64,000 nucleotides of DNA from Arenibacter amylolyticus (GTDB lineage Bacteria; Bacteroidota; Bacteroidia; Flavobacteriales; Flavobacteriaceae), in contig NZ_MTAZ01000019.1 of assembly GCF_002150785.1 (NCBI RefSeq), positions 1-64,000 of the forward strand, given 5' to 3'. The notes under the pieces were generated by a model, which was given only the letters and a program-made list of their open reading frames with translations, was not told the DNA's origin and made no database searches. Positions 1 through 64,000 of this stretch are shown here, one piece after another. The translations under genes and the position numbers were made by a program. Each line of letters begins with the position of its first letter. Position 1 is the stretch's first letter.

Positions 1-117
1 TTATCGCCAAATATTTTTAGGGTGTTGCATTGAGGAAAACAGGAGCCAATCTGTTTTTCCCTTTCCGAAGGGGTTGAACGTCAAAAAAAAAGCTGAGTAG
101 CAATTAAATATACAACA

Positions 118-150
118 AAAGGTCCTGACAGTTGGTTAGGGCCTTTTTTT
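118..150 (+). terminator. Rho-independent terminator of an upstream gene
   Basis: AAAGGTCCT at 118-126 pairs with AGGGCCTTT at 138-146 (one mismatched pair) and a T run follows. No gene in the window precedes it, so it probably ends a plus-strand gene lying before base 1. Confidence 0.6.
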
Positions 151-620
151 ATGGAAGGAGATGATGAAATGACAAGAGATTGGGCTTGTAAACTAGAAGT
201 ACTTTTGCTGAAAAATCTGGAAATGGGTATAGATATCCTGGGGAAAAACGTCCAATGCTTTTCCTTAAGACCTAGGGTTAATAGATGAACTTGTAATCGC
301 CCTTTTAATCCAATCTGCCCAAGGGGGGGCCAAGGAGCCTATTTTAATATCCTAATACTTACCGCTCCTTAGGTTTGTTAAGGCTTAACAAGAGTAAGGC
401 AATGTTAATCACCAAGAGCGACAATAGAATAGTAAAGAAGATAGTCATAACATAAGATTTTAAAGCGGGGGACGTTGGTATATAAAGGTAGATGTGGGTG
501 TTGTTAAATGGTTGCGTTAAATTTTATAAATATTACAACCTAGGGTGCTTTTTTCTTATTTATAGTAATTCTAGGGGGGATAACGAATGTTGGATGAGGA
601 AAAAGTTCAAAAATTTGGTC
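151..620. other. Gene-free stretch before the cold-shock gene
   Basis: I see no convincing gene here. One 39-codon frame (169-288, plus) starts 8 bases after a GGAAGGAG-like sequence, but its product resembles nothing I know. No tRNA-like or repeat structure was seen. Confidence 0.4.
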
Positions 621-650
621 ATAAAAAACCCATCCAGTAGGACGGGCTTC
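621..650 (-). terminator. Terminator of the cold-shock gene
   Basis: Read on the minus strand, AAGCCCGTCC, a 4-base loop, GGATGGGTTT and a T run form a Rho-independent terminator. It lies just past the cold-shock gene stop. Confidence 0.75.
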
Positions 651-677
651 TTCCTTTAAAAAAAAGTTGTATCGTAA

Positions 678-872
678 TTAATCTATAACTTTTACGTTAA
701 CTGCGTTCAATCCTTTTTTACCTTGCTGTAGTTCAAATTCTACAACATCACCTTCACGAATTTCATCAATTAGTCCAGAAATATGTACAAAATGATCTTC
801 GCTTGAGCCTTCTTCAGTGATAAATCCAAAACCTTTGGTGTCGTTGAAGAATTTTACTGTTCCTTTATTCAT
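678..872 (-). CDS. Cold-shock domain protein (CspA family)
   Basis: A 64-residue single cold-shock domain, the usual length for CspA proteins, which bind single-stranded nucleic acid and melt RNA secondary structure in the cytoplasm. The RNP1 motif KGFGFI (residues 13-18) and an RNP2-like DHFVHIS (26-32) are intact, so RNA binding is expected. The ATG start follows an A/T-rich leader with a Bacteroidota -7 element (903-910), and a terminator follows the stop, so it is probably monocistronic. The leader is too short for a classic cspA cold-responsive 5' UTR. Cold induction cannot be judged from sequence. Confidence 0.95.
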   Translation of the reverse strand: MNKGTVKFFNDTKGFGFITEEGSSEDHFVHISGLIDEIREGDVVEFELQQGKKGLNAVNVKVID

Positions 873-902
873 TACTAAAAATTAAAAATATTTATATTAT
901 AG

Positions 903-910
903 CAAATATA
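903..910 (-). promoter_or_regulatory. -7 promoter element for the cold-shock gene
   Basis: TATATTTG on the minus strand matches the Bacteroidota TAnnTTTG -7 element, about 30 bases before the start codon. No clear -33 TTTG is visible. Confidence 0.55.
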
Positions 911-1227
911 GGGTTTAATTTTTTAAGGTGGTGGTTTTTTGATAGTTATCTTTATTTTCAACGTATTAGAACTTTATAAAAAGATTCGTTTTTCCGCAAT
1001 ATATAGACCTTAAATAATGGGGTTTAAACGTACTTTATATCCCCCTTTTGAAAAGATTATTAGCTAGTTGGTTTTATTGGATAGTGTGTCACTGTATCCT
1101 TGCAAACGGATAAGACAGGGATACCGGTGTTAAATTTGGATCCGAGGGGAAGAGCCCGCTGATGTTTGGTTCTGGTCACTGTGTTGGAAAAAGGTAGGGG
1201 CATGGGGCCTAGTTGCTGTAAAACAAC
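911..1227. other. Gene-free stretch between cold-shock and peroxiredoxin genes
   Basis: No open frame, RNA gene or repeat that I can support. It separates two minus-strand genes, each with its own terminator. Confidence 0.4.
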
Positions 1228-1258
1228 AAAGCCTCCGGAGAACCGAAGGCTTTGAGCG
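1228..1258 (-). terminator. Terminator of the peroxiredoxin gene
   Basis: AAAGCCTCCGG (1228-1238) pairs with CCGAAGGCTTT (1243-1253), one mismatch, directly after the peroxiredoxin stop. The minus-strand downstream tract is T-rich but interrupted. Confidence 0.65.
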
Positions 1259-1284
1259 TACGTGTATTGTAAGCAGTACTAAAA

Positions 1285-1923
1285 TTATAAATTAGGCTGT
1301 GGAGTAAGTCTTAAATAAGGCTTTATCTCTTCAACACCTTTGGTGAAAATTTTCTTGGCATCTTCCGTGCTTATTGCAGGGCTTACCACTACTTTTTCAC
1401 CATGTTTCCAATCTGCAGGAGTAGCTACCTTGTGGTACTCGGTTAGTTGTAGTGAATCTATCACTCGTAATAACTCATCAAAATTACGACCTGTAGAAGC
1501 AGGATAGGTAAGGGTTAGTTTAACGGTCTTGTCTGGTGCAATAATATAAACCGAACGTACGGTTAGGGTAGCATCTGCATTAGGGTGAATCATATCGTAT
1601 AAGGTAGAAACCTTTCTATCCTCATCTGCAATGATTGGGAAATTAACCGTAGTGTTTTGAGTCTCGTTAATATCCTTAATCCATTCTGCATGAGATGCGG
1701 CACTATCTACACTTAATGCAATCATCTTCACATTGCGCTTGTCAAATTCTTCCTTGTAATTTGCAGCAGCACCCAATTCTGTAGTACATACTGGGGTGAA
1801 GTCGGCAGGGTGAGAAAATAGGATGCCCCATGAATCACCTAAATAATCATATAAATTAATCATTCCGGCAGAGCTATCTGCCGTAAAATCAGGGGCTAAA
1901 TCGCCCAATCTTATTGTCGCCAT
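1285..1923 (-). CDS. 1-Cys peroxiredoxin (Prx6 subfamily)
   Basis: A 212-residue peroxidase that reduces hydrogen peroxide and alkyl hydroperoxides in the cytosol. The N-terminal thioredoxin-fold AhpC/TSA domain carries the peroxidatic motif PADFTPVC with Cys46. I find no second cysteine in the protein, which defines the 1-Cys (Prx6) class. The C-terminal dimerisation region includes ATPADW and PAISTEDA-type sequence typical of Prx6. Because it lacks a resolving cysteine it needs an external thiol reductant. The thioredoxin-like protein next upstream (2318-2878) is a possible but unproven partner. Length matches the family (about 210-220 residues). Confidence 0.95.
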   Translation of the reverse strand: MATIRLGDLAPDFTADSSAGMINLYDYLGDSWGILFSHPADFTPVCTTELGAAANYKEEFDKRNVKMIALSVDSAASHAEWIKDINETQNTTVNFPIIADEDRKVSTLYDMIHPNADATLTVRSVYIIAPDKTVKLTLTYPASTGRNFDELLRVIDSLQLTEYHKVATPADWKHGEKVVVSPAISTEDAKKIFTKGVEEIKPYLRLTPQPNL

Positions 1924-2317
1924 TTTTTTAGTCTTTTTGGTTTAAATTAATATCCTATAAAATTAGTAGATTATATTGGATTCGACTTTTTTAAAAGGTT
2001 AAAAAAGTATTAAAATCAATACCTGCCATAAGGTTTTTGATTTTTAGAAAGCTGCATTTTGGTTGAATGTCTCTCGTAAAAATTTAGGGAATTATATTAG
2101 TTAATAGTAACTGCTTTGGACTTGTAGTTTCCTATAGTACACAAGTCTTGAATGTTTTTGGTATTTTATTTTGGGCGGTAAGAGAGGGGTATTATAATAC
2201 AAATAATACAGCGGTGGAAAACATAATTTATATGCCTTCCACCCTGTATTCGTTATTCATTTATACTAGGGTCAAACTTGGGTTTCTTGTAATATAAGTT
2301 GTGTCGCAACCTGTCTC
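1924..2317. other. Intergenic region with a hairpin near 2208-2247
   Basis: No gene is visible. GGTGGAA (2213-2219) pairs with TTCCACC (2237-2243), extended by ACAG/CTGT across a one-base bulge. This hairpin lies about 70 bases after the redoxin stop and may end its transcript. No T tract follows on the minus strand, so this is uncertain. Confidence 0.35.
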
Positions 2318-2878
2318 TTATGCCTCTTTCCACTTTATATTACAACCTATGCTTGGCTTTTGTAAAGGGTCGATAGGAGTGCCATTTAAAAGGTTGTCCA
2401 TGGCAGCCTTAAGATCGGCCCCGGTAACTGCCAACCCATTCCCAGGCCTGGAATTATCAAATTGACCGCGATATACCAATTTTAAATCTTTATCAAACAA
2501 ATAAAAATCAGGGGTACAGGCTGCATCATAGGCCTTGGCTACCTCTTGGGTTTCATCGTATAGGTAAGGGAAGGTGTAGTTCTGTTCCTTGGCAATTAAC
2601 TTCATTAAATGCGGGGCATCCTTGGGATACTTCTCCACATCGTTGCTAGATATGCCAATAAAGGAAATTCCCAATGGCTGATAGTCTATAGCCGTCTTGG
2701 AAAGTTGAGCGTTAACGTGCTTAACAAAGGGACAATGGTTGCAGATAAACATAATTACGGTGCCCTTGTCACCTTTTAGCTCTGCCAGCGTCCTCTTTTT
2801 TTCCAAGGTGGTATCCAATAAATTAAAATCAGGGGCAATTGTGCCCAAAGGCAGCATATTGCTGGGGGTGTTCGCCAT
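2318..2878 (-). CDS. Thioredoxin-fold redoxin (AhpC/TSA family, CxxC)
   Basis: A 186-residue protein with an N-terminal APDF redoxin start, then the active-site motif ICNHCPFV with Cys46 and Cys49, and the ACTPDFYLFD stretch that supplies the cis-proline of the fold. It belongs to the family often annotated as thioredoxin family protein or redoxin, widespread in Bacteroidota. It has no signal peptide, so it is predicted cytoplasmic. Two further cysteines lie at positions away from the active site. It neighbours a 1-Cys peroxiredoxin on the same strand with about 400 bases between, so the two are separately transcribed. The exact substrate is unknown. Confidence 0.85.
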   Translation of the reverse strand: MANTPSNMLPLGTIAPDFNLLDTTLEKKRTLAELKGDKGTVIMFICNHCPFVKHVNAQLSKTAIDYQPLGISFIGISSNDVEKYPKDAPHLMKLIAKEQNYTFPYLYDETQEVAKAYDAACTPDFYLFDKDLKLVYRGQFDNSRPGNGLAVTGADLKAAMDNLLNGTPIDPLQKPSIGCNIKWKEA

Positions 2879-2987
2879 AATAAATTTACTTTAGTTATCT
2901 TTTGCTATTCCGCTAAATGTAGTCAAATTAATTTGCAATTAAAAGGCACAATGGCTATCTTAAATAAGCGAAATAAACTTTGGAGTT

Positions 2988-3293
2988 ATGAAAGAATCAT
3001 ATCAAACCTTATCCGAAGCGATCACCGATCTAAAGCAGGCGGGATACACCCAAGATCTCAATCTGGCCGAAACTGGCCTGGAGGATAAAGAGCTGAAGCG
3101 GATGCATGCCGCGCACGATTTTAATGTTGTTAAATATTACCGGTTCGAAGGGGTAAGTGATCCGGATGACAATGCGGTGCTATTTGTTATAGAGACGGTA
3201 GATGGGGATAAAGGACTTTTGGTGGATGCCTATGGCGCTTATTCTGGGAATGTATCCAAAGAAGTGATGGATAAACTAAGGATTATTCGATGA
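2988..3293 (+). CDS. Small conserved Bacteroidota protein (often mislabelled PRPP synthetase)
   Basis: A 101-residue acidic soluble protein. Homologues in flavobacteria are commonly labelled phosphoribosylpyrophosphate synthetase, but it is a third of that enzyme's length and lacks its PRPP-binding loop, so the name should not be believed. The visible pattern is a helical N-terminus (YQTLSEAITDLKQAGY), a central FNVVKYYRFEG stretch and DPDDNAVLFVIET, suggesting a small alpha-beta domain. It overlaps csaA by four bases (ATGA), so the two are probably translationally coupled. Function unknown. Confidence 0.75.
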   Translation: MKESYQTLSEAITDLKQAGYTQDLNLAETGLEDKELKRMHAAHDFNVVKYYRFEGVSDPDDNAVLFVIETVDGDKGLLVDAYGAYSGNVSKEVMDKLRIIR

Positions 3294-3628
3294 GCGGGAC
3301 CATTACTTGGGAAGATTTTTCTAAAATTGAAATGCGAGTGGGCACCATTTCGGAAGTATCCCAATTTCCGGAGGCAAGGAATCCTTCTTATCGGCTGTGG
3401 GTCGATTTTGGAGAGGAAATTGGTATGCGTAAGACTGCAGCTCAAATCACCAAAAGATATACTCCAGGGCAACTTGTTGGAAAACAAGTGATTGCGGTGG
3501 TGAATTTTCCAAAGAAACAAATAGCCAATTTAATGAGCGAATGTCTTATATTGGGTGCTGTTGATGGGTCCGATGTAGTGTTATTGCAACCAGAGGCCAA
3601 GGTGGTTAACGGGCTTAAAATCTCCTAA
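3290..3628 (+). CDS. csaA: CsaA-type tRNA-binding protein
   Basis: A 112-residue OB-fold protein matching CsaA, a homodimeric tRNA-binding and export-related chaperone with the fold of the methionyl-tRNA synthetase C-terminal domain. Diagnostic stretches are DFSKIEMRVGTI at the N-terminus, YRLWVDFG, QITKRYTPGQLVGKQV, and NFPKKQIANLMSECLILGA near the C-terminus. Length is the family norm (about 110). The ATG overlaps the stop of the preceding small gene, and the transporter gene starts a few bases downstream, so the three look like one operon. The chaperone role is inferred from Bacillus CsaA; RNA binding is the better supported activity. Confidence 0.93.
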   Translation: MSGTITWEDFSKIEMRVGTISEVSQFPEARNPSYRLWVDFGEEIGMRKTAAQITKRYTPGQLVGKQVIAVVNFPKKQIANLMSECLILGAVDGSDVVLLQPEAKVVNGLKIS

Positions 3629-3631
3629 TTT

Positions 3632-4552
3632 TTGACGGCTAGTACTTTAGATAGTTTACAAATAGAATTTACAGAAGCGTCCCTTTGGGTAATGAACTTG
3701 GCATTGGCATTGGTGATGTTTGGGATTGCCTTGGATATCTCCATTCAAGATTTTAAACGACTCTGGCAGCAGCCGAAACCACTTTTCGTAGGCATACTTA
3801 GTCAATTTGTCCTATTGCCCGCGGTGAGTTATATACTAGTGCTGTTAGCGACACCCATTCCTAGTATTGCCCTCGGGATGTTTATGGTAGCTGCCTGTCC
3901 CGGTGGAAATATATCCAATTTTATTACGCATATTGCAAAAGGTAATTCCGCCCTTTCCGTTAGTTTAACGGCAGTTGCCACCATTTTGGCAGTGGTGATG
4001 ACGCCGCTCAACCTGCAGTTGTGGGGCTCGCTCTATGGGCCCACCGCCGTCATATTAAAAGAAGTGGCCATTTCCCCTTTAGATATGGTTAAATTGGTGG
4101 CCTTATTATTGGGAGTTCCCTTGTTATTTGGGATGTACATCCGTCATTTAAAACCCAAACTGGCTTCCCAAATGGCCAAAATGCTAAAAATGGTCTCCAT
4201 CGTATTTTTTGTGGCGCTTATTTTCATTGCGCTTTATAACAACCGGGATATTTTCATGGATTATGTGCTTTACGTTTTCTGGATAGTAGTTATCCATAAC
4301 CTCCTTGCTTTTGTTACCGGATATTCCTTTGCAAGTATGATGGGCCTCACCCAAGCCAATAGGCGTACCTTGGCTATTGAAACAGGTATTCAAAATTCGG
4401 GCTTGGGATTGCTGTTGATCTTTACTTTTTTCGATGGCATGGGGGGCATGGCTCTTTTGGCTGCGTTCTGGGGAATATGGCATATTATTTCCGGTTTGGC
4501 CGTTGCTGGATTATGGGGTTTTAAACCCGTTGATAAAGAGGAGTTGGTTTGA
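3632..4552 (+). CDS. Bile acid:sodium symporter family (BASS) transporter
   Basis: A 306-residue inner-membrane protein with about nine to ten hydrophobic helices, the size and pattern of the BASS/ASBT family, which co-transports organic anions with sodium. The conserved CPGGNISNFITHIAKGN segment (about residue 90) is the first crossover motif, and ETGIQNSGLGLLL (about residue 250) the second. These form the sodium-binding crossing helices. The start is a TTG three bases after the csaA stop; a later ATG at residue 20 would cut into helix 1. The stop overlaps the start of the acyltransferase. The substrate is not predictable; pantoate, pyruvate and other carboxylates are known for relatives. 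Confidence 0.9.
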   Translation: MTASTLDSLQIEFTEASLWVMNLALALVMFGIALDISIQDFKRLWQQPKPLFVGILSQFVLLPAVSYILVLLATPIPSIALGMFMVAACPGGNISNFITHIAKGNSALSVSLTAVATILAVVMTPLNLQLWGSLYGPTAVILKEVAISPLDMVKLVALLLGVPLLFGMYIRHLKPKLASQMAKMLKMVSIVFFVALIFIALYNNRDIFMDYVLYVFWIVVIHNLLAFVTGYSFASMMGLTQANRRTLAIETGIQNSGLGLLLIFTFFDGMGGMALLAAFWGIWHIISGLAVAGLWGFKPVDKEELV

Positions 4553-5595
4553 GAAAGACGGGATATCTTTTGCTGAGGTTATGGATAAGGATTGCCTTGT
4601 GGTGTTATTTCTCTAAAATTTCCAGAAGCGGACTAGCGCATATTCCCAAGGATAAACCACTGCTCTTTTTGGCCAATCACCAGAACGCCCTACTAGATGC
4701 TTTATTAATAGCGGTGCGTGGTCCCAGAAAGATTTATTTCCTCACCAGGTCCGATGTTTTTAATAATCCCCTCCTAAAAAGATTTTTTGAATTCTTGCAG
4801 ATGATTCCCATCTATAGGATGCGCGATGGTATAGGCTCTTTACAGCAGAACAAAACTATCTTTGAATACTGTAGTAGATTGTTGCAGCGGGGAGAAGCCA
4901 TTCTTATATTTCCAGAAGGGAACCATTCCCTAAAGCGAAAAGTACGCCCGCTGAGTAAGGGCTTTACCCGCTTCCTATTTGCAGCCTTGGAAAAGAATCC
5001 CCAATTAGACATTCGGCTACTCCCTTTAGGATTCAATTACGACAATGCTGTAAACTTTCCAGATAAGGTGTCCGTTTGGTATGGCAAGGATTTAAGGGTG
5101 TTGGATTATTACGATAAAGAAAAGGAAGCTACTTCGGTTAGCAGAATGAAAACGGCAGTTTTTCAAGAATTAACCACCCTTACCACCCATATTGCTGACG
5201 ATGAAATGCATGATGGTCTTGTGAGGCATTTTAAAAGGGGTGGACTAGATTTTTTGGATCCGGTAGCCATCAATAGGGCCGTAATGGAAATGCCTAAAGC
5301 ACCGCAAGAAGGCGTTATGGTATTGGAGTCCCCTAGTAAACGGGGCATAGGAGAATGGGCATTTAACATATTAAACTTTCCAATAACGCTTATTTGGGCC
5401 TTTGCTATACGTCCCAAAATTAAGGAATTAGAGTTTGTGAGTACAGTGAGGTTTATGTGGTTTCTACTGCTTTTCCCCCTGTACTATCTGATGCTGGCGG
5501 TACTTTTAATCTACTATTTGGGGATATCCGGGGCCACCATAATAGTGGCAGGGCATTTTCTTTTCAATATAGGCCTGGTTAAGCTTCGCTCCTAG
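4549..5595 (+). CDS. Lysophospholipid/glycerolipid acyltransferase (PlsC-like)
   Basis: A 348-residue membrane-associated acyltransferase. Block I is NHQNALLD with His44 and Asp50 separated by five residues, one more than the classic HX4D of bacterial PlsC and closer to the eukaryotic Sct1/Gpt2-like glycerol-3-phosphate acyltransferases. Block III FPEGNHS (residues 121-127) binds the phosphate. A hydrophobic N-terminus and two C-terminal membrane helices (about 300-345) flank the catalytic domain. The TTG start overlaps the transporter stop by three bases, consistent with translational coupling. It probably acylates glycerol phosphate or a lysolipid at the inner membrane. A terminator follows. 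Confidence 0.85.
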   Translation: MRKTGYLLLRLWIRIALWCYFSKISRSGLAHIPKDKPLLFLANHQNALLDALLIAVRGPRKIYFLTRSDVFNNPLLKRFFEFLQMIPIYRMRDGIGSLQQNKTIFEYCSRLLQRGEAILIFPEGNHSLKRKVRPLSKGFTRFLFAALEKNPQLDIRLLPLGFNYDNAVNFPDKVSVWYGKDLRVLDYYDKEKEATSVSRMKTAVFQELTTLTTHIADDEMHDGLVRHFKRGGLDFLDPVAINRAVMEMPKAPQEGVMVLESPSKRGIGEWAFNILNFPITLIWAFAIRPKIKELEFVSTVRFMWFLLLFPLYYLMLAVLLIYYLGISGATIIVAGHFLFNIGLVKLRS

Positions 5596-5614
5596 TAATC
5601 CCTTGAAAAAAAAT

Positions 5615-5644
5615 GGGGCTGCTTTTTATTGAAAAAGCAGCCCC
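5615..5644. terminator. Bidirectional terminator
   Basis: GGGGCTGCTTTTT (5615-5627) pairs exactly with AAAAAGCAGCCCC (5632-5644), between the convergent acyltransferase and M14 peptidase genes. Upstream A and internal T runs suit either strand. Confidence 0.8.
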
Positions 5645-5667
5645 AATAAATGGTGAGCAAAAAGGGA

Positions 5668-8193
5668 TTACATCATCTTTCCAAAAAAGATGGCGTTCAT
5701 CACCAACTTGTTGGTCCCAAACCAAAAGGCCCTAAAATTGGTGTTATCCGTAAAGATAATAACCCGTCCCTTGCCAGAACGCTGTACCTGGAAGGGGACA
5801 CTGTTTTTTACCATTTCTAGGTTCCTATCCGAAATGTACCCGCTTAAAAGTGGATCTTGGGTATATTGTATGGGGTTGTTGTAGCTATTCTTATCTGGCT
5901 CTATATAGATGTTGGTATTTCTGAACAATGGAAGGTGGTCGTTCTTGTAGCCGAAATTGATAGGGTGGCTGCGGTCTAATTTGGCTTTAAAAATAGCGCC
6001 TCCCGTTGCATGCGCTCCTAAAAAGTCGCTTTTTTCTGCGTAAGAAACGTTTTTGGCAACCAGCGTGTCCTTTTTAAAATTCAAGGCCATCATTTCATTT
6101 TTAGAAAACCAATCGGCCATATTGCGGTACCCAATCAGGATTCCCCCGTTGTTTACCCATTCCTTTAATTTTTCGGTCCCTTTTTCGTCCAAGAAACTTC
6201 CGCGCCCCCGGTTAGGGATCACAATGGAGGTGTACTTGGAAAGATCAACGTTATTAAAGTATTTGGTATCCAGTTTGGTTAGGTTAAAATCGTACCGTTG
6301 ATCCAGCAAATGCCAAAACTCTCCGGCATCGTAGGAGGTAACTCCATTTCCTACCAAAAGTGCCACACGTTGCTTTTTTAAAGAAACAAAATTGCTACTC
6401 CCTAAGTCAATACCCTGGGTACTACCTGTTCCCACAGCTACCATTGGGACCTTACTGTCCTTGGCTACCGAATTTAAGAACTGAAACATTTCTGCGGGAT
6501 TTAAGGACTGGTTTTGTACGGGAACCAAGATGGCGCCATAATCAAAACTCTTTCCTTCCACAGTAAAGGGTAGCTTTGCTACCTTGGCTCTAAGTCCCTT
6601 GTTCAAAATTTGGTTCAAGGCCTTTGGGGTGTAGTATTCATTCCAATTAAATAGGTAAGCATAGGAACTTTGCTGATCTACCTCCGCCGATAGGGGTCGA
6701 AGCTCGGTTACCAGATCACCGGCCGCCGAGGTGCTTTTTAGCTCGGCATAATCTAAATTAAACGCCAATGGAAAGGTCCACGCAGATACATCGTAAAAAA
6801 TGCTGTCTTTAAAGGTAGTCCTCTTATCAAACATGGCCTTTACGAGTCGTGCATTTTTTTGATCCGTGGGGATAAAATAACTATGGCCTTTTTTATATGC
6901 TTTTCCGTTCACGGTAATATCATCGGATAGTTCGTGGAACTTAATATGTTGAAGCTTTAATATTTCTGCCAAATGCCACGCTTTGGCGGCATCTTTGCTA
7001 TCGCCAAAAACAATACCTCTTACTTTGTCCTTGCGGTTCTCAGATTTCACATCCTTGTAAAATTGACGCTGGTACTCCAGTATTTTAGTGCGCATATTCC
7101 GAGCCGCTTCAACGGTAGATACGGCTGTAGTAAACTGGTTGCGGATGGTAAAGGGAAAGGTAAGTAGCCCATTTTCCGAATCTTGTGCATGTCCACGGGA
7201 GCTGGCTTGCTCAAACAAAATTCCAATACTTCCATTGATATCGGGATAGGTAGATCCCTTACCGTAGAAATAATCGTCAAAGCGTTCTTCCTTGTAGTAA
7301 AGGGAGCCTATTTTGTCTAATGCCTTGGCATGGTAGGTGGCTATTTCTGCAGTTAATTCTTGGTTTACTGGTGGTGTTAAGGGGTGGACCCTACTGGGGA
7401 CTCCTGGTTGAAAGAAGTAGGTAGAATTGGTGCCCATTTCGTGGTGGTCCGTAAGAATGTTGGGCATCCACTTATGAAAACTGGCAATTCTTGCTCTACT
7501 TTCCGGTAATTGTACGGGAAGCCAATCGCGGTTCATATCAAACCAGTAATGGTTGGTACGCCCGCCTGGCCAAACCTCGTGAAATTCCCTATCGTTTACA
7601 TCCGATACCATGTTTTTTCCCTTATTGGTGTTGGCCCAATAGGCAAAGCGCTGTAAGCCATCTGGATTAAAAGAAGGGTCTAATAAGATAACGGAATTGT
7701 TTAAGGTTTCTTCAATTTTGGGGCCGTTAGCGGCTGCTAAATAATAAGCGTAGGCCAAGGCGGCGTTAGATCCACTGGGTTCGTTACCGTGAATGGAGAA
7801 TCCTTGATACACTACAATGGGCATGTTTTCCAAGTTAAGTGTGTCTGCTCCATCTTCCGTTAAGCTTATATGGTCTTGTCTTATTTGCTCCAGATTACGG
7901 TGATTGTCTGGAGAAGTGATGGTCAATAAAATGAGCGGTCTGCCCTCGTAGGTGGTTCCCCTATTTTCAATGGAGATCCTATCACTGGCATCTGCCAATG
8001 TCTGCATGTAAAAAACTAATTTGTCATGGGTTACATGCCATTCGCCTACCTCATGCCCAATAATGTCTTTGGGTTTGGGGATGTTGGGGTCATAACTTAT
8101 GTCTTGGGGAAGATAATAATCTAGCGATGCAGTTTCTTGACCGTGCATGCTACAAAAGGATACCAGCAATAATGCAAATAGAAAATTTCTCAT
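5668..8193 (-). CDS. Secreted M14-family zinc carboxypeptidase-like peptidase
   Basis: An 841-residue exported protein. I place the start at the ATG at 8191-8193 because it begins a clear signal peptide (MRNFLFALLLVSFCSMHGQ); the longer frame adds 17 unconvincing residues. The N-terminal half carries the M14 zinc site: HGNEPSG (His135 and Glu138) and a later DHHEMGTNSTYFF segment supplying the third ligand and substrate pocket, with EQASSRGH further on. The C-terminal half resembles a glutamine-amidotransferase-like or structural domain (GGILIGYRN). Family members cleave C-terminal residues from peptides in the periplasm or outside. No T9SS C-terminal domain is obvious, so periplasmic location is my inference. 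Confidence 0.88.
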   Translation of the reverse strand: MRNFLFALLLVSFCSMHGQETASLDYYLPQDISYDPNIPKPKDIIGHEVGEWHVTHDKLVFYMQTLADASDRISIENRGTTYEGRPLILLTITSPDNHRNLEQIRQDHISLTEDGADTLNLENMPIVVYQGFSIHGNEPSGSNAALAYAYYLAAANGPKIEETLNNSVILLDPSFNPDGLQRFAYWANTNKGKNMVSDVNDREFHEVWPGGRTNHYWFDMNRDWLPVQLPESRARIASFHKWMPNILTDHHEMGTNSTYFFQPGVPSRVHPLTPPVNQELTAEIATYHAKALDKIGSLYYKEERFDDYFYGKGSTYPDINGSIGILFEQASSRGHAQDSENGLLTFPFTIRNQFTTAVSTVEAARNMRTKILEYQRQFYKDVKSENRKDKVRGIVFGDSKDAAKAWHLAEILKLQHIKFHELSDDITVNGKAYKKGHSYFIPTDQKNARLVKAMFDKRTTFKDSIFYDVSAWTFPLAFNLDYAELKSTSAAGDLVTELRPLSAEVDQQSSYAYLFNWNEYYTPKALNQILNKGLRAKVAKLPFTVEGKSFDYGAILVPVQNQSLNPAEMFQFLNSVAKDSKVPMVAVGTGSTQGIDLGSSNFVSLKKQRVALLVGNGVTSYDAGEFWHLLDQRYDFNLTKLDTKYFNNVDLSKYTSIVIPNRGRGSFLDEKGTEKLKEWVNNGGILIGYRNMADWFSKNEMMALNFKKDTLVAKNVSYAEKSDFLGAHATGGAIFKAKLDRSHPINFGYKNDHLPLFRNTNIYIEPDKNSYNNPIQYTQDPLLSGYISDRNLEMVKNSVPFQVQRSGKGRVIIFTDNTNFRAFWFGTNKLVMNAIFFGKMM

Positions 8194-8278
8194 AGATTGG
8201 TTAAAATTTAAAGATGGCTTTATATGTAAAACGGCCCCCATCAAGAGGACCGTTTAAATTAATTCAGGGAATCATAAA

Positions 8279-8647
8279 TTATATGTCATCAAAGCTTACA
8301 TCGGTAAAACTGCCAGTAGAAGTGGCGGTATCCTCCGTAAAGCCTTCTTTCTTATAATCTTTTTGGTGCCGCTCAGATATTACTTCCTCGCCTTTGGCAT
8401 CAATGATGTAATTCATCATTTCTTCTAAATTGTCTTTAAAGGCGGCAAAATCTTCTTTGTAAAGGTATATTTTGTGTTTCTTGTAATGAAAGGAACCATC
8501 ATCGTGGGTAAATTTTTTACTTTCAGTAATGGTTAAGTAATAATCCCCTGCCTTGGTACTCCTAACATCGAAAAAATAAGTTCTTCTCCCAGCTCGTAAT
8601 ACTTTCGAGTAAATCTCTTCTTGATCCATTAAATCTTTTTCGCTCAT
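8279..8647 (-). CDS. PUR family DNA/RNA-binding protein (DUF3276)
   Basis: A 122-residue protein of the bacterial PUR-alpha-like family, found mainly in Bacteroidota and spirochaetes. The single PUR repeat spans about residues 10-95: YSKVLRAGRRTYFFDVR, DYYLTITESKK and HKIYLYKEDFAAF correspond to the beta-sheet strands that bind single-stranded nucleic acid, and the helix DNLEEMMNYII dimerises. The C-terminal tail is acidic and probably disordered. It stands alone between an M14 peptidase and an ABC exporter on the same strand, with no evidence of an operon. The cellular role is unknown; the fold assignment is secure. Confidence 0.9.
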   Translation of the reverse strand: MSEKDLMDQEEIYSKVLRAGRRTYFFDVRSTKAGDYYLTITESKKFTHDDGSFHYKKHKIYLYKEDFAAFKDNLEEMMNYIIDAKGEEVISERHQKDYKKEGFTEDTATSTGSFTDVSFDDI

Positions 8648-8723
8648 TTCGATTAGTTAATAGTTGTTTACATACGTATATACGTCAAAAGTGTGAAAAA
8701 AAACCTAAATGGACAACAAATTT

Positions 8724-10478
8724 CTATTTTTCTTTCTCAGAAAGCTGATCGCTGTAGAGTTCCTTATAATATCCCTCTACGGAATTCAATTCTTCATGGG
8801 TGCCTTCCTGTAGCAATTTGCCTTCATCCAAGATTAGGATACGGTCTGCATTTTTTGCTGAAGATACCCTATGGCTAACGATTAGGGTAGTTTTGTTGTG
8901 GGACTCTTTTTTAAGTTGATTTAATATTTCCTCCTCGGTTTCGGTATCCACCGCGGATAGACAATCGTCAAAGAGATAGATTTTTGGATCCTTTAATAGG
9001 GCTCGTGCAATGGAGACCCTTTGTTTTTGTCCGCCGCTAAGGGTTAGGCCCCGTTCGCCTAATACGGTATCGTATTGATGGGTGAATCCCATGATATTGT
9101 CGTGCACCACCGCCTTTTTAGCCACCTCGATAATTTCCTCATCGGTAGAATCCTCTTTTCCAAACTTAATATTGTTCTTAATAGAATCCGAAAATAGAAA
9201 GGCGTCTTGTGGTACGGCCCCAATGGATTTTCGCAGACTGTTTAGGTTGAGCTCCTTTATGGGGACGTCGTCTATTAGAATTTCGCCAGAATCAATGTCG
9301 TACAGTCGAGCTATTAGGTCTAGGATGGTCGACTTCCCAGAGCCGGTCTTTCCTATGATGGCGACGGTTTCTCCCTTATTTATGGTAAAGGAAATGTTTT
9401 TTAGTGCCACTATATTGGTGTCCTCGTAGGTGAAAGTTACATTTTTGAATTCAATTTTTCCTTCAATTTCGGTTTCTTCCGTGGCGGTATTGACAATATT
9501 AGGGCGCTCTTTCAGAAATTCATTAATCCTTTTCTGGGAAGCCTCGGCCCTTTGTACTATAGAGGTAACCCAGCCAACAACGGCCACCGGCCATGTAAGC
9601 ATATTTACATAAATGATAAATTCTGCAATGATACCGATAGTGGCTATTTCCCCCTTAATATATTGCTGTCCGCCAATATAGATTACAAATATATTGCTGA
9701 TGCCAATCAGTAGAATCATTAAAGGAAAAAACCAAGCATTTACCCTTGCCAAGGCCATGCTCTTTTCCTTTCCCTCTAAGGCTAGGGTCTTTAGTTCTGC
9801 ATTTATTTTGGGTTCCAAGGCATAGGCCTTAATGACGGATATTCCAGAGAACGATTCTTGCGTAAAGGTAGATAGGGTAGACAGAAACTCCTGGACAATA
9901 GTGCTTCGTCTGTGAATAATTTTACTGATCTGATAAATCAAAACAGATAAGATGGGTAGGGGTAGTAGGGCGTACATCGCCAAGGTGGGTGCTTTTATGA
10001 ACATTAGCGGCACCAAACAGGCAAAGAGGGTTAAGGTTTGTATTCCGTACATTATTGCAGGTCCGCCATAAAGACGTACCTGGTTGATATCCTCGCTTAT
10101 CCTATTCATTAAATCCCCAGTCCTATTTTGTTTATAAAAATTGAGGCTCAACAATTGATAATGGTCAAATACCTCATTTTTTAAGTCGTACTCAATATAG
10201 CGAGAGATATTGATAATAGTCTGCCGCATTAAAAAGGTAAAGAATCCGGATAGCAGGGCAGCCCCCACAATAATAAGGATATACTCAAAGAGCATTTCCC
10301 TTGCCTCAGTCAACAAGAGTTCCTCCTTTATGTAGTTTTCCACTACTTCAATGGATTTGTTAACATAGGAGGGCATCACCAATTGGAAGACGCGAGCCAC
10401 AATAGTGATGATTACACCTACGAATAGTTTAAGCCCGTATTTTTTAAAATATTTATTAAGGTGCTTTAGTTCTTTCAT
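8724..10478 (-). CDS. MdlA/YheI-like ABC exporter half-transporter with degenerate Walker B glutamate
   Basis: A 584-residue type IV exporter half: six transmembrane helices (about 15-310) then a nucleotide-binding domain (about 340-575). Walker A GKTGSGKST, the signature LSGGQKQ (from residue 480) and the H-loop His536 are intact. Walker B reads YLFDDCLSAVD, with Asp505 where the catalytic glutamate normally sits. That substitution is characteristic of the MdlA/YheI half of heterodimeric exporters, whose partner supplies the working site. No partner gene is adjacent. A TATCTTTG promoter element lies 44 bases before the ATG. It exports lipid or drug-like substrates by family; the substrate is unknown. 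Confidence 0.92.
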   Translation of the reverse strand: MKELKHLNKYFKKYGLKLFVGVIITIVARVFQLVMPSYVNKSIEVVENYIKEELLLTEAREMLFEYILIIVGAALLSGFFTFLMRQTIINISRYIEYDLKNEVFDHYQLLSLNFYKQNRTGDLMNRISEDINQVRLYGGPAIMYGIQTLTLFACLVPLMFIKAPTLAMYALLPLPILSVLIYQISKIIHRRSTIVQEFLSTLSTFTQESFSGISVIKAYALEPKINAELKTLALEGKEKSMALARVNAWFFPLMILLIGISNIFVIYIGGQQYIKGEIATIGIIAEFIIYVNMLTWPVAVVGWVTSIVQRAEASQKRINEFLKERPNIVNTATEETEIEGKIEFKNVTFTYEDTNIVALKNISFTINKGETVAIIGKTGSGKSTILDLIARLYDIDSGEILIDDVPIKELNLNSLRKSIGAVPQDAFLFSDSIKNNIKFGKEDSTDEEIIEVAKKAVVHDNIMGFTHQYDTVLGERGLTLSGGQKQRVSIARALLKDPKIYLFDDCLSAVDTETEEEILNQLKKESHNKTTLIVSHRVSSAKNADRILILDEGKLLQEGTHEELNSVEGYYKELYSDQLSEKEK

Positions 10479-10521
10479 CGGAGCCGAGATAGAAATATCT
10501 AGTTAAGTAATGGTAATTCGC

Positions 10522-10529
10522 CAAAGATA
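10522..10529 (-). promoter_or_regulatory. -7 promoter element for the ABC exporter gene
   Basis: TATCTTTG on the minus strand fits the Bacteroidota TAnnTTTG element. It lies in the divergent region shared with nusB. Confidence 0.5.
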
Positions 10530-10609
10530 GTTTTTTGTAACTAAACGATATGTTATAAAAGGATTAAGATAATACCTAAAAAGGTAGTTATGATTAAAAA
10601 ATATAATCC

Positions 10610-10617
10610 TATTTTTG
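10610..10617 (+). promoter_or_regulatory. -7 promoter element for the nusB operon
   Basis: TATTTTTG, 41 bases before the nusB ATG. No convincing -33 TTTG is seen. Confidence 0.5.
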
Positions 10618-10657
10618 TACCCCAAAAAATTGTTATCTCATTAAAGTTCTTTAAAAA

Positions 10658-11605
10658 ATGCTTACAAGAAGGCACATTCGGGTTAAAGTTATGCAGTGTA
10701 TCTATGCCCTCACCCAGTCCAAGGATGATTCCCTAGACAAACAAGAGAAATTTTTAAAAGTAAGCATCGATAATATGTATTCGCTTTATCTTTTAATGTT
10801 GAGCTTGTTTTTGGAATTACATGAAAGAGCCCAGAGTCAGGTACAGCTATCTTCAAAAAGGTACTTGGAAAATCCTTCCGACAACTTCCCCGACAAGAAA
10901 AAATTTCTAAAAAACAGGGTCTTATTGCAAATGTCAGAGAACCTGTCGTTGCGCGATGAAATCAGTAGAAGGAAATTAAATAACTGGTACTTAAACGAGG
11001 AATACGTAAAAATTATATACACGGAAATGATAGAGAGTGATCTTTATCAAAAGTATATGGCCAACCCAGAGACCTCCTATGAGGAAGACAGGGAATTGAT
11101 TGTAAATCTCTTTAAGGATATTGTGGCGCCCAATGAAAAGATCTATGATTACTTTGAAGATGATAAATTAACCTGGGTTGATGATTTTCCAATCGTAAAC
11201 ACCTACCTATTAAAGTTGTTTAAAAAGATTAAGATAGATAGTTCTCCGTCTTATTTGCTTCCCAATCTGTTGAAGGACCAAGATGATATGGATTATGCTA
11301 GACGTCTTTTAACCAAGACCCTTCTGAACAATGCCGAATTGGAAAAGGAAATTGAGGGGAAAACCCCCAATTGGGATAAAGATCGTATTGCAGATATAGA
11401 TGCCATATTATTGAAAATGGCCATTTGTGAGCTTTTAAACTTTCCTTCCATCCCAGAAAAGGTGACCATCAATGAGTTTTTAGAGATTGCCAAGGAATAC
11501 TCCACGCCAAAGAGCAGTATTTTTATAAACGGAATATTGGATAAATTGGTTAGGGAATACAAGGATAATGGAAAGCTAAATAAACTTGGTAGGGGTTTGT
11601 TATAA
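10658..11605 (+). CDS. nusB: Transcription antitermination factor NusB (long form)
   Basis: A 315-residue protein, about twice the length of E. coli NusB, as is usual in Bacteroidota. The first helices MLTRRHIRVKVMQCIYAL match the NusB start. The C-terminal 110 residues (about 195-305) hold the recognisable NusB fold, ending with the conserved DRIADIDAILLKMAICELL and PEKVTINEFLEIAKEYSTPKSSIFINGILDKL. NusB with NusE/S10 binds boxA RNA and supports rRNA antitermination. The central insert of about 100 residues is lineage-specific and acidic. It heads an operon with a DUF1573 lipoprotein and yajC, a common flavobacterial arrangement. Confidence 0.95.
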   Translation: MLTRRHIRVKVMQCIYALTQSKDDSLDKQEKFLKVSIDNMYSLYLLMLSLFLELHERAQSQVQLSSKRYLENPSDNFPDKKKFLKNRVLLQMSENLSLRDEISRRKLNNWYLNEEYVKIIYTEMIESDLYQKYMANPETSYEEDRELIVNLFKDIVAPNEKIYDYFEDDKLTWVDDFPIVNTYLLKLFKKIKIDSSPSYLLPNLLKDQDDMDYARRLLTKTLLNNAELEKEIEGKTPNWDKDRIADIDAILLKMAICELLNFPSIPEKVTINEFLEIAKEYSTPKSSIFINGILDKLVREYKDNGKLNKLGRGLL

Positions 11606-11646
11606 ACAAATAATCCTTAAATTTACCCAAATTAAAACTATCAAAC

Positions 11647-12120
11647 ATGAAAAGAATATTTTTTACTCTTGGTCTTGTTTCTGTTTTTGTGTTGACCTCT
11701 TGTAAGGAGGCTGCCTCTAGCAAAATCAATGCTGCCAATGTAGAAGTTGCAGCAGAAAGAGATGCCGCTGCCAAGAAAATTCCAGTTATGGAATTTGATA
11801 AGGTGGAGCACGATTTTGGTGTGATTGAACAAAATGCGCCCCAAGAAACAATTTTCACCTTCAAAAACACTGGTGACGGTCCGTTAATCATTACGGATGC
11901 AAACAGTAGCTGTGGATGTACTGTTCCCGATTATCCAAAGAACACTCCTATTTTACCTGGTGAAACTGGGGAGCTATTGGTGAAATTCAATGGTGCAGGT
12001 CAAAACCAGATCACTAAGACCATTAATGTGGTTACCAATACAAGCAAGGGTACAGAAACTCTTAGAATAAAAGCATTTATAACCCCAAAAGGAGCTGGTC
12101 CAGTAGGTCCGGTTAAATAA
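11647..12120 (+). CDS. DUF1573 lipoprotein
   Basis: A 157-residue protein with a lipoprotein signal peptide (MKRIFFTLG...FVLTSC) and the lipobox cysteine near residue 19. The mature part is one DUF1573 domain, an Ig-like (ASPM/hydin-type) fold, marked by EHDFGVIEQNAPQ, FTFKNTGDGPLII and SSCGCTVPDYPK. It is expected at the periplasmic face of a membrane. It lies between nusB and yajC, 41 and 13 bases from each, so it is almost certainly co-transcribed. Its molecular role is unknown. Position beside yajC is a recurring Bacteroidota feature and may hint at envelope protein handling. Confidence 0.9.
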   Translation: MKRIFFTLGLVSVFVLTSCKEAASSKINAANVEVAAERDAAAKKIPVMEFDKVEHDFGVIEQNAPQETIFTFKNTGDGPLIITDANSSCGCTVPDYPKNTPILPGETGELLVKFNGAGQNQITKTINVVTNTSKGTETLRIKAFITPKGAGPVGPVK

Positions 12121-12133
12121 GTAATAGTATCTT

Positions 12134-12421
12134 ATGTTAGAACAGTATCCATATTTACCGTTAATCTTAATGTTTGTGGTGGTCTATTTTTTTATGATCG
12201 CTCCACAGAGAAAAAGAGCCAAACAGGAAAAGAAATTTGCTTCCGAATTAAAAAGAGGCGATAGAGTAGTTACTAAAAGTGGTATGCACGGTAAAATTGC
12301 CGATATTAACGATAAGGATTTCTCCTGCGTAATAGAGACCATGGCCGGTAAAATAAAATTTGATCGTTCTGCCATTTCCATGGAAATGAGTAAAAAATTG
12401 AACGAGCCAGAGAAGAAGTAA
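12134..12421 (+). CDS. yajC: Preprotein translocase accessory subunit YajC
   Basis: A 95-residue single-pass membrane protein. One N-terminal helix (residues 7-23, LPLILMFVVVYFFMI) is followed by the family signature PQRKRAKQEKKF and the cytosolic beta-barrel domain GDRVVTKSGMHGKIADI...VIETMAGKIKFDRSAI. YajC associates with SecDF at the Sec translocon. It closes the nusB-DUF1573-yajC operon; a strong terminator follows within 25 bases. In many flavobacteria a YbbR-like gene and coaE come next, but neither is present here. Confidence 0.95.
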   Translation: MLEQYPYLPLILMFVVVYFFMIAPQRKRAKQEKKFASELKRGDRVVTKSGMHGKIADINDKDFSCVIETMAGKIKFDRSAISMEMSKKLNEPEKK

Positions 12422-12444
12422 TTTTTTATTTTACATTTTATATT

Positions 12445-12476
12445 AAAGCACCAGCATCTTGTTGGTGCTTTTTTTT
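12445..12476 (+). terminator. Terminator of the nusB-yajC operon
   Basis: AAAGCACCA (12445-12453) pairs exactly with TGGTGCTTT (12463-12471) and runs into eight Ts. Confidence 0.9.
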
Positions 12477-12708
12477 GTTGCACGGTCTTGTTTTTAAGGA
12501 ATCACTATTGTCTATGACGATAAGGAATGTAGGGCTTGGCATCCTTAGGAGTAATGGGAAAGTGGTGATAAACCAATAGTTTATATTTAGCAAGCTGGGT
12601 ACGGTATAGGGGATGGTTCGGCGAGCTTCTGCGTCCTTCAAAAGGTGGTTCCCCCGTAGCTACTTCCTAGCTAATTTGTATATTTAAGACAACCTAAACC
12701 AACAAACC

Positions 12709-14028
12709 ATGATGAATTCTAGAAGAAATTTTATAAAAAACAGCTCTCTTATGGCTATGGGAACCGGGGCTTCCTTTCTTTTTCCGATAGACCTCCTAGC
12801 TGCCATGAGAAGAAAGGTTAGTCCCAATGATCAAATAGGGGTAGGTCTTATTGGTTGTAAAGGGATGGGATTCAGCAACCTCACTTCCATGCTTAAAATA
12901 AATGAAATTCAGCTCGTGGGGCTTTGTGATATAGATGAAAGGGTGTTGCAGCAGCGATCTGGAGATTTAGAGAAAGCCGGATTTAAGAAGCCTGCCTTAT
13001 ATAATGATTATAGAAAACTGTTGGCAAATAAGGATGTAGATGTGGTGATTATTGGTACTCCAGACCATTGGCATTGTCTACAATTGGCAGATGCCCTACA
13101 AGCAGGAAAGGATGTCTACTGTGAAAAACCATTGGCCAATTCTATGGAGGAGTGTAATGTTTTATTGCATGCTGCCCAAGCAAGTGATCGGATGTTGCAA
13201 ATTGGACAATGGCAACGGAGTCAGCCTCATTTTGTGGATGCCATGGAATTTGTACATTCCGGTAAATTGGGGCAAATACGATTGGCAAAGGCATGGGCGT
13301 ACCAAGGGTGGATGAAATCTATACCCGTCTTACCAAATTCCACCCCTCCAGAAGGAGTAGATTACGATATGTGGTTGGGGCCCGCTCCGAAGCGAGCTTT
13401 TAATCCTAACAGGTTCCATTTTAATTTCAGGTGGTATTGGGATTATGCGGGCGGTCTTATGACGGACTGGGGAGTGCATCTTATGGACTATGCCTTGTAT
13501 GGTATGAAAGCCCATACTCCTAAATCAGTGATGGCACTGGGCGGTAAGTTTGCCTACCCCGAGGATGCTGCTGAAACCCCAGATACCCTCCAAACAGTGT
13601 ATGAGTACGATGATTTTTCCATATTGTGGGAACATGCCACTGGCATAGACGGTGGGAATTATGGACGTAATCACGGAATCGCTTTTATAGGAAATAATGG
13701 CACCTTGGTGTTGGATAGGAATGGATGGGAGGTAATTGCCGAAAAGGATAGAATGGAAAGTTTGCCCTTGCAGCAAAATCAAGGGAGCGGATTAGATAAA
13801 CATACCCAAAACTTTATTCAAGCCGTAAAATCTAGGGATGGGTCGCAGTTAAAAGCCCCCCTTCAGATAGGCTACGATGCTGCCATGGTTTGTCATATGG
13901 GGAATGTAGCCTTTAAGACCGGGAACCGTATCTATTGGGATCAACAGACTAAGAAATTTACGGATGAAAGTGCAAATTTGTTAATGAAGGCACACTACCA
14001 TAATGGATGGGAGCTACCCGGTAGTTAG
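12709..14028 (+). CDS. Tat-exported Gfo/Idh/MocA family oxidoreductase
   Basis: A 439-residue predicted NAD(P)-dependent sugar or inositol dehydrogenase. The N-terminus MMNSRRNFIKNSSL is a twin-arginine signal, so the enzyme is probably exported folded with its cofactor. The Rossmann domain follows: GVGLIGCKGMG (about residue 44) and the conserved CEKPLANS (about 143). The C-terminal domain has WGVHLMDYALYGM, with the catalytic-type histidine of this family. Exported members in Bacteroidota act on glycan sugars, some as NAD-dependent glycosidases. It stands alone after the yajC terminator, and a hairpin follows. The substrate is not predictable. Confidence 0.9.
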   Translation: MMNSRRNFIKNSSLMAMGTGASFLFPIDLLAAMRRKVSPNDQIGVGLIGCKGMGFSNLTSMLKINEIQLVGLCDIDERVLQQRSGDLEKAGFKKPALYNDYRKLLANKDVDVVIIGTPDHWHCLQLADALQAGKDVYCEKPLANSMEECNVLLHAAQASDRMLQIGQWQRSQPHFVDAMEFVHSGKLGQIRLAKAWAYQGWMKSIPVLPNSTPPEGVDYDMWLGPAPKRAFNPNRFHFNFRWYWDYAGGLMTDWGVHLMDYALYGMKAHTPKSVMALGGKFAYPEDAAETPDTLQTVYEYDDFSILWEHATGIDGGNYGRNHGIAFIGNNGTLVLDRNGWEVIAEKDRMESLPLQQNQGSGLDKHTQNFIQAVKSRDGSQLKAPLQIGYDAAMVCHMGNVAFKTGNRIYWDQQTKKFTDESANLLMKAHYHNGWELPGS

Positions 14029-14071
14029 TGGTCATTATAATAAACGGGAAGTGCTCTTTTTCTTTGAAATC

Positions 14072-14095
14072 AGCCCATACACTGGGGTATGGGCT
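14072..14095. terminator. Hairpin between convergent genes
   Basis: AGCCCATAC (14072-14080) pairs exactly with GTATGGGCT (14087-14095), between the Gfo/Idh gene and the YdeI-like gene. No clear T tract, so terminator function is inferred from position. Confidence 0.45.
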
Positions 14096-14133
14096 AATTA
14101 GGTTTGTTACTGATAGCTCTAGGGTGTATGGCG

Positions 14134-14724
14134 TTACCGATACTTATCGTGCAACCCAATTTCCTGTCTTATTAAGGGAAGGCATTTTTCTAGGCGGTTA
14201 CGCTTAGTTTTCTCCTGCTTTGCCTCCGCAATATATTCGCAATACTGCTTCTGTTTATAGGGAGGAAGCTTTGTAAAACAGGTCTTTAATGACGGATTTT
14301 CCTCCAAAACCTGTTTCAGCTGTGGCGGTACAATCATTTTCTTTTTCTTTTCTGGCACCAGGACCTTTCCCTTTTTTTGATTGGCTATGGCTTCCTCCAA
14401 ATAGGCCAATACGGTGGCTTTATCTATGTCGGTAATTGCCGTAAACTTCCAATGACGCAGGGCCTTGGTCTTCCCTTCTTGGGCATTTTCCAGTACTTTT
14501 TTGGGATCGGATAAAAACACCCCATTAAAAAACCAAAGTCCAAAATAGGATTTAAAAGCTAAGATGCCCACTACATTCTTGTTCCCAATAGTGTAGACGG
14601 GACTGCCCCATTTATAATCCTCAACCAATGCTGTTTTAAGGGCTATTTCCCTTAAGATCGCAATTCCGGCTTTAAAAGGATGTTCCTTGGCGTAGTAGGC
14701 CTCAATTTTCTCCCATTTCTCCAT
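14134..14724 (-). CDS. YdeI/OmpD-associated (DUF1801) family protein
   Basis: A 196-residue cytosolic protein. The N-terminal part (about 10-110) is a DUF1801 domain of the YdhG type: ALVEDYKWGSPVYTI, VVGILAFKSYFGLWFFNG and GKTKALRHWKF. The C-terminal part is the OmdA/bacteriocin-protection-like helical domain, with PPQLKQVLEENP, FTKLPPYKQKQYCEYI and EKTKRNRLEKCLPLI. This combination is the YdeI family, common in Bacteroidota and linked elsewhere to stress or bacteriocin tolerance. The mechanism is unknown. The gene is followed by pepT upstream on the same strand with a 36-base gap, so they may be co-transcribed. Confidence 0.85.
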   Translation of the reverse strand: MEKWEKIEAYYAKEHPFKAGIAILREIALKTALVEDYKWGSPVYTIGNKNVVGILAFKSYFGLWFFNGVFLSDPKKVLENAQEGKTKALRHWKFTAITDIDKATVLAYLEEAIANQKKGKVLVPEKKKKMIVPPQLKQVLEENPSLKTCFTKLPPYKQKQYCEYIAEAKQEKTKRNRLEKCLPLIRQEIGLHDKYR

Positions 14725-14760
14725 CTTTTAGTCCATTAAAGACCCTTAGCTCCTTAAAAT

Positions 14761-16008
14761 TTATTTTTCGGGAAGTTTGTCTAGGTCCAATTCTCCAGTA
14801 AGTTCGCAAATTTTTACGATAACATCTACCGCTTTTTGCATACTTTCTACTGGTACGTATTCATATTTACCATGAAAATTATGACCTCCTGCAAAAATGT
14901 TGGGGCAGGGAAGACCCATAAAGCTTAACTGGGAACCGTCTGTGCCACCTCTAATAGGCTTAATAATGGGGGTTATCCCCAAGGTTTTCATGGCTTTTTC
15001 TGCGATATCCACAATATGCATTACGGGTTCAATTTTTTCTCTCATATTAAAGTACTGGTCTTTAATCTCAAGGGTGACCTGGGGGCCATAGGTGGCATTC
15101 AATTTATCCGTAATCTCCTGTAGTAGGGCTTTACAATCATTGAATTTCTGCAGGTCATGGTCTCTTACAATTAGTTCTATGGATGCATTTTCTATTTCCC
15201 CACTAAAATGGTGCACATGGAAAAATCCTTCCCTACCAGTAGTTTTCTGGGGGACTTCATTTGCGGGTAGACTACTGATAAATTCATTGGCTATAAGAAC
15301 TGCATTAATCATTTTACCCTTCGCATAGCCAGGATGCACACTTTTTCCGCTGATTTTCACTTTTACGCCGGCGGCATTGAAATTTTCGTATTCCAATTCC
15401 CCAATTTGACTACCATCCATGGTGTAGGCCCAGTCGGCACCAAAAGCAGCTACATCAAATTTATGGGCGCCCCTGCCAATTTCTTCATCGGGCGTGAATC
15501 CTACCCGTATTTTTCCGTGTTTTATCTCAGGGTGTTGAATTAAATACTCCATGGCGGTAACAATTTCGGTGATACCCGCCTTGTCGTCTGCACCCAGCAA
15601 GGTGGTGCCGTCAGTGGTAATAAGGGTGTTGCCCTTGTACTGCAAAAGATCTTCAAAATAGCTAGGGGAAAGCACTATATTCTCCTCTTTGTTCAATACA
15701 ATGTCGCCTCCGTCGTAATTTTCAATAATCTGCGGGTTTACATTGGTGGCCGTGAAATCTGGCGAGGTGTCAAAATGGGCAATAAAACCAATGGTAGGTA
15801 CCTCTTTGTCCATATTGCTGGGGAGGGTGGCCATGATATAGGCGTTCTCATCAATTTCTACCTCTTGCATGCCAATTTCCTTTAGCTCTGCTACCAGTTT
15901 ATGCGCTAAATCCCACTGTTTTTTAGTGCTTGGCGTGGTGTTAGAATTGGGGTCGCTTTGAGTATCAATGGAGATATAACTTATAAATCGGTCTATAATA
16001 TGTTGCAT
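14761..16008 (-). CDS. pepT: Peptidase T (tripeptide aminopeptidase)
   Basis: A 415-residue M20B metallopeptidase that releases the N-terminal residue from tripeptides in the cytosol. The di-zinc site is visible: [11 protein letters not shown] (first histidine and aspartate), [10 protein letters not shown] (bridging aspartate), [15 protein letters not shown] (catalytic Glu and ligand Glu), and [18 protein letters not shown]. The C-terminal [27 protein letters not shown] supplies the last histidine. Length matches E. coli PepT (about 408). A TACTTTTG promoter element lies 17 bases before the ATG. It probably feeds amino acids from peptides into metabolism. Confidence 0.97.
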
Positions 16009-16024
16009 GTGATTTTATTTTTTT

Positions 16025-16032
16025 CAAAAGTA
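16025..16032 (-). promoter_or_regulatory. -7 promoter element for pepT
   Basis: TACTTTTG on the minus strand, a TAnnTTTG match, 17 bases before the pepT ATG, implying a short leader. Confidence 0.5.
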
Positions 16033-16242
16033 CGGTTTATTTAAATTTTTGGAGGATCACTTTTAAATCGGAGCTTAAAATAAACCCTCAGCCTTGCAAT
16101 TGTAGAAAGGAAGGCGTATTGGTGATCATGATCGTTGAAAGGGAATCAAATGAAAATTTCGGGCCAAAATCAAAAAAAATCTGTGGGGCAAATATAATTT
16201 TAGTGCGGAATTGTTGTTGTATAGATACAATAATAATCTACC

Positions 16243-16656
16243 ATGTTTAAATATTTGTTTTTGTCGATGGTGTTGGGGTGGGGATCTTCCCTTATGGCAC
16301 AAAAAGAATGTAGTCTTGGGATTGGGGTATCCAATATGGATACCGTAGAGCAAGTTTTTCAGCTCAATGCTGCGCAGAAGGAACAACTGCAAACTTTTCA
16401 TGAAGCGGTAGGGGTAGAGACTAAGTTGTTGGAGGAAGAAAGAAAAGAGTTGTTTAAAAGCCATCCACAAACTACTCCGGAAGATTTTGAGACCTTGGAG
16501 GCTAAACGTCTGGCGCTGGAAAATAAAGTAAAGGCCGTCTTTACAAAATACGATCGTAAATTCCTGGCCTTACTCAATGAAAAACAATACCAGAGGTATC
16601 TTGCCTTATGCCGTGAGGTAGAAAGACAACCAATAAAAAAACCAGGTGATAACTAG
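16243..16656 (+). CDS. Small exported helical protein
   Basis: A 137-residue protein with a signal peptide (MFKYLFLSMVLGWGSSLMAQ). The mature region is highly charged and almost wholly helical: QVFQLNAAQKEQLQTFHEAV, LLEEERKELFKS and a closing LNEKQYQRYLALCREVER. The two LNxxQ-type motifs recall the Spy/CpxP (LTxxQ) periplasmic chaperone family, but the similarity is loose. A TAATTTTA element at 16195-16202, one base off the Bacteroidota -7 consensus, lies 41 bases upstream. pyrD follows with its own promoter. Function unknown; a periplasmic sensing or chaperone role is only a guess. Confidence 0.7.
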   Translation: MFKYLFLSMVLGWGSSLMAQKECSLGIGVSNMDTVEQVFQLNAAQKEQLQTFHEAVGVETKLLEEERKELFKSHPQTTPEDFETLEAKRLALENKVKAVFTKYDRKFLALLNEKQYQRYLALCREVERQPIKKPGDN

Positions 16657-16712
16657 GTAGGAAAATGTTGATAAATTAAGGGTAAATAGGAGTATATACG
16701 GGGGGTAGTTTG

Positions 16713-16720
16713 TATTTTTG
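16713..16720 (+). promoter_or_regulatory. -7 promoter element for pyrD
   Basis: TATTTTTG. A possible TTG start at 16718 lies inside this element and would not be transcribed, which fixes the pyrD start at the ATG at 16736. Confidence 0.6.
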
Positions 16721-16735
16721 CGCAAATTCGTTCCT

Positions 16736-17779
16736 ATGTACAAAAATATTGTAAGACCTCTTTTATTTCAATTTGATCCGGAAAAAGTACATCACTTTAC
16801 CTTTAAATTCGTTCAGTTTTGTTCCAAGATTGGACTCTCTGGTTTGTTCCGTGGCATTTACGCTGTTAACGATCCCAGATTGGAACGAAAGTTATTTGGT
16901 CTTACCTTTAAAAATCCAGTGGGACTTGCTGCTGGTTTCGATAAGAACGCCCAACTGTATAATGAATTGTCCGATTTTGGATTCGGATTTATAGAAATAG
17001 GAACCCTTACACCCAAGCCACAGGATGGAAATCCTAAAAAGAGATTATTTCGCCTTAAAGAGGATCAGGCTATAATTAATAGGATGGGCTTCAATAATTT
17101 GGGGGTGGAAGAGGCCGTCAAAAATTTACAAAAACCACACCGCGTCTTAATCGGTGGAAATATCGGAAAGAATAAGCTAACCCCTAATAATCTAGCAGTA
17201 AAGGATTATTTAATCTGTCTGGAAGCCTTGTTTAACGAGGTAGATTATTTTGTGGTGAATGTAAGTTCTCCCAATACTCCAGGATTAAGGGAGTTGCAAG
17301 ACAAGGAGCCTTTAACAGCGCTATTAAAAGCATTAAAAGTAGAGAATAAAGCCCTAGCCAAAACGAGGAAGGTAAAGGAACGCCCTATTTTATTGAAGAT
17401 TGCGCCCGATTTAACGGATGAGCAATTATTGGATATCATCGATATCGTTTCCGATACGAAAATAGATGGGGTTATTGCTGCCAATACTACCATTTCTAGG
17501 GAAGGGCTGCAATCCGATCCCAAGCTAGTGGCTGAAAACGGAGGGGTTAGTGGGAAGCCTTTAACAAAAAGGAGTACGGAAGTAATCCGATTTTTGGCCG
17601 ATAAAAGCAACAAGGCCTTCCCAATTATTGGTGTAGGCGGAATCCATTCCCCAGAGGATGCGCTGGAGAAACTGGAAGCCGGTGCAGATCTAATTCAATT
17701 GTGGACTGGTTTTATTTATGAAGGTCCAGGCCTTATCAAACGCATCAATAAGGCCATTCTCAATAGTCCTAACAACTAA
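16736..17779 (+). CDS. pyrD: Dihydroorotate dehydrogenase (quinone), class 2
   Basis: A 347-residue enzyme oxidising dihydroorotate to orotate with quinone in pyrimidine synthesis; class 2 members bind the inner membrane by an N-terminal helix. The N-terminus [23 protein letters not shown] matches E. coli PyrD and fixes the ATG start. The FMN site is seen in [11 protein letters not shown] and the C-terminal [32 protein letters not shown]. The catalytic base is the serine of [14 protein letters not shown], as in class 2 (cysteine in class 1). It has its own promoter and is not linked here to other pyr genes. Confidence 0.97.
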
Positions 17780-17813
17780 GTGGAGGACTTGTGGTCAGGG
17801 GTGATAATTATGG

Positions 17814-18236
17814 TTATTGGGCCCAATAATCTACCACTACTACATCTTCTAGATGAGGTGATAGGACATCTACAAATGCTTTATGTGCTGGATGGGGTAA
17901 ATAGATGGCACGGGCTTCCTCACTGTTGAAAGTCACTAAGAAACAGTGGGTAAATCCCTTATTGATACCCTCCGGACTGTTGTTTAATCCCCATTCATAA
18001 TCCATAATCTCCGGTATATTGTTCGGTAATGCCGAAAAGGCCGTTTCTACCTTGGAAATATCCGCTTTGGAGGTTCCTTCCTTAAATTTAAACAAGACTA
18101 CGTGCCGTAACAGGCTGTCCTTTTTTTCGATGGTTTGCATATTGGCAGATGATGAATGGTTTAATGTTGTGGGACTTACGAACCCTATTAAGATTAAAAT
18201 AAATGCGAAACTACTAAGGCTTAGTAATGTTTTCAT
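17814..18236 (-). CDS. Exported Dabb (stress-responsive A/B barrel) domain protein
   Basis: A 140-residue protein with an N-terminal signal peptide (MKTLLSLSSFAFILILIGFV). The mature part from about residue 40 is one Dabb dimeric alpha-beta barrel: LLRHVVLFKFKEGTSKADI, IMDYEWGLNNSPEGI, THCFLVTFNSEEARAIYLPHPAHKAFVDVL and VVVVDYW. The two histidines of HPAHKAF are typical of the family. Dabb proteins form dimers, and several act as small catalysts, but most have no known substrate. Export to the periplasm is notable because many relatives are cytosolic. It is convergent with pyrD and monocistronic. Confidence 0.85.
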   Translation of the reverse strand: MKTLLSLSSFAFILILIGFVSPTTLNHSSSANMQTIEKKDSLLRHVVLFKFKEGTSKADISKVETAFSALPNNIPEIMDYEWGLNNSPEGINKGFTHCFLVTFNSEEARAIYLPHPAHKAFVDVLSPHLEDVVVVDYWAQ

Positions 18237-18349
18237 GGATCTCGTTATTTAATAAATTGGTGCTGATTTTGGAAGGTGAAATACTGGAATGTTGTTATTT
18301 TTACTGCTCAATATACAAAAATGATGTGTTTTAGAATGCTTAAATCCGG

Positions 18350-18985
18350 GTGCCGTTGAATTACGAAATTCTTATAGCTTTTATGTTTGCTACAGCGGTA
18401 CTGGCAATTTCCCCAGGTCCGGATAATATTTTCGTGCTAGTGCAGAGCCTTGCCCAAGGTAAGAAATATGGTATTGCCACCGTTGCAGGTTTAATGACGG
18501 GATGTCTGGTACACGCTACCCTTTTGGCTTTTGGAGTCGCAGCCCTTATTAAGGAGCACGATTATCTGTTTTTTGTTATCAAACTCTTTGGGGCGGCCTA
18601 TATGTTTTATTTGGCCTATAAGGTATTTAACAGTCCAGGGGAATTGGAAATTTCCAAGGGGACCGATGATGGTAGGTCTTTAAGTGCTCTATATAAACAG
18701 GGATTTGTAATGAATGTGCTGAATCCGAAGGTGGGCATTTTTTTCCTAGCCTTCTTTCCGGGATTCCTATTCAGTGAAACCCTAAACGTGGTAGTCCAAT
18801 TTTATGTATTGGCATTTATTTTTATGGGGGTATCTTTTATTATTTTTAGCGGAATCGCCATCTTGTCTGGTTCTATATCGAAATATATTGGATCTCATAA
18901 TAACCTGGGTAAGATTTTAAAATGGGTGCAAATCGTGGTTTTTGTGGGTATTGGTATTTATCTATTGTTATCGGAGAATAAATAG
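18350..18985 (+). CDS. LysE/RhtB family amino-acid exporter
   Basis: A 211-residue inner-membrane protein with about six hydrophobic segments, the LysE/RhtB size. The family signature ISPGPDNIFVL lies at about residues 20-30 and GLMTGCLVHATLLAFG follows in the next helix. The motif FVMNVLNPKVGIFFLAFFPGFL (about 120) is the second conserved block. These exporters release amino acids or homoserine lactones. The frame opens with GTG at 18350, but TTG at 18356 would also give a normal N-terminus; no ATG precedes helix 1. The HMG-CoA lyase gene follows with a promoter element just past this stop. Confidence 0.9.
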   Translation: MPLNYEILIAFMFATAVLAISPGPDNIFVLVQSLAQGKKYGIATVAGLMTGCLVHATLLAFGVAALIKEHDYLFFVIKLFGAAYMFYLAYKVFNSPGELEISKGTDDGRSLSALYKQGFVMNVLNPKVGIFFLAFFPGFLFSETLNVVVQFYVLAFIFMGVSFIIFSGIAILSGSISKYIGSHNNLGKILKWVQIVVFVGIGIYLLLSENK

Positions 18986-18993
18986 TAATTTTG
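18986..18993 (+). promoter_or_regulatory. -7 promoter element for HMG-CoA lyase
   Basis: TAATTTTG, with TTG at 18965-18967 eighteen bases upstream as a possible -33 element inside the end of the lysE-like gene. Confidence 0.5.
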
Positions 18994-19013
18994 AGCAAGT
19001 CATTAATTCAAGC

Positions 19014-19883
19014 ATGTCTAACACTACCATTAAAATAATAGAATGTCCACGGGATGCCATGCAGGGCATCAAGGCATTTATACCAACCGAGAAAAAGGTG
19101 AAGTATATCCAAGCGCTTCTCAACTGTGGGTTTGATACCATAGATTTTGGTAGTTTCGTTTCCCCTAAGGCTATTCCGCAAATGGTAGATACGGCAGAGG
19201 TGCTACGGCAATTAGATCTCTCCCGAACAAAATCTAAGCTCCTAGCAATTGTTGCCAACGTTAGGGGAGCTCAAGATGCGGTGGAACATGATAGTATAGA
19301 TTATCTGGGGTATCCCTTTTCCATATCCGAAAACTTTCAAATGCGGAATACCCATAAGACGATTGCCCAGTCCGTAGAGACCTTGGATGAAATCTTGAAA
19401 ATAGCCCATGAGCATGGAAAGGAAGTAGTAACTTATATTTCTATGGGGTTTGGTAATCCCTATGGGGATCCTTGGGATGTGGAAATTGTGGGGGAGTGGA
19501 CCCAAAAGTTAGCAGGAATGGGGATTAAAACCCTCTCGCTGTCCGATACTGTGGGAGCTTCTACCCCTGAGGTGATCGATTATCTGTTTTCACATCTTAT
19601 CCCCCAATTTCCAGAAATTGAATTCGGGGCGCATTTGCATACCGTTCCCAGTAAATGGCACGAAAAAGTGGATGCAGCTTATAAGGCGGGTTGTAGAAGG
19701 TTTGATGGGGCCGTCCAAGGATTTGGAGGCTGCCCTATGGCAAAGGACGAACTAACCGGTAATATGCCTACCGAAAAAATGTTATCCTATTTTACGAGTG
19801 CTAAGCTAGAGACCAATGTAAATTGGATGGCCTTCGAAGCCGCATTCAATAAGGCTTCGGACCTCTTCTCCGAATACCATTAG
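19014..19883 (+). CDS. Hydroxymethylglutaryl-CoA lyase
   Basis: A 289-residue TIM-barrel lyase splitting HMG-CoA to acetyl-CoA and acetoacetate, the last step of leucine breakdown. I start at ATG 19014 because the 24-residue extension in the longer frame overlaps the upstream gene and the promoter element. Family signatures include IIECPRDAMQGIKAFIPTEKKVKYI, FGSFVSPKAIPQMVDT, and the metal and catalytic region GAHLHTVPSKW. The C-terminal CRRFDGAVQGFGGCPMAKDELTGNMPTE holds the signature cysteine loop GGCPMA. The N-terminal stretch has P-R-D-A where the canonical enzyme has P-R-D-G. No other leucine-degradation gene is in the window. Confidence 0.92.
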   Translation: MSNTTIKIIECPRDAMQGIKAFIPTEKKVKYIQALLNCGFDTIDFGSFVSPKAIPQMVDTAEVLRQLDLSRTKSKLLAIVANVRGAQDAVEHDSIDYLGYPFSISENFQMRNTHKTIAQSVETLDEILKIAHEHGKEVVTYISMGFGNPYGDPWDVEIVGEWTQKLAGMGIKTLSLSDTVGASTPEVIDYLFSHLIPQFPEIEFGAHLHTVPSKWHEKVDAAYKAGCRRFDGAVQGFGGCPMAKDELTGNMPTEKMLSYFTSAKLETNVNWMAFEAAFNKASDLFSEYH

Positions 19884-19946
19884 AAGTAGGTTGCTATCTG
19901 TTTGGCCCGCTCTATTAACTTTTATTTAGATTTATTTTAAATTATT

Positions 19947-19977
19947 TTTGTGAAAACGGATTCTGCGATTATATTTG
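19947..19977 (+). promoter_or_regulatory. Full Bacteroidota promoter (-33 TTTG and -7 TATATTTG) for the porin
   Basis: TTTG at 19947-19950, then exactly 19 bases, then TATATTTG at 19970-19977. This is the best two-part match to the Bacteroidota promoter consensus in the window. It implies a leader of roughly 40 bases before the porin ATG. Confidence 0.75.
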
Positions 19978-20023
19978 CGCTCGATTTTATTGTTTTTAAT
20001 GAGTCTAAATAAGTTTTAATTGT

Positions 20024-21202
20024 ATGAGAACATCAGTATTTCTTCTGGCTATGTTGTTTAGCACGGCCATGATAGGGCAAATCAAGAGCGATTCTACCGC
20101 TCAGAATCCACAAAATCAACAGAATTCCGCCCAGCGAATTTTATCGGGCACCTATGGTGCAGCGGTTACGGTTGGCGCTTATGGTGAAATGCTATACAAC
20201 CAGCCCGAAGGGAGCAATGGGGAGTTGGATGTACAGCGTTTGGTTTTATTGTTAGGGTATCGTTTCAATGATAGAACCCAATTCTTTACAGAAATTGAAT
20301 TCGAACATGTAGAGGAGGTATATGTAGAGCAGGCATTTGTAAATTACAATGTGGGGAATAATATAAACCTAAGAGGAGGATTAATGTTGGTGCCTATGGG
20401 AATCATCAATGAATACCACGAGCCTACTACCTTTAATGGGGTGGAGCGTCCGGCAATGGACAACGTAATTGTTCCTACCACTTGGAGAGAACTGGGTGTT
20501 GGGGTCAGTGGCCGTTCCAATAGCTTAAATTTAGGATATCAAGCCTATATTTTTAACGGGTTTAAATCTACCGTAGCTGATGGAGAAGGTGGTGTCTCCG
20601 GTTTTCTTAAGGGATCCAATGGTTTGCGTGGTGGTAGACAAAAAGGGATTAAATCTACCGTGGACAGTCCAACCCTTTCTGCTAAATTGGATTACTACGG
20701 AGTTCCAGGATTGCGATTGGGACTTTCTACCTACCTAGGTAAAACTCAGGCAACAGACGATGTAGAGGATTTTGATGGGGCTAATATTGGGATTGCTATG
20801 TACGGCTTGGATGCACGCTATGCCTTAGGTCGCTTTACTGCCAGAGGACAGTTTGTACACGCTTCCCTGTCGGACACCGATAAGTACAATGCGTTAACCA
20901 ATAGGGATTTAGGAAGCGAATTGCAAGGGTACTATGTGGAAGGAGCATATAATTTATTGCCTTCAGATAAGGAGCAAAAGTTGATTTTCTTTACCAGATA
21001 CGAAAATTACAATACCCATGCCGATACCGCTGGTGGATTGGCGCAAAACAAGGCTTATGATAGAACGGATATTACTACTGGGTTAAGCTATCATATTGCA
21101 CCTGGGGTGGTATTAAAAGGTGATTATCAATTTAGGGAGAATGCCTTGTCCGGAGACGAGGTTAAGAATCGCCTAAACTTTGGTATAGGGGTTTGGTTCT
21201 AA
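20024..21202 (+). CDS. Outer-membrane porin
   Basis: A 392-residue exported beta-barrel protein. A signal peptide (MRTSVFLLAMLFSTAMIG) is followed by a short Gln/Asn-rich linker and amphipathic strands throughout, e.g. DVQRLVLLLGYRFNDRTQFFTEIEFEH and the closing FGIGVWF, whose terminal Phe is typical of outer-membrane barrels. The pattern fits the phosphate-selective porin O/P-like family common in Bacteroidota. Size suggests a 16-strand barrel. The gene has its own strong promoter and a terminator, so it is not co-transcribed with the FMN-binding gene downstream. The permeating solute is not predictable. Confidence 0.85.
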   Translation: MRTSVFLLAMLFSTAMIGQIKSDSTAQNPQNQQNSAQRILSGTYGAAVTVGAYGEMLYNQPEGSNGELDVQRLVLLLGYRFNDRTQFFTEIEFEHVEEVYVEQAFVNYNVGNNINLRGGLMLVPMGIINEYHEPTTFNGVERPAMDNVIVPTTWRELGVGVSGRSNSLNLGYQAYIFNGFKSTVADGEGGVSGFLKGSNGLRGGRQKGIKSTVDSPTLSAKLDYYGVPGLRLGLSTYLGKTQATDDVEDFDGANIGIAMYGLDARYALGRFTARGQFVHASLSDTDKYNALTNRDLGSELQGYYVEGAYNLLPSDKEQKLIFFTRYENYNTHADTAGGLAQNKAYDRTDITTGLSYHIAPGVVLKGDYQFRENALSGDEVKNRLNFGIGVWF

Positions 21203-21242
21203 AATAACATCCTTCTATTAAAAAGCTAAAAGGAGAAGTTAT

Positions 21243-21287
21243 AACCCGACAACAGTCATGTATTTTGCTAGTTGTCGGGTTTTTTTA
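21243..21287 (+). terminator. Terminator of the porin gene
   Basis: AACCCGACAAC (21243-21253) pairs exactly with GTTGTCGGGTT (21271-21281), followed by Ts. Confidence 0.9.
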
Positions 21288-21383
21288 TGCTTCTTTGAGG
21301 TTGTAGCGCCCTCTTTTTGTGAGTTTTAATGGAAAATATGTGATTGCTTCTTTGCTTTATTATTAAAAATCATTCTAAATTAC

Positions 21384-21391
21384 TATTTTTG
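21384..21391 (+). promoter_or_regulatory. -7 promoter element for the FMN-binding protein gene
   Basis: TATTTTTG only 4 bases before the ATG at 21396, implying a very short or leaderless transcript, if it is used. Confidence 0.5.
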
Positions 21392-21395
21392 CGGC

Positions 21396-21941
21396 ATGAA
21401 ATACCGAATTAAAATCATCAGTTTAGTACTCTTGGTCGCTTGGGGCTTCTCTTCCTTTGGGCTGCCCAAATACCTTGAGAAGAAGGTCGGTAAAGAAATT
21501 GAGCGGGTCTTTGGATCGGAAAATATTGAGTTGAAAACCATTTCCCTGCCAAAAGATGCACTTAAACAACTACCCGCTAGTTTTAATGAGGATAATTTCT
21601 TCAAACTAAAGCAGGGGAACGCTGCCTTGGGATATATCTATGTGGGGAACGCCCCAAGTAAAACAGCAACGTTCGACTATCTAGTGGTGTTCGATGCCGA
21701 CTTAAAGGTAATCCATTCCAAAGTGTTGGTCTATCGCGAAGAATACGGGGGAGAAATCGGTAGTAAAAGATGGCTGCGTCAATTTAATGGGAAGAGTAGT
21801 GCAGATAGGGTAGATCACACCACCAATATTGATGGTATTTCAGGTGCTACAATTTCCGTTCGTTCCATGACTACAGCAATGGATAATCTTTTTCAATCCT
21901 TAGCAATTCTTCAAAAGAAAAATCTCTTAAATGAATTATAA
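21396..21941 (+). CDS. Exported covalent FMN-binding domain protein
   Basis: A 181-residue protein with an N-terminal signal or anchor helix (residues 4-22) and one FMN_bind domain (about 75-175), the fold of the NqrC/RnfG flavin subunits. The flavinylation motif DGISGATIS (residues 146-154) is intact; Thr152 is the predicted attachment site for FMN by the enzyme ApbE, which is not encoded in this window. It therefore should act as a periplasm-side one- or two-electron carrier. Its stop lies 11 bases inside the start of a membrane protein gene, so the two are translationally coupled and likely partners. No Nqr/Rnf genes are nearby. Confidence 0.85.
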   Translation: MKYRIKIISLVLLVAWGFSSFGLPKYLEKKVGKEIERVFGSENIELKTISLPKDALKQLPASFNEDNFFKLKQGNAALGYIYVGNAPSKTATFDYLVVFDADLKVIHSKVLVYREEYGGEIGSKRWLRQFNGKSSADRVDHTTNIDGISGATISVRSMTTAMDNLFQSLAILQKKNLLNEL

Positions 21942-22434
21942 CGGTCTGTTGGGCAATTTGCCATCGGGTATCAAGTGGTTTATTGGGTGTTTTGTATTGG
22001 TATTAAGTATCGGATACTATACCGGATTATTGTTTGTGTACGAAACCAGTTCTACCAACAGCACTGGCTTGGTGGAAAACTACTTGGGTAATGAGGAAGA
22101 TGAGGAGGCCGAAATAATGAAGTTTAAAAAAGGGGATAGGGAGATGCTCACCATCATCCATACCCATATATTATCCATGTCCCTGATATTCTTTCTTCTG
22201 GGGATCTTGGTCTGGATAACTAAACTACCGCATAAATTAAAGCTTTTCCTAACTATAGAGCCCTTTATTTCCGTGTTGCTAACCTTTGGGGGAATTTATC
22301 TTATGTGGTCTGGATGGCTGTGGATGAAATATGTGGTGATGTTGTCTGGTTTTTTAATGACGCTCACCTTTAGTGTAGCTGCACTTCTAGTGGTATTTCA
22401 ATTATTTTTGAAGCCTTCCCGCATCATTAATTGA
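21931..22434 (+). CDS. Four-helix membrane protein paired with the FMN-binding protein
   Basis: A 167-residue integral membrane protein I do not recognise. Four hydrophobic helices are visible at about residues 17-37, 78-96, 105-125 and 133-158. A hydrophilic acidic loop (YETSSTNSTG...NEEDEEAEIM, about 38-65) lies between helices 1 and 2. Helix 2 is preceded by IIHTHILS with His76 and His78, which could bind heme or a metal. The gene overlaps the FMN-binding gene by 11 bases. The pairing suggests it passes electrons from the membrane pool to the flavoprotein, like small cytochrome-b-type partners, but that is inference. Confidence 0.75.
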   Translation: MNYNGLLGNLPSGIKWFIGCFVLVLSIGYYTGLLFVYETSSTNSTGLVENYLGNEEDEEAEIMKFKKGDREMLTIIHTHILSMSLIFFLLGILVWITKLPHKLKLFLTIEPFISVLLTFGGIYLMWSGWLWMKYVVMLSGFLMTLTFSVAALLVVFQLFLKPSRIIN

Positions 22435-22465
22435 AATAACTGTCCAATTTTATTTCTGAATGTAG

Positions 22466-22473
22466 TATATTTG
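22466..22473 (+). promoter_or_regulatory. -7 promoter element for guaB
   Basis: TATATTTG, 23 bases before the guaB ATG. Confidence 0.55.
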
Positions 22474-22496
22474 CACGCAATTAATCTTTAATTGCT

Positions 22497-23969
22497 ATGA
22501 AAGCGCACCTACAAAAAATTGTTGGCGAAGGTCTAACTTACGATGATGTACTCTTAGTACCGGCATTTTCCGAGGTTCTCCCACGGGAAGTCAACATCCA
22601 AACAAAATTTACAAGAAATATTACAATAAACGTTCCCATTGTATCCGCTGCTATGGATACAGTAACGGAATCTCGCATGGCCATCGCTATGGCCCGTGAG
22701 GGAGGAATTGGGGTGTTGCATAAAAACATGACCATAAAGGATCAGGCCGAAAAGGTGCGACGTGTTAAACGTGCAGAAAGCGGAATGATCTTAGATCCCA
22801 TTACCCTTCCGTTAAAATCCAAAGTAGGTGATGCTAAAGCCTATATGAAGGATTATAGCATTGGCGGTATCCCAATCGTAGACGATGAAGGAAAGCTAAT
22901 CGGGATAGTCACCAATAGGGATTTGCGTTTCGAAAAAAATAATAGCCGACCCATTGAGGAGGTTATGACCCATAAGAACCTGGTTACCGTAGCCGAAGGG
23001 ACTTCCCTAGAACAGGCCGAGGATATTCTGCAAAGACACAAGATAGAAAAACTTCCCGTTGTTGATAAAAACAATGTGTTGGTGGGGTTAATCACTTTTA
23101 GGGATATTACTAAATTAACCCAGAAGCCCATCGCCAACAAGGATCAATATGGAAGATTGCGTGTAGCAGCTGCATTGGGAGTAACTTCCGATGCCATTGA
23201 AAGGGCAGAAGCCTTGGTTAATGCAGGGGTAGATGCTGTTATTATAGATACCGCCCATGGACATACCAAAGGGGTGGTGCAGATATTGAATATGGTTAAA
23301 AGTAAATTCCCGGACCTGGATGTGGTGGTGGGGAATATTGCCACTGCGGAAGCAGCAAAATATTTGGTGGAAGCTGGTGCCGATGCCGTGAAGGTGGGAA
23401 TAGGTCCTGGATCTATTTGTACTACTAGAGTGGTAGCCGGAGTAGGTTTTCCACAGTTCTCTGCTGTTATGGAAGTAGCAGCGGCCATTAAAGGAAGTGG
23501 AGTTCCTGTTATTGCCGATGGTGGAATTCGATATACAGGAGATATACCCAAGGCTATTGCTGCAGGTGCCGATTCCGTAATGCTGGGCTCTTTGTTGGCA
23601 GGAACCAAAGAATCTCCAGGAGAGACTATTATTTACGAAGGTCGTAAGTACAAGACCTATAGAGGAATGGGGTCCGTAGAAGCCATGAAGCAAGGGAGTA
23701 AGGACCGTTATTTCCAAGATGTGGAAGATGATATTAAAAAGTTGGTGCCCGAAGGAATTGTAGGTCGCGTTCCGTATAAAGGTGATCTTTACGAGAGTAT
23801 CCATCAATTTATTGGAGGACTACGTGCCGGAATGGGATATTGTGGTGCTAAAGATGTAGCAACTCTGCAGGAGAGCGGACGTTTTGTGAAAATTACTTCT
23901 AGTGGTATCAATGAAAGTCACCCACACGATGTAACCATTACCAAAGAATCTCCCAACTACAGTAGGTAG
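22497..23969 (+). CDS. guaB: Inosine-5'-monophosphate dehydrogenase
   Basis: A 490-residue enzyme oxidising IMP to XMP with NAD, the committed step to GMP. The catalytic TIM barrel is interrupted by a CBS-domain pair (about residues 95-210). The active-site loop [10 protein letters not shown] carries the catalytic Cys308. [34 protein letters not shown] and [10 protein letters not shown] form the phosphate-binding and flap regions. The C-terminus [17 protein letters not shown] is standard. It is monocistronic, with its own promoter element upstream and a strong terminator after the stop. Intact CBS domains imply adenine/guanine nucleotide control. Confidence 0.98.
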
Positions 23970-23992
23970 GGGAAATGTACGTATAGAGCATA

Positions 23993-24024
23993 AAAAAAAG
24001 ACCCAACTTTGGGTCTTTTTTTTA
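23993..24024. terminator. Bidirectional terminator after guaB
   Basis: AAAAAGACCCA pairs with TGGGTCTTTTT around an ACTT loop, between convergent guaB and the thioredoxin gene. A and T runs flank both sides. Confidence 0.9.
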
Positions 24025-24048
24025 TGTCCTATAATTCCTAAAATTATA

Positions 24049-24576
24049 TTATTTGCTTTCGCTGACGTAGGTCTGCCAATCTTTTTCCTTGTGAATGTCC
24101 TCCCCAAAATATTTGGCAATCTTCAAAAATGGTTCAGGTTTCTGGTATCCAGGTACTGGGGATAGCATATTTGCCTGCTCATCTAAAAAAATAGTCGTAG
24201 GATAGCTCAATTTCCCTTGCATTAAGGCAGCGGCCAATTCGTGGTATCCACTTCTCCCAGAGGGAACATACTTAAACGTCTGTCCTTTATATTCTATGGG
24301 TTCTTTCCCTTCTCCATCCAGTTTTACCATATAATAGGTCTTAGACATATAGGCAGCTACTTGAGGGTTTTGAAAAGTGTCCTTATCCATCTTTTTGCAC
24401 CATCCGCACCAGTCGGTGTAGACGTCCACAAAAATCTTCTTGGGATTCTTATCGGTACCTGCCAATTCTATGGCTTCTTCCCAGCTTAACCATTCCACGG
24501 TCTGTGCCGTACTATTAAAAGACATCAACGCAAAACCTAAAGAGGTCAGTAGCGTGAATAGAGATTTTCTAACCAT
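24049..24576 (-). CDS. Exported thioredoxin-family protein
   Basis: A 175-residue protein with a signal peptide (MVRKSLFTLLTSLGFALMSFNSTAQ). The thioredoxin fold carries WCGWCKKMD (about residues 52-60), a redox-active CxxC, and the cis-proline loop LSYPTTIFLDE (about 130). This WCxWCKxMD form is common in thioredoxins related to DUF255 and to the DsbD C-terminal domain. A periplasmic reductase or disulfide-handling role is likely; an inner-membrane electron donor is not in the window. It is convergent with guaB and has about 65 bases to lysA upstream. Confidence 0.87.
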   Translation of the reverse strand: MVRKSLFTLLTSLGFALMSFNSTAQTVEWLSWEEAIELAGTDKNPKKIFVDVYTDWCGWCKKMDKDTFQNPQVAAYMSKTYYMVKLDGEGKEPIEYKGQTFKYVPSGRSGYHELAAALMQGKLSYPTTIFLDEQANMLSPVPGYQKPEPFLKIAKYFGEDIHKEKDWQTYVSESK

Positions 24577-24640
24577 GGGGATTCTAAATTTTTGTGCTTG
24601 GTCGCATTAGCATTGAAAACCTAACGCTATTTGGACCGAT

Positions 24641-25882
24641 TTATTTTGCAACCGCTTTTTCTTTTGCGGGGCTAAATAGATCTTTTGCGTCTATCTGGTT
24701 GCGTACCAAATCTTCAAACGTTTCCCTTTCCCTAATTAGGATAGCTTCGCCATTGTGCCAAAGCACTTCTGCTGGTCTGTAACGAGAATTGTAGTTGCTG
24801 GCCATGGTAAAACAATAGGCACCCGCATTTCTAAAGCAAAGTATATCACCTTCTGCAATTTCCTTAATTCTCTTATTGCTAGCAAAGGTATCGGTCTCAC
24901 ATATATAACCCACTACAGAATAATAACGTTCCCGTCCGTCCGGATTGGAGATATTCTCTATAAAGTGGGTAGCACCATAAAGCATGGGTCTTATTAAGTG
25001 GTTGAAGCCAGAATCTACACTGGCAAACACCGTAGAGGTGGTTTGTTTAACCACATTTACCTTGGCTAAGAAAACACCCGCCTCGCTCACCAAAAATTTT
25101 CCTGGCTCAAAGGCCAAGGTAAGCTCCTTACCATATTCCTTGCAGAAGGAATTAAAGCGATTCGTTAATTTGGTGCCCAACTCCTCAATATTGGTTTCTA
25201 TATCCCCTTTCTTATAAGGTACTTTAAAACCGCTTCCAAAATCTATAAAATCTAGATTCTTAAAGTTTTTTGCGGTTTCAAACAAGATCTCAGAAGCGTA
25301 TAAAAATACGTCTATATCCAATATATCGCTTCCTGTGTGCATGTGAATCCCATTCACGTTCATTTTGGTCAGCTCTACAATGCGTAGCAAATGCGGAATT
25401 TGATGAATGCTGATCCCGAATTTAGAGTCGATATGCCCAACGGATATGTTAGAGTTGCCCCCAGCCATAACGTGTGGATTTATCCTAATACAAACGGGAA
25501 TATTTGGGTGCTTACTACCGAACTGTTCTAAGATAGATAAATTGTCAATATTGATACGTACCCCTAGCTTAGCGGCTTCTTCAATCTCTTCTAAAGACAC
25601 GCCATTGGGGGTGTAAATAATGTCGTTGGGTTTAAACCCAGCCAACAAGCCTAGTTGTACCTCTTGTATAGATACGGTGTCTAGACCACTGCCCAAACTG
25701 TTCATTAACCTTAAAATGGTAATATTGGAAAGAGCCTTGGCCGCATAATTAAGTTGTAACTTCTTTACACCCTTAAATGCATTCGTCAAACGGTGGTATT
25801 GGGAAATAATTTTTTCCGAATCATAAACATACACCGGATCACCAAATGTTTTTGCTATCTTTAATAGATCAGTTCGTTGCAT
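24641..25882 (-). CDS. lysA: Diaminopimelate decarboxylase
   Basis: A 413-residue PLP enzyme of the alanine-racemase fold (fold type III) making lysine from meso-diaminopimelate. The Schiff-base lysine is in NYAAKAL (Lys49). The glycine-rich phosphate-binding loop DFGSGFKVPY, GIHMHTGSDI and the substrate-binding FEPGKFLV and ETDTF segments are all present; the catalytic cysteine lies in GYICETDTF. Length is the family norm. A TATTTTTG element lies 45 bases upstream of the ATG. dapD, an earlier pathway step, is 26 kb away, so the pathway is dispersed. Confidence 0.96.
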   Translation of the reverse strand: MQRTDLLKIAKTFGDPVYVYDSEKIISQYHRLTNAFKGVKKLQLNYAAKALSNITILRLMNSLGSGLDTVSIQEVQLGLLAGFKPNDIIYTPNGVSLEEIEEAAKLGVRINIDNLSILEQFGSKHPNIPVCIRINPHVMAGGNSNISVGHIDSKFGISIHQIPHLLRIVELTKMNVNGIHMHTGSDILDIDVFLYASEILFETAKNFKNLDFIDFGSGFKVPYKKGDIETNIEELGTKLTNRFNSFCKEYGKELTLAFEPGKFLVSEAGVFLAKVNVVKQTTSTVFASVDSGFNHLIRPMLYGATHFIENISNPDGRERYYSVVGYICETDTFASNKRIKEIAEGDILCFRNAGAYCFTMASNYNSRYRPAEVLWHNGEAILIRERETFEDLVRNQIDAKDLFSPAKEKAVAK

Positions 25883-25927
25883 TTTATCTGAATTTTATAC
25901 AAATCTATACTACTTATTGTTTGATAG

Positions 25928-25935
25928 CAAAAATA
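25928..25935 (-). promoter_or_regulatory. -7 promoter element for lysA
   Basis: TATTTTTG on the minus strand, 45 bases before the lysA ATG. Confidence 0.5.
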
Positions 25936-26047
25936 AAAAGGATTATTAGAAATATGTAACACAATGTTGTATTTGCAACAAAAAAAAGCAGCTTGATTGC
26001 TTTCGTGGCTAGCTGTTGCTGATGTTAGGGTTTAAACATATTAGACT

Positions 26048-26686
26048 ATGTGGTTACCAATGTTTCCTTTACAGGCGGTATTTTTTCCAGGAGAAACGGT
26101 TCACCTACATATTTTTGAAGATCGTTATAAAGCGTTGATCGGGGATATTAGTATAGGTAGCGGGGTTTTTGGGGTGCCGGCCTATATAGATGGGAAGATT
26201 GCATTTGGGACCGAAATGCGGCTAGAGGGCATCAGTAAAACCTATCCCAATGGGGAAATGGATATTGTCTGCAAGGCTCAACGAGTTTTTAAGATCCTAT
26301 CTTTTCAAAATAACATGGCCTCCAAGAAATATGCAGGGGGTGAAGTTTCTTATCTAGACTACCATAAAGATGGGGAGGTAGCACTTATTGGAGAGGTATT
26401 GCAGCTGGTGGTGAGCTTGTATCAATCTATGGGGGCTTCTGTATTGGTGCATGACACCCAGCAACTAGACCTCCATGTTTGGGTTCACAAAGTAGGATTG
26501 TCCCTTTCTCAGGAATATCTTTTATTGCAGATGGCGTATGAGAGTGAGCAGCTTCTTTTGCTAAAACACCATTTGCTCAACATAATCCAAGTTTTGGAGC
26601 AGGTAGATAGGGCAAAGGAAATGATTGGGATGAACGGGCATTTTAAAAGTTTTGATCCGTTAGACTTCAAAAACTTTAAATTATAA
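26048..26686 (+). CDS. LON-domain (PUA-like) protein without protease
   Basis: A 212-residue protein consisting only of the LON substrate-binding domain. MFPLQAVFFPGETVHLHIFEDRYKALI is the typical N-terminal strand pattern of the Lon N-domain, and GTEMRLEGISKTYPNGEMDIVCKAQRVFKI follows. The C-terminal half is helical (about 110-200), as in the full Lon N-domain. There is no AAA+ or protease domain. Stand-alone versions are widespread; the Bacteroidota type is usually called LON peptidase substrate-binding domain protein. It may select or hold substrates, but the role is untested. Monocistronic, between lysA and sucC. Confidence 0.85.
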   Translation: MWLPMFPLQAVFFPGETVHLHIFEDRYKALIGDISIGSGVFGVPAYIDGKIAFGTEMRLEGISKTYPNGEMDIVCKAQRVFKILSFQNNMASKKYAGGEVSYLDYHKDGEVALIGEVLQLVVSLYQSMGASVLVHDTQQLDLHVWVHKVGLSLSQEYLLLQMAYESEQLLLLKHHLLNIIQVLEQVDRAKEMIGMNGHFKSFDPLDFKNFKL

Positions 26687-26830
26687 TTCGGACGCCAAAA
26701 AAATGCTGATGGGCTAGTGGCCATTTCTAAAAACCACCTCCTTTTATGGGGAGATGTAGCTTATTTCGTCCTGTGTGATAAGGTTTTAGCTTTCTATTTT
26801 ATTTAATTAGGGTAAATCCATTGGGTTTCC

Positions 26831-26838
26831 TATTTTTG
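26831..26838 (+). promoter_or_regulatory. -7 promoter element for sucC
   Basis: TATTTTTG, 28 bases before the sucC ATG. Confidence 0.5.
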
Positions 26839-26866
26839 CAACGTAACAAATAGATACCTATAATTT

Positions 26867-28060
26867 ATGAACCTTCACGAATATCAGGGAAAAGAGATTT
26901 TAGCAAGCTTTGGAGTGCGTATCCAACGCGGAGTAGTTGCACATAATGCTAAGGAGGCAGTAGAGGCCGCCAAGCAGTTAACGCAGGAGACAGGGACCGG
27001 ATGGCATGTAATAAAGGCTCAGGTCCATGCTGGAGGTCGCGGTAAAGGTGGCGGTGTAAAACTGGCCAAGAACTTACGCGAGGTCGAGGAGATTGCAGGG
27101 AACATTATTGGAATGAACCTGATAACTCCACAAACTTCGGCCGAAGGAAAAAAGGTACATAAGGTTTTAGTGGCAGAAGATGTTTACTATCCAGGGGATA
27201 GTGAAACGAGTGAATTCTATATGTCCGTTTTGCTCAATAGAGGTACAGGAAGAAACATGGTAATGTATTCCACCGAAGGTGGGATGGATATAGAGGAAGT
27301 GGCAGAAAAGACTCCACACCTTATTTTTACGGAGGAAATTGATCCGGCAACCGGATTGCTTCCTTTCCAAGCTAGAAAGATAGCTTTCAACCTAGGGTTG
27401 TCTGGAACGGCATTTAAGGAAATGACCAAGTTTGTATCCAACTTGTACAAAGCGTATATAGAAAGTGATGCAAGTATGTTCGAGATTAACCCAGTGCTTA
27501 AAACGTCGGACGATAAGATCATGGCTGTGGATGCTAAGGTTTCTATAGATGACAATGCGTTATATAGAAGAAAGCAATATGCCGAAATGAGGGATCTTCG
27601 CGAGGAGAATCCAATCGAGGTAGAGGCAAGGGCTGTTGGACTTAACTACGTGGACTTGGACGGAAACGTGGGATGTATGGTGAACGGAGCCGGTTTGGCG
27701 ATGGCTACCATGGACTTGATTAAAATGGCTGGTGGTGAGCCTGCCAACTTCTTGGACGTTGGTGGTACTGCAGATGCTAAAAGGGTTGAAGAAGCCTTTA
27801 GGATCATCCTTAAGGATCCGGCCGTTAAATGTATCCTTATTAATATTTTTGGAGGAATTGTACGTTGCGATAGAGTAGCGCAAGGAGTGGTAGATGCTTA
27901 TAAGAATATGGGCGATGCCATTAAAGTTCCAATTATTGTTAGATTGCAAGGGACCAATGCCGAATTGGCGAAGGAAATCTTGGATAACTCTGGATTGGCC
28001 GTTCACGCTGCTGTTCAGTTCCAAGAGGCTGCCGATAAGGTAAAAGAGGTTTTGGCCTAA
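26867..28060 (+). CDS. sucC: Succinyl-CoA ligase (ADP/GDP-forming) subunit beta
   Basis: A 397-residue TCA-cycle subunit that couples succinyl-CoA cleavage to nucleotide synthesis. It opens with the signature MNLHEYQGKEILASFGV, followed by the ATP-grasp domain with IKAQVHAGGRGKGGGVKLA, ending near SMFEINPVL. The C-terminal CoA-ligase domain has GNVGCMVNGAGLAMATMD, FLDVGGTADAKRVEEAF and LINIFGGIVRCDRVAQGVV. Length matches E. coli SucC (388). The alpha subunit gene sucD does not follow; a terminator comes 23 bases after the stop, so the subunits are encoded apart, as is common in flavobacteria. Confidence 0.98.
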   Translation: MNLHEYQGKEILASFGVRIQRGVVAHNAKEAVEAAKQLTQETGTGWHVIKAQVHAGGRGKGGGVKLAKNLREVEEIAGNIIGMNLITPQTSAEGKKVHKVLVAEDVYYPGDSETSEFYMSVLLNRGTGRNMVMYSTEGGMDIEEVAEKTPHLIFTEEIDPATGLLPFQARKIAFNLGLSGTAFKEMTKFVSNLYKAYIESDASMFEINPVLKTSDDKIMAVDAKVSIDDNALYRRKQYAEMRDLREENPIEVEARAVGLNYVDLDGNVGCMVNGAGLAMATMDLIKMAGGEPANFLDVGGTADAKRVEEAFRIILKDPAVKCILINIFGGIVRCDRVAQGVVDAYKNMGDAIKVPIIVRLQGTNAELAKEILDNSGLAVHAAVQFQEAADKVKEVLA

Positions 28061-28082
28061 GAATATATTATTTTTGATAGTT

Positions 28083-28119
28083 AAAAGGCAGTTACCGATG
28101 GGAGCTGCCTTTTTTTTGT
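28083..28119 (+). terminator. Terminator of sucC
   Basis: AAAAGGCAG (28083-28091) pairs exactly with CTGCCTTTT (28105-28113) and runs into Ts. Confidence 0.9.
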
Positions 28120-28248
28120 TTTCTGCTTCCAATGTTAAAAGCTTGTTAAAAATGGATATGAGCGTAACAATGTTTAAAGTTGCCCGTCTTTTAGGTGTAT
28201 CTCATCAATACATTATTTATTAGTTCATCAATCTAAAAAACGAGCATC

Positions 28249-28587
28249 ATGAAAAAACTAAATTTAATTCTTGTAGCTGTAATGCTATTTTCTGTAGGGA
28301 GTGTCTTTGCCAATAGTGGTTTGGAGGAGGAGTCTCCCAAGGGGTTAACCCAACAGATTAACGAGCTTTTAACCCGTAATGTGCCTCTAAGTCTAATGGA
28401 AGAGGACATGAGCGCTGTGGTTTACTTTACGGTGAATACCGAAAAAGAAATTGTAGTACTCTCAGTAATGACCAATGAAGAGGCGTTAGATGCCTATATA
28501 AAAAGTAGGCTGAATTACGAAAAGGTAAAATGCACCGAATTGGAGATTGGGGAAACCTATAAGATTCCCGTCGAGGTCAAGAGTTAA
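28249..28587 (+). CDS. Small exported protein, unknown function
   Basis: A 112-residue protein with a signal peptide (MKKLNLILVAVMLFSVGSVFA). The mature part has a helical start (LTQQINELLTRNVP) and then beta strands (MSAVVYFTVNTEKEIVVLSVMT, YKIPVEVKS). This alternation faintly recalls a TonB C-terminal-type domain found in small flavobacterial secreted proteins, but I cannot confirm it. The upstream 160 bases are open and the gene ends at a strong bidirectional terminator, so it is monocistronic. No further inference is possible. Confidence 0.65.
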   Translation: MKKLNLILVAVMLFSVGSVFANSGLEEESPKGLTQQINELLTRNVPLSLMEEDMSAVVYFTVNTEKEIVVLSVMTNEEALDAYIKSRLNYEKVKCTELEIGETYKIPVEVKS

Positions 28588-28603
28588 TGCGGTAAGTTGT
28601 TAG

Positions 28604-28636
28604 AAAAAGTCCTGAATAACACTCAGGACTTTTTTT
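28604..28636. terminator. Bidirectional terminator overlapping the DUF1456 stop codon
   Basis: AAAAAGTCCTGA (28604-28615) pairs exactly with TCAGGACTTTTT (28623-28634). On the minus strand the TGA stop of the DUF1456 gene (28623-28625) is part of the stem. Confidence 0.9.
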
Positions 28637-29006
28637 TGTTCTTGTATTTAACCGGGCTGATGTCCGGAGTAGGCTTCTTCTTGTACTTGCCCTTAAATGA
28701 AGCTGGCGCTGAGGCTTTTTGAGTTTTGGGCTTTGCCGATGTTGATTTTGCCGGTTTGGGTAAGCTAATTTCAGTGTCCTTGGGGTTGTCCTTGGTGCCC
28801 CTGTAGTGAATGACCAATCCGTTTAGAAAATTCCGCAGAATTTGATCGCCACATTCTACATAGTTGGGGTGGTCTTCCTTTCTGAAGAAAGCGCCCAGTT
28901 CGCTTTTGGATATTTTAAAATCTACCAGTTGTAAAATATCTACAATCTCGTCATTTCGAAGTTTTAGGGCTACCCGTAACTTTTTTAGAATATCGTTATT
29001 GGTCAT
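28623..29006 (-). CDS. DUF1456 (YehS-like) protein
   Basis: A 127-residue protein. The ATG at 29006 is preferred over the TTG six codons earlier because MTNNDILKKLRVAL matches the YehS start. Two DUF1456 repeats follow: residues about 1-45 (DILKKLRVALKLRNDEIVDILQLV) and 46-90 (ISKSELGAFFRKEDHPNYVECGDQILRNFLNGLVIHYRG). The last 40 residues are basic and Pro/Ala/Lys-rich, ending KNKKKS, likely disordered and possibly nucleic-acid-contacting. YehS has no known function. The stop codon lies inside the terminator stem shared with the convergent gene. Confidence 0.85.
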   Translation of the reverse strand: MTNNDILKKLRVALKLRNDEIVDILQLVDFKISKSELGAFFRKEDHPNYVECGDQILRNFLNGLVIHYRGTKDNPKDTEISLPKPAKSTSAKPKTQKASAPASFKGKYKKKPTPDISPVKYKNKKKS

Positions 29007-29024
29007 ACTATTATTTTTTGGCAA

Positions 29025-29318
29025 GATATTACAAAATTTAAACCCAATGACTATCTACTCCCTTTTTTACGGCGGCTAAATCGGTTTATATGGGGCATTT
29101 GAAATTTAAACCCCTTACCGGCCCTATTAAATTAATTGCTTGCGAGAGAGGGAGGTTTGCGTTAACGAAAAATAGGAGGTTAGGTAAGTTGTTTTATAAA
29201 TGAAATATGGGGAGGGTAAGCCGTTTGATTCTGGAGTGGCTCATAGAACAAGGGTAGGTGGATTTGGAGGTGGGTTGGATCCTTTTTGCCAAGAAATAGC
29301 GGGTAATAACGCATAAAG
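29025..29318. other. Intergenic region upstream of the hsp20 control region
   Basis: No gene visible. The last part leads into the inverted repeat and sigma-54-type promoter of hsp20, annotated separately. Confidence 0.4.
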
Positions 29319-29365
29319 ATGACGAAATGACACCTTAAGCCGCGTCAAATCGGTCAAAACGTCAT
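29319..29365. promoter_or_regulatory. Interrupted inverted repeat, candidate activator site for hsp20
   Basis: ATGACG-AAA-TGAC (29319-29331) is mirrored by GTCA-AAA-CGTCAT (29353-29365): ten paired bases per arm around a non-pairing AAA, with a 21-base centre. It lies directly upstream of the sigma-54-type promoter and could bind an NtrC-like activator. Confidence 0.45.
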
Positions 29366-29376
29366 GAATTTAGTAC

Positions 29377-29392
29377 TGGTATGCGTTTTGCA
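29377..29392 (+). promoter_or_regulatory. Sigma-54-type (-24/-12) promoter for hsp20
   Basis: TGGTAT-GCGTT-TTGCA has GG and GC at the exact spacing of the RpoN consensus TGGCAC-N5-TTGCA, with two changes in the first block (C to T, final C to T). It ends 47 bases before the hsp20 ATG. No TAnnTTTG element is present. Confidence 0.55.
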
Positions 29393-29439
29393 TTTCACCT
29401 TATGAACAAAAGAAAGTTGAACAAAAAAAATTGATAATT

Positions 29440-29865
29440 ATGAGTATAGTAAAAAGAAATAACATCGTTTTTCCGTCTTTAATGAATGAATTTTTAAGAC
29501 AAGATTGGTTTGGCGGTATGGATAGTGTAAGAGATTCAATGCCAGCCGTAAACGTAAAAGAAACTGAAACTGGGTTTGAGTTAGAAATGGCCATTCCTGG
29601 TAGAAATAAAGAAGATTTCAATATTGAGATCGATAATGACGTACTTACTATTTCCTCGGAAGTGAAAACTGAAGACAGTAAGGAAGAGGATAGTTACACC
29701 AGAAGGGAGTTCTCTTATAATTCCTTTAGGCGTGTGTTTAGCTTGCCCGAAAGTGTAAATCCGGACAAGATTGATGCTAAGTACGAAGACGGAATTTTAA
29801 AGTTTGAACTGCCTAAAAAGGAGGAGGCCATGCCGAAACCTAAAAGGGCAATTACCATCTCTTAA
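29440..29865 (+). CDS. Small heat-shock protein (Hsp20/alpha-crystallin family)
   Basis: A 141-residue ATP-independent holdase chaperone. The start is ATG 29440 (MSIVKRNNIVFPS); the longer TTG frame adds three residues. The alpha-crystallin domain spans about residues 38-130: VNVKETETGFELEMAIPGRNKEDFNIEIDNDVLTIS, a charged loop EDSKEEDSYTRREFSYNSFRRVFSLPESV, and KYEDGILKFELPKK. The C-terminal ITI is the I-X-I anchor used in oligomer assembly. The upstream sequence has a sigma-54-type promoter and inverted repeat, suggesting activator-dependent expression. A hairpin follows, and the gene is convergent with hxlR. Confidence 0.95.
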   Translation: MSIVKRNNIVFPSLMNEFLRQDWFGGMDSVRDSMPAVNVKETETGFELEMAIPGRNKEDFNIEIDNDVLTISSEVKTEDSKEEDSYTRREFSYNSFRRVFSLPESVNPDKIDAKYEDGILKFELPKKEEAMPKPKRAITIS

Positions 29866-29922
29866 AGATAGGAAGAAGTCCCTGGCTACAGGGTAATTTT
29901 CATAGTTTGGTTGGTTAGTGAA

Positions 29923-29954
29923 GGAAGGCGCTTTATATTATTAAGGCGCCTTCC
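29923..29954. terminator. Hairpin after hsp20
   Basis: GGAAGGCGC (29923-29931) pairs exactly with GCGCCTTCC (29946-29954), between convergent hsp20 and the HxlR-type gene. The T tract is weak. Confidence 0.5.
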
Positions 29955-30030
29955 ATTGTTATAGCAGCCTCAAGTTTTCCGTGAGATGCAATTAGGTTTT
30001 TGCAATAGAACTCAGAAGCGTTTTAATGCC

Positions 30031-30399
30031 TTAGTCGCGTTCGGCATCAATCATAGATTGCCTATACTCAATTCCCCATTTTGCCATTTCGTCTATTAAG
30101 GGCGACAGGGTTTTACCATACTTGGTGATAGAATATTCTACCGTGATGGGCTTGGTGTTCATGACGGTGCGACTCACCAACTGGTTCATTTCCAGGTCCT
30201 GGAGTTCCTTGGAGAGCATTTTGGTGCCAATGCCCTTCACCTCGCGTAGTAAATCCATGAAGCCTAACTTATCGCCCTCTATGAGGGTGCCCAGTATATG
30301 GAACTTCCACTTGCCAGATAAAATACTCATGGTGTCGCTAATGGCCTGCATTCTAACCTGACAAACCGGGGAGTTGTTTATGACTGCTTTCTTTCTCAT
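30031..30399 (-). CDS. HxlR/DUF24-family redox-type transcriptional regulator
   Basis: A 122-residue winged-helix dimeric regulator. VCQVRMQAISDTMSILSGKWKFHILGTLIEGDKLGFMDLLREVKGIGTKMLSKELQDLEMNQLVSR is the standard HxlR core, with the recognition helix near TKMLSKELQDLE. Cys13, just before the first helix, corresponds to the sensing cysteine of thiol- and quinone-responsive relatives such as YodB and HypR. Its own upstream region carries two 14-bp palindromes 18 bases apart, so autoregulation is likely. The same arrangement occurs before the YdhR-type gene at 32251. Divergent from the DsbA-like gene. Confidence 0.92.
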   Translation of the reverse strand: MRKKAVINNSPVCQVRMQAISDTMSILSGKWKFHILGTLIEGDKLGFMDLLREVKGIGTKMLSKELQDLEMNQLVSRTVMNTKPITVEYSITKYGKTLSPLIDEMAKWGIEYRQSMIDAERD

Positions 30400-30443
30400 A
30401 GTTTTTTTTGTGTTAAATATGAAGGTGCTACTACCAAGGGTAG

Positions 30444-30475
30444 TTCCCTATAGGAAACTACTTCCCAAAAGGAAA
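30444..30475. promoter_or_regulatory. Tandem palindromic operator upstream of the HxlR-type gene
   Basis: Two sites with an 18-base period: TTCCCTATAGGAAA (30444-30457) and TTCCCAAAAGGAAA (30462-30475). On the minus strand they read TTTCC-N4-GGGAA. They lie just downstream of a minus-strand TATATTTG element and upstream of the plus-strand one, so a bound dimer pair could control both directions. Confidence 0.65.
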
Positions 30476-30482
30476 TGCGTAT

Positions 30483-30490
30483 CAAATATA
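30483..30490 (-). promoter_or_regulatory. -7 promoter element for the HxlR-type gene
   Basis: TATATTTG on the minus strand, seven bases upstream of the first operator palindrome. Confidence 0.55.
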
Positions 30491-30504
30491 CAGCTTATTC
30501 CCCG

Positions 30505-30512
30505 TATCTTTG
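30505..30512 (+). promoter_or_regulatory. -7 promoter element for the DsbA-like gene
   Basis: TATCTTTG on the plus strand; the two palindromes would lie some 40-75 bases upstream of its start point. The leader to the ATG at 30701 would be about 180 bases. Confidence 0.45.
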
Positions 30513-30700
30513 CCTGTGATTAAAAATGAAAAAGGAGTGTATCCAATGAGGAGGGAAATTCAACTGTAGTCACAAAGGGCCCTACTGACAAGAAAAGGAA
30601 TACAATGTCGATTAAAAATATCAGTTAAAATCAATCCTTAAAATTATTAAACGAATCATCCATTAGGGTTTTACCGCTTTATTGGGAAAAATCAAAAGAT

Positions 30701-31624
30701 ATGAGTAACGAAACATCAAAAAATAATCCGCTTTTATGCGATATAGAAACGGGAATGTGTGAGGTAACGACTAATGAAGTTCAAGAGGCTTCCGATTCAA
30801 CCCCTGCCGCTACCAATAAAAAAATTAAGTTGGTTTATTTTACCGATCCAATTTGTTCTTCTTGTTGGGGGATTGAGCCCCAATTGAGAAAACTGAAATT
30901 GGAATATGGAAATCAGTTAGAGATTGAATACAGAATGGGTGGCTTATTACCAAATTGGAGTTACAATAGTGGAGGTATCAGTAAGCCCTCCGATGTTGCT
31001 TCACACTGGGATGAGGTGAGTGTTTATTACGATATGCCCATAGATGGGGATCTGTGGTTAGAAGACCCCTTAAACTCGTCCTACCCACCTTCCATTGCTT
31101 TTAAGGCAGCGCAATTACAGGATGAAGAGAAGGCCGTGCTATTTATGAGGGAGATGAGGGAAATGATGTTCCTAAAGAAAAAGAATCTTGCTAAATGGGA
31201 GCACATGGCTACTGCCGCAACTAGCGTAGGACTGGATGTGACCCAATTAAAAGTCGATTTTGAAGGCAAGGCCAAATCCTTGTTTGAAGAGGATTTAAAA
31301 GTGGCAAGGGATTATGGGGTAAGAGGATTCCCTACTATCTACTTTTTGGATGATGCTGGAAATAAAGAATTGGTATATGGATCAAAACCCTACGCCCTTT
31401 ACGAAGCGGCCATTCTTAAACTGAATCCGAATATTTCAAAAAGTGAATACAGTAAAAACTGGGAAACACTATTCTCTAAATATCCCACACTAACAGCAAA
31501 AGAGTATTCCGTGCTATCCGGTGCGCCAAGAATAGAAAGTGAGGAAATGTTGAATGCGCTTTCAGATAGTGGAAAGTTAGATAAATGGAACACAAAAAAC
31601 GGGGCCATCTGGATTTTACAATAA
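30701..31624 (+). CDS. Cytosolic DsbA-family thiol oxidoreductase (YjbH/FrnE-like)
   Basis: A 307-residue thioredoxin-fold protein with a helical insert. The active site FTDPICSSCWGIEPQL carries Cys52 and Cys55; the CxxCW form is that of FrnE and of the YjbH/SpxH group, not of secreted DsbA. GVRGFPTIYFLDD (about 205) is the cis-proline loop. There is no signal peptide. The first 40 residues are a lineage extension with two more cysteines (Cys13, Cys20) in LLCDIETGMCEV. It is followed by doxX (45-base gap) and is divergent from an HxlR-type regulator, pointing to thiol or quinone stress. Substrate unknown. Confidence 0.87.
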   Translation: MSNETSKNNPLLCDIETGMCEVTTNEVQEASDSTPAATNKKIKLVYFTDPICSSCWGIEPQLRKLKLEYGNQLEIEYRMGGLLPNWSYNSGGISKPSDVASHWDEVSVYYDMPIDGDLWLEDPLNSSYPPSIAFKAAQLQDEEKAVLFMREMREMMFLKKKNLAKWEHMATAATSVGLDVTQLKVDFEGKAKSLFEEDLKVARDYGVRGFPTIYFLDDAGNKELVYGSKPYALYEAAILKLNPNISKSEYSKNWETLFSKYPTLTAKEYSVLSGAPRIESEEMLNALSDSGKLDKWNTKNGAIWILQ

Positions 31625-31669
31625 TATGTACTATCCACCATCAACCTATAAATTTTAAATAAATCACCA

Positions 31670-32098
31670 ATGATCAAAAAAATCTTTAATCCCGGGGAGA
31701 CCTCCAATACGATAAGTTATGCAATATTATTGCTCCGTCTGGCCGCAGGGGTGTTCATGTTGACCCATGGTATGGGGAAATTATCCGCCTTATTTGGTAG
31801 TGACCCCATTCAGTTTCCAGATCCCATTGGGTTAGGAGCAACGGTGTCCCTAGCGCTTACCGTTTTTTCCGAAGTGTTCTGTTCCTTGCTCCTAATTCTG
31901 GGCTTGGGAACTCGCTTTGCCACCCTACCATTACTCATCACTATGTTAGTAGCTGCGTTTATAGTCCATGCCACTGATGGATTTGGGAGGCAGGAACTGC
32001 CCCTCTTCTACGCAACGGTTTATGTGGTTATAGGCCTATTAGGTGCCGGTAAAATTTCACTGGATAATTTGGTGTACGCTAAAATTAAAGAGGAGTAG
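31670..32098 (+). CDS. DoxX family membrane protein
   Basis: A 142-residue four-helix membrane protein. The DoxX signature LLRLAAGVFMLTHGMGKL lies in helix 1, followed by SLALTVFSEVFCSLLLILGLGTRFATLPLLITMLVAAFIVH spanning helices 2 and 3. DoxX proteins take part in thiol-stress complexes in mycobacteria and in quinone-linked reactions elsewhere; the activity of this one is unknown. It is downstream of the DsbA-like gene in the same direction and shares its terminator, so they are probably one operon controlled with the divergent regulator. Confidence 0.88.
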   Translation: MIKKIFNPGETSNTISYAILLLRLAAGVFMLTHGMGKLSALFGSDPIQFPDPIGLGATVSLALTVFSEVFCSLLLILGLGTRFATLPLLITMLVAAFIVHATDGFGRQELPLFYATVYVVIGLLGAGKISLDNLVYAKIKEE

Positions 32099-32161
32099 GG
32101 CACTACTAATTTTTACTAGCTTTTATCGCTGAAGCTATTGATTAATAGGGGAACAAAGTAT

Positions 32162-32190
32162 TAAAGAGGGGCTGCAGCCCCTCTTTATAT
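32162..32190. terminator. Terminator of the dsbA-like/doxX operon
   Basis: AAAGAGGGGCTG (32163-32174) is followed with no loop bases by its exact complement CAGCCCCTCTTT (32175-32186). It is a perfect 24-base palindrome between convergent genes. Confidence 0.75.
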
Positions 32191-32250
32191 TCCGTATCTG
32201 TACTTAATTACAGAACAGAATTGTTAAGTTTAAGACGCTCGACTAGCTGT

Positions 32251-32553
32251 TTAGAGCGGTGCCTTGCATAGTTTGGAAAGCGCTTCGTTTATTTCGAACA
32301 CCCCTCCTTTAATATCAGAATACCCAAATTTCTTTAAGCGTTCGGTGTGCATTTTTAGATAGTTCTCGGCATTTTCTCGAGTGTCGAACATATAGACGCC
32401 TCCTGCCATATTTTCTTTTTGATTTTCGGTCCAGAATTTCCAAACAAAACCGGGTTCCTTGGTAATACTTTGGGCAAGATCGTTCATTTGAATTGCCATT
32501 TCTTTTCCCCACACTTCCTTATGTGGAAAATCTACATACATGATGACGGCCAT
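32251..32553 (-). CDS. YdhR-type monooxygenase
   Basis: A 100-residue member of the YdhR family, dimeric ferredoxin-like alpha-beta barrels that resemble cofactor-free quinol monooxygenases. The start is ATG 32553 (MAVIMYVDFPHKEVWGKEM); the longer frame adds 24 unrelated residues and runs towards the operators. LAQSITKEPGFVWKFWTENQKENMAGGVYMFDTRENAENYLKMHTERL is the family core. The tandem palindromes at 32616-32647 match those of the HxlR-type gene, so the two are probably co-regulated. A role in quinone or aromatic detoxification is inferred from family and context. Confidence 0.85.
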   Translation of the reverse strand: MAVIMYVDFPHKEVWGKEMAIQMNDLAQSITKEPGFVWKFWTENQKENMAGGVYMFDTRENAENYLKMHTERLKKFGYSDIKGGVFEINEALSKLCKAPL

Positions 32554-32615
32554 AATCGTACATTTTTTAATTAGTTGACAAAGTTCCAGAAGGGGAAGAA
32601 CAAACAAGCTATAGC

Positions 32616-32647
32616 TTTCCTCCAAGAAACCAATTTCCTGCAGGAAA
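32616..32647. promoter_or_regulatory. Tandem palindromic operator upstream of the YdhR-type gene
   Basis: TTTCCTCCAAGAAA (32616-32629) and the perfect palindrome TTTCCTGCAGGAAA (32634-32647), again exactly 18 bases apart. The period and TTTCC-N4-GGAAA form match the pair upstream of the HxlR-type gene. An ATAAGATA sequence (32650-32657; TATCTTAT on the minus strand) could be the -7 element, 6 of 8 matching. Confidence 0.65.
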
Positions 32648-32936
32648 CCATAAGATACGAATAAATGAGGTCTAGGGAAAGATAAAAGTTAGTTGTGGTA
32701 GGATTGGTATTGTTTTGCAGTCAGCTCTAGAAGGGGCAGATGTATTTTGTGTTTTTAATTTTGAATTAAAGGAAGCGGTGTTTAGAAATTATTAACGGGA
32801 AAAATAAACCGCATTTTAGGTCTTAACTTAAAAGGATTATATTAGATTTTTACAATAAACTCCTACAAGATAGAATAATAATATTCTTGGTAGACTAATG
32901 AGGTGATTGTGTATAATTAGAGCAAATTAAGGATAA

Positions 32937-33833
32937 ATGGAACTACCTAAATATCATGAAACTTTCATGCCGATATTAGAAATTTTAAATTATGAAGAAT
33001 CCATTAAAAGTAGAGAGTTGTCAATTCGTGTACGTGACAAATATTATTCGGATTTATCAGACAAACTGTTAAACAAAAAAACCAGTTCAGGATCCAATGT
33101 ATTACTAGATAGGATTTCATGGGGAAAATCATACCTCAAAATGGGGAAGTTTGTTTCATATCCGAAAAGGGGACTGGTCCAAATTACGGAGAAGGGTAAG
33201 CAAATTTTGGAGACAGGTAGTTTGTCGCTAAGGCAACTTCAAAATGATAAGGATTTTGTTAAGCATAGAAAATCTGTACAAAGTAAAAAAGACGAAGAAG
33301 TTGAAATTGATTCAGTAAATGTAGACAATGCATCGCCTCAAGATCTAATAGATTCTGGGTTCTCTACAATTGAAACTGAGGTTAAAACTGAGCTATTAGA
33401 AAAACTGAAAGAAATTGATCCTTATTACTTTGAAAAAGTAATTCTTATTCTTTTAAAAAGAATGGGTTATGGAGATTTTATTGAAACATCAAAGTCTGGT
33501 GATGGAGGTATTGATGGTATTATAAATGAAGACAAACTCGGACTCGAAAAAATTTATACTCAAGCGAAGCGATATAATGAAAACAAAGTGCGTGAAAAAG
33601 ATATTCGTAATTTCATAGGGGCAATGAGTGGGGATACGAGTAAAGGAGTTTTTATAACAACTTCAACCTTTGACAATTCTGCCATTCAGAAAGCAAGAGA
33701 AGCCCATCATACTATAATTCTAATTGACGGACCTAAATTAGTAGACCTAATGCATCAATACAATGTCGGGGTGCAAGTGAAAACAGTATATGAGGTAAAA
33801 GAATTGGATAATGACTTTTTTGAGGGAGAATAA
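32937..33833 (+). CDS. Mrr-type restriction endonuclease
   Basis: A 298-residue protein. The N-terminal 95 residues are the winged-helix Mrr_N-like domain (TFMPILEILNYEESIKSRELSIRVRDKYY, GLVQITEKGKQIL). A linker rich in charged residues (100-145) leads to the PD-(D/E)XK nuclease domain: GYGDFIETSKSGDGGIDGIINEDKLG with Asp193, then YTQAKRY with Gln209 and Lys211, giving the Q-x-K form typical of Mrr. These enzymes cut modified DNA (type IV restriction). The gene is visibly more A/T-rich than its neighbours and stands alone, without methylase or partner, suggesting recent gain. Confidence 0.9.
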   Translation: MELPKYHETFMPILEILNYEESIKSRELSIRVRDKYYSDLSDKLLNKKTSSGSNVLLDRISWGKSYLKMGKFVSYPKRGLVQITEKGKQILETGSLSLRQLQNDKDFVKHRKSVQSKKDEEVEIDSVNVDNASPQDLIDSGFSTIETEVKTELLEKLKEIDPYYFEKVILILLKRMGYGDFIETSKSGDGGIDGIINEDKLGLEKIYTQAKRYNENKVREKDIRNFIGAMSGDTSKGVFITTSTFDNSAIQKAREAHHTIILIDGPKLVDLMHQYNVGVQVKTVYEVKELDNDFFEGE

Positions 33834-34184
33834 ATGATTTCCACGAAAAGCTACAACTGTAGGTCTATAGGTTCTTTTCACTTGTTTTTATTGATTTTTA
33901 AACTGTCCTAAATATTTGAATAGTAGTTTATTAGTTTGGATTTAAACGGGTTTAAAAAACCGCATTTTTTTAGTAACTTTAAGTATTGTGGGAATTAAGT
34001 TCCTTCAAATGTAATAGCGGCGATGAACAGTTGGTAGTCAGATATGGATATGCCAAGCCCAAAAGGAAGTTAACCCACCAAGTCCTTGTGGTGTAGTGTT
34101 ACTGTTTGTTATACTCAAAGGGATGTTTTTTTTTGAGTAGCACTTTAGGCAGCATACTGGTCTAGAATCTTTAAATCCAATAAT
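33834..34184. other. Intergenic region with a hairpin at 34112-34139
   Basis: No gene. TACTCAAA (34112-34119) pairs with TTTGAGTA (34132-34139); a T run lies in the loop rather than after the stem. Its role is unclear. It precedes the NmrA-like gene. Confidence 0.35.
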
Positions 34185-35093
34185 ATGAACAGCACAGATA
34201 AGTCGTTAGTGGTACTGGTTGCAGGAGCTACTGGCTTCTTGGGAAGTGAAATCTGCCGTCAATTAATCGCAGCGAACAGGAAGGTAAAAGGATTGGTGCG
34301 TGATACTTCAGATGCTAGCAAGGTAACTCACTTAGAGAAAATGGGGGTGATAACAGTGAAGGGCGATCTAAAGGATAGGGATTCCTTAGATAGTGCTTTA
34401 CAAGGGGTTAATGCCGTCATTTCTACGGTTTCCTCCACGCATTCCAGAAAAGAAGGGGATACCATTAAAACTGTGGATGAGGACGGACAAATAAACCTTA
34501 TTAAGGCAGCCGCTGATGTGAGTGTAGAACGGTTTATCTATGTTTCTTTTAGTGAAATGCCAGGGCAATTTCCATTGCAAAATGCCAAGCGAAGGGTGGA
34601 GAGGCAGCTAGAAAATAGTGGTCTAAATTATACTATTTTACAACCCACCTATTTTATGGAGGTATGGTTAAGTCCGCTGGTAGGTTTTGATGCGGCCAAT
34701 GCCAAAGCCACCATATTTGGGGAAGGCAAGAAAAAGATTTCCTGGATTTCTTTAAAGGATGTCGCCTCTTTTGCAGTAGCATCCCTAGATAATGCAGCCG
34801 CGCATAATAAGTCAATTTTGCTTGGAGGTCCTAAGGCATTGAGTCCGCTAGAGGTGGTAACCATATTTGAGGAAACTAAAAAGAAGAAGTTTGAGCTTCA
34901 ATTTGTGCCGGAACAAGCCCTTAGAGCACAAAAGGAGGGGGCCCAAGACCCCTTGGCCGAATCTATTGCAGCCTTAACCTTGGGCGTGGTGAGCGGAAGC
35001 GAAATTGATATGAAAACCACCCTAGATAAATTTAAGCTACAACTATGCTCGGTAAAGGAATTTGCGACCAGGGGTGGGGGAGTTAAGGGGTGA
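34185..35093 (+). CDS. NmrA-like atypical SDR oxidoreductase
   Basis: A 302-residue NAD(P)-binding protein. The N-terminal Rossmann motif VLVAGATGFLGSEICRQLIAANRKVKGLVRD has the TGXXGXXG pattern of atypical SDRs. VKGDLKDRDSLDSALQGVNAVISTVSS continues the nucleotide-binding half. The normal YxxxK active site is not clear, so it may be a redox sensor or a reductase of NmrA/isoflavone reductase type. ISWISLKDVASFAVASLDNAA is the family's later helix. It is followed by SRPBCC and DUF2200 genes in the same direction, possibly co-transcribed. Substrate unknown. Confidence 0.87.
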   Translation: MNSTDKSLVVLVAGATGFLGSEICRQLIAANRKVKGLVRDTSDASKVTHLEKMGVITVKGDLKDRDSLDSALQGVNAVISTVSSTHSRKEGDTIKTVDEDGQINLIKAAADVSVERFIYVSFSEMPGQFPLQNAKRRVERQLENSGLNYTILQPTYFMEVWLSPLVGFDAANAKATIFGEGKKKISWISLKDVASFAVASLDNAAAHNKSILLGGPKALSPLEVVTIFEETKKKKFELQFVPEQALRAQKEGAQDPLAESIAALTLGVVSGSEIDMKTTLDKFKLQLCSVKEFATRGGGVKG

Positions 35094-35220
35094 GTAACTA
35101 GCTCCAAGCCATATTCGAGCATTAAATTTTAGGGAAGTCCGCCATGTTTCATCGGTAAACAAAGAATCTTTACTTTTAGGGAAATAGCAGCCAACGAATT
35201 ATAATTTAAAATAGATACAC

Positions 35221-35658
35221 ATGAAACTTATATCTAAAGCATTCATTCAAATTCAGAAGCCGGTAGAAGAAGTTTTTGAGAGTATTGTGAACCCAGCACA
35301 AATGACCCAATACTTCATCTCTGAAAGTAGTGGTCGCTTAGATTCTGAAGAGGAAATAGTTTGGAAGTTCCCCGAGTTCGATGAGACCTTTCCCCTAAGT
35401 GATATCGAGGTAAAACCCAATAGTTCTGTATCCTTTGTCTGGGATCCAGCTACTGTGGTGAAAATTGTGTTGGAGCCGCAACCAGACCATAGCACGGTGG
35501 TTCGTGTGTCCGAGAACGGAAAGGAGCTTAACGAAAAGAACATGGAATGGCTCATAGATAATACGGGAGGTTGGGCAAATTTTCTTGCCTGTATGAAAGC
35601 CTATTTGGAGTATGGTATATCCCTCCGTAAGGGAGCCTATGATTTTTTGAAAAATTAG
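35221..35658 (+). CDS. SRPBCC (AHSA1-like) domain protein
   Basis: A 145-residue START/Bet v1-like protein that forms a hydrophobic pocket. The AHSA1 pattern is seen in KAFIQIQKPVEEVFESIVNPAQMTQYF, the middle strands EEIVWKFPEFDETFPLSDIEVKPNSSVSFVWD and the C-terminal helix NTGGWANFLACMKAYLEYGI. Such proteins bind lipids or aromatic ligands; a small number are enzymes. The function of this one is unknown. It lies between an NmrA-like gene and a DUF2200 gene; 28 bases separate it from the latter. Confidence 0.87.
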   Translation: MKLISKAFIQIQKPVEEVFESIVNPAQMTQYFISESSGRLDSEEEIVWKFPEFDETFPLSDIEVKPNSSVSFVWDPATVVKIVLEPQPDHSTVVRVSENGKELNEKNMEWLIDNTGGWANFLACMKAYLEYGISLRKGAYDFLKN

Positions 35659-35686
35659 TTACATAAAACATTAAATATTATAGTAA

Positions 35687-36058
35687 ATGAAAGTTACCCC
35701 AGAACACAATGAGCGTATTGCAAAAATGACTTTTGCCTCGGTTTACCCACATTATGTAACCAAAGTGGAGAAAAAAGATAGGACTAAGGAAGAATTACAT
35801 CAGGTAATTACTTGGCTCACCGGTTATGATGAGGCTAAAATCCAGGAAGCAATCGACGGGAAACTCAATTTTAAAGAATTTTTTGATAAGGCAGCGCTAA
35901 ACCCCAACGCCCATCTTATTAAAGGGGTGATCTGTGGGTATCGTATCGAGGAAATCGATAATTCACTAACAAAACAGGTGCGCTATTTGGATAAGTTGGT
36001 AGATGAACTGGCCAGAGGACGGAAAATGGAAAAAATTCTACGAACGGAGACCGCATAA
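35687..36058 (+). CDS. DUF2200 protein
   Basis: A 123-residue protein made of a single DUF2200 domain. MTFASVYPHYVTKVEKKDRTKEELHQVITWLTGYDE is the characteristic N-terminal block, and HLIKGVICGYRIEEIDNSLTKQVRYLDKLVDELARGRKMEKIL the C-terminal one. It is soluble, basic and predicted mainly helical. The family is found in many bacteria with no experimental role. The gene closes the plus-strand run starting with the NmrA-like gene and ends before a hairpin shared with uvrB. Confidence 0.85.
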   Translation: MKVTPEHNERIAKMTFASVYPHYVTKVEKKDRTKEELHQVITWLTGYDEAKIQEAIDGKLNFKEFFDKAALNPNAHLIKGVICGYRIEEIDNSLTKQVRYLDKLVDELARGRKMEKILRTETA

Positions 36059-36084
36059 ATGCAATCATAAAACGTAGGTAGCAG

Positions 36085-36123
36085 GGAGCCGCAAAAGAAT
36101 CGACCTGATTTTTTTGCGGCTCC
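36085..36123. terminator. Hairpin between DUF2200 gene and uvrB
   Basis: GGAGCCGCAAAA (36085-36096) pairs exactly with TTTTGCGGCTCC (36112-36123), between convergent genes. T runs fall inside the stem-loop rather than after it. Confidence 0.55.
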
Positions 36124-36192
36124 ACGCTTTTCCCTTCAATCAATATATAAATAAATAATCCCCCTTATGGATTTAAAGGTATAAGGAATTAA

Positions 36193-38181
36193 TTACTCCT
36201 GTTCTTGCAAGGCTTTAATCTCGTCCCGCAATTTAGCAGCCTGCATAAAGTCCAGCTCCTTAGCAGCTTTTTCCATCGCCTTGCGCTTTTCCTTGATCAT
36301 CTTTTCCTTTTGAGGAGGGGTTAGATACATCATATCAGGTTCCGCAGCTCTTATTTCCTCCTTTTCAAAGTGATAGGTAGAGACCGAATTTTTCGCGAGT
36401 ACACTGTCCAAACTTTTATTCAAAGCAGTAGGAGTGATGTTGTGCTTCGTATTGTAATTGGTCTGTTTTTCCCTGCGGTAGTTGGTCTCGTCTATGGTCT
36501 GTTGCATGCTTTTGGTAATCTTGTCCGCATACATAATAGCCTTGCCATCTAAGTGTCTTGCCGCTCTTCCCACGGTTTGGGTCAGGGATCGGGCACTTCG
36601 TAAAAAACCTTCCTTGTCAGCGTCCAAGATAGCTACCAAAGATACTTCCGGTAGATCCAGTCCCTCTCTCAATAGGTTTACACCAATAAGGACATCAAAG
36701 ATCCCCTTACGTAGGTCCTGCATTATTTCTACCCGCTCCAAGGTATCTACATCACTGTGTATATACCTACACCGTACATTTATTCTGGTCAGGTATTTTG
36801 CTAGTTCCTCGGCCATCCGTTTGGTCAAGGTCGTTACTAAGGTCCGCTCGTCCTTTTCTACGCGGACTTGGATCTCCTCAATAAGGTCATCAATCTGGTT
36901 TAAACTAGGGCGCACTTCAATAATAGGATCCAACAATCCAGTAGGGCGTATTACCTGTTCTACATATACACCCTGACTTAATTCCAACTCATAATCTGCA
37001 GGGGTGGCACTTACATAGATCACCTGATTTTGAAGTGCTTCAAACTCTTCAAATTTCAAGGGGCGGTTGTCCATGGCAGCAGGGAGCCTAAATCCGTAAT
37101 CCACTAAATTTTCTTTCCGGGATCGGTCGCCCCCATACATGGCGTGTACCTGTGGAATGGTTACGTGGCTTTCATCCACCACCATTAAATAATCGTCCGG
37201 GAAATAATCCAACAAGCAGAAGGGACGGGTCCCTGGTAACCGGCCGTCCAAATAGCGGGAGTAGTTCTCAATGCCGGAGCAATACCCCAGTTCACGAATC
37301 ATCTCCAAATCAAAATTGGTGCGTTCCTCCAGTCGTTTGGCCTCAAGGGGCTTACCAATTTCCTTAAAATAATCCACCTGCTTCACCATATCCTCTTGAA
37401 TCTGGTGAATGGCATTCTGTAGTACATCCGGGGAGGTAACAAACATATTGGCAGGGTAGATGGTCAATTGATCATACTTTTCTAGTATCTTGTTCTTTAA
37501 AGGATCAAAGGCTTCTATTTCTTCAATCTCGTCCCCAAAGAAATGAATCCTAAAAGCATGGTCGGCGTAACTGGGAAATATATCCACCACATCGCCCTTT
37601 ACCCTAAAATTACCATTCTTAAAATCGGCAGTAGTCCTAGAATAAAGACTCTGTACCAACTGATGCAAAAGTTTGGTCCGTGAAATTACCTGATCTTGCT
37701 GTACGTGGATCACGTTCTTTTTAAATTCCACCGGATTCCCTATTCCATATAAACAGGAAACGGAGGCTACTACCAGTACGTCCCGTCTTCCCGAGAGTAG
37801 GGAGGAGGTAGTACTTAACCGTAATCTTTCTATATCCTCATTAATGGATAAATCTTTTTCTATATAGGTCCCGCTAGTGGGAATATAGGCTTCAGGCTGG
37901 TAGTAATCGTAATAGGAAACAAAATACTCCACAGCATTCTCTGGGAAAAATTGCTTGAACTCCGAGTACAATTGTGCCGCCAAGGTTTTGTTATGGGCAA
38001 GTACTAAGGTTGGGCGCTGTACCGCTTCCACCACATTTGCAACAGTAAAGGTCTTTCCAGAACCGGTAACCCCCAATAGGGTTTGATACCGGACATTGGA
38101 CTCCAAGCCTTCCTGTAATTCCTTGATTGCTGTAGGCTGATCTCCTGTCGGTTTAAACTCCGAAACAACTTTAAATTTCAT
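36193..38181 (-). CDS. uvrB: Excinuclease ABC subunit B
   Basis: A 662-residue nucleotide excision repair helicase-like subunit that loads on damage with UvrA and recruits UvrC. Walker A LGVTGSGKTFTVANV (about residue 37), the DNA-locking beta-hairpin SYYDYYQPEAYIP (about 90), VVDESHVTIPQ (about 335) and the helicase motif VIGVNLLREGLDLPEVSLVAILDADKEGFLRS are all present. HLDGKAIMYADKITKSM follows, and the C-terminal UVR domain MEKAAKELDFMQAAKLRDEIKAL binds UvrC. Length is the norm. It is monocistronic. No SOS-box can be claimed. Confidence 0.98.
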   Translation of the reverse strand: MKFKVVSEFKPTGDQPTAIKELQEGLESNVRYQTLLGVTGSGKTFTVANVVEAVQRPTLVLAHNKTLAAQLYSEFKQFFPENAVEYFVSYYDYYQPEAYIPTSGTYIEKDLSINEDIERLRLSTTSSLLSGRRDVLVVASVSCLYGIGNPVEFKKNVIHVQQDQVISRTKLLHQLVQSLYSRTTADFKNGNFRVKGDVVDIFPSYADHAFRIHFFGDEIEEIEAFDPLKNKILEKYDQLTIYPANMFVTSPDVLQNAIHQIQEDMVKQVDYFKEIGKPLEAKRLEERTNFDLEMIRELGYCSGIENYSRYLDGRLPGTRPFCLLDYFPDDYLMVVDESHVTIPQVHAMYGGDRSRKENLVDYGFRLPAAMDNRPLKFEEFEALQNQVIYVSATPADYELELSQGVYVEQVIRPTGLLDPIIEVRPSLNQIDDLIEEIQVRVEKDERTLVTTLTKRMAEELAKYLTRINVRCRYIHSDVDTLERVEIMQDLRKGIFDVLIGVNLLREGLDLPEVSLVAILDADKEGFLRSARSLTQTVGRAARHLDGKAIMYADKITKSMQQTIDETNYRREKQTNYNTKHNITPTALNKSLDSVLAKNSVSTYHFEKEEIRAAEPDMMYLTPPQKEKMIKEKRKAMEKAAKELDFMQAAKLRDEIKALQEQE

Positions 38182-38328
38182 TTTTTAAAAATACGAAAAG
38201 GCGCCCAATCCCATGGACGCTTTAGGTAGAATTTAAGATTGTACCGGTCAGCGATTAAAAATTGCGCAGGCGTAGAGGATGTAACTGTTCAAATAGTACT
38301 CTTTAGAAGCAGTTAAGGAGTGTATTCC

Positions 38329-39162
38329 CTATAAATCCCGTTTTTTTAATAAGGCATAGGATAGGTAGATGAAAATGGCTGTCCACAATAGTACTATCAG
38401 TAGTTCATAAAAATGGACATTGTAATTTTTATTAAGCTCTTCCCCTACCTGTGCCACCATGCTCTGTACCGCCTTAAAGCGGGTTACAGGTTCCTTAATT
38501 AGGTTAGACATGGATTCCAGCGGGAGGTACTTCATAAATGTGGCTGAAGCTTCCTGCCCGGCAAACCACCATACCAGAAAACGGAGGGCTAAATTCTCTA
38601 TGGCATACCAGACAATCAAGAATCCCAAGGCAAAAGCCGATCGCTTTACTAGGATGCCTAAAAAAAGACAGAAAGAAAAGAATCCCAAAAGTTTTACGAA
38701 ATAGGCCAATAGGTATTCTAATTCGGAAAATACGATGGAGAGTTCGGTGAAATCGGAGTAAATAAGCCCCAGTGTCAGGGAGATCAGAAATACGAATAAG
38801 GTAGATATTAGGGAGAACGTAAATACCGTAAGAAACTTGGAGGCAATAAATTCTTTCTTGCTAAGTCCGTCTATTAAATTTTGCTTTATGGTTTTATTGC
38901 TGTATTCATTGGCCATCATGGAAACAATAACGATGGCAAAAAATAGCTTTAATCCACCAGCAATCCAGGTGTTTAAGTGCCATATATAGGGAAAGTTAAA
39001 AATCCCCTGCTCGGCCATATGGAATTGTATGGGGCCAATATCAAATTTTATAGCCGCTATCAGTGCCATACATAACAAGAGGGTGAAGTAGGAGATGATC
39101 AGTACTTTACTGGCTCGGTTGTTCCATAGTTTTATTAACTCTATTTGTAAAAGTCGCAACAT
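38329..39162 (-). CDS. ABC-2 type transporter permease
   Basis: A 277-residue integral membrane protein with about six hydrophobic helices, the layout of ABC-2 permeases. LLQIELIKLWNNRASKVLIISYF is the usual cytosolic N-terminal elbow helix and NEYSNKTIKQNLIDGLSKKEFIASKF is the conserved coupling-region segment of the BcrB/NatB-like group (DUF family ABC-2). Its start lies 13 bases from the stop of the ATPase gene, so they form one operon and one transporter. Related systems export peptides, sodium or antibiotics such as bacitracin; the substrate here is not predictable. Confidence 0.87.
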   Translation of the reverse strand: MLRLLQIELIKLWNNRASKVLIISYFTLLLCMALIAAIKFDIGPIQFHMAEQGIFNFPYIWHLNTWIAGGLKLFFAIVIVSMMANEYSNKTIKQNLIDGLSKKEFIASKFLTVFTFSLISTLFVFLISLTLGLIYSDFTELSIVFSELEYLLAYFVKLLGFFSFCLFLGILVKRSAFALGFLIVWYAIENLALRFLVWWFAGQEASATFMKYLPLESMSNLIKEPVTRFKAVQSMVAQVGEELNKNYNVHFYELLIVLLWTAIFIYLSYALLKKRDL

Positions 39163-39175
39163 AATTAAAGTAGGG

Positions 39176-40084
39176 TTAAGCTGGTTTTTGAATGTTGTTG
39201 GTAAGGGTGAGGAATTGTTCTTCCAAGCTCTCTTTTCGTTTCACTAAATGGGAGAGTACTATTCCCTTTGCAAACAACTGCTCATTCAAGGTTTTTGCAT
39301 CCATTTCTTCCTTTAAGATTACTTTAATCACGCCATTTTCTTGCTTTACGGCACCAAAAATGGCCTGTTTCTCTAAAAAGTCGAGTAAGGCATCGGTGTG
39401 TTCAGTTTGTAATTCGAAAAATCCGTGACTGGCAAGCATGTCTTCTACAGGTCCCGAATATAGTTTCTCCCCTTTTCTTAGAATGACTACGTGGCTGCAA
39501 ACTTTTTCAACTTCATCCAACAAATGGGAGGCCAGTAATATGGTGGTACCTTGGGAGGCAATTTTCTTTATAATCTCTCGAATTTGATGAATTCCCTGCG
39601 GATCTAATCCGTTAGTTGGTTCATCCAGAATAAGAATTTCAGGATCGTTTAGTAGGGCAGAGGCAATGGCCAAGCGTTGCTTCATCCCCAAGGAGTAGGT
39701 ACGGAACTTACTGTCTTTCCGATCCAATAGTCCTACTAATTCTAATTTCTCCGCTATCTTATCGGGCGATACTTCTTTTATTTTACAGACCAGTTTCAAG
39801 TTTTGAACGGCCGTCATATACGGATAAAAATTGGGGCGTTCTATAATAGCGCCCACCTTCTTTAAGGCTTCATGCGTAGAAAGACTGCCGTTAAACCAAG
39901 AGAAGCTGCCTGCACTGCGGTTTACTACGTTCAATACAATGCCCAGGGTGGTAGACTTCCCACTTCCGTTAGGGCCTAGAATACCGTAGACATTCCCCTT
40001 TTCTATAGTGAAGGAGAGGTCTTTAACGGCGGTAAGGAAACCAAATTTTTTGGTTAGGTTGTTAACAGTTAAAATTGTTTCCAA
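39176..40084 (-). CDS. ABC-2 transporter ATP-binding protein
   Basis: A 302-residue ATPase with Walker A GPNGSGKST, signature YSLGMKQRLAIASAL, Walker B ILILDEPTNGLDPQG and H-loop LLASHLLDEVEKV, all canonical, plus a C-terminal extension (about 220-302) typical of BcrA/NatA-type subunits. The start appears to be a TTG (40082-40084), giving METILTVNNLTKKFG, which fits the family start; no ATG lies nearby. It drives the permease encoded 13 bases downstream. Confidence 0.92.
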   Translation of the reverse strand: METILTVNNLTKKFGFLTAVKDLSFTIEKGNVYGILGPNGSGKSTTLGIVLNVVNRSAGSFSWFNGSLSTHEALKKVGAIIERPNFYPYMTAVQNLKLVCKIKEVSPDKIAEKLELVGLLDRKDSKFRTYSLGMKQRLAIASALLNDPEILILDEPTNGLDPQGIHQIREIIKKIASQGTTILLASHLLDEVEKVCSHVVILRKGEKLYSGPVEDMLASHGFFELQTEHTDALLDFLEKQAIFGAVKQENGVIKVILKEEMDAKTLNEQLFAKGIVLSHLVKRKESLEEQFLTLTNNIQKPA

Positions 40085-40826
40085 GTTGGTTGTTTTTGGA
40101 GTTGTTCGTACCTACTTGACGAGCAACTGATGGTTTTGTTACAATTTTAAGGAATCTAATCGAATCCTATCGACGGTTTTAATCCTTATCTAGCTAATAT
40201 TATTACCGTTCGCGTAGAATAGTAAAAAAGCTGGGTTGATATAAGGTGTTCAGGGATAGTTAACTAGGTGTAATAATACCTTTTTTAAATTCATCTAAAC
40301 AATCTTTAAGTAGCTTTGGATGTAGGCTGGTCAACCTCAAATCTAACAAGACACAGTGAAAACTTGTAGGAAATGTTGTAAAGTCTGCTTTTCCTGTTGC
40401 AGGAAATGGTTTTGGCACTATTTTAGCTTTATAATCGTGCTTGGAAACAGTTTTTATCCCAAGAATTTACCGAGCTTCAGCCAATTTTATAGTAATTGGA
40501 TGCCTTGTTATATCAGCATTAGAGGGAGGAAATCATTTTTTTAGACCACTAATAAAGGAGTCGACTAATTTTAGGTGCTATGGGATAACGCATGACAGGA
40601 TTTGTGTAATTTCCCTAAGAATTTAAGGAGTTGGATTTAGGCGATTAACTTTCTGTTAAAAAGAAAAATGGTGGTCAATGAGCAATTTAAAGGCCAAAAA
40701 AGCAAGGTTGGATATCCCGTTTTTATGATTTTTAAATTTTTATTGCGTGCTAGGATATGTATATTGGATAAAATCACATAAACCAACTCAGTATAAACTT
40801 TTAAATACTTTATTAAATTAACACCT
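40085..40826. other. Long gene-free region (740 bases)
   Basis: I find no credible gene, tRNA or terminator. Open frames here are short and of odd composition (one Cys-rich, one hydrophobic). A TTTCCTG-TTG-CAGGAAA palindrome (near 40390) resembles the HxlR-locus sites but with different internal spacing and no second copy. Confidence 0.4.
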
Positions 40827-41906
40827 ATGTCCGAAAAATTGATGTCTAAGAAAAAGCCGCCGTTCCCGGTCAATGATAAACTGGACGCATACTTAGCGCA
40901 TTATAGTAGGAAAACCGAAATTCCTATTTTCTATGATGATCTGCTTAGGTTTGCGGGCTCTGTAGTGGTTTACGACGCCAATGATGAGGATACGCTTTGG
41001 GTGAGGGTCTATTACAATGAGTTCGATAGGAAGGAAATAGACAGTAGTCTAAAGAAAGTGTATTCCATTCTTCACTCCGACGGTAGTGATAGTATCTTTC
41101 CCTTCCTTAATGTGGATGCGGTAGACTATTGTACTTTTGGGAATACCAAACCCTTTAGGATCAAGGTAAGGAACGTGCTGAACGATAACTACACCTATTT
41201 TTACGTGAAAAAAACCGATGCATCCAGAATTTATGGCCTGGAGCTAGAGCATATGTTATCTCCCTATAACCTAAACTTTTTGGTGTATAAAGACACCTTA
41301 ATTGAAGAGCATATTTCCGGAATTCCGGGAGATGTCTTTATCAAGGAATTTTTACCCAAGTGTACGGAATCGGAAAAATCCCAGTTGGCAAAAGAGTTTG
41401 TAAAGTTCAATGAACGTTGTATGATCCGACTCCTAGGGGATATGCGTTCGTATAACTATGTCATTGTGCCTACGCACGATTTTGACCATGTAGTCTACAA
41501 GATACGGGCAATTGATTTTGACCAGCAATGCTATGAGGGTAAGTTGAAGGTGTACCGTCCGCAGTTTTTTAAGGAAAACTATTCAATGGTGATGTTGGTA
41601 AAAGACAAGCTACAGCGAAATTCTGTGGATCAATACAAAATTGAGGAGCGCTCTATTGTTGCGAAGCGAATTTTGAGTTCGGGTAACAGGATTAAGCGAC
41701 TCATCGCCATTAGCAAGTCTGACAAAATCTCCAATCCAGAAAATATTGAAGCCTTGTCCCAACATATCCACGAACTTACTGGCGATATTGCCTTTAAAAA
41801 CTGTAAGTCTATGGGAGAGGTGCTGTCCTTGGCCTTAGATTTTGTTAAAAGGAATTACGAGGATGTAAGTATGAAGCAAATTTTGGAGAATAAAATAAAA
41901 CTATAA
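40827..41906 (+). CDS. Uncharacterised protein with a kinase-like (APH/HipA-like) signature
   Basis: A 359-residue soluble protein I do not recognise by family. Its order of motifs resembles a kinase fold: strand and lysine YTYFYVKK (Lys128/Lys129), an acidic helix RIYGLELEHML, a hinge-like LIEEHISGIPGDVFI (158-172), a loop LLGDMRSYNYVIV with Asp205 and Asn210 in the positions of a catalytic Asp and metal-binding Asn, then RAIDFDQ (Asp230, Asp232) like a metal-binding DFD. The N-terminal 110 residues and C-terminal 100 residues are unassigned. A/T-rich intergenic DNA precedes it. Kinase activity is my inference from motif order only. Confidence 0.6.
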   Translation: MSEKLMSKKKPPFPVNDKLDAYLAHYSRKTEIPIFYDDLLRFAGSVVVYDANDEDTLWVRVYYNEFDRKEIDSSLKKVYSILHSDGSDSIFPFLNVDAVDYCTFGNTKPFRIKVRNVLNDNYTYFYVKKTDASRIYGLELEHMLSPYNLNFLVYKDTLIEEHISGIPGDVFIKEFLPKCTESEKSQLAKEFVKFNERCMIRLLGDMRSYNYVIVPTHDFDHVVYKIRAIDFDQQCYEGKLKVYRPQFFKENYSMVMLVKDKLQRNSVDQYKIEERSIVAKRILSSGNRIKRLIAISKSDKISNPENIEALSQHIHELTGDIAFKNCKSMGEVLSLALDFVKRNYEDVSMKQILENKIKL

Positions 41907-41954
41907 GGACGTTTGTTTATTTTTTATGAAGGAATTTTATTGGGTGGTAAAAAT

Positions 41955-41988
41955 GAAAAAGGGAAGCGTTTAAACTTCCCTTCTTTAG
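41955..41988. terminator. Bidirectional terminator
   Basis: AAGGGAAG (41959-41966) pairs with CTTCCCTT (41975-41982), flanked by A and T tracts, between the convergent kinase-like gene and the NdpA gene. Confidence 0.8.
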
Positions 41989-41997
41989 TAATGATGC

Positions 41998-43056
41998 TTA
42001 ACTCTTTTGTTCTTTGTTAAAATATACTAGGTAGTAGTACATCTGACGTTCTTCGTCCCATCCTTTTTCCACAAATTTTTCAGCAGATTCTGGATTGATG
42101 AAATCTAGTTTAATCTGGATGTTGGTATCTAGATTAATGACATTCTTTATTTTCTTTCGCGCATCGGATACGGCTTTGTTCACAATATCAAAGGAAGCCA
42201 CATCGTCTATGCTATATTTAGGGCCTTTTTCTTCCTTATAGTGCTTAAACTCTGGAATAAGTTCCGGGTTTTCCATTACCTCGTTCAGGAAGTTGGTCTC
42301 CTCAAAAGTATCATTTTTAGCAAAATGGTTTACAGCCCTATTCATAAAAAGGACCTCTTGTTGTTTATCCTCGGCCGGTAATACTACGTCTTTGGCAAAG
42401 CTCTGGCAGAACTTCAAGTAGTTCTTTGTCTTAAAGTTGTCATCCGATAAGGCTTCTACATCCAAGAAGTTTTCCAGCCAGTATTTGGCATCGTAGCGGT
42501 TACTATCTACGGATAGTATTTTATACCCTGCTTCCCTTTCGGTGTTAAAGACCAAGCAACCTTTATCCAACTTGTTGATGTTGATCCCCTGTTGTACCAA
42601 TATATCCAGGTTGGCACCATTTTCTTCGAATTGTAAGAAATCGTGTTTCAACTCACTCTTAAATATACCAACGGCATCCATCTTAACATTGTCTAACATC
42701 ACATCCGTAAGGTAGGTAACATAGAGTTCCCCACTTTTAATATGAGGGTGATTAGATTGCTCAAAGAGGTGATTGGCTACCTTTTTAGAATTTTCATGGA
42801 GGGTATTCGGGTTCTTGAAAATAGCATCTACCACATTGTAGAGTTCGTTGAATTCCAAATCTACCTCATTGTAAAAATGAAAGTAATTCTCCTCCTTTTC
42901 CCTAAAGGGCTTAAAAAAATATTCTTTTAATAGCCCGGTAGTCTCATCGTTCAGAGCAAAGGGCTCCTCCGATAAAAATACACCTTCACTTTTGTTTTTG
43001 TTTCCCACACGATGTATGGAAATCGTTTCAATCTGCGTAGTATATAAGTTGATCAT
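41998..43056 (-). CDS. Nucleoid-associated protein (NdpA/YejK family)
   Basis: A 352-residue protein of the 37-kDa nucleoid-associated family (NdpA, PF04245). It begins with ETISIHRVGNKNKSEG, and the family's conserved core includes SGELYVTYLTDVMLDNVKMDAVGIFKSE, GCLVFNTEREAGYKILSVDSNRYDAKYWLENFL and FPEFKHYKEEKG-type sequence (here IPEFKHYKEEKGP), followed by the C-terminal basic-acidic domain. NdpA associates with DNA or RNA in cells, but its function is unclear. Length matches E. coli YejK (335). It is monocistronic on the minus strand. Confidence 0.9.
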   Translation of the reverse strand: MINLYTTQIETISIHRVGNKNKSEGVFLSEEPFALNDETTGLLKEYFFKPFREKEENYFHFYNEVDLEFNELYNVVDAIFKNPNTLHENSKKVANHLFEQSNHPHIKSGELYVTYLTDVMLDNVKMDAVGIFKSELKHDFLQFEENGANLDILVQQGININKLDKGCLVFNTEREAGYKILSVDSNRYDAKYWLENFLDVEALSDDNFKTKNYLKFCQSFAKDVVLPAEDKQQEVLFMNRAVNHFAKNDTFEETNFLNEVMENPELIPEFKHYKEEKGPKYSIDDVASFDIVNKAVSDARKKIKNVINLDTNIQIKLDFINPESAEKFVEKGWDEERQMYYYLVYFNKEQKS

Positions 43057-43152
43057 GAAATTAACATTATTGATTTGGGATTGTTAGGTGGCCATGGCCC
43101 CATGCCCCTTTAGTTTATATGGTAGGGGTAAAGTAAATGTAAAAGTGGAAAA

Positions 43153-43650
43153 TTAATTCCAATTCTCATCAAAATCCAAGTCTTCGTAGTTGTCTAAGGT
43201 ATTGTCAAAATCAAACTCGCTTTCGTCAGCCTCAAACTTTTTTTCTGGTGGGGAATCTGGTATTTCACCAAAACTAAACAAGATATTTGGGTAGGATTGT
43301 CCGTCTATCTTTTCGGTAGTATCGGCCAATTCCACAAAAAAGGTCCACATGCTCAAGAAGTCGTACACGTAGATAAGTTTAGGATTTGCTTCTGTAACCA
43401 CATCGCTCAGCAATACCTCACTCATCAGCCGAACATCACTTCCACTTTCGCTCATGTCAAACAAGGCAATTTCCTCATCCTGGTTCCATTCCTCGTCACA
43501 GGTGTAGAAGGATGCCATTTCATTCCCTAAAAACCCAAAAGATTGGGTAATAGCGTCATGAAATTCCTCCAAGGTGGTAGATGCCTCTACTTCCAAGTCT
43601 CTAAAGATATCCTTATCCGCATCTAGAATGATCCTTATTTTATATATCAT
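43153..43650 (-). CDS. pRiA4b ORF-3-like family protein
   Basis: A 165-residue protein of the pRiA4b ORF-3-like (IS1096 passenger TnpR-like) family. The start is the ATG at 43650, directly after AAAAAAAGGACGAA and a -7 promoter element that lies inside the longer frame. MIYKIRIILDADKDIFRDLEVEASTTLEEFHDAITQSFGF and MASFYTCDEEWNQDEEI are family motifs. LIYVYDFLSMWTFFVELADT is the C-terminal strand. The tail is very acidic (EADESEFDFDNTL...). Despite its name, the family is not a proven recombinase; function is unknown. It sits upstream of NdpA and near heme A synthase. Confidence 0.85.
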   Translation of the reverse strand: MIYKIRIILDADKDIFRDLEVEASTTLEEFHDAITQSFGFLGNEMASFYTCDEEWNQDEEIALFDMSESGSDVRLMSEVLLSDVVTEANPKLIYVYDFLSMWTFFVELADTTEKIDGQSYPNILFSFGEIPDSPPEKKFEADESEFDFDNTLDNYEDLDFDENWN

Positions 43651-43671
43651 TTCGTCCTTTTTTTGTGGAGG

Positions 43672-43679
43672 CAAAGTTA
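43672..43679 (-). promoter_or_regulatory. -7 promoter element for the pRiA4b-like gene
   Basis: TAACTTTG on the minus strand, 21 bases before the ATG at 43650. It overlaps the start of the longer possible frame, excluding that start. Confidence 0.6.
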
Positions 43680-44711
43680 CGAAGTTTTCCTCGTTTTAAA
43701 AGCATTTATGACTTCCAAAGCCAAATAGGATTGAAATCCAAAAAGGAGGGCGGCCATTACTAAGTGTATAGCTTGGGTAGAGAAGGGGAAATCCCAAAAA
43801 TACATGGCCAGACCGCTGATAACTTCAATCAGCAACATTAACAATACCCAGTAAATTTTGGAGTATCCCAAATTAAATTTCGTAATTCTATACGCGAGGT
43901 ACAGGTTTAGCAGTACCACGAGGATCGAGAAGGATCGGTGAATATAGAAAAATAGATCGGGAGATTGCAGCCACAATTCCGGTGCATTGTCCCCGTACAT
44001 CATAATCTGTTCATCAACAAACTGTCTTACCTGTGTTCCAAATACTACCTGTAGAAGGGTAGCGATTAGGGTAATTAAAATCAGGTTTTTGGCCATTTTG
44101 TCTGCCTTATGGGTCTGGTCCCTTTCACTGGCCGCATGTATTATGTAGAGTATGGCCGCTACTATTACCAATGCCATTACCATGTGGATGGTGATTTTTG
44201 CTGGGGCCAGTACAGAGTATACTACTGTAGCGCCCAACCAAGCTTGAAAGCCCATCCCAAAGACTACCGCCCATGAGAGAATGGTGATCTTTTTGTTTCG
44301 TTTCCAATAGCCAAAGGAGGCTATTCCCATAACCAAGGTTCCCAGTCCTGCTAAGGCCCCAAAGAGCCTATTGATAAATTCTACCCAGGTATGAGTTGGA
44401 TTAAATACGGCATAATCGTGTTTTGTGTAAAGGGACCAATTTTCTGCGTCAAATGTGTCCGAAGTAGTAAAGTCGGACTTGGCCACCTGAAGGGTTTCAT
44501 CCACAATAATGACCTGCCCTTTTTTAAACTCCCGTTGCGGCTGCCATTCCAGTTCCGATTGTTCCGTAGGAGGAATATAATATCCAAAACATTTAGGCCA
44601 ATCCGGACAGCCCATACCACTTCCCGTCATTCTTACTACAGCCCCAGCTATAATAACGAGATAGACCAACACTAAAGCGATCTTGGCAATTTTTATAAAG
44701 TTATTTTGCAT
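43677..44711 (-). CDS. ctaA: Heme A synthase (COX15/CtaA)
   Basis: A 344-residue inner-membrane enzyme that oxidises the C8 methyl of heme O to heme A for cytochrome c oxidase. About seven to eight hydrophobic helices are seen. The signature IAGAVVRMTGSGMGCPDWPKCFGYYIPPT follows helix 1 and contains the conserved cysteine pair. HTWVEFINRLFGALAGLGTLVMG has a heme-ligand histidine, and later helices carry ITIHMVMALVIVAAI, FYIHRSFSIL and TQAIHLVMAALLF. Length matches the family. It is a lone gene here, so oxidase genes are elsewhere. Confidence 0.95.
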   Translation of the reverse strand: MQNNFIKIAKIALVLVYLVIIAGAVVRMTGSGMGCPDWPKCFGYYIPPTEQSELEWQPQREFKKGQVIIVDETLQVAKSDFTTSDTFDAENWSLYTKHDYAVFNPTHTWVEFINRLFGALAGLGTLVMGIASFGYWKRNKKITILSWAVVFGMGFQAWLGATVVYSVLAPAKITIHMVMALVIVAAILYIIHAASERDQTHKADKMAKNLILITLIATLLQVVFGTQVRQFVDEQIMMYGDNAPELWLQSPDLFFYIHRSFSILVVLLNLYLAYRITKFNLGYSKIYWVLLMLLIEVISGLAMYFWDFPFSTQAIHLVMAALLFGFQSYLALEVINAFKTRKTS

Positions 44712-44809
44712 TTGAAAGATTGAAAATGTTTCTCAAATTTACGGTTCTTATATGGATGCCTTATTTTTTATCCTATAAAAGTTAAGGCAGTCTACAATGC
44801 TATAATTGT

Positions 44810-46234
44810 TTACTTGGCAACCAGTCCCATTTCCTTTCCCTTTTTTAGCATTAGGGCATAGGCATCGTCATAATTGTTGGGGATTTCCCCTTCCAAGATG
44901 GCTTCTTTAATCACTTCTTTTATGATTCCTATTTCCCTAGAGGGTTTTAGGTTAAAAGTGGCCATGATTTCTTCCCCGCTGATAGGGGGCTGAAAGTTTC
45001 TAACATGATCACGGGCCTCTACCTCTACAATTTTCTGACGGACAATTTTAAAATTGTTCTTGTATTTCCGTTGTTTCTTGGGATTTTTGGTAGTAATATC
45101 CGCTTCGCACAAGGTCATTAGGTCCTCTACGTATTCCCCGGCATCAAAAATTAGTCGCCTTACTGCGGAGTCGGTTACAAAGTCCTCGGAAAGTACAATG
45201 GGCCTAGAGCTCATAAGTACCATTTTTTGAACGAATTTCATTTTATCGTTCAAGGGCATTCTAAGGCGTTTAAAGATTTTGTAGACCATTTTGGCGCCTA
45301 CAAATTCGTGGGCGTGAAAGGTCCACCCGGCTTTTTTATCGAATCTTTTGGTGGGCGCTTTACCAATATCGTGCAATAGGGCGGCCCAACGCAACCAAAG
45401 ATTATCCGTGTTCTCCGCTATATTGTCTACCACTTCCAAGGTATGCCAAAAGTTGTCCTTATGGCGTTGACCCTCTACTTCTTCTATGCCTTCCAAAGCC
45501 AACAGTTCTGGAAGGATGTATTTAAGGAGCCCCGTTTTGTGAAGGAGCGTAAATCCGATAGAAGGTTTTTCACTGGCTAAAATCTTATTCAGCTCATCCA
45601 CAATCCGCTCCTTGGATATAATCTTTATACGATCCTTGTTATTGGTAATGGCATCCAATGATTCTGGATGGATAGTAAAATTTAATTGGGTAGCAAATCT
45701 AATGGCCCGCATCATCCGTAAGGGATCGTCCGAGTAGGTGATACTGGGATCCAAGGGGGTTCTGATTAGTTTTCTTTTCAAATCCCCTATCCCGTCAAAG
45801 GGGTCCAATAGCTGCCCATAGTCGTGGGGGTTTAGGCTAATTGCCAATGCATTGATAGTGAAATCCCGTCGTTTTTGATCGTCTTCCAAGCTACCGTCCT
45901 CTACTACTGGTTTTCTGCTATCCCGGTGATAACTTTCCTTTCTGGCCCCAACAAATTCGATCTCAATATCCTTGTATTTGATCATCGCCGTGCCAAAATT
46001 CTTGAATACGGAAACGTCCGTACTTCCCTGCAATTGGGACGCTACCTGCTTCGCTAGGGTTATCCCGCTCCCAATAGCAACGATATCGATGTCCTTAGGT
46101 GTTCCTCTATTTAAAAGGTGGTCCCTAACATATCCCCCAATCACATAGGCGTCCATGGAAAGCTCCTTGGCAACATTGGAAATGGTGGTGAAAATAGGAT
46201 TGTCTATGGCCGCTTCTAGGTTTGTCTTCGTCAT
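44810..46234 (-). CDS. cca: CCA tRNA nucleotidyltransferase with HD domain
   Basis: A 474-residue enzyme adding or repairing the 3' CCA of tRNA. The class II head is clear: [26 protein letters not shown] (metal-binding DxD), [11 protein letters not shown] and [19 protein letters not shown]-terminal HD domain (about 250-380) has [13 protein letters not shown] and [10 protein letters not shown], so a phosphohydrolase activity is possible, as in E. coli Cca. Its ATG overlaps the sua5 stop by one base (TAATG), so the two are translationally coupled. Both act on tRNA. Confidence 0.95.
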
Positions 46235-46806
46235 TATTCTCTGATCACTTTAACCGTACCATCATTTCCTAGGAGGATAATGGAGGATGGGGTAGTCTTA
46301 TTTATATCGCGCTCCAAATTTACTATATAGTCCACACCTTTTAAAATCTCCTCCGAGATTTCTGCGAAGCAAGTGGGACTAGCTTCCCCAGAAATATTGG
46401 CAGAGGTAGAAACAATGGGTTTTTTAAATCTCTTGATGAGGTTTTGGCAAAAATTATCCGTGGCTACCCGAACCCCCAGGGTGTTATCTCCCGCAATTAA
46501 ATTCTTGGCAACTCCCTTGGGCGCCTCATAAACAATGGTCGTTGGCTTAGTAGCCAGGTCCATAAGGTCGTAGGCCAGATCGGGTACCTTGGTGATGTGT
46601 TGTTCCAGCATAAAATCGTTCGCCACCAAACAGATCATACTTTTGGTGTTCACCCTTTTTTTAAGGGCGTATACTTTGGCAACCGCCGCTTCATTGGTAG
46701 CATCACAACCAATGCCCCAAATGGTGTCTGTGGGGTAGACGATTAATCCGCCCTCGGCTAGGACTTCCAAACAGTTGTTGATCTCGGTTCGCATGTCGTC
46801 CTTCAT
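46234..46806 (-). CDS. L-threonylcarbamoyladenylate synthase (Sua5/YrdC/YciO)
   Basis: A 190-residue single-domain YrdC protein that makes threonylcarbamoyl-AMP for the t6A modification at position 37 of ANN-decoding tRNAs. The conserved segments [56 protein letters not shown] and [14 protein letters not shown] are all present. There is no C-terminal Sua5 domain, so it is the short TsaC-type form. It sits upstream of cca with a one-base overlap, and four bases from the large transferase gene upstream of it, so the operon may be longer. Confidence 0.93.
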
Positions 46807-46810
46807 GGTA

Positions 46811-48628
46811 TCAGTTTTTTCTTAATTCTCTTAATTTCTTGTATCTCGCATATACCCCAAGGGCATTTAGGTAGCAGATGATAATTCCTTTTTTACCATC
46901 TAAGATCCCTAACCTTAGGAGGTAGTGGTTTAAAAACTTATAGGCGGGGCGGAATATAAAATGATAGAGGTTGGGGTCATAGTCCTTCGCCAACTCCTCT
47001 TCGGCTTTCATTTGACCGTACTTGATCATTTTCCCCTTGTAATCCTCGTAATCTTTGTAGGAGTAGTGGATCAATTTATTTTTTAATACTGCCGACTTCC
47101 CATCCACCACCAAAGTTTCGTGAACAATTCTGTCTTTGGTGAATTGTACCTTACTCTTCCTAAAAAGTCTATAATTTTTGTCGCTTTGCCAACCGCTAAA
47201 ACGCAGCACCTTATTTTTAAACATAAAAATCCTGTAAAAATAATAAGCAACTGCGGTGGGATTTTCAGCGTTTACGGTATGTAATATTTCGTTTCGCAAT
47301 TTATCGGTCACACGTTCGTCTGCATCCAAAAATAGAACCCAATCGTGGGTGGCCTGGTCCATGGCAAAACTTTTTTGATCCGTATAATTTACAAAAGGAC
47401 GAATAATTAATTTTACCTCTGGATGTTGTTTAATCTTTTCAATGGTGCCGTCCGTACTGTTGGAATCCACCACAATAATTTCGTCTGCAAATTTAAGATT
47501 CTCTAAAACGGCATTGATATGGATATCTTCGTTATAGGTAATTAAAACGGCGGAAATTTTATTGGTGATTTTTCCGTTGAAAATATTCTGTACGGGTTTT
47601 CCAAATTTTGAATTGATTTTGAGTCGCCTTAGGGTGGAGAGTTTTCGCTTGTCTGGAACACCGTTGGTTTCTATATATTTGGTGACGGCATTTATCATGC
47701 GCTGTGCAGATTTCCCGTCTTGATAGGGGTGAAACTGCTCAGTGATATGAGCCCTTTCAGCTGCAAAAGGATCCTTTTCTATATTTACGTTAACCTTCTC
47801 AGTGAGTCCGGTGTAAGTGCTAGCGTTATCCCATGCAATATTCTTGGAAATATTTTTAAATGTAATTACCGGTTTATTGAGGAGGATAAATTCATAGATA
47901 ACTGATGAGGTGTCACTGATAAGCAGATCGGCTTGTAGAAGAAGTTTCGTTATGTTTTTATCTGATTTAAAAACAATATTGGGAATTTCTTCGGCTAATT
48001 TCTTGTAGTGCGCTATCCATTTCGGGTCCATAAGATCATGAAACTTTAAGTAGATCAGATAGCCAGTGCTTACCGCCAATTTTTTTATTTCTTCTACTAA
48101 AAATGGAGCAGAGGTTAAACTAGGGGAAAAGGTAGGTGCGTAAAGAATTATTTTGTCCGTTTGCTGCTGCTGTAGTGCCTCGTGTTTTTTGAGATCGTAT
48201 TTTGTCCTTTCCGTACTATAGACATCTAATTTGGGCCACCCTGTTTCTATGACCTCAAAATCCTGATGTTTTCTTTTTAATTCATTAAATTTCTTCGTGA
48301 AATAAGGGCCTTGGGTTAGGTAAAGGTCAAAGTAATGTCGGATTCTAAAATGCCCTTTTTTTTCGCCGGCTAAACCGTGAAATACCTGTACTTTTAAACC
48401 TCTTAGATAATAGGGAACCTCGTTTCCCGGAACAAATATTACGTCGCTTTCAAATCGTTGAAGATCTAATATGCTTAAGGTGTAAGGGTCCTTTTTAAAA
48501 GGGAAATTGTCTAGTAGCTTATCCGAGATGTACCATACGAAAGTATGCCTCTGTTCTTTTAGAAGATCGCGAATTGGTCTTAATATTCCAAAAGCATAAG
48601 CGTTTTGACAAAATAGGATTACCCTCAT
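46811..48628 (-). CDS. CDP-glycerol glycerophosphotransferase-like / GT2 glycosyltransferase fusion
   Basis: A 605-residue two-domain protein. Residues about 1-330 match the TagB/TagF polyol-phosphate transferase family: VFHGLAGEKKGHFRIRHYFDLYLTQG, IETGWPKLD, ILYAPTF and SDTSSVIYEFILLNKPVITF are its motifs. From about residue 352 a family 2 glycosyltransferase follows: ISAVLITYNEDIHINAVLENL, ADEIIVVDSNSTDGT, FVNYTDQKSFA and DWVLFLDADERVT (DxD). The product is probably a phosphate-linked sugar polymer or decoration at the cell surface. It overlaps the LicC-like gene by four bases (ATGA), so they are coupled. No membrane helices are evident. Confidence 0.88.
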   Translation of the reverse strand: MRVILFCQNAYAFGILRPIRDLLKEQRHTFVWYISDKLLDNFPFKKDPYTLSILDLQRFESDVIFVPGNEVPYYLRGLKVQVFHGLAGEKKGHFRIRHYFDLYLTQGPYFTKKFNELKRKHQDFEVIETGWPKLDVYSTERTKYDLKKHEALQQQQTDKIILYAPTFSPSLTSAPFLVEEIKKLAVSTGYLIYLKFHDLMDPKWIAHYKKLAEEIPNIVFKSDKNITKLLLQADLLISDTSSVIYEFILLNKPVITFKNISKNIAWDNASTYTGLTEKVNVNIEKDPFAAERAHITEQFHPYQDGKSAQRMINAVTKYIETNGVPDKRKLSTLRRLKINSKFGKPVQNIFNGKITNKISAVLITYNEDIHINAVLENLKFADEIIVVDSNSTDGTIEKIKQHPEVKLIIRPFVNYTDQKSFAMDQATHDWVLFLDADERVTDKLRNEILHTVNAENPTAVAYYFYRIFMFKNKVLRFSGWQSDKNYRLFRKSKVQFTKDRIVHETLVVDGKSAVLKNKLIHYSYKDYEDYKGKMIKYGQMKAEEELAKDYDPNLYHFIFRPAYKFLNHYLLRLGILDGKKGIIICYLNALGVYARYKKLRELRKN

Positions 48629-49311
48629 CTAGTAAATAGGTTATTGGCGTTGTCCAAATCCTCCTGAAAATCTACTTCCATACAGTCGTATTTAGAGATG
48701 TCCACAGCTTCTATTTCAAGTCCGTCATTGGCAATGGCAATTTCAAGTCCACGTTCAAAATAATCGTTATCATCACACTGTTCCAACGCCTGAATAAATT
48801 GCTTAATGTCATTTTTGGATATATAGTTTATACCAACGGCTTCACCCAACCCATTTTCTACGGTTTTGGATAACAGGTCTATATATTTATCATTAAGGGT
48901 GTATTTTACCTCTTCTTCACCAACTTTATCCGTGTTAACCGCTACAAAGGATTGATCTTTAGAGATGTATGGTTCTAGGAGGGAAAGTACTTTTACATCA
49001 AATACCACATCGCCATTTAGCCAAAGTACAGAGGTATTCCTATTCTTTTTTAAGGCTTTTAAAAGACTTTTAGAGGTGTTGGTTTGATCAAAAAATGGAT
49101 TGTAGACAAAGGTCAGATCTGGAAATCTCTCCATGATCAGATTTTTTTTAAAGCCTACTACCACAGATATATCCTCTGCGTTGAAGACTTGGTCTAGGTT
49201 GGAAACCTGTATTTCCATGATGCTTTTGCCGTTATTTAAAGGGGTAAGCGGCTTTGGGAAGGGATTTCCTAATCTTGAACCAATTCCTGCGGCAAGGATA
49301 ACAATTTTCAT
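48625..49311 (-). CDS. LicC-like sugar/polyol-phosphate nucleotidyltransferase
   Basis: A 228-residue NTP-transferase-fold enzyme. ILAAGIGSRLGNPFPKPLTPLN (residues 6-27) is the nucleotide-binding loop with the catalytic lysine; YNPFFDQTNTSKSLLKAL resembles the LicC (CTP:phosphocholine cytidylyltransferase) segment, and WLNGDVVFD holds the metal-binding aspartate. EAVGINYISKND and YDCMEVDFQEDLDNAN close the fold. It probably activates choline-, glycerol- or ribitol-phosphate as a CDP derivative for the downstream transferase fusion, whose start it overlaps. The true substrate cannot be told from sequence. Confidence 0.85.
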   Translation of the reverse strand: MKIVILAAGIGSRLGNPFPKPLTPLNNGKSIMEIQVSNLDQVFNAEDISVVVGFKKNLIMERFPDLTFVYNPFFDQTNTSKSLLKALKKNRNTSVLWLNGDVVFDVKVLSLLEPYISKDQSFVAVNTDKVGEEEVKYTLNDKYIDLLSKTVENGLGEAVGINYISKNDIKQFIQALEQCDDNDYFERGLEIAIANDGLEIEAVDISKYDCMEVDFQEDLDNANNLFTR

Positions 49312-49849
49312 TTGGATGTTTATAAGGGGCTAAACCGGTTGTATAGCCAAAGTTTTAGATTTAACAGCATCAACCTCTATCGAGGTCGTAATTTTCGTGG
49401 CCAAAGTTAATTTTAATTAGTCGATTTATGAAATCCTTAAGCATTTAACCTTCTCAAAAGGTGGCTTTCTACACGGTTAAATTTAACGGTTTGTAGTGAT
49501 AGGTGTGGGTGAATTGGCCTTTATAGTTCCTTTTTCGTTGGATATGCTGGCACTAAAATATGTATTACATGCATCAATATACAAAAAGCATTCATCGTTA
49601 TACAGGGTCCTATAAAATGGATTATTATAATCCAGAGATTTCAAAGTAGGGTGGAAGAAGGGAGCTGGTTGTTGGGGATGTTCTTCTTAATTTGCTCGCA
49701 CAGTATAGGGTTAAGAGTGCTATTGCGTACTAAAGATTTAGGCTTTACGGAAGCTGTGGAACGGCAATGTCTAGCCATTGTGAATGCGCTTGGATTATCC
49801 TTCTAATAAAGTAGCCCTTTGTGGGGCTTATAAAGGGTGCCGAAAACGG
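49312..49849. other. Intergenic region with a repeat copy and a startless open frame
   Basis: No intact gene. An open frame without a usable start runs to the stop near 49806 (ending ...AVERQCLAIVNALGLSF) and may be a decayed fragment. At 49674-49702 lies the first copy of a repeat whose partner is at 51195. Confidence 0.35.
49674..49702 (+). repeat. Dispersed repeat, copy 1
   Basis: About 24 of 28 bases match 51195-51223 (starting GGGGATGTTC, then TCTTAA, TGCT, GCAC). The two copies are direct repeats flanking the GT2 gene at 49850-50644. Confidence 0.5.
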
Positions 49850-50644
49850 CTACCTAAAGGATGGGGAATACACATGTTGTCGTTTTTTCCATAGGCGTTT
49901 TAGCTCCATATACCTTTCCCCTTCCCCAAGGGCGTTCAAATAACATACGATGATCCCCTTTTTGCCATCAAGAATACCCAATCTAATAATATAGTTATAG
50001 GAAAATTTCCACAAAGGCTTTACAATTAAGGAGAAATAGTTGAATGTTTTCTTTTGCTGAAAGGCTTCTTTGGCTTTTAATCGGCCATATTTCATCATTT
50101 TCATTTTGTAGTCAGTATAGGTCTTATAGCAGTAATGCATAAGAGGTTTATGTAATACACCTGAAGACCCGTTAACAATAAGCGTTTCGTGTACTATTTT
50201 TTTATCGCAAAATCGGACTTTACTTTTCCTGAATAGTCTATAGTTTTTATCGGTTTGCCAGCCGCTGAAATACAAACGTCGGTTTTGAAACATAAATTTT
50301 CTATAACACCAATAGGCACTGTGCTTGGAATCTCTTGTCGCCGTAATTTTTATCTCCTCCCTTAATGGCTCCGTTATTACTTCATCGGCATCCAGAAATA
50401 GAACCCAGTCGTTGCTTGCTTGTTTTAAAGCAAAGGATTTTTGATCCGTGTAGTTCACAAAGGGCTTTTGTAGAACCTTTACCTTAGGGTGATTTAGGAG
50501 AAACTGGTAGGTGCCATCAGTGCTGTAAGAATCTACAACGATAATTTCATCGGCAAAGGAAACGGATTCCAGACATTTTTCTATGTATCCCATTTCGTTA
50601 TATGTGATGATTAAGGCCGAAATTCTTTCCGTGTTGTGTATCAT
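49850..50644 (-). CDS. GT2 glycosyltransferase (WaaE/KdtX-like)
   Basis: A 264-residue cytosolic family 2 glycosyltransferase. RISALIITYNEMGYIEKCLESV, ADEIIVVDSYSTDGT and WVLFLDADEVIT (DxD) form the GT-A core. GWQTDKNYRLFRKSKVRF and KIVHETLIVNG are the acceptor-side motifs shared with LPS-core glucosyltransferases of the WaaE type. It aligns almost end to end with the C-terminal domain of the fusion protein at 46811-48628 (shared PFVNYTDQKSFA, LGILDGKKGII and CYLNALG), so one derived from the other or both from a duplication. Probably acts in LPS or surface glycan assembly. Confidence 0.9.
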   Translation of the reverse strand: MIHNTERISALIITYNEMGYIEKCLESVSFADEIIVVDSYSTDGTYQFLLNHPKVKVLQKPFVNYTDQKSFALKQASNDWVLFLDADEVITEPLREEIKITATRDSKHSAYWCYRKFMFQNRRLYFSGWQTDKNYRLFRKSKVRFCDKKIVHETLIVNGSSGVLHKPLMHYCYKTYTDYKMKMMKYGRLKAKEAFQQKKTFNYFSLIVKPLWKFSYNYIIRLGILDGKKGIIVCYLNALGEGERYMELKRLWKKRQHVYSPSFR

Positions 50645-51194
50645 GACATTAAATAAGGTGTTTCTGATTAGATAGGGTAGCGGGAAATAGTTGCGTAAAC
50701 TATTGGAGTTTAATTTCCAGCTTTACTTTAAAAACATAACATTCAATGAAAATGTGGCGGGTAGTATTTTGATGTTTTATATGATGATAGCAACCATTTA
50801 TTCCTCCTACGAATATTGAGGAAGCAAAGGCCACCTTACAGGTCAAGGGGGATCAGGGAAAGAAGTTTTGCTGGATGGTTCCAACTATTAGGTGCTATGC
50901 TACCCTTGAAAGAATTATTTTAAGAAAGGATTTATAGAAAAAGGAAAGTTATGAAAGGGGGCTGTATCAGGGTTCGAAAAGCGAATCTACAGGTCGCTTA
51001 TTCCGTGGGGAGTAACATATTGGTAATGGGAGGCGAACTTTGAGTGATTCGCGCTGTTTGTTGCCTTAGGGTCCGCATCAACAAAATGTAATACTATTTC
51101 TGTATTCAGTATTAAGGAATATATCGGAATCACTGTTTAAGTAATTGTTAGGGTCGGCATGGGGTACTTGTAGATTCAACTATAACCGATTGAA
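50645..51194. other. Gene-free region between GT2 and dapD
   Basis: About 550 bases with no supported gene. The region ends at the second repeat copy and hairpin (51195-51247). No tRNA or RNA gene recognised. Confidence 0.4.
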
Positions 51195-51247
51195 GGGGAT
51201 GTTCCTCTTAAACTGCTTGCACTATAAGTGCTAGGAAGAACATCCCC
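51195..51247. repeat. Dispersed repeat copy 2, forming a hairpin
   Basis: GGGGATGTTC (51195-51204) pairs exactly with GAACATCCCC (51238-51247), and inner GCACT (51219-51223) with AGTGC (51227-51231). Its first 29 bases match the copy at 49674. It lies 48 bases past the dapD stop and could also act as a terminator, but no T tract follows. Confidence 0.55.
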
Positions 51248-51295
51248 GATCAATTTTATCTGTACAACCGGTAAAGGATTAATGCTTAGATCGCA

Positions 51296-52111
51296 TTATA
51301 CGGCAACATCGTATTCGCGCAAGGCGTCATTTAAGGATGTTTTCTTATCGGTACTTTCTTTTCGGGTCCCGATGATTAATGCGCAAGGAACCTGGAAATC
51401 GCCCGCGGGGAATGATTTTGTGTAGCTTCCAGGAATTACTACGGATCGTGCAGGTACCAAGCCTTTACGCTCTACGGGAGTATCTCCGGTAACATCAATA
51501 ATTTTTGTAGAGGCAGTTAGTACCACATTGGCTCCTAATACCGCTTCTTTCTCAACACGTACCCCTTCTACAACAATACATCTAGATCCTATAAAGGCGT
51601 TGTCCTCGATAATTACGGGAGCAGCTTGTAGCGGCTCCAATACGCCACCAATACCAACACCACCACTAAGGTGAACATTTTTTCCAATTTGTGCACAACT
51701 CCCTACTGTAGCCCAAGTATCTACCATAGTGCCTTCGTCTACGTAAGCACCAATATTAACATAACTCGGCATAAGGATGGTGCCAGAAGAAATGTATGCA
51801 CCATGTCTGGCCACCGCATTTGGAACTACTCGAATCCCTTTTTCTGCATAGCCTCTCTTTAAAGGCATTTTATCGTGGTATTCAAAGATACCCGCTTCCA
51901 AAGTTTCCATCTTCTGGATGGGGAAATAAAGAACTACGCCTTTTTTTACCCATTCGTTAATTTGCCACCCATCCTCGGTAGGGGATGCACATCGCAATTC
52001 ACCTTTATCCAATAGATCTATAACGCGCCTAATGGCATCTTGCGTAGCGGTCTCTTTTAAAAGCTCTCTATTCTCCCATGCATTCTCTATGGTCTGTCTT
52101 AATTCTGTCAT
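51296..52111 (-). CDS. dapD: 2,3,4,5-tetrahydropyridine-2,6-dicarboxylate N-succinyltransferase
   Basis: A 271-residue trimeric left-handed beta-helix enzyme of the diaminopimelate pathway. The start is ATG 52111 (MTELRQTIENAWENRELL), matching E. coli DapD length; the longer frame would include a -7 promoter element. Hexapeptide repeats run from about residue 100: IRVVPNAVARHGAYISSGTILMPSYVNIGAYVDEGTMVDTWATVGSCAQIGKNVHLSGGVGIGGVLEPL, containing the conserved active-site region. ARSVVIPGSYTKSFPAG is the C-terminal cap. It works with lysA (24641-25882). Monocistronic; divergent from ruvX. Confidence 0.97.
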   Translation of the reverse strand: MTELRQTIENAWENRELLKETATQDAIRRVIDLLDKGELRCASPTEDGWQINEWVKKGVVLYFPIQKMETLEAGIFEYHDKMPLKRGYAEKGIRVVPNAVARHGAYISSGTILMPSYVNIGAYVDEGTMVDTWATVGSCAQIGKNVHLSGGVGIGGVLEPLQAAPVIIEDNAFIGSRCIVVEGVRVEKEAVLGANVVLTASTKIIDVTGDTPVERKGLVPARSVVIPGSYTKSFPAGDFQVPCALIIGTRKESTDKKTSLNDALREYDVAV

Positions 52112-52132
52112 AGTCGTAATTTCAAATTTAGA

Positions 52133-52140
52133 CAAAGATA
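52133..52140 (-). promoter_or_regulatory. -7 promoter element for dapD
   Basis: TATCTTTG on the minus strand, 21 bases before the dapD ATG. It lies within the longer possible dapD frame. Confidence 0.55.
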
Positions 52141-52193
52141 GGGGCAACTTTGTAATTAACCTTTTGTTTTTACACTTATAACAATTTATGGTT

Positions 52194-52201
52194 TATTTTT
52201 G
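52194..52201 (+). promoter_or_regulatory. -7 promoter element for ruvX
   Basis: TATTTTTG lies after the first in-frame ATG (52188), so transcription probably begins beyond that ATG and translation starts at TTG 52215. Confidence 0.55.
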
Positions 52202-52214
52202 CGAAAAAAATAGT

Positions 52215-52625
52215 TTGGGAAGAATTGTAGCCTTGGATTATGGAAAAGTACGGACGGGTATTGCGGTGACCGATGAGTTGCAACTCATTGCATCGGGATT
52301 AACGACCGTTCCCACTAAAGAACTTTTAAATTTTCTGAGGACGTACGTAGAACAGGAGAATGTGGCGGTATTTGTAGTTGGGGAACCAAAGCAAATGAAT
52401 AACCAGCCCTCCGAATCTGAAGCGTTGATTCAACCTTTCCTGCGAACTCTGCAAGGGGTATTCCCTAAAATTCCAGTAGAGCGGCAAGACGAACGTTTTA
52501 CTTCTAAGATGGCCGTACAGACTATGATCGATAGCGGAATTGGGAAGCAAAAGAGAAAAAATAAGGCCTTGGTCGATGAAATTAGTGCAACCCTCATCCT
52601 TCAAGCATATTTAAATAGAAAATAG
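52215..52625 (+). CDS. ruvX: Putative pre-16S rRNA nuclease / Holliday junction resolvase-like YqgF
   Basis: A 136-residue RNase H-fold nuclease thought to mature the 5' end of 16S rRNA. LGRIVALDYGKVRTGIAVTDELQLIASGL holds the first catalytic aspartate; VFVVGEPKQMNNQPSE, PVERQDERFTSKMA and the final VDEISATLILQAYL complete the active site. The start is chosen as TTG 52215 because a -7 promoter element (52194-52201) lies after the first ATG (52188) and the family starts at G-R-I-x-A-L-D-Y-G. The peptide deformylase gene begins four bases past the stop, so they form one operon. Confidence 0.92.
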   Translation: MGRIVALDYGKVRTGIAVTDELQLIASGLTTVPTKELLNFLRTYVEQENVAVFVVGEPKQMNNQPSESEALIQPFLRTLQGVFPKIPVERQDERFTSKMAVQTMIDSGIGKQKRKNKALVDEISATLILQAYLNRK

Positions 52626-52629
52626 TAGC

Positions 52630-53220
52630 ATGATATTACCAATAGTAGCCTACGGAGATCCCGTTTTAAGAAAAGTAGCAGCAGATATTGATCAAGATTA
52701 TCCTAAATTGGAGGAATTGCTTTCCAATATGTGGGACACCATGTACAACGCTTATGGTGTTGGTTTGGCAGCACCTCAAATAGGGCTTCCAATTCGGGTT
52801 TTTATAATAGATACGACCCCTTTTTCCGAGGATGAAGATCTTTCCGAAGAAGAGCAAAAAGCATTGAATGGCTTTAAAAAGGTGTTTATCAATGCGCATA
52901 TTTTGGAAGAGACCGGTGAGGAATGGAACTTTAACGAAGGATGTCTGAGTATTCCGGAAATACGGGAGGATGTCTCTAGAAAGGATACCGTAACCATCTC
53001 TTATCTGGATGCTGATTTTAAAGAGCATACGGAAACTTATGATGGATTGCTAGCCCGTGTTATTCAGCATGAGTACGATCATATTGAAGGGGTGCTGTTC
53101 ACGGATAAACTATCTACCTTAAAAAAGAGGCTTTTAAAAGGTAAGTTGTCCAATATTTCCAAAGGGAAGGTGAAAGTAGATTACCGTATGCGATTCCCAC
53201 AGCAAAAAAAAGCACGTTAA
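52630..53220 (+). CDS. def: Peptide deformylase
   Basis: A 196-residue metalloenzyme removing the formyl group from nascent proteins. The three signature motifs are present: GVGLAAPQIGLP (about residue 46), EGCLSIPEI with the metal-ligand cysteine (about 99), and QHEYDHIEG with the two metal histidines and catalytic glutamate (about 140). An insertion of charged residues (SEDEDLSEEEQKAL, about 65-80) is common in Bacteroidota deformylases. Four bases separate it from ruvX; no fmt gene follows here. Confidence 0.97.
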   Translation: MILPIVAYGDPVLRKVAADIDQDYPKLEELLSNMWDTMYNAYGVGLAAPQIGLPIRVFIIDTTPFSEDEDLSEEEQKALNGFKKVFINAHILEETGEEWNFNEGCLSIPEIREDVSRKDTVTISYLDADFKEHTETYDGLLARVIQHEYDHIEGVLFTDKLSTLKKRLLKGKLSNISKGKVKVDYRMRFPQQKKAR

Positions 53221-53278
53221 AACAATTTCTTATATAAACAAAAAGTGTAATATTTGCGCTTGAAATTTAAGATGTCAG

Positions 53279-53710
53279 ATGAGTTTAAATAAAATATTAT
53301 CCATTTCAGGAAAACCCGGACTTTATAAATTGTTGACACAGACTCGTTCTGGTTTTGTGGCAGAATCTTTATTGGACGGTAAGAAAGTGACCGTTAGTTT
53401 TAAGAACAACGTCAGTGTCCTTTCCGAAATCGCTATCTACACCCTAGAGGAAGAAGTTCCCTTAAAAGATGTATTTGAAAAGATCAAGGAAAAGGAAAAC
53501 GGTGGCAAAACATCGGTTAGCCATAAGGACGCTAAAATTAAATTGGAGGAGTATCTTTTTGAGGTCTTGCCTAACTACGATGAAGATCGGGTATATGCCA
53601 GCGATATCAAAAAAATTATCCAATGGTATAACTTGTTGCACGAGCACGGAATAACTGAGTTCGACAGTTCGGAAGAGGAAGAAGAAATTGCTTCCGAGGA
53701 AAATGAATAA
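53279..53710 (+). CDS. DUF5606 protein
   Basis: A 143-residue soluble protein of the Bacteroidota-specific DUF5606 family. The N-terminal 70 residues are beta-rich (LNKILSISGKPGLYKLLTQTRSGFVAESLLDGKKVTVSFKNNVSVLSEIAIYTLEE), suggesting an SH3-like or translation-factor-like small barrel, and the C-terminal part is helical (KLEEYLFEVLPNYDEDRVYASDIKKIIQWYNLL) with an acidic tail. Function unknown. It follows def by 58 bases, with a near-match AATATTTG element in between, so it may have its own promoter. Strong terminators follow. Confidence 0.88.
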   Translation: MSLNKILSISGKPGLYKLLTQTRSGFVAESLLDGKKVTVSFKNNVSVLSEIAIYTLEEEVPLKDVFEKIKEKENGGKTSVSHKDAKIKLEEYLFEVLPNYDEDRVYASDIKKIIQWYNLLHEHGITEFDSSEEEEEIASEENE

Positions 53711-53737
53711 ATTGGATTGATTTCCACTACGATAAGT

Positions 53738-53769
53738 AAAAAAGCCTTCGGAACTCCGAAGGCTTTTTT
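53738..53769. terminator. Terminator after the DUF5606 gene
   Basis: AGCCTTCGGA (53743-53752) pairs exactly with TCCGAAGGCT (53755-53764), with A and T runs on the two sides. Bidirectional between convergent genes. Confidence 0.85.
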
Positions 53770-53800
53770 ACTATTATATGTTTAATCAAGATCTTTCATG

Positions 53801-53833
53801 CAACAGCTTCCTTTTGGGAAGCTGTTGTTTTTA
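53801..53833 (+). terminator. Second hairpin terminator
   Basis: CAACAGCTTCC (53801-53811) pairs exactly with GGAAGCTGTTG (53817-53827), followed by Ts on the plus strand. It forms a tandem with the previous terminator. Confidence 0.8.
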
Positions 53834-53854
53834 AAAGTGTAATTCGCACAAGGC

Positions 53855-55441
53855 TTAGTTGGAATCCTTGCTTTTTTTCCAATCTATTAATTTGGAGGGG
53901 TAATACTTTACGTTCATCCGATCTAGGTAAGGCGTCTGATTGGCCAATCGCTGTTTATAGTCCTCCCAATCTCTATTTTCTTCAGTACTCCACCCTAGTT
54001 CGGCGTGGCCTATTACTCTGGGAAAGGCTAAATACTCCAATTCTTCCATATTGGTAATGGTCTCTGACCATAGTGGCGCTTCTATTCCTAAAATATTCTC
54101 TTTGCTAACGCCCTCAATATATCGTTCTGGAGTCCAGATATAAGCGGTGTCTACAGGAATATACCCCGCCCAGTGCAATCCGTACTTGGAAAGCGAGTCG
54201 TACTTCATATCAAGATATGCTTTCTTACCCGGGGAGAGGATTACTTTTAATCCTTTTTCAACCGCAAGCTTCGCATTGTCCTTATTGCTCCAGAATTGGG
54301 CTATAGCGGTGGTATCAATATCCGCATGGGCAATCTCATCCCAACCGATCATACGTTTGTTGTGTTTTTTAACAATTTTATCTACCCTAGATATAAAATA
54401 GTTGAAGTCTTCTTTCTTGGTAACCAGACTTTCATCTCCTCCCGCGTGGAAGTAGGGGCCCGGGGTCATTTCCGAAATTTCCCTAACTACATCATCTATA
54501 AAGTCGTATACAGAGTCTTTTCTGGTGTCAAAGGTGCTAAAGCCTACTTCGATGCCCGTATAGGGAGTTACTTCCTTTCCATTTCCGTTTAGGAAGGGGT
54601 AGGCCAAGGATGCCGCGTTGGTGTGTCCGGGCATGTCCACCTCAGGGATGATGGTGATGTGCTGTTTTGCGGCATAAGCCACCAAGTCTTTATATTCTTC
54701 TTGGGTATAGAATCCTCCAGGACCACCACCTACCTCGGTGCTTCCACCAATTTCGGTAAGCTTGGGCCACGATTTTATCTCAATTCGCCATCCTTGATCG
54801 TCCGTAAGATGCAAGTGTAGTGCATTGATCTTGTAATAGGCCAAAAGGTCTATATATTTTTTTACGTCTTCCACGCTAAAGAAATGCCGTGCTACATCTA
54901 ACATAGCACCCCTATATTCAAAATTGGGGTAGTCAGTTATTTTTCCGGAGGGAATTAACCACAATTTATTCTTGGACAGGGTGTCATTGCTGGTCTCTGG
55001 GATCAGTTGTCTTAGGGTCTGTACGCCTCTAAAAGCTCCTTCTGCGGTGTTTGCGCTAATAACAACGGAGTCTTGAGAGATATTTAATTCGTAGGCCTCT
55101 TTGTTGGGAAGCTTGCTGTCATTTAGTTTTTGGATTAAAATGTTCCGGTTTGAGTTGGAAGTTCCATTTACCGAAAGGTCTAAGTTGGTTTGCCATTTTA
55201 TTTTTTCGGCAAGGTATTGGCCCAATTCCGAAAAACCGGTTGCAGTGTAGATTCCAGTGTTTTGGTCCAAACCAAACGCGCTATGGGTGGCCTTAATTTG
55301 TAGCGGTTTGGGAATTAGATTTTCCTGGGCCAAATTGGTTTCTGGATAATGCTCAATGTCATTTTGGCCTTGCTTGCATGCTGTAAGGACTAGCAAGGAG
55401 CAGAGGAGTAAAAGAGGTTTCAATAATAGTGTTCTTCTCAT
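53855..55441 (-). CDS. Beta-N-acetylhexosaminidase lipoprotein (GH20)
   Basis: A 528-residue exported glycosidase cleaving terminal N-acetylglucosamine or -galactosamine. I use ATG 55441, which begins the lipoprotein signal (MRRTLLLKPLLLLCSLLVLTAC); the longer frame begins with TTG and adds five residues. A GH20 N-terminal beta domain (about 40-155) leads to the catalytic TIM barrel: YRGAMLDVARHFFSV, LHLHLTDDQGWRIEIKSWPKL, PEVDMPGHTNAA and the catalytic pair in FHAGGDES (Asp-Glu). Substrate-assisted catalysis is expected. The SGNH hydrolase gene lies just upstream in the same operon. Confidence 0.95.
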   Translation of the reverse strand: MRRTLLLKPLLLLCSLLVLTACKQGQNDIEHYPETNLAQENLIPKPLQIKATHSAFGLDQNTGIYTATGFSELGQYLAEKIKWQTNLDLSVNGTSNSNRNILIQKLNDSKLPNKEAYELNISQDSVVISANTAEGAFRGVQTLRQLIPETSNDTLSKNKLWLIPSGKITDYPNFEYRGAMLDVARHFFSVEDVKKYIDLLAYYKINALHLHLTDDQGWRIEIKSWPKLTEIGGSTEVGGGPGGFYTQEEYKDLVAYAAKQHITIIPEVDMPGHTNAASLAYPFLNGNGKEVTPYTGIEVGFSTFDTRKDSVYDFIDDVVREISEMTPGPYFHAGGDESLVTKKEDFNYFISRVDKIVKKHNKRMIGWDEIAHADIDTTAIAQFWSNKDNAKLAVEKGLKVILSPGKKAYLDMKYDSLSKYGLHWAGYIPVDTAYIWTPERYIEGVSKENILGIEAPLWSETITNMEELEYLAFPRVIGHAELGWSTEENRDWEDYKQRLANQTPYLDRMNVKYYPSKLIDWKKSKDSN

Positions 55442-55465
55442 AATAAGCAATTTCAAAAATTAATG

Positions 55466-56134
55466 TCATTTAGTGATAAAGTCGCGGTCGTCTTTCATAA
55501 ACGGGGCAATTACGGAATACCAGAGATTATACCCCTTTTCATTTAGATGCAGTCCGTCCTCAATAAAAATATCTTGTTTCAGTTGCCTACCGTCTAGCAT
55601 GGCAGTCCACACATCGGCATATTGTACTCCGGTTTCCTTGTGAGCCAATTTTTGGAGACGGCGGTTCAATCTTTTATATTTTCTCTTATAGTGCCAACGG
55701 GAGATACTGGGTTTTGCGGCAATTAAGATCAGTTGTGCATGTGGGTTTTCCCTTTTAATATGAGAGATTATTTGTTGGGTGGTCGCTACGATATTTTTAA
55801 TTTTTTTGCCCGAAACAATATCGTTGTCCCCTTCATATATAAAGACCTTCTTAGGATTAAATCGCAGGATGAGCTCTTGTCTATGGTGTAATAAATCAGT
55901 CGCCTGGGATCCTCCGAATCCCGTATTCACAATTTGTTGACCCGGAAACAGGTCGTTCAAGTTTTTCCACATGCGAACGCTAGAGCTTCCAGTAAAAACA
56001 ATGGTTTCCTGGTTGCTATCCCAAATAGTATCGTATTTCGCCTTAAGGGCTTGTACCTCTTGGGCGAATGGGATGTTATCCTGCCCCAGTACAAGGAGGG
56101 GGAATATTAATAGGAGGTAAAATATTGGTTTCAA
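55466..56134 (-). CDS. Exported SGNH/GDSL-family esterase
   Basis: A 222-residue secreted hydrolase. A signal peptide (MKPIFYLLLIFPLLVLGQ) comes first; the start codon is TTG. The four SGNH blocks are visible: I, VFTGSSSVRMWK with the nucleophile near Ser51; II, TGFGGSQATDL with Gly; III, YEGDNDIVSG with Asn; V, EDGLHLNEKGYNLW with Asp and His. Enzymes of this type deacetylate sugars or cleave short esters. It lies 24 bases upstream of the GH20 hexosaminidase, suggesting joint action on an acetylated amino-sugar polymer, but no substrate can be named. Confidence 0.9.
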   Translation of the reverse strand: MKPIFYLLLIFPLLVLGQDNIPFAQEVQALKAKYDTIWDSNQETIVFTGSSSVRMWKNLNDLFPGQQIVNTGFGGSQATDLLHHRQELILRFNPKKVFIYEGDNDIVSGKKIKNIVATTQQIISHIKRENPHAQLILIAAKPSISRWHYKRKYKRLNRRLQKLAHKETGVQYADVWTAMLDGRQLKQDIFIEDGLHLNEKGYNLWYSVIAPFMKDDRDFITK

Positions 56135-56433
56135 TTGGATGAGAATTAATAAACAAATTTAAATGATTTTAGTAATAGACCAATAAATTTCGACCGAGAA
56201 CGCCTAGGCTAAGATGTGGGTATTGAATCGTGGTCCTTTAAAGAAAATCCTACCATAGTTGAATGGGGTAAAGGTTGTTAAGGATTGGAGTAAAGCAATT
56301 AGGGGGCTGCCTTGTTATGCCTTCCCCTGTACCTGCTGTGCCTGAATTCTTTAATCGCCTGCGACCTTTAGGGGGCATTCGTTGGTTCTGATTTTCCTAC
56401 CAAATTAGATACACTGGCCATCAATAAATTAAG
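56135..56433. other. Gene-free region
   Basis: About 300 bases with no supported feature. It separates the serine hydrolase gene from the SGNH/GH20 pair. Confidence 0.4.
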
Positions 56434-57681
56434 TTACTCCTGTATAATGGCCTGATAGACCAGCTGTCGCATTTTTTCACCATAATAATTATTGTAGGGC
56501 TGTAATTGGGTCATTAAGATAACTACCATCTCTTCTTTGGGGTCAATAAAAAAATAGGTGCTATAGGCGCCGCTCCAATAATACTGCCCTACAGACCCCA
56601 AGCTTTTACTCTCCGCTAAATTGGTGGTAACCCCAAAACCAAGTCCAAAACCCTGTCCTGGAGCTTCATATAAGTCGCCAACATGATTCATGGTCATGAT
56701 CTCCACAGTTTTTGGGCTTAGAAAATGTCTGCCCTTATAGGTTCCTTGGTTGAGTAACATTTGGCAGAATTTCATATAATCTGCAGCAGTGGAGAAAAGG
56801 CCGTGTGTGCCTCCATAGATGGTATTGCCTTCAATGGGTAATTGGTTGGGAGAATTTATAAGAGTCCCATCTTTGTCAATATGATGTACCGGTACCCATC
56901 TATTGCTTTTATCTTTAGGAATGTTATATCCAGTGTCATTCATATCTAAGGGGGTGAAAAGACGATTTTTTAGGAATTCTGAAACATTTAATCCGCTAAA
57001 GTGTTCTATAAGCAAGGCTAATACATCTGGCGAGGCACTGTAGTACCATTGTTCTCCAGGTTGCCCTACCAAGGGTAAACTGGCCAGGGTGTTTACCCTG
57101 CTTTCTATGTTGTTATGTGGTTCTGAATATAACGCTTTTGCATAGTCATTGTCTAATTTTGTTCCCCCCAATCCATGTGAAAAACCTGCTGTATGGGTCA
57201 ATAGGTGGTTAATGGTAATTTCCTTATTGGCCGGAACGGTTTCCCCTTGGGCACCCTGATCTACGTTTTTAGCCACGCGGGCATTTTTAAATTGTGGTAG
57301 GTACTTGGAAACTGGATCGGTCAATGAAAAATGCCCTTCCTCATATAACATCATAAATGCAGCGGTTACAATGGGCTTGGTCATGGACATGATGTGGAAG
57401 AGTTGATCTTGTTCCATGGGTTTCTTTTCATTCTTGCTGCTATATCCATAGGCGGACTTATGGACAACCTCTCCTTTTCTCATGATATAAGAAACTGCCC
57501 CTGGAATTCTTCCATCCGCTATCTCCTTTTGTAGAAATTGATCATACCTCGCTAATCGATCCTTATCAACACCCGCTACAACGGAACTGGGAGTTAGCTG
57601 TATATCGGCTTGTCCATAGGTTAAACTACCAAAAAGCAATAGGAAACTTAGGAGAGTAAATAGGCGGGTGGTGATTTTCAT
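56434..57681 (-). CDS. Exported class C beta-lactamase-like serine hydrolase
   Basis: A 415-residue exported enzyme of the beta-lactamase/D-peptidase (PF00144) family. A signal peptide (MKITTRLFTLLSFLLLFGSLTYG) is followed by FHIMSMTKPIVTAAF, in which SMTK is the SxxK nucleophile motif, WYYSASPDVLALLIEH with the YxS/N base, and THGLFSTAADYMKFC near the third motif. Family roles include beta-lactamase, esterase and peptidoglycan peptidase; this one resembles the group of secreted esterase-like proteins rather than resistance enzymes. It is monocistronic. Confidence 0.9.
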   Translation of the reverse strand: MKITTRLFTLLSFLLLFGSLTYGQADIQLTPSSVVAGVDKDRLARYDQFLQKEIADGRIPGAVSYIMRKGEVVHKSAYGYSSKNEKKPMEQDQLFHIMSMTKPIVTAAFMMLYEEGHFSLTDPVSKYLPQFKNARVAKNVDQGAQGETVPANKEITINHLLTHTAGFSHGLGGTKLDNDYAKALYSEPHNNIESRVNTLASLPLVGQPGEQWYYSASPDVLALLIEHFSGLNVSEFLKNRLFTPLDMNDTGYNIPKDKSNRWVPVHHIDKDGTLINSPNQLPIEGNTIYGGTHGLFSTAADYMKFCQMLLNQGTYKGRHFLSPKTVEIMTMNHVGDLYEAPGQGFGLGFGVTTNLAESKSLGSVGQYYWSGAYSTYFFIDPKEEMVVILMTQLQPYNNYYGEKMRQLVYQAIIQE

Positions 57682-57822
57682 AGTTGTGGATGTTTGGTGT
57701 TTTAAAGATAAGGCTAAATATTTTAACCCATAATTGCAGGTTCATTATTTTGGTGGGGCCTAGTAAACTACCTAAAACGAACTATCCTAAAATCACTCCC
57801 TAAAAATGGGCACTAGGTTGTG

Positions 57823-58731
57823 CTACCGAACGCCCTTTACATTCATCTCCAAGGTGTATACCGAGTTCATCGCCGTTATAAATAAGGTTTTTTGGTCCTT
57901 TCCGCCAAAAGTGACATTGGCCGTCCAACCCTGATCGATGGGGATATGCAGTATCTTTTCTCCCTTTTTGTTGAAAACGGTTACCCCATTTCCGGTAAGG
58001 TATACATTGCCTTGTTCGTCCAAGGTCATACCGTCCGAGCCCATATTGGTGAACAAAGTTTTATTGCCTAGGCTTCCATCAGAATTTATGGAATAGGAAT
58101 AGGTTTTCTTATCCCCAATATCGGCTACATAGAGAAGCTTGCCATCGGCACTTCCAATAATTCCGTTGGGCTGCACCAAGTCATTGGCAACCACGGAAAC
58201 CTCCTTTTTATCAGGAGATAAATAATAGACCTGCTGTTTCTCTAATTCCATTGCCGTTCTTGTCCAGTAATCGCGTTGATAATAGGGATCCGTAAAATAG
58301 ATGCCTCCTTTTTGGTCTACCCAAAGATCATTGGGGCCATTTAGCTTTTTTCCCTCAAAATCGCCTATCAATACTTCTATGTTTTTATTAGGGTCTATGG
58401 CCCATAATTGATTTTTTTCATCGGCACAGGCTAGGAGATTGCCCTCGTTATCAAAGTAAAGACCGTTAGATCTTCCCGAAGGCTCCAGATAGACGGAAAC
58501 CCTATTCTCCGCGGCAGACCATTTTAGAATTCGATCGTTGGGCTGATCGGTAAAGTACACATCCCCGTTGGGAGCCATTGCTGGGCCTTCCGTAAATGTA
58601 AAGGAGTCGGCCACCACTTCAAGTTCGGCATCCTTAGCTATTAGGGAGGTTTGCTGTGCGCTACAGGAAAAATTAGTAATTACTAAGAAACCGAAAAGGA
58701 ACTTCAAAAATAGAGTGCGTATTGTTGTCAT
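57823..58731 (-). CDS. SMP-30/gluconolactonase-family lipoprotein
   Basis: A 302-residue six-bladed beta-propeller. A lipoprotein signal ends in LVITNFSCSAQQ, with the lipid cysteine near residue 23. Propeller motifs FTEGPAMAPNGDVYFTDQPNDRILKW, GRSNGLYFDNEGNLLACAD, LNGPNDLWVDQKGGIYFTDPYY, PNGIIGSADGKLLYVADI and GSDGMTLDEQGNVYLTGNG carry the calcium-binding Glu, Asn and Asp positions of lactonases. It likely hydrolyses a sugar or aromatic lactone in the periplasm or outer leaflet, or reads a ligand; the substrate is unknown. Divergent from mazG. Confidence 0.9.
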   Translation of the reverse strand: MTTIRTLFLKFLFGFLVITNFSCSAQQTSLIAKDAELEVVADSFTFTEGPAMAPNGDVYFTDQPNDRILKWSAAENRVSVYLEPSGRSNGLYFDNEGNLLACADEKNQLWAIDPNKNIEVLIGDFEGKKLNGPNDLWVDQKGGIYFTDPYYQRDYWTRTAMELEKQQVYYLSPDKKEVSVVANDLVQPNGIIGSADGKLLYVADIGDKKTYSYSINSDGSLGNKTLFTNMGSDGMTLDEQGNVYLTGNGVTVFNKKGEKILHIPIDQGWTANVTFGGKDQKTLFITAMNSVYTLEMNVKGVR

Positions 58732-58904
58732 AGGAAGAATGAAAATAATAGTAAGGAATAATCAGGTTGTTGTTATGTTCCAATGGATGCCATAAAGAGG
58801 CTAGGTTCATCAGAAACTATGTATTGGCATATCGTTTATAGTTAAAGGACTAAAGTTAGCCAAAAAACTCGGGATAGGGGAAGTCACAAACCGGGCGGAG
58901 TTTG

Positions 58905-58912
58905 TATTTTTG
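58905..58912 (+). promoter_or_regulatory. -7 promoter element for mazG
   Basis: TATTTTTG. The GTG at 58912 shares its last base, so the ATG at 58930 is preferred as the start. Confidence 0.55.
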
Positions 58913-58929
58913 TGCAAAACCTATTTTAT

Positions 58930-59703
58930 ATGAATTCCAGGGAATCCCAATTACAGGCCTTTGATCGATTGTTGACCATTATGGACGAGTTGCGTTCACA
59001 ATGCCCATGGGATAAAAAGCAGACCATGCAAAGCCTTAGGCATCTCACCATAGAGGAAACCTACGAATTGGGCGATGCTATCTTGGACAATGACCTAGAG
59101 GAGGTGAAAAAAGAATTGGGCGATGTACTGTTGCATATTGTTTTCTATGCTAAGATTGGTAGCGAGACCCAAGATTTTGATATTGCTGACGTAGCCAATG
59201 ATATTTGTGATAAATTGATTACAAGACACCCACACATCTATGGGGATGTAGAGGTGGCCGATGAGGAAGAGGTGAAACGGAACTGGGAGCGTATAAAATT
59301 AAAGGAAGGGAAGAAAAGTGTGTTGGAAGGAGTGCCTAGGGGGTTACCGGCCCTAGTGAAGGCCAACCGTATACAGGATAAAGTAGCCGGCGTTGGTTTC
59401 GATTGGGAAAAACCGGAACAAGTGTGGGAGAAGGTAAAGGAGGAGTTAAAAGAATTTGAATCCGAAGTGGTCAAGAATGATGCAGATGCCATGGAAGCCG
59501 AATTTGGGGATGTACTTTTCTCTTTGGTAAACTATGCCCGATTTTTAAAAATAAACCCGGAAAATGCACTGGAAAGGACTAATAAAAAGTTTATAAAACG
59601 ATTTCAGTACCTAGAAGATAAGGCCAAGGAACAAGGGAAATCCTTGAAGGATATGACCCTGAATGAAATGGATGTTTTTTGGGAAGAAGCCAAAACGGTC
59701 TAA
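58930..59703 (+). CDS. mazG: Nucleoside triphosphate pyrophosphohydrolase MazG
   Basis: A 257-residue two-domain enzyme hydrolysing NTPs to NMPs and pyrophosphate, which limits mutagenic nucleotides and may lower (p)ppGpp. The first domain (about 15-110) has SQCPWDKKQTMQSLRHLTIEETYELGDAIL and the EELGD-type metal site KKELGDVLLHIVFY; the second (about 160-250) has GFDWEKPEQVWEKVKEELKEFE and EAEFGDVLFSLVNYARFL. Both magnesium-binding ExxED-like motifs are kept. The ATG 58930 is chosen since the earlier GTG overlaps the promoter element. Length matches E. coli MazG (263). Confidence 0.96.
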   Translation: MNSRESQLQAFDRLLTIMDELRSQCPWDKKQTMQSLRHLTIEETYELGDAILDNDLEEVKKELGDVLLHIVFYAKIGSETQDFDIADVANDICDKLITRHPHIYGDVEVADEEEVKRNWERIKLKEGKKSVLEGVPRGLPALVKANRIQDKVAGVGFDWEKPEQVWEKVKEELKEFESEVVKNDADAMEAEFGDVLFSLVNYARFLKINPENALERTNKKFIKRFQYLEDKAKEQGKSLKDMTLNEMDVFWEEAKTV

Positions 59704-59843
59704 TGATTCCATCATAAGCCCAGCTTCTTAAATTATATTGACTCCATTACTAGCTAGGAACCCAATAGGGCTGTATAAAATTACTAAGGGGTGCAAACGT
59801 ATTATTGATATTGGGAAGTACTGGAAAAAAGAAGCGGATGCCT

Positions 59844-59851
59844 TATCTTTA
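59844..59851 (+). promoter_or_regulatory. Possible -7 element for the MATE gene
   Basis: TATCTTTA, one base from the Bacteroidota -7 consensus, 21 bases before the TTG preferred as the MATE start. Confidence 0.4.
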
Positions 59852-59872
59852 TCGCCTTTAAGAAAACACGGT

Positions 59873-61267
59873 TTGTTACAAAAATATACAAAAGAATTTC
59901 GGTACAACCTCACCTTGTCCTTTCCTGTAATCTTGGGAATGTTGGGGCATACTTTTGTCCAATTTGCCGATAATATTATGGTGGGACAATTGGGGACGGC
60001 AGAACTTGCTGCAGTTTCCTTGGGCAATAGTTTTGTTTTTATTGCCATGTCTTTTGGGATTGGATTCTCCACCGCCATTACTCCTTTGGTGGCAGAGGCC
60101 GATGGAGCAAAAAATATAGGTGATGGAAAAAGCGCCTTAAAACATGGCCTGGTGTTATGTACCCTAATAGGGCTGTTTTTGTTTGGGGTTATTCTGATGG
60201 GGAAACCACTCATGTATATGATGAAACAGCCAGACGAGGTGGTAGCATTGGCTATGCCTTATCTAGATTTGGTAGCATTCTCTTTAATTCCCTTAATTAT
60301 TTTTCAGGCCCTTAAACAGTTCTCCGAAGGCTTGTCCCAAACTACCTATCCCATGTACGCCACTGTAATTGCCAATGTGGTGAATATAACACTTAACTAC
60401 CTCCTGATATTTGGGTCTTTGGGTTTTCCAAAATTGGGGATTGTAGGTGCGGCCGTGGGTACCCTAATCTCCAGAGTGGTTATGGTAATCTTCCTATGGC
60501 AGCTAATTAAAAGGAAAAAGAAATTTAAGGCCTACGTAACAGGTATCAATTTTAGGAAGATTGAGCGAAAAGTCATGAGAAAGATCGTCGATTTAGGTTT
60601 TCCTTCGGCACTACAAATGTTTTTTGAGGTGGCTATTTTTACCGCTGCAGTTTGGTTAAGTGGAGTCTTGGGTAAAAACGCACAAGCTGCCAACCAAATT
60701 GCGCTTAACTTAAGCAGTATGACCTTTATGGTGGGAATGGGACTTGGTGTAGCTGCTATGGTACGCGTAGGAAATCAAAAGGGGATTGGATCTTTTAAGG
60801 ATTTAAGACGCATTGCCCTATCTATATTTTTGCTCACCTTTTTGTTGGAGGTAGTCTTCGCTATTTCATTTATCGTTTTAAAAGATTGGCTGCCTACGAT
60901 TTATTTGGATTTGGGGGATATGGAGAATTTAATGGATAATACGGAAGTTGTTATTCTGGCTGCTCAACTCCTCTTTGTAGCTGCATTTTTTCAAATTTCG
61001 GATGGGGTGCAAGTCGTTGTTTTAGGGGCCTTGCGAGGATTGCAAGATGTTAAAGTACCTACAATGATTACTTTTGTGGCTTATTGGTTAATTGGTTTCC
61101 CCATAAGTTTTTACCTGGGCATTTATACCTCCTATGGGAGTATGGGAATATGGATAGGGTTGTTGGCCGGACTCACCGCATCGGCTATAATGTTGTACAT
61201 TCGATTTAATTATTTGACCCAAAAATTGATTCGGACCCAGGATGTTTCGGTCCTAGATAACGGATAA
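59873..61267 (+). CDS. MATE family multidrug efflux transporter
   Basis: A protein of 464 residues from TTG 59873; the longest frame begins with TTG 59738 and would add 45 residues not seen in relatives. The chosen start gives MLQKYTKEFRYNLTLSFPVILGMLGH, the usual family start. Twelve transmembrane helices are visible as two six-helix halves. HTFVQFADNIMVGQLGTAELAAVSLG and GIGFSTAITPLVAEADG are conserved in half one, PSALQMFFEVAIFTAAVWLSGVLG in half two. NorM-type pumps export cationic drugs using sodium or protons. Neighbouring genes are unrelated. Confidence 0.92.
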   Translation: MLQKYTKEFRYNLTLSFPVILGMLGHTFVQFADNIMVGQLGTAELAAVSLGNSFVFIAMSFGIGFSTAITPLVAEADGAKNIGDGKSALKHGLVLCTLIGLFLFGVILMGKPLMYMMKQPDEVVALAMPYLDLVAFSLIPLIIFQALKQFSEGLSQTTYPMYATVIANVVNITLNYLLIFGSLGFPKLGIVGAAVGTLISRVVMVIFLWQLIKRKKKFKAYVTGINFRKIERKVMRKIVDLGFPSALQMFFEVAIFTAAVWLSGVLGKNAQAANQIALNLSSMTFMVGMGLGVAAMVRVGNQKGIGSFKDLRRIALSIFLLTFLLEVVFAISFIVLKDWLPTIYLDLGDMENLMDNTEVVILAAQLLFVAAFFQISDGVQVVVLGALRGLQDVKVPTMITFVAYWLIGFPISFYLGIYTSYGSMGIWIGLLAGLTASAIMLYIRFNYLTQKLIRTQDVSVLDNG

Positions 61268-61327
61268 AAAAACAAGAGTCCCTCTAGGTTCGTGGAGGGA
61301 ATAATAAATTTTAAATTAAAACTGCTT

Positions 61328-61555
61328 ATGGAATTTCCAAAATTTTTACTAGGTGATAATACCGATTATCCCACTGCTATATTTATAGTACATACAGAAT
61401 ACCCTCGATTCATCATCAACCTAGAAAATGATGAGGTGGAGTGGTTAGAGGATTTTGATAGGGAAGACGAAAAGGAGTTGGAAGAGGAGGCTGGCAAGCT
61501 CATTGAAGCTGCTACTGCATTTTACGATAGGGAAATTTCTAGATACGAAGAATAG
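61328..61555 (+). CDS. Small acidic flavobacterial protein, unknown function
   Basis: A 75-residue protein beginning at ATG 61328; the longer frame starts at a non-ATG codon 36 bases upstream and lies partly in a likely leader. The sequence MEFPKFLLGDNTDYPTAIFIVHTEYPRFIINLENDEVEWLEDFD is followed by an acidic helix. It resembles small conserved proteins of the phylum that I cannot name. The PAP2 gene begins five bases after its stop, so they are probably co-transcribed. No catalytic motif is visible. Confidence 0.65.
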   Translation: MEFPKFLLGDNTDYPTAIFIVHTEYPRFIINLENDEVEWLEDFDREDEKELEEEAGKLIEAATAFYDREISRYEE

Positions 61556-61560
61556 ATAGG

Positions 61561-62130
61561 ATGTTGGAAGAATTAGTGCGGTTAGACAAGGAGTTATTTC
61601 TGTTCCTTAATCATTTAGGGAACCCTTCTTGGGACGGATTTTGGCTATTTATTACCGATAAGTGGAGTGCAATACCTCTCTATTTGTTGTTGGCAATTAT
61701 TACTTACAGGGTATTTGGGCTAAAACAATTACTTCTGGTATTGGGTAGTATGGCATTATTAATACTGGCTACGGATCAATTGGCCAATTTTTTTAAGTAC
61801 GGGGTTCAGCGATTTCGTCCTTGTTATGATTTGGAAATTGGAGAATCTGTACGTCTGGTAAAAGCTTCTTGCGGAGGGAAATTTGGATATTTTTCTGCGC
61901 ACGCCGGAAACTCCTTTGCGGTAGCCACTTTCTTCACCTTATTATTGGGTGCCAAGTTGCGGGCATTGGGAGTCTTTTTAGTAGTGTGGGCCATGGTTGT
62001 GGCTTATAGTAGGATCTATATAGGGGTCCATTTCCCATTAGATATCCTTACGGGAGCGCTAGTGGGTTCTGGTATGGCCAGTATTTTCTATCAGCTGTTT
62101 ATAAGGGTAAGGGACCGCTATAATATTTAA
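61561..62130 (+). CDS. PAP2-family membrane phosphatase
   Basis: A 189-residue integral membrane phosphatase with about five helices. The three catalytic motifs are found as FKYGVQRFRPCYD (KX6RP, motif 1), YFSAHAGNSFAVATF (motif 2, SAHA instead of the usual PSGH; the histidine is kept) and YSRIYIGVHFPLDILTGALVG (SRX5HX3D, motif 3). The family dephosphorylates lipids such as undecaprenyl-pyrophosphate or phosphatidylglycerol phosphate. It follows the small acidic gene closely, and a long perfect hairpin begins at its stop codon. Confidence 0.92.
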   Translation: MLEELVRLDKELFLFLNHLGNPSWDGFWLFITDKWSAIPLYLLLAIITYRVFGLKQLLLVLGSMALLILATDQLANFFKYGVQRFRPCYDLEIGESVRLVKASCGGKFGYFSAHAGNSFAVATFFTLLLGAKLRALGVFLVVWAMVVAYSRIYIGVHFPLDILTGALVGSGMASIFYQLFIRVRDRYNI

Positions 62131-62168
62131 ACAGGGCTCGCAAGTTTTCTTAATTGCGAGCCCTGTTT
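62129..62168. terminator. Long hairpin after the PAP2 gene
   Basis: AAACAGGGCTCGCAA (62129-62143) pairs exactly with TTGCGAGCCCTGTTT (62154-62168), a 15-bp perfect stem with a 10-base loop. It begins within the PAP2 stop codon, between convergent genes. Confidence 0.75.
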
Positions 62169-62217
62169 AAGGGGTATAAGCTGTGTGTTAATTGCAGCAG
62201 TTATCTTAAAGGAGAGA

Positions 62218-62907
62218 CTAGGTATCGATCTCCGTTTCCTTCTTTTGAAATATCCACGCGTTTAGAGGGCCAAGGAAGATAGCAAAGAATACTAGGCCAA
62301 AGGCAAATTCATATACTTCCCAAGTGCGGTCTGCGGAGTTTAGGGCAACAAAGGCAGTAGCAACTAAAAAAGCTATGGTATGATGCCATTTTACAATGGG
62401 AACCGCAAAACTATCCGCTAAATTCTTAAACCACTTTTGCTTTCTGTAAAGTATAGGGGATACTATAAGGTAGAGGAACATTACCACAAACAACAGTTGG
62501 CTAAAAATGAGTTTGTTGATTTTCTTTTCGCCTACCACCAAGTTGTGTAGGTTGGTTTCCCCCTGGGCGTTATTCTTTAAGAAGAACTCACTGGACTCTA
62601 CTTCAAAAATTCGTTGGCCCCAAGAGATTTCTTCTCCAGCTCCAAAGAAAAAGAGAATTACAAAGAGGATAGTGCCTACCTTCCACAGCGATTTTTTAAA
62701 TTTCCAGAGAGTAATCAGGTGATACAGGGACAAAACTGATATCCCTAAAAGCATAATGGCGGTGGCCCATTCCACCGGTCCGTCTTCTTGTGCAAAGCGG
62801 GTATTAAAGTATTCTTCATCCGTTAGGCCTATTGCCAGCCCTGAAAGAAGGGTAAGAAGTAATACTGCATAGGCTACTTTTTCAAATTTTGACAACTGCT
62901 TCATCAT
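62218..62907 (-). CDS. Uncharacterised multi-pass membrane protein
   Basis: A 229-residue protein with about six hydrophobic segments. The most striking motif is FFFGAGEEISWGQRIFEVESSEF (about residue 88), a polar EEISWGQ patch within a membrane region, followed by NLHNLVVGEKKINK, which suggests a buried active or ligand site. I do not recognise a named family. It overlaps the downstream end of the GT39 gene by four bases (ATGATGA), so the two are coupled and it may assist that glycosyltransferase in lipid-linked sugar transfer. That role is inferred from position only. Confidence 0.7.
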   Translation of the reverse strand: MMKQLSKFEKVAYAVLLLTLLSGLAIGLTDEEYFNTRFAQEDGPVEWATAIMLLGISVLSLYHLITLWKFKKSLWKVGTILFVILFFFGAGEEISWGQRIFEVESSEFFLKNNAQGETNLHNLVVGEKKINKLIFSQLLFVVMFLYLIVSPILYRKQKWFKNLADSFAVPIVKWHHTIAFLVATAFVALNSADRTWEVYEFAFGLVFFAIFLGPLNAWIFQKKETEIDT

Positions 62908-64000
62908 TGTTTTTTAACTATATAGAAATTGTTTACCAATCTGTTTTTATGGTTCCTGCTACCTGGAGATGCATTTGTATTTAAATCGTACATTTCTTGG
63001 TGGGTAACCGTATATCCGGCACCAAAGATACGTTTAAATTCAGATTCATTTACCTGCGCAACAACTACGCCAAATACCTTTTCTTTGGGAATCGGTTGTT
63101 CTGTTGTCATTTTTAAATCGGGCAAACTACTACCGTAGTCCCAGATCATTTCGGGGGATATTTCCCCAAAACTATAAATGGGCATTCCCTTTTCTAACAT
63201 GCGGTTCTTTAATTGGGATATGGAATGATAGTCCGTATTTTTTTCCATGGCAGCAGCTAATGGCATGGCCAACAGTTTTATGGTGGCAATAAGTCCTATA
63301 GACAATAGAAAGCAGGAGAACCACTGCTGTTTTTTAAGATATATCAAAACAAAAAGGCCAATTGCCACAAGCGCTAGGGAAGAGGCGATATAATAGCCCC
63401 AAAGTCCCGCTAAGTTATTCCCTAAGGCAATGTATGCTACTACAGGGAACGCGAGGCCTATGAGGCCCACGATTCCAAAATGCAGGTAAAGTGGTAGCCG
63501 TTCTTTGCTGCCTAAGTCTTTATTTTTGTTCCTAAACAAATAGGAAAGGTAGATTCCAATATTTAGGGCCAAGGGAATTAAAACTGGAACGAGGTAGCGC
63601 GACTTCTTTTCGGGAACGATGGATAATAGGAGCACGGAAAAAATGGTCCAGAAAAATGTAAGCTGATAAACCTTTTTGTTTTCAGCCCGTTTTATGAGGT
63701 AGGGGTAACATAGACTTACTAGCGCAGGAATGGTCCACAGTCCGCTTTGTACAAAAAAGCTCCAATAGTAATAGAAGGGTCTTACGTTATAACTAGACCA
63801 ATTGGCGGTTTCTTTTTTGGTGATGGCTAGGAAGGCTTCTGGATCGGCTAGGCGCACATAGATAAACCACCACAATCCCAAGACTAGAGCAATAAGTGTA
63901 GTGATAAGTACTGGGTACATCTTTTTGTCGCGTCCAAAACCTTTAAATCCTTGGACCCTCCCATAGGCCAATAAAAATGGCAATAATAATGCGTAAAAAG
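62904..64000 (-). CDS. GT39/ArnT-like membrane glycosyltransferase (5' end outside window)
   Basis: The C-terminal part of a large membrane protein; the open frame continues past base 64000, so the start lies outside and the TTG at 63983 is not the real start. About nine hydrophobic helices remain, with ETANWSSYNVRPFYYYWSFFVQSGLWTIPALVSL and IVPEKKSRYLVPVLIPLALNIGIYLSYLF typical of the GT-C ArnT/PMT-like families (the KKSRYLVP segment is characteristic). It would transfer a sugar from a polyprenyl-phosphate carrier to lipid A or another acceptor on the periplasmic side. The catalytic DE/DD motif would be in the missing N-terminus. Coupled to 62218-62907. Confidence 0.85.
   Translation of the reverse strand, partial: FYALLLPFLLAYGRVQGFKGFGRDKKMYPVLITTLIALVLGLWWFIYVRLADPEAFLAITKKETANWSSYNVRPFYYYWSFFVQSGLWTIPALVSLCYPYLIKRAENKKVYQLTFFWTIFSVLLLSIVPEKKSRYLVPVLIPLALNIGIYLSYLFRNKNKDLGSKERLPLYLHFGIVGLIGLAFPVVAYIALGNNLAGLWGYYIASSLALVAIGLFVLIYLKKQQWFSCFLLSIGLIATIKLLAMPLAAAMEKNTDYHSISQLKNRMLEKGMPIYSFGEISPEMIWDYGSSLPDLKMTTEQPIPKEKVFGVVVAQVNESEFKRIFGAGYTVTHQEMYDLNTNASPGSRNHKNRLVNNFYIVKKQ

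What the first reader, a model, noticed from the sequence alone, without database searches (positions are those of the whole stretch)
30031..32647. Matching tandem palindromes link an HxlR-type regulator to a YdhR-type monooxygenase and a DsbA-like/DoxX operon
Two palindrome pairs occur upstream of the HxlR-type gene (30444-30475) and of the YdhR-type gene (32616-32647). In each pair the two 14-bp sites are exactly 18 bases apart, and all follow TTTCC-N4-GGRAA (one site has TTTCT). The first pair also lies in the divergent control region of the DsbA-like and DoxX genes. The regulator has a cysteine (Cys13) where relatives such as YodB sense thiol or quinone stress. Two independent copies of a spaced double site in one locus are unlikely by chance. 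The model of a small redox regulon, autoregulated and reaching the YdhR gene, is inference.
Basis: partly seen in the sequence, partly recalled or inferred. Interest (0 to 1): 0.65.

Follow-up and report, generated by a model that had tools for sequence, protein, structure and literature searches.

The report
Redox-type regulator's conserved double operator
Two matching double DNA sites mark the control regions of a small stress-gene cluster in a flavobacterium, and the same double site sits beside the same regulator gene in many other Bacteroidota, so this looks like a real, testable gene switch and not a chance pattern.

Summary
The same double site occurs in 80 of 80 loci holding HxlR relatives: 77 upstream of hxlR, 3 upstream of the partner gene. 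In 40 carrier genomes it is found in 39, in 36 of them at one place only. So it is an operator with a very small regulon.

Two corrections. The "DsbA-like" protein is a full-length relative of YjbH/SpxH (PDB 6ghb, E 3.4e-40). And the geometry suggests repression of hxlR but activation of the targets: the operator lies at about +4 to +35 of hxlR, but ends 28-29 bp upstream of the spxH -7 box, where no -33 element is seen, and 29 bp upstream of a -7-like box at ydhR.

Cys13 is invariant (85 of 85) and the only cysteine in 75 of 85.

The ydhR link is real but patchy: a palindrome at the same place in 5 of 11 separate ydhR genes (only the window has a clear pair), and ydhR inside the operon in two congeners.

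DNA binding, oxidant response and activation are inferred, not shown.

The parts
30031..30399 (-). HxlR-type (MarR/DUF24) winged-helix regulator, 122 aa, Cys13 its only cysteine
   Evidence: PF01638 E 3.5e-23; Cys13 in 85 of 85 relatives
30444..30457 (.). palindrome 1 of operator 1 (distal to spxH)
30462..30475 (.). palindrome 2 of operator 1 (proximal to spxH)
30483..30490 (-). predicted hxlR -7 box TATATTTG; operator 1 then lies at about +4 to +35
   Evidence: TAnnTTTG in this place in 41 of 79 aligned rows, 1.18 expected from shuffles; box position -12 to -5 from a passage of PMC9723704
30505..30512 (+). predicted spxH -7 box TATCTTTG; operator 1 then lies at about -42 to -73
   Evidence: box 28-29 bp from the operator in 73 of 82 rows; 72 of 83 against 0.09 from shuffles
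30701..31624 (+).
   Evidence: PF13743 E 7.5e-54; 6ghb E 3.4e-40 over residues 36-304
31670..32098 (+). DoxX-family membrane protein, probably in one operon with spxH
   Evidence: PF07681 E 7.6e-17; 45-base gap to spxH
32251..32553 (-). YdhR-type monooxygenase, 100 aa, ATG at 32553
   Evidence: PF08803 E 4e-35; PRK11118 above its cut-off
32579..32586 (-). possible ydhR -7 box (GAACTTTG, imperfect)
   Evidence: 29 bp from operator 2, as in four other genomes
32616..32629 (.). palindrome 1 of operator 2, proximal to ydhR; the one seen in other genera
32634..32647 (.). palindrome 2 of operator 2, distal to ydhR

Best explanation
The double palindrome is the operator of the adjacent HxlR-type regulator. 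Two dimers bind side by side at an 18-bp pitch. On its own gene the operator covers about +4 to +35, so binding represses hxlR. On the divergent spxH(-doxX) promoter, and at ydhR, it covers about -42 to -73, so binding most likely helps RNA polymerase at a promoter that lacks a good -33 element. Thiol oxidation or electrophile attack at the single Cys13 sets the activity, as in B. subtilis HypR and HxlR. The output is a YjbH/SpxH-like thioredoxin-fold protein, a DoxX protein and a YdhR monooxygenase: a very small thiol or quinone stress response. Shown by sequence: site, conservation, spacing, regulon size, invariant cysteine. Inferred: binding, oligomeric state, sign of regulation, signal, and the function of the products.
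For: 80 of 80 HxlR loci (0.93 Mb) hold a site of >=16/20; at >=17/20 there are 77 sites, all upstream of hxlR or spxH on my reading of the list. 39 of 40 carrier genomes have it, 36 at one place only. In the genus the operator, an HxlR of >=50% identity, and ydhR all occur in the same 6 of 18 genomes (1 in 18,564 if genomes were independent); G006 has spxH but neither regulator orthologue nor site. spxH -7 box at a 28-29 bp gap in 73 of 82 rows, with no TTG or TTTG 17-22 bp before it in any of the 73; the same scan finds TTG at 20 bp in 10 of 18 alternative hxlR promoters. Natural dissection: in L025 the locus is split and both halves keep an operator; the hxlR copy has lost the spxH box. The spxH-only copies of L067, L069 and L079 keep the spxH box and lack the hxlR box. 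ydhR palindrome-to-box gap is 29 bp in 5 of 5. Cys13 85 of 85. Precedent: HxlR is an activator whose DNA binding is raised by modification of Cys11 (passages of PMC7835342); HypR is activated through its redox-sensing Cys14 (passages of PMC6943732).
Against: No binding or expression data. YodB and CatR, of the same family, are repressors, and a protein at -42 could repress. The -33 argument fails at ydhR in part: by eye, TTG lies 18-19 bp before the box in the window and L166, and the boxes there are imperfect. Only 41 of 79 rows have a perfect hxlR box beside the operator. ydhR has no palindrome in 6 of 11 separate copies, and G573 has the ydhR site but no strong operator elsewhere. All spacing tests were made after the pattern was seen, and the genomes are related by descent.
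Confidence: 0.6

Rival explanations
1. Classical YodB/CatR-type repressor: the dimers bound to the operator hold down hxlR and the divergent operon together, and oxidation of Cys13 releases both.
For: The two divergent promoters overlap (boxes 22 bp apart on opposite strands), so one bound complex could silence both. YodB and CatR are repressors inactivated through thiol modification (passages of PMC6943732).
Against: The operator leaves the spxH core promoter uncovered, at an almost fixed 28-29 bp; no -33 element is found at spxH (0 of 73), which is odd for a promoter that only needs to be blocked; spxH-only copies keep the same spacing.
Confidence: 0.3
2. The operator belongs to another regulator, and HxlR is only a neighbour.
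For: No binding data; G573 has the ydhR site without a strong operator elsewhere.
Against: In the genus the site follows the HxlR orthologue (6 of 6 with, 0 of 12 without) and not spxH (absent in G006); regulators with the site fall on one side of one branch (support 91/79, 90% of bootstrap trees); some other HxlR genes have their own repeats at the same pitch with other letters.
Confidence: 0.06
3. The second pair (32616-32647) is not functional and resembles the first by chance.
For: It scores far lower in the model than the first (E 1.9e-4 against 3.7e-12); G001, G004, G008 and G618 have the regulator's operator but no site at ydhR.
Against: 19/20 match, 3e-4 expected per genome; the proximal palindrome recurs 60-62 bp from the ydhR ATG in four genomes outside the genus with the same 29-bp gap to the box; ydhR is in the operon behind a 20/20 operator in G009 and G012.
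Confidence: 0.04

Closest known systems
HypR (YybR) of Bacillus subtilis
   Same: HxlR/DUF24 fold (4a5m, E 2.2e-14); N-terminal redox cysteine (Cys14 there, Cys13 here); HypR is activated, not inactivated, by thiol modification (passages of PMC6943732).
   Different: HypR's target is the flavin reductase hypO; here it is a YjbH/SpxH relative. A second cysteine in HypR (recalled) has no counterpart in 75 of 85 relatives here.
HxlR of Bacillus subtilis
   Same: Fold (7bzd, E 2e-13), activator, cysteine in the N-terminal helix (passages of PMC7835342). Its own operator is recalled as two repeats, not checked here.
   Different: The Cys11-X-Lys13 formaldehyde bridge needs a lysine two residues on; here the sequence is Cys13-Gln-Val.
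YodB and CatR of Bacillus subtilis
   Same: Fold (YodB 5hs7, E 2.5e-11), N-terminal sensing cysteine, thiol and quinone stress; catDE includes a DoxX-type gene (recalled).
   Different: Those are repressors; the operator geometry here points to activation.
YjbH/SpxH (ClpXP adaptor for Spx in Firmicutes)
   Same: Full-length similarity to Geobacillus GK0824 in 6ghb/6gho, E 3.4e-40; CxxC in 79 of 79. That GK0824 is YjbH, and its adaptor role, are recalled.
   Different: No Spx above the curated cut-off; the Spx-like relative is in 18 of 18 congeners while SpxH is in 7; 47 of 79 genes have a signal-like upstream extension.

Membership tests
HxlR / MarR-DUF24 regulators | HxlR winged-helix domain (PF01638) | tested here: met
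   81.7 bits, cut-off 20.8; solved HxlR, HypR, YodB and QsrR chains match
HxlR / MarR-DUF24 regulators | conserved N-terminal cysteine | tested here: met
   Cys13 in 85 of 85 aligned relatives, the only cysteine in 75 of 85
HxlR / MarR-DUF24 regulators | cysteine modification changes DNA binding | not testable with these tools
   needs protein
Formaldehyde-sensing HxlR | Cys-X-Lys in the first helix | tested here: not met
   Cys13-Gln14-Val15 in the window protein; no Lys at +2 in the eight relatives printed
NCBIfam RrpA / RrpB | curated score cut-off | tested here: not met
   57.9 and 55.4 bits against 185 and 175
YjbH/SpxH | full-length sequence similarity to a solved YjbH | tested here: met
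   6ghb, residues 36-304, E 3.4e-40; NCBIfam gave no SpxH model hit at E 1e-3
YjbH/SpxH | Spx partner in the genome | tested here: inconclusive
   two ArsC-family genes: one is ArsC above cut-off, the other 50.9 bits against 75.05 for Spx/MgsR, universal in the genus (18 of 18)
YjbH/SpxH | ClpXP adaptor activity | not testable with these tools
   needs protein
YdhR monooxygenase | PF08803 / PRK11118 above cut-off | tested here: met
   120.1 of 27.1 bits and 129.2 of 103 bits
DoxX | PF07681 above cut-off | tested here: met
   62.2 of 23.6 bits; HvfX model below its cut-off (56.4 of 80)

The most novel reading that the evidence does not exclude
Bacteroidota carry a dedicated one-operator thiol-stress switch, parallel to the Firmicutes YodB/Spx/YjbH circuit but wired the other way: a one-cysteine HxlR-type activator whose constant target is a YjbH/SpxH relative. 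In many species that protein may be made in two forms, cytosolic and exported as a lipoprotein, from two start codons. The 18-bp double-dimer pitch would be a shared operator grammar of Bacteroidota HxlR regulators, with only the half-site letters changing.
Probability: 0.3. Interest if true: 0.75.

Novelty: new variant of a known kind. Interest (0 to 1): 0.58.

Why it matters
It gives a ready operator sequence, a two-promoter geometry and a complete, very short target list for a regulator subgroup found in many Bacteroidota. One gel-shift and one knockout would settle whether these HxlR proteins activate or repress, and would show what a YjbH/SpxH relative does outside Firmicutes. I found no description of this operator, or of an HxlR-SpxH pair, in the held library; that library lacks most subscription papers.

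Tried and rejected
Chance resemblance of the two pairs: rejected.

A wide regulon with hundreds of sites: rejected for double sites. A draw of 247 genomes across the phylum gave a match at E <= 0.001 in 3, the window's own included (stricter filters, 25 candidates scored per genome), so the site is uncommon outside carriers of this HxlR.

General DsbA-type protein: replaced by YjbH/SpxH relative.

Spx as partner of the SpxH-like protein: not supported by co-occurrence.

The 18-bp pitch as a rule for all HxlR genes: only partly borne out. In 63 upstream regions of other HxlR genes (40 fetched, 23 loci; the weakest one search hits were not fetched) a direct repeat at exactly 18 bp stands out, 9 regions against 0.07 expected, next best 28 bp with 4 against 0.27. 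Some of the nine are close copies (L091-L093; L106 and L203). With palindromes required, 8 against 1.85. Controls were mononucleotide shuffles.

A first script for promoter columns failed part-way and was rerun. Alignment A2 was made but not scanned as such; 10 proteins were scanned and 22.

The HxlR identity threshold that separates genomes with and without the site (50% against 46% in G005) was seen after the fact.
Full report
What is there. The window holds an HxlR-type gene (30031-30399, minus), a divergent gene pair (30701-31624 and 31670-32098, plus) and a ydhR-type gene (32251-32553, minus). The two palindrome pairs are as described, 18 bases apart within each pair. They are the two best matches in the window by a wide margin and beyond what shuffles give; the composition-based expectation for a 19/20 match is 3e-4 per genome. 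A model of the double site finds the same two pairs in the 3.99-Mb genome, and after them only short fragments. The genus is probably Arenibacter: congener G001 has the hxlR contig length and site of A. latericius (L012 and L082). This is inference.

Conservation. One scan of genome contigs gave 200 confirmed relatives of the HxlR protein, of which the best 80 were kept. All 80 loci hold a double site of at least 16/20 at the fixed 18-bp spacing; 75 hold one of at least 17/20. In 77 it lies within 250 bp upstream of hxlR, and in the three others (L067, L069, L079: two Chitinophaga and one Flavihumibacter) upstream of the partner gene instead. In 0.93 Mb of these loci I found no site of at least 17/20 elsewhere, and one of 16/20 in other surroundings (L066). 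In 40 of the carrier genomes searched whole, 39 have the site; 36 have it at one place only. The exceptions are G315, where hxlR and spxH have been separated and each keeps an operator, G316, where a second HxlR gene is divergent from a small membrane-protein gene that I take to be DoxX-like, and G320, with two weak extra matches that I did not resolve. G337 (Chitinophaga) gave none in this search, although its locus L067 has a 16/20 site at spxH. A caveat for all whole-genome searches: only 150 first-look candidates per genome were scored, 25.

Co-occurrence. In 18 genomes of the genus the operator is found in 6. These are the 6 with an HxlR of at least 50% identity, and the 6 with ydhR. SpxH is in 7; the extra one, G006, has neither the regulator orthologue nor the site. 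A tree of 35 HxlR proteins puts those with the site on one side of one branch (support 91/79, 90% of bootstrap trees).

What the genes are. The regulator matches solved HxlR, HypR, YodB and QsrR structures. Cys13 is present in 85 of 85 relatives and is the only cysteine in 75. The divergent protein is not a plain DsbA: it aligns over residues 36-304 with the Geobacillus protein of 6ghb/6gho, E 3.4e-40, which I recall as YjbH of the YjbH-Spx complex. Its CxxC and two N-terminal cysteines are invariant in 79 of 79. It is present in 76 of 80 loci. In the other four (L060, L061, L076, L077) the gene behind the operator is YceI-like. Among 22 other genes picked because they stand behind the operator or beside a variant of it, 12 are SnoaL_2, 4 DoxX_2, 4 YceI and 1 thioredoxin-like. 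DoxX of the window's type is within the fetched flank in 11 of 80 loci and directly behind spxH in 4 (L003, L008, L017, L018). The mix (SnoaL, DoxX, YceI, YdhR) suggests quinone or electrophile chemistry; this is inference from recalled family roles.

Geometry. The flavobacterial -7 box is TAnnTTTG at -12 to -5 (passages of PMC9723704). On the spxH strand such a box lies 29 bp (67 rows) or 28 bp (6 rows) from the operator in 73 of 82 rows; shuffles give 0.09 where 72 of 83 were seen. None of the 73 has TTG or TTTG 17-22 bp before the box. On the hxlR strand a box abuts the operator in 41 of 79 rows (1.18 expected), which puts the operator at about +4 to +35; 18 of 82 rows have instead, or in two cases also, a box 16 bp beyond the operator, and 10 of those 18 have TTG at 20 bp, overlapping the operator. 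Either way binding should block hxlR. The split locus L025 and the spxH-only loci L067, L069 and L079 dissect this naturally: the hxlR copy lost the spxH box, and the spxH-only copies lost the hxlR box. The spxH copy in L025, though, keeps both boxes.

ydhR. Eleven ydhR genes outside the operon were examined. Five (window, L166, L167, L168, L209) have a palindrome of 8-10/10 ending 60-62 bp before the ATG, and in all five the gap to a -7-like box is 29 bp, as at spxH. The boxes there are imperfect (GAACTTTG, TAACTTTA, TAAATTTA). Only the window has a clear pair; the second copy in L209 is 7/10. Six (G001, G004, G008, G253, G402, G618) have no such site. In G009 and G012 ydhR lies between a 20/20 operator and spxH. 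ydhR itself is rare: 6 of 397 genomes of the family and 3 of 40 carrier genomes.

Reading. I take this as a single-cysteine HxlR-type switch that represses itself and most likely activates spxH-doxX and ydhR. HxlR and HypR are precedents for activation through the N-terminal cysteine (passages of PMC7835342 and PMC6943732). The formaldehyde bridge of HxlR is not possible with Cys13-Gln-Val. Plain repression remains the main rival. Of the 247-genome draw, the weak matches in G226 and G091 were not examined.

Novelty. The kind is known (DUF24-type redox regulators with a target set of a few genes). New, as far as the searches show, are the widely conserved double operator, its pairing with a YjbH/SpxH relative and the two-way promoter geometry. 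For one search I saw only a listing of 12 of 173 papers.

Noticed in passing
window 30701 and SpxH genes in L001-L080: 47 of 79 SpxH-like genes have an in-frame upstream extension (44 hydrophobic, 35 also with a cysteine, lipoprotein-signal-like), and all 47 keep a Met where the short, cytosolic form starts; the window has the short form. Two start codons and two locations are possible.
   Followed up: partly
L091-L093, L106, L169, L170, L173, L203, L205: Other HxlR genes have direct repeats of other letters at the same 18-bp pitch in their upstream regions (TTACC-N4-GGTAA in L091-L093); 9 of 63 regions against 0.07 expected.
   Followed up: partly
L060, L061, L076, L077: SpxH is missing and a YceI-like gene stands divergent behind the same operator.
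   Followed up: partly
L144 (G316) 2431-3242: A second, distant HxlR gene divergent from a small membrane-protein gene, with a 17/20 double site between them.
   Followed up: partly
window 32937-33833: Mrr-type restriction endonuclease gene, whose start lies 289 bp beyond operator 2 on the other strand; regulation from there looks unlikely.
   Followed up: no
window 4909-4922 and 43242-43255: Two single 14-bp matches to the half motif, probably chance.
   Followed up: no
L209 (G573): This genome's best double-site match lies upstream of ydhR (E 0.024) and no strong operator was found elsewhere; who reads it is unknown.
   Followed up: no
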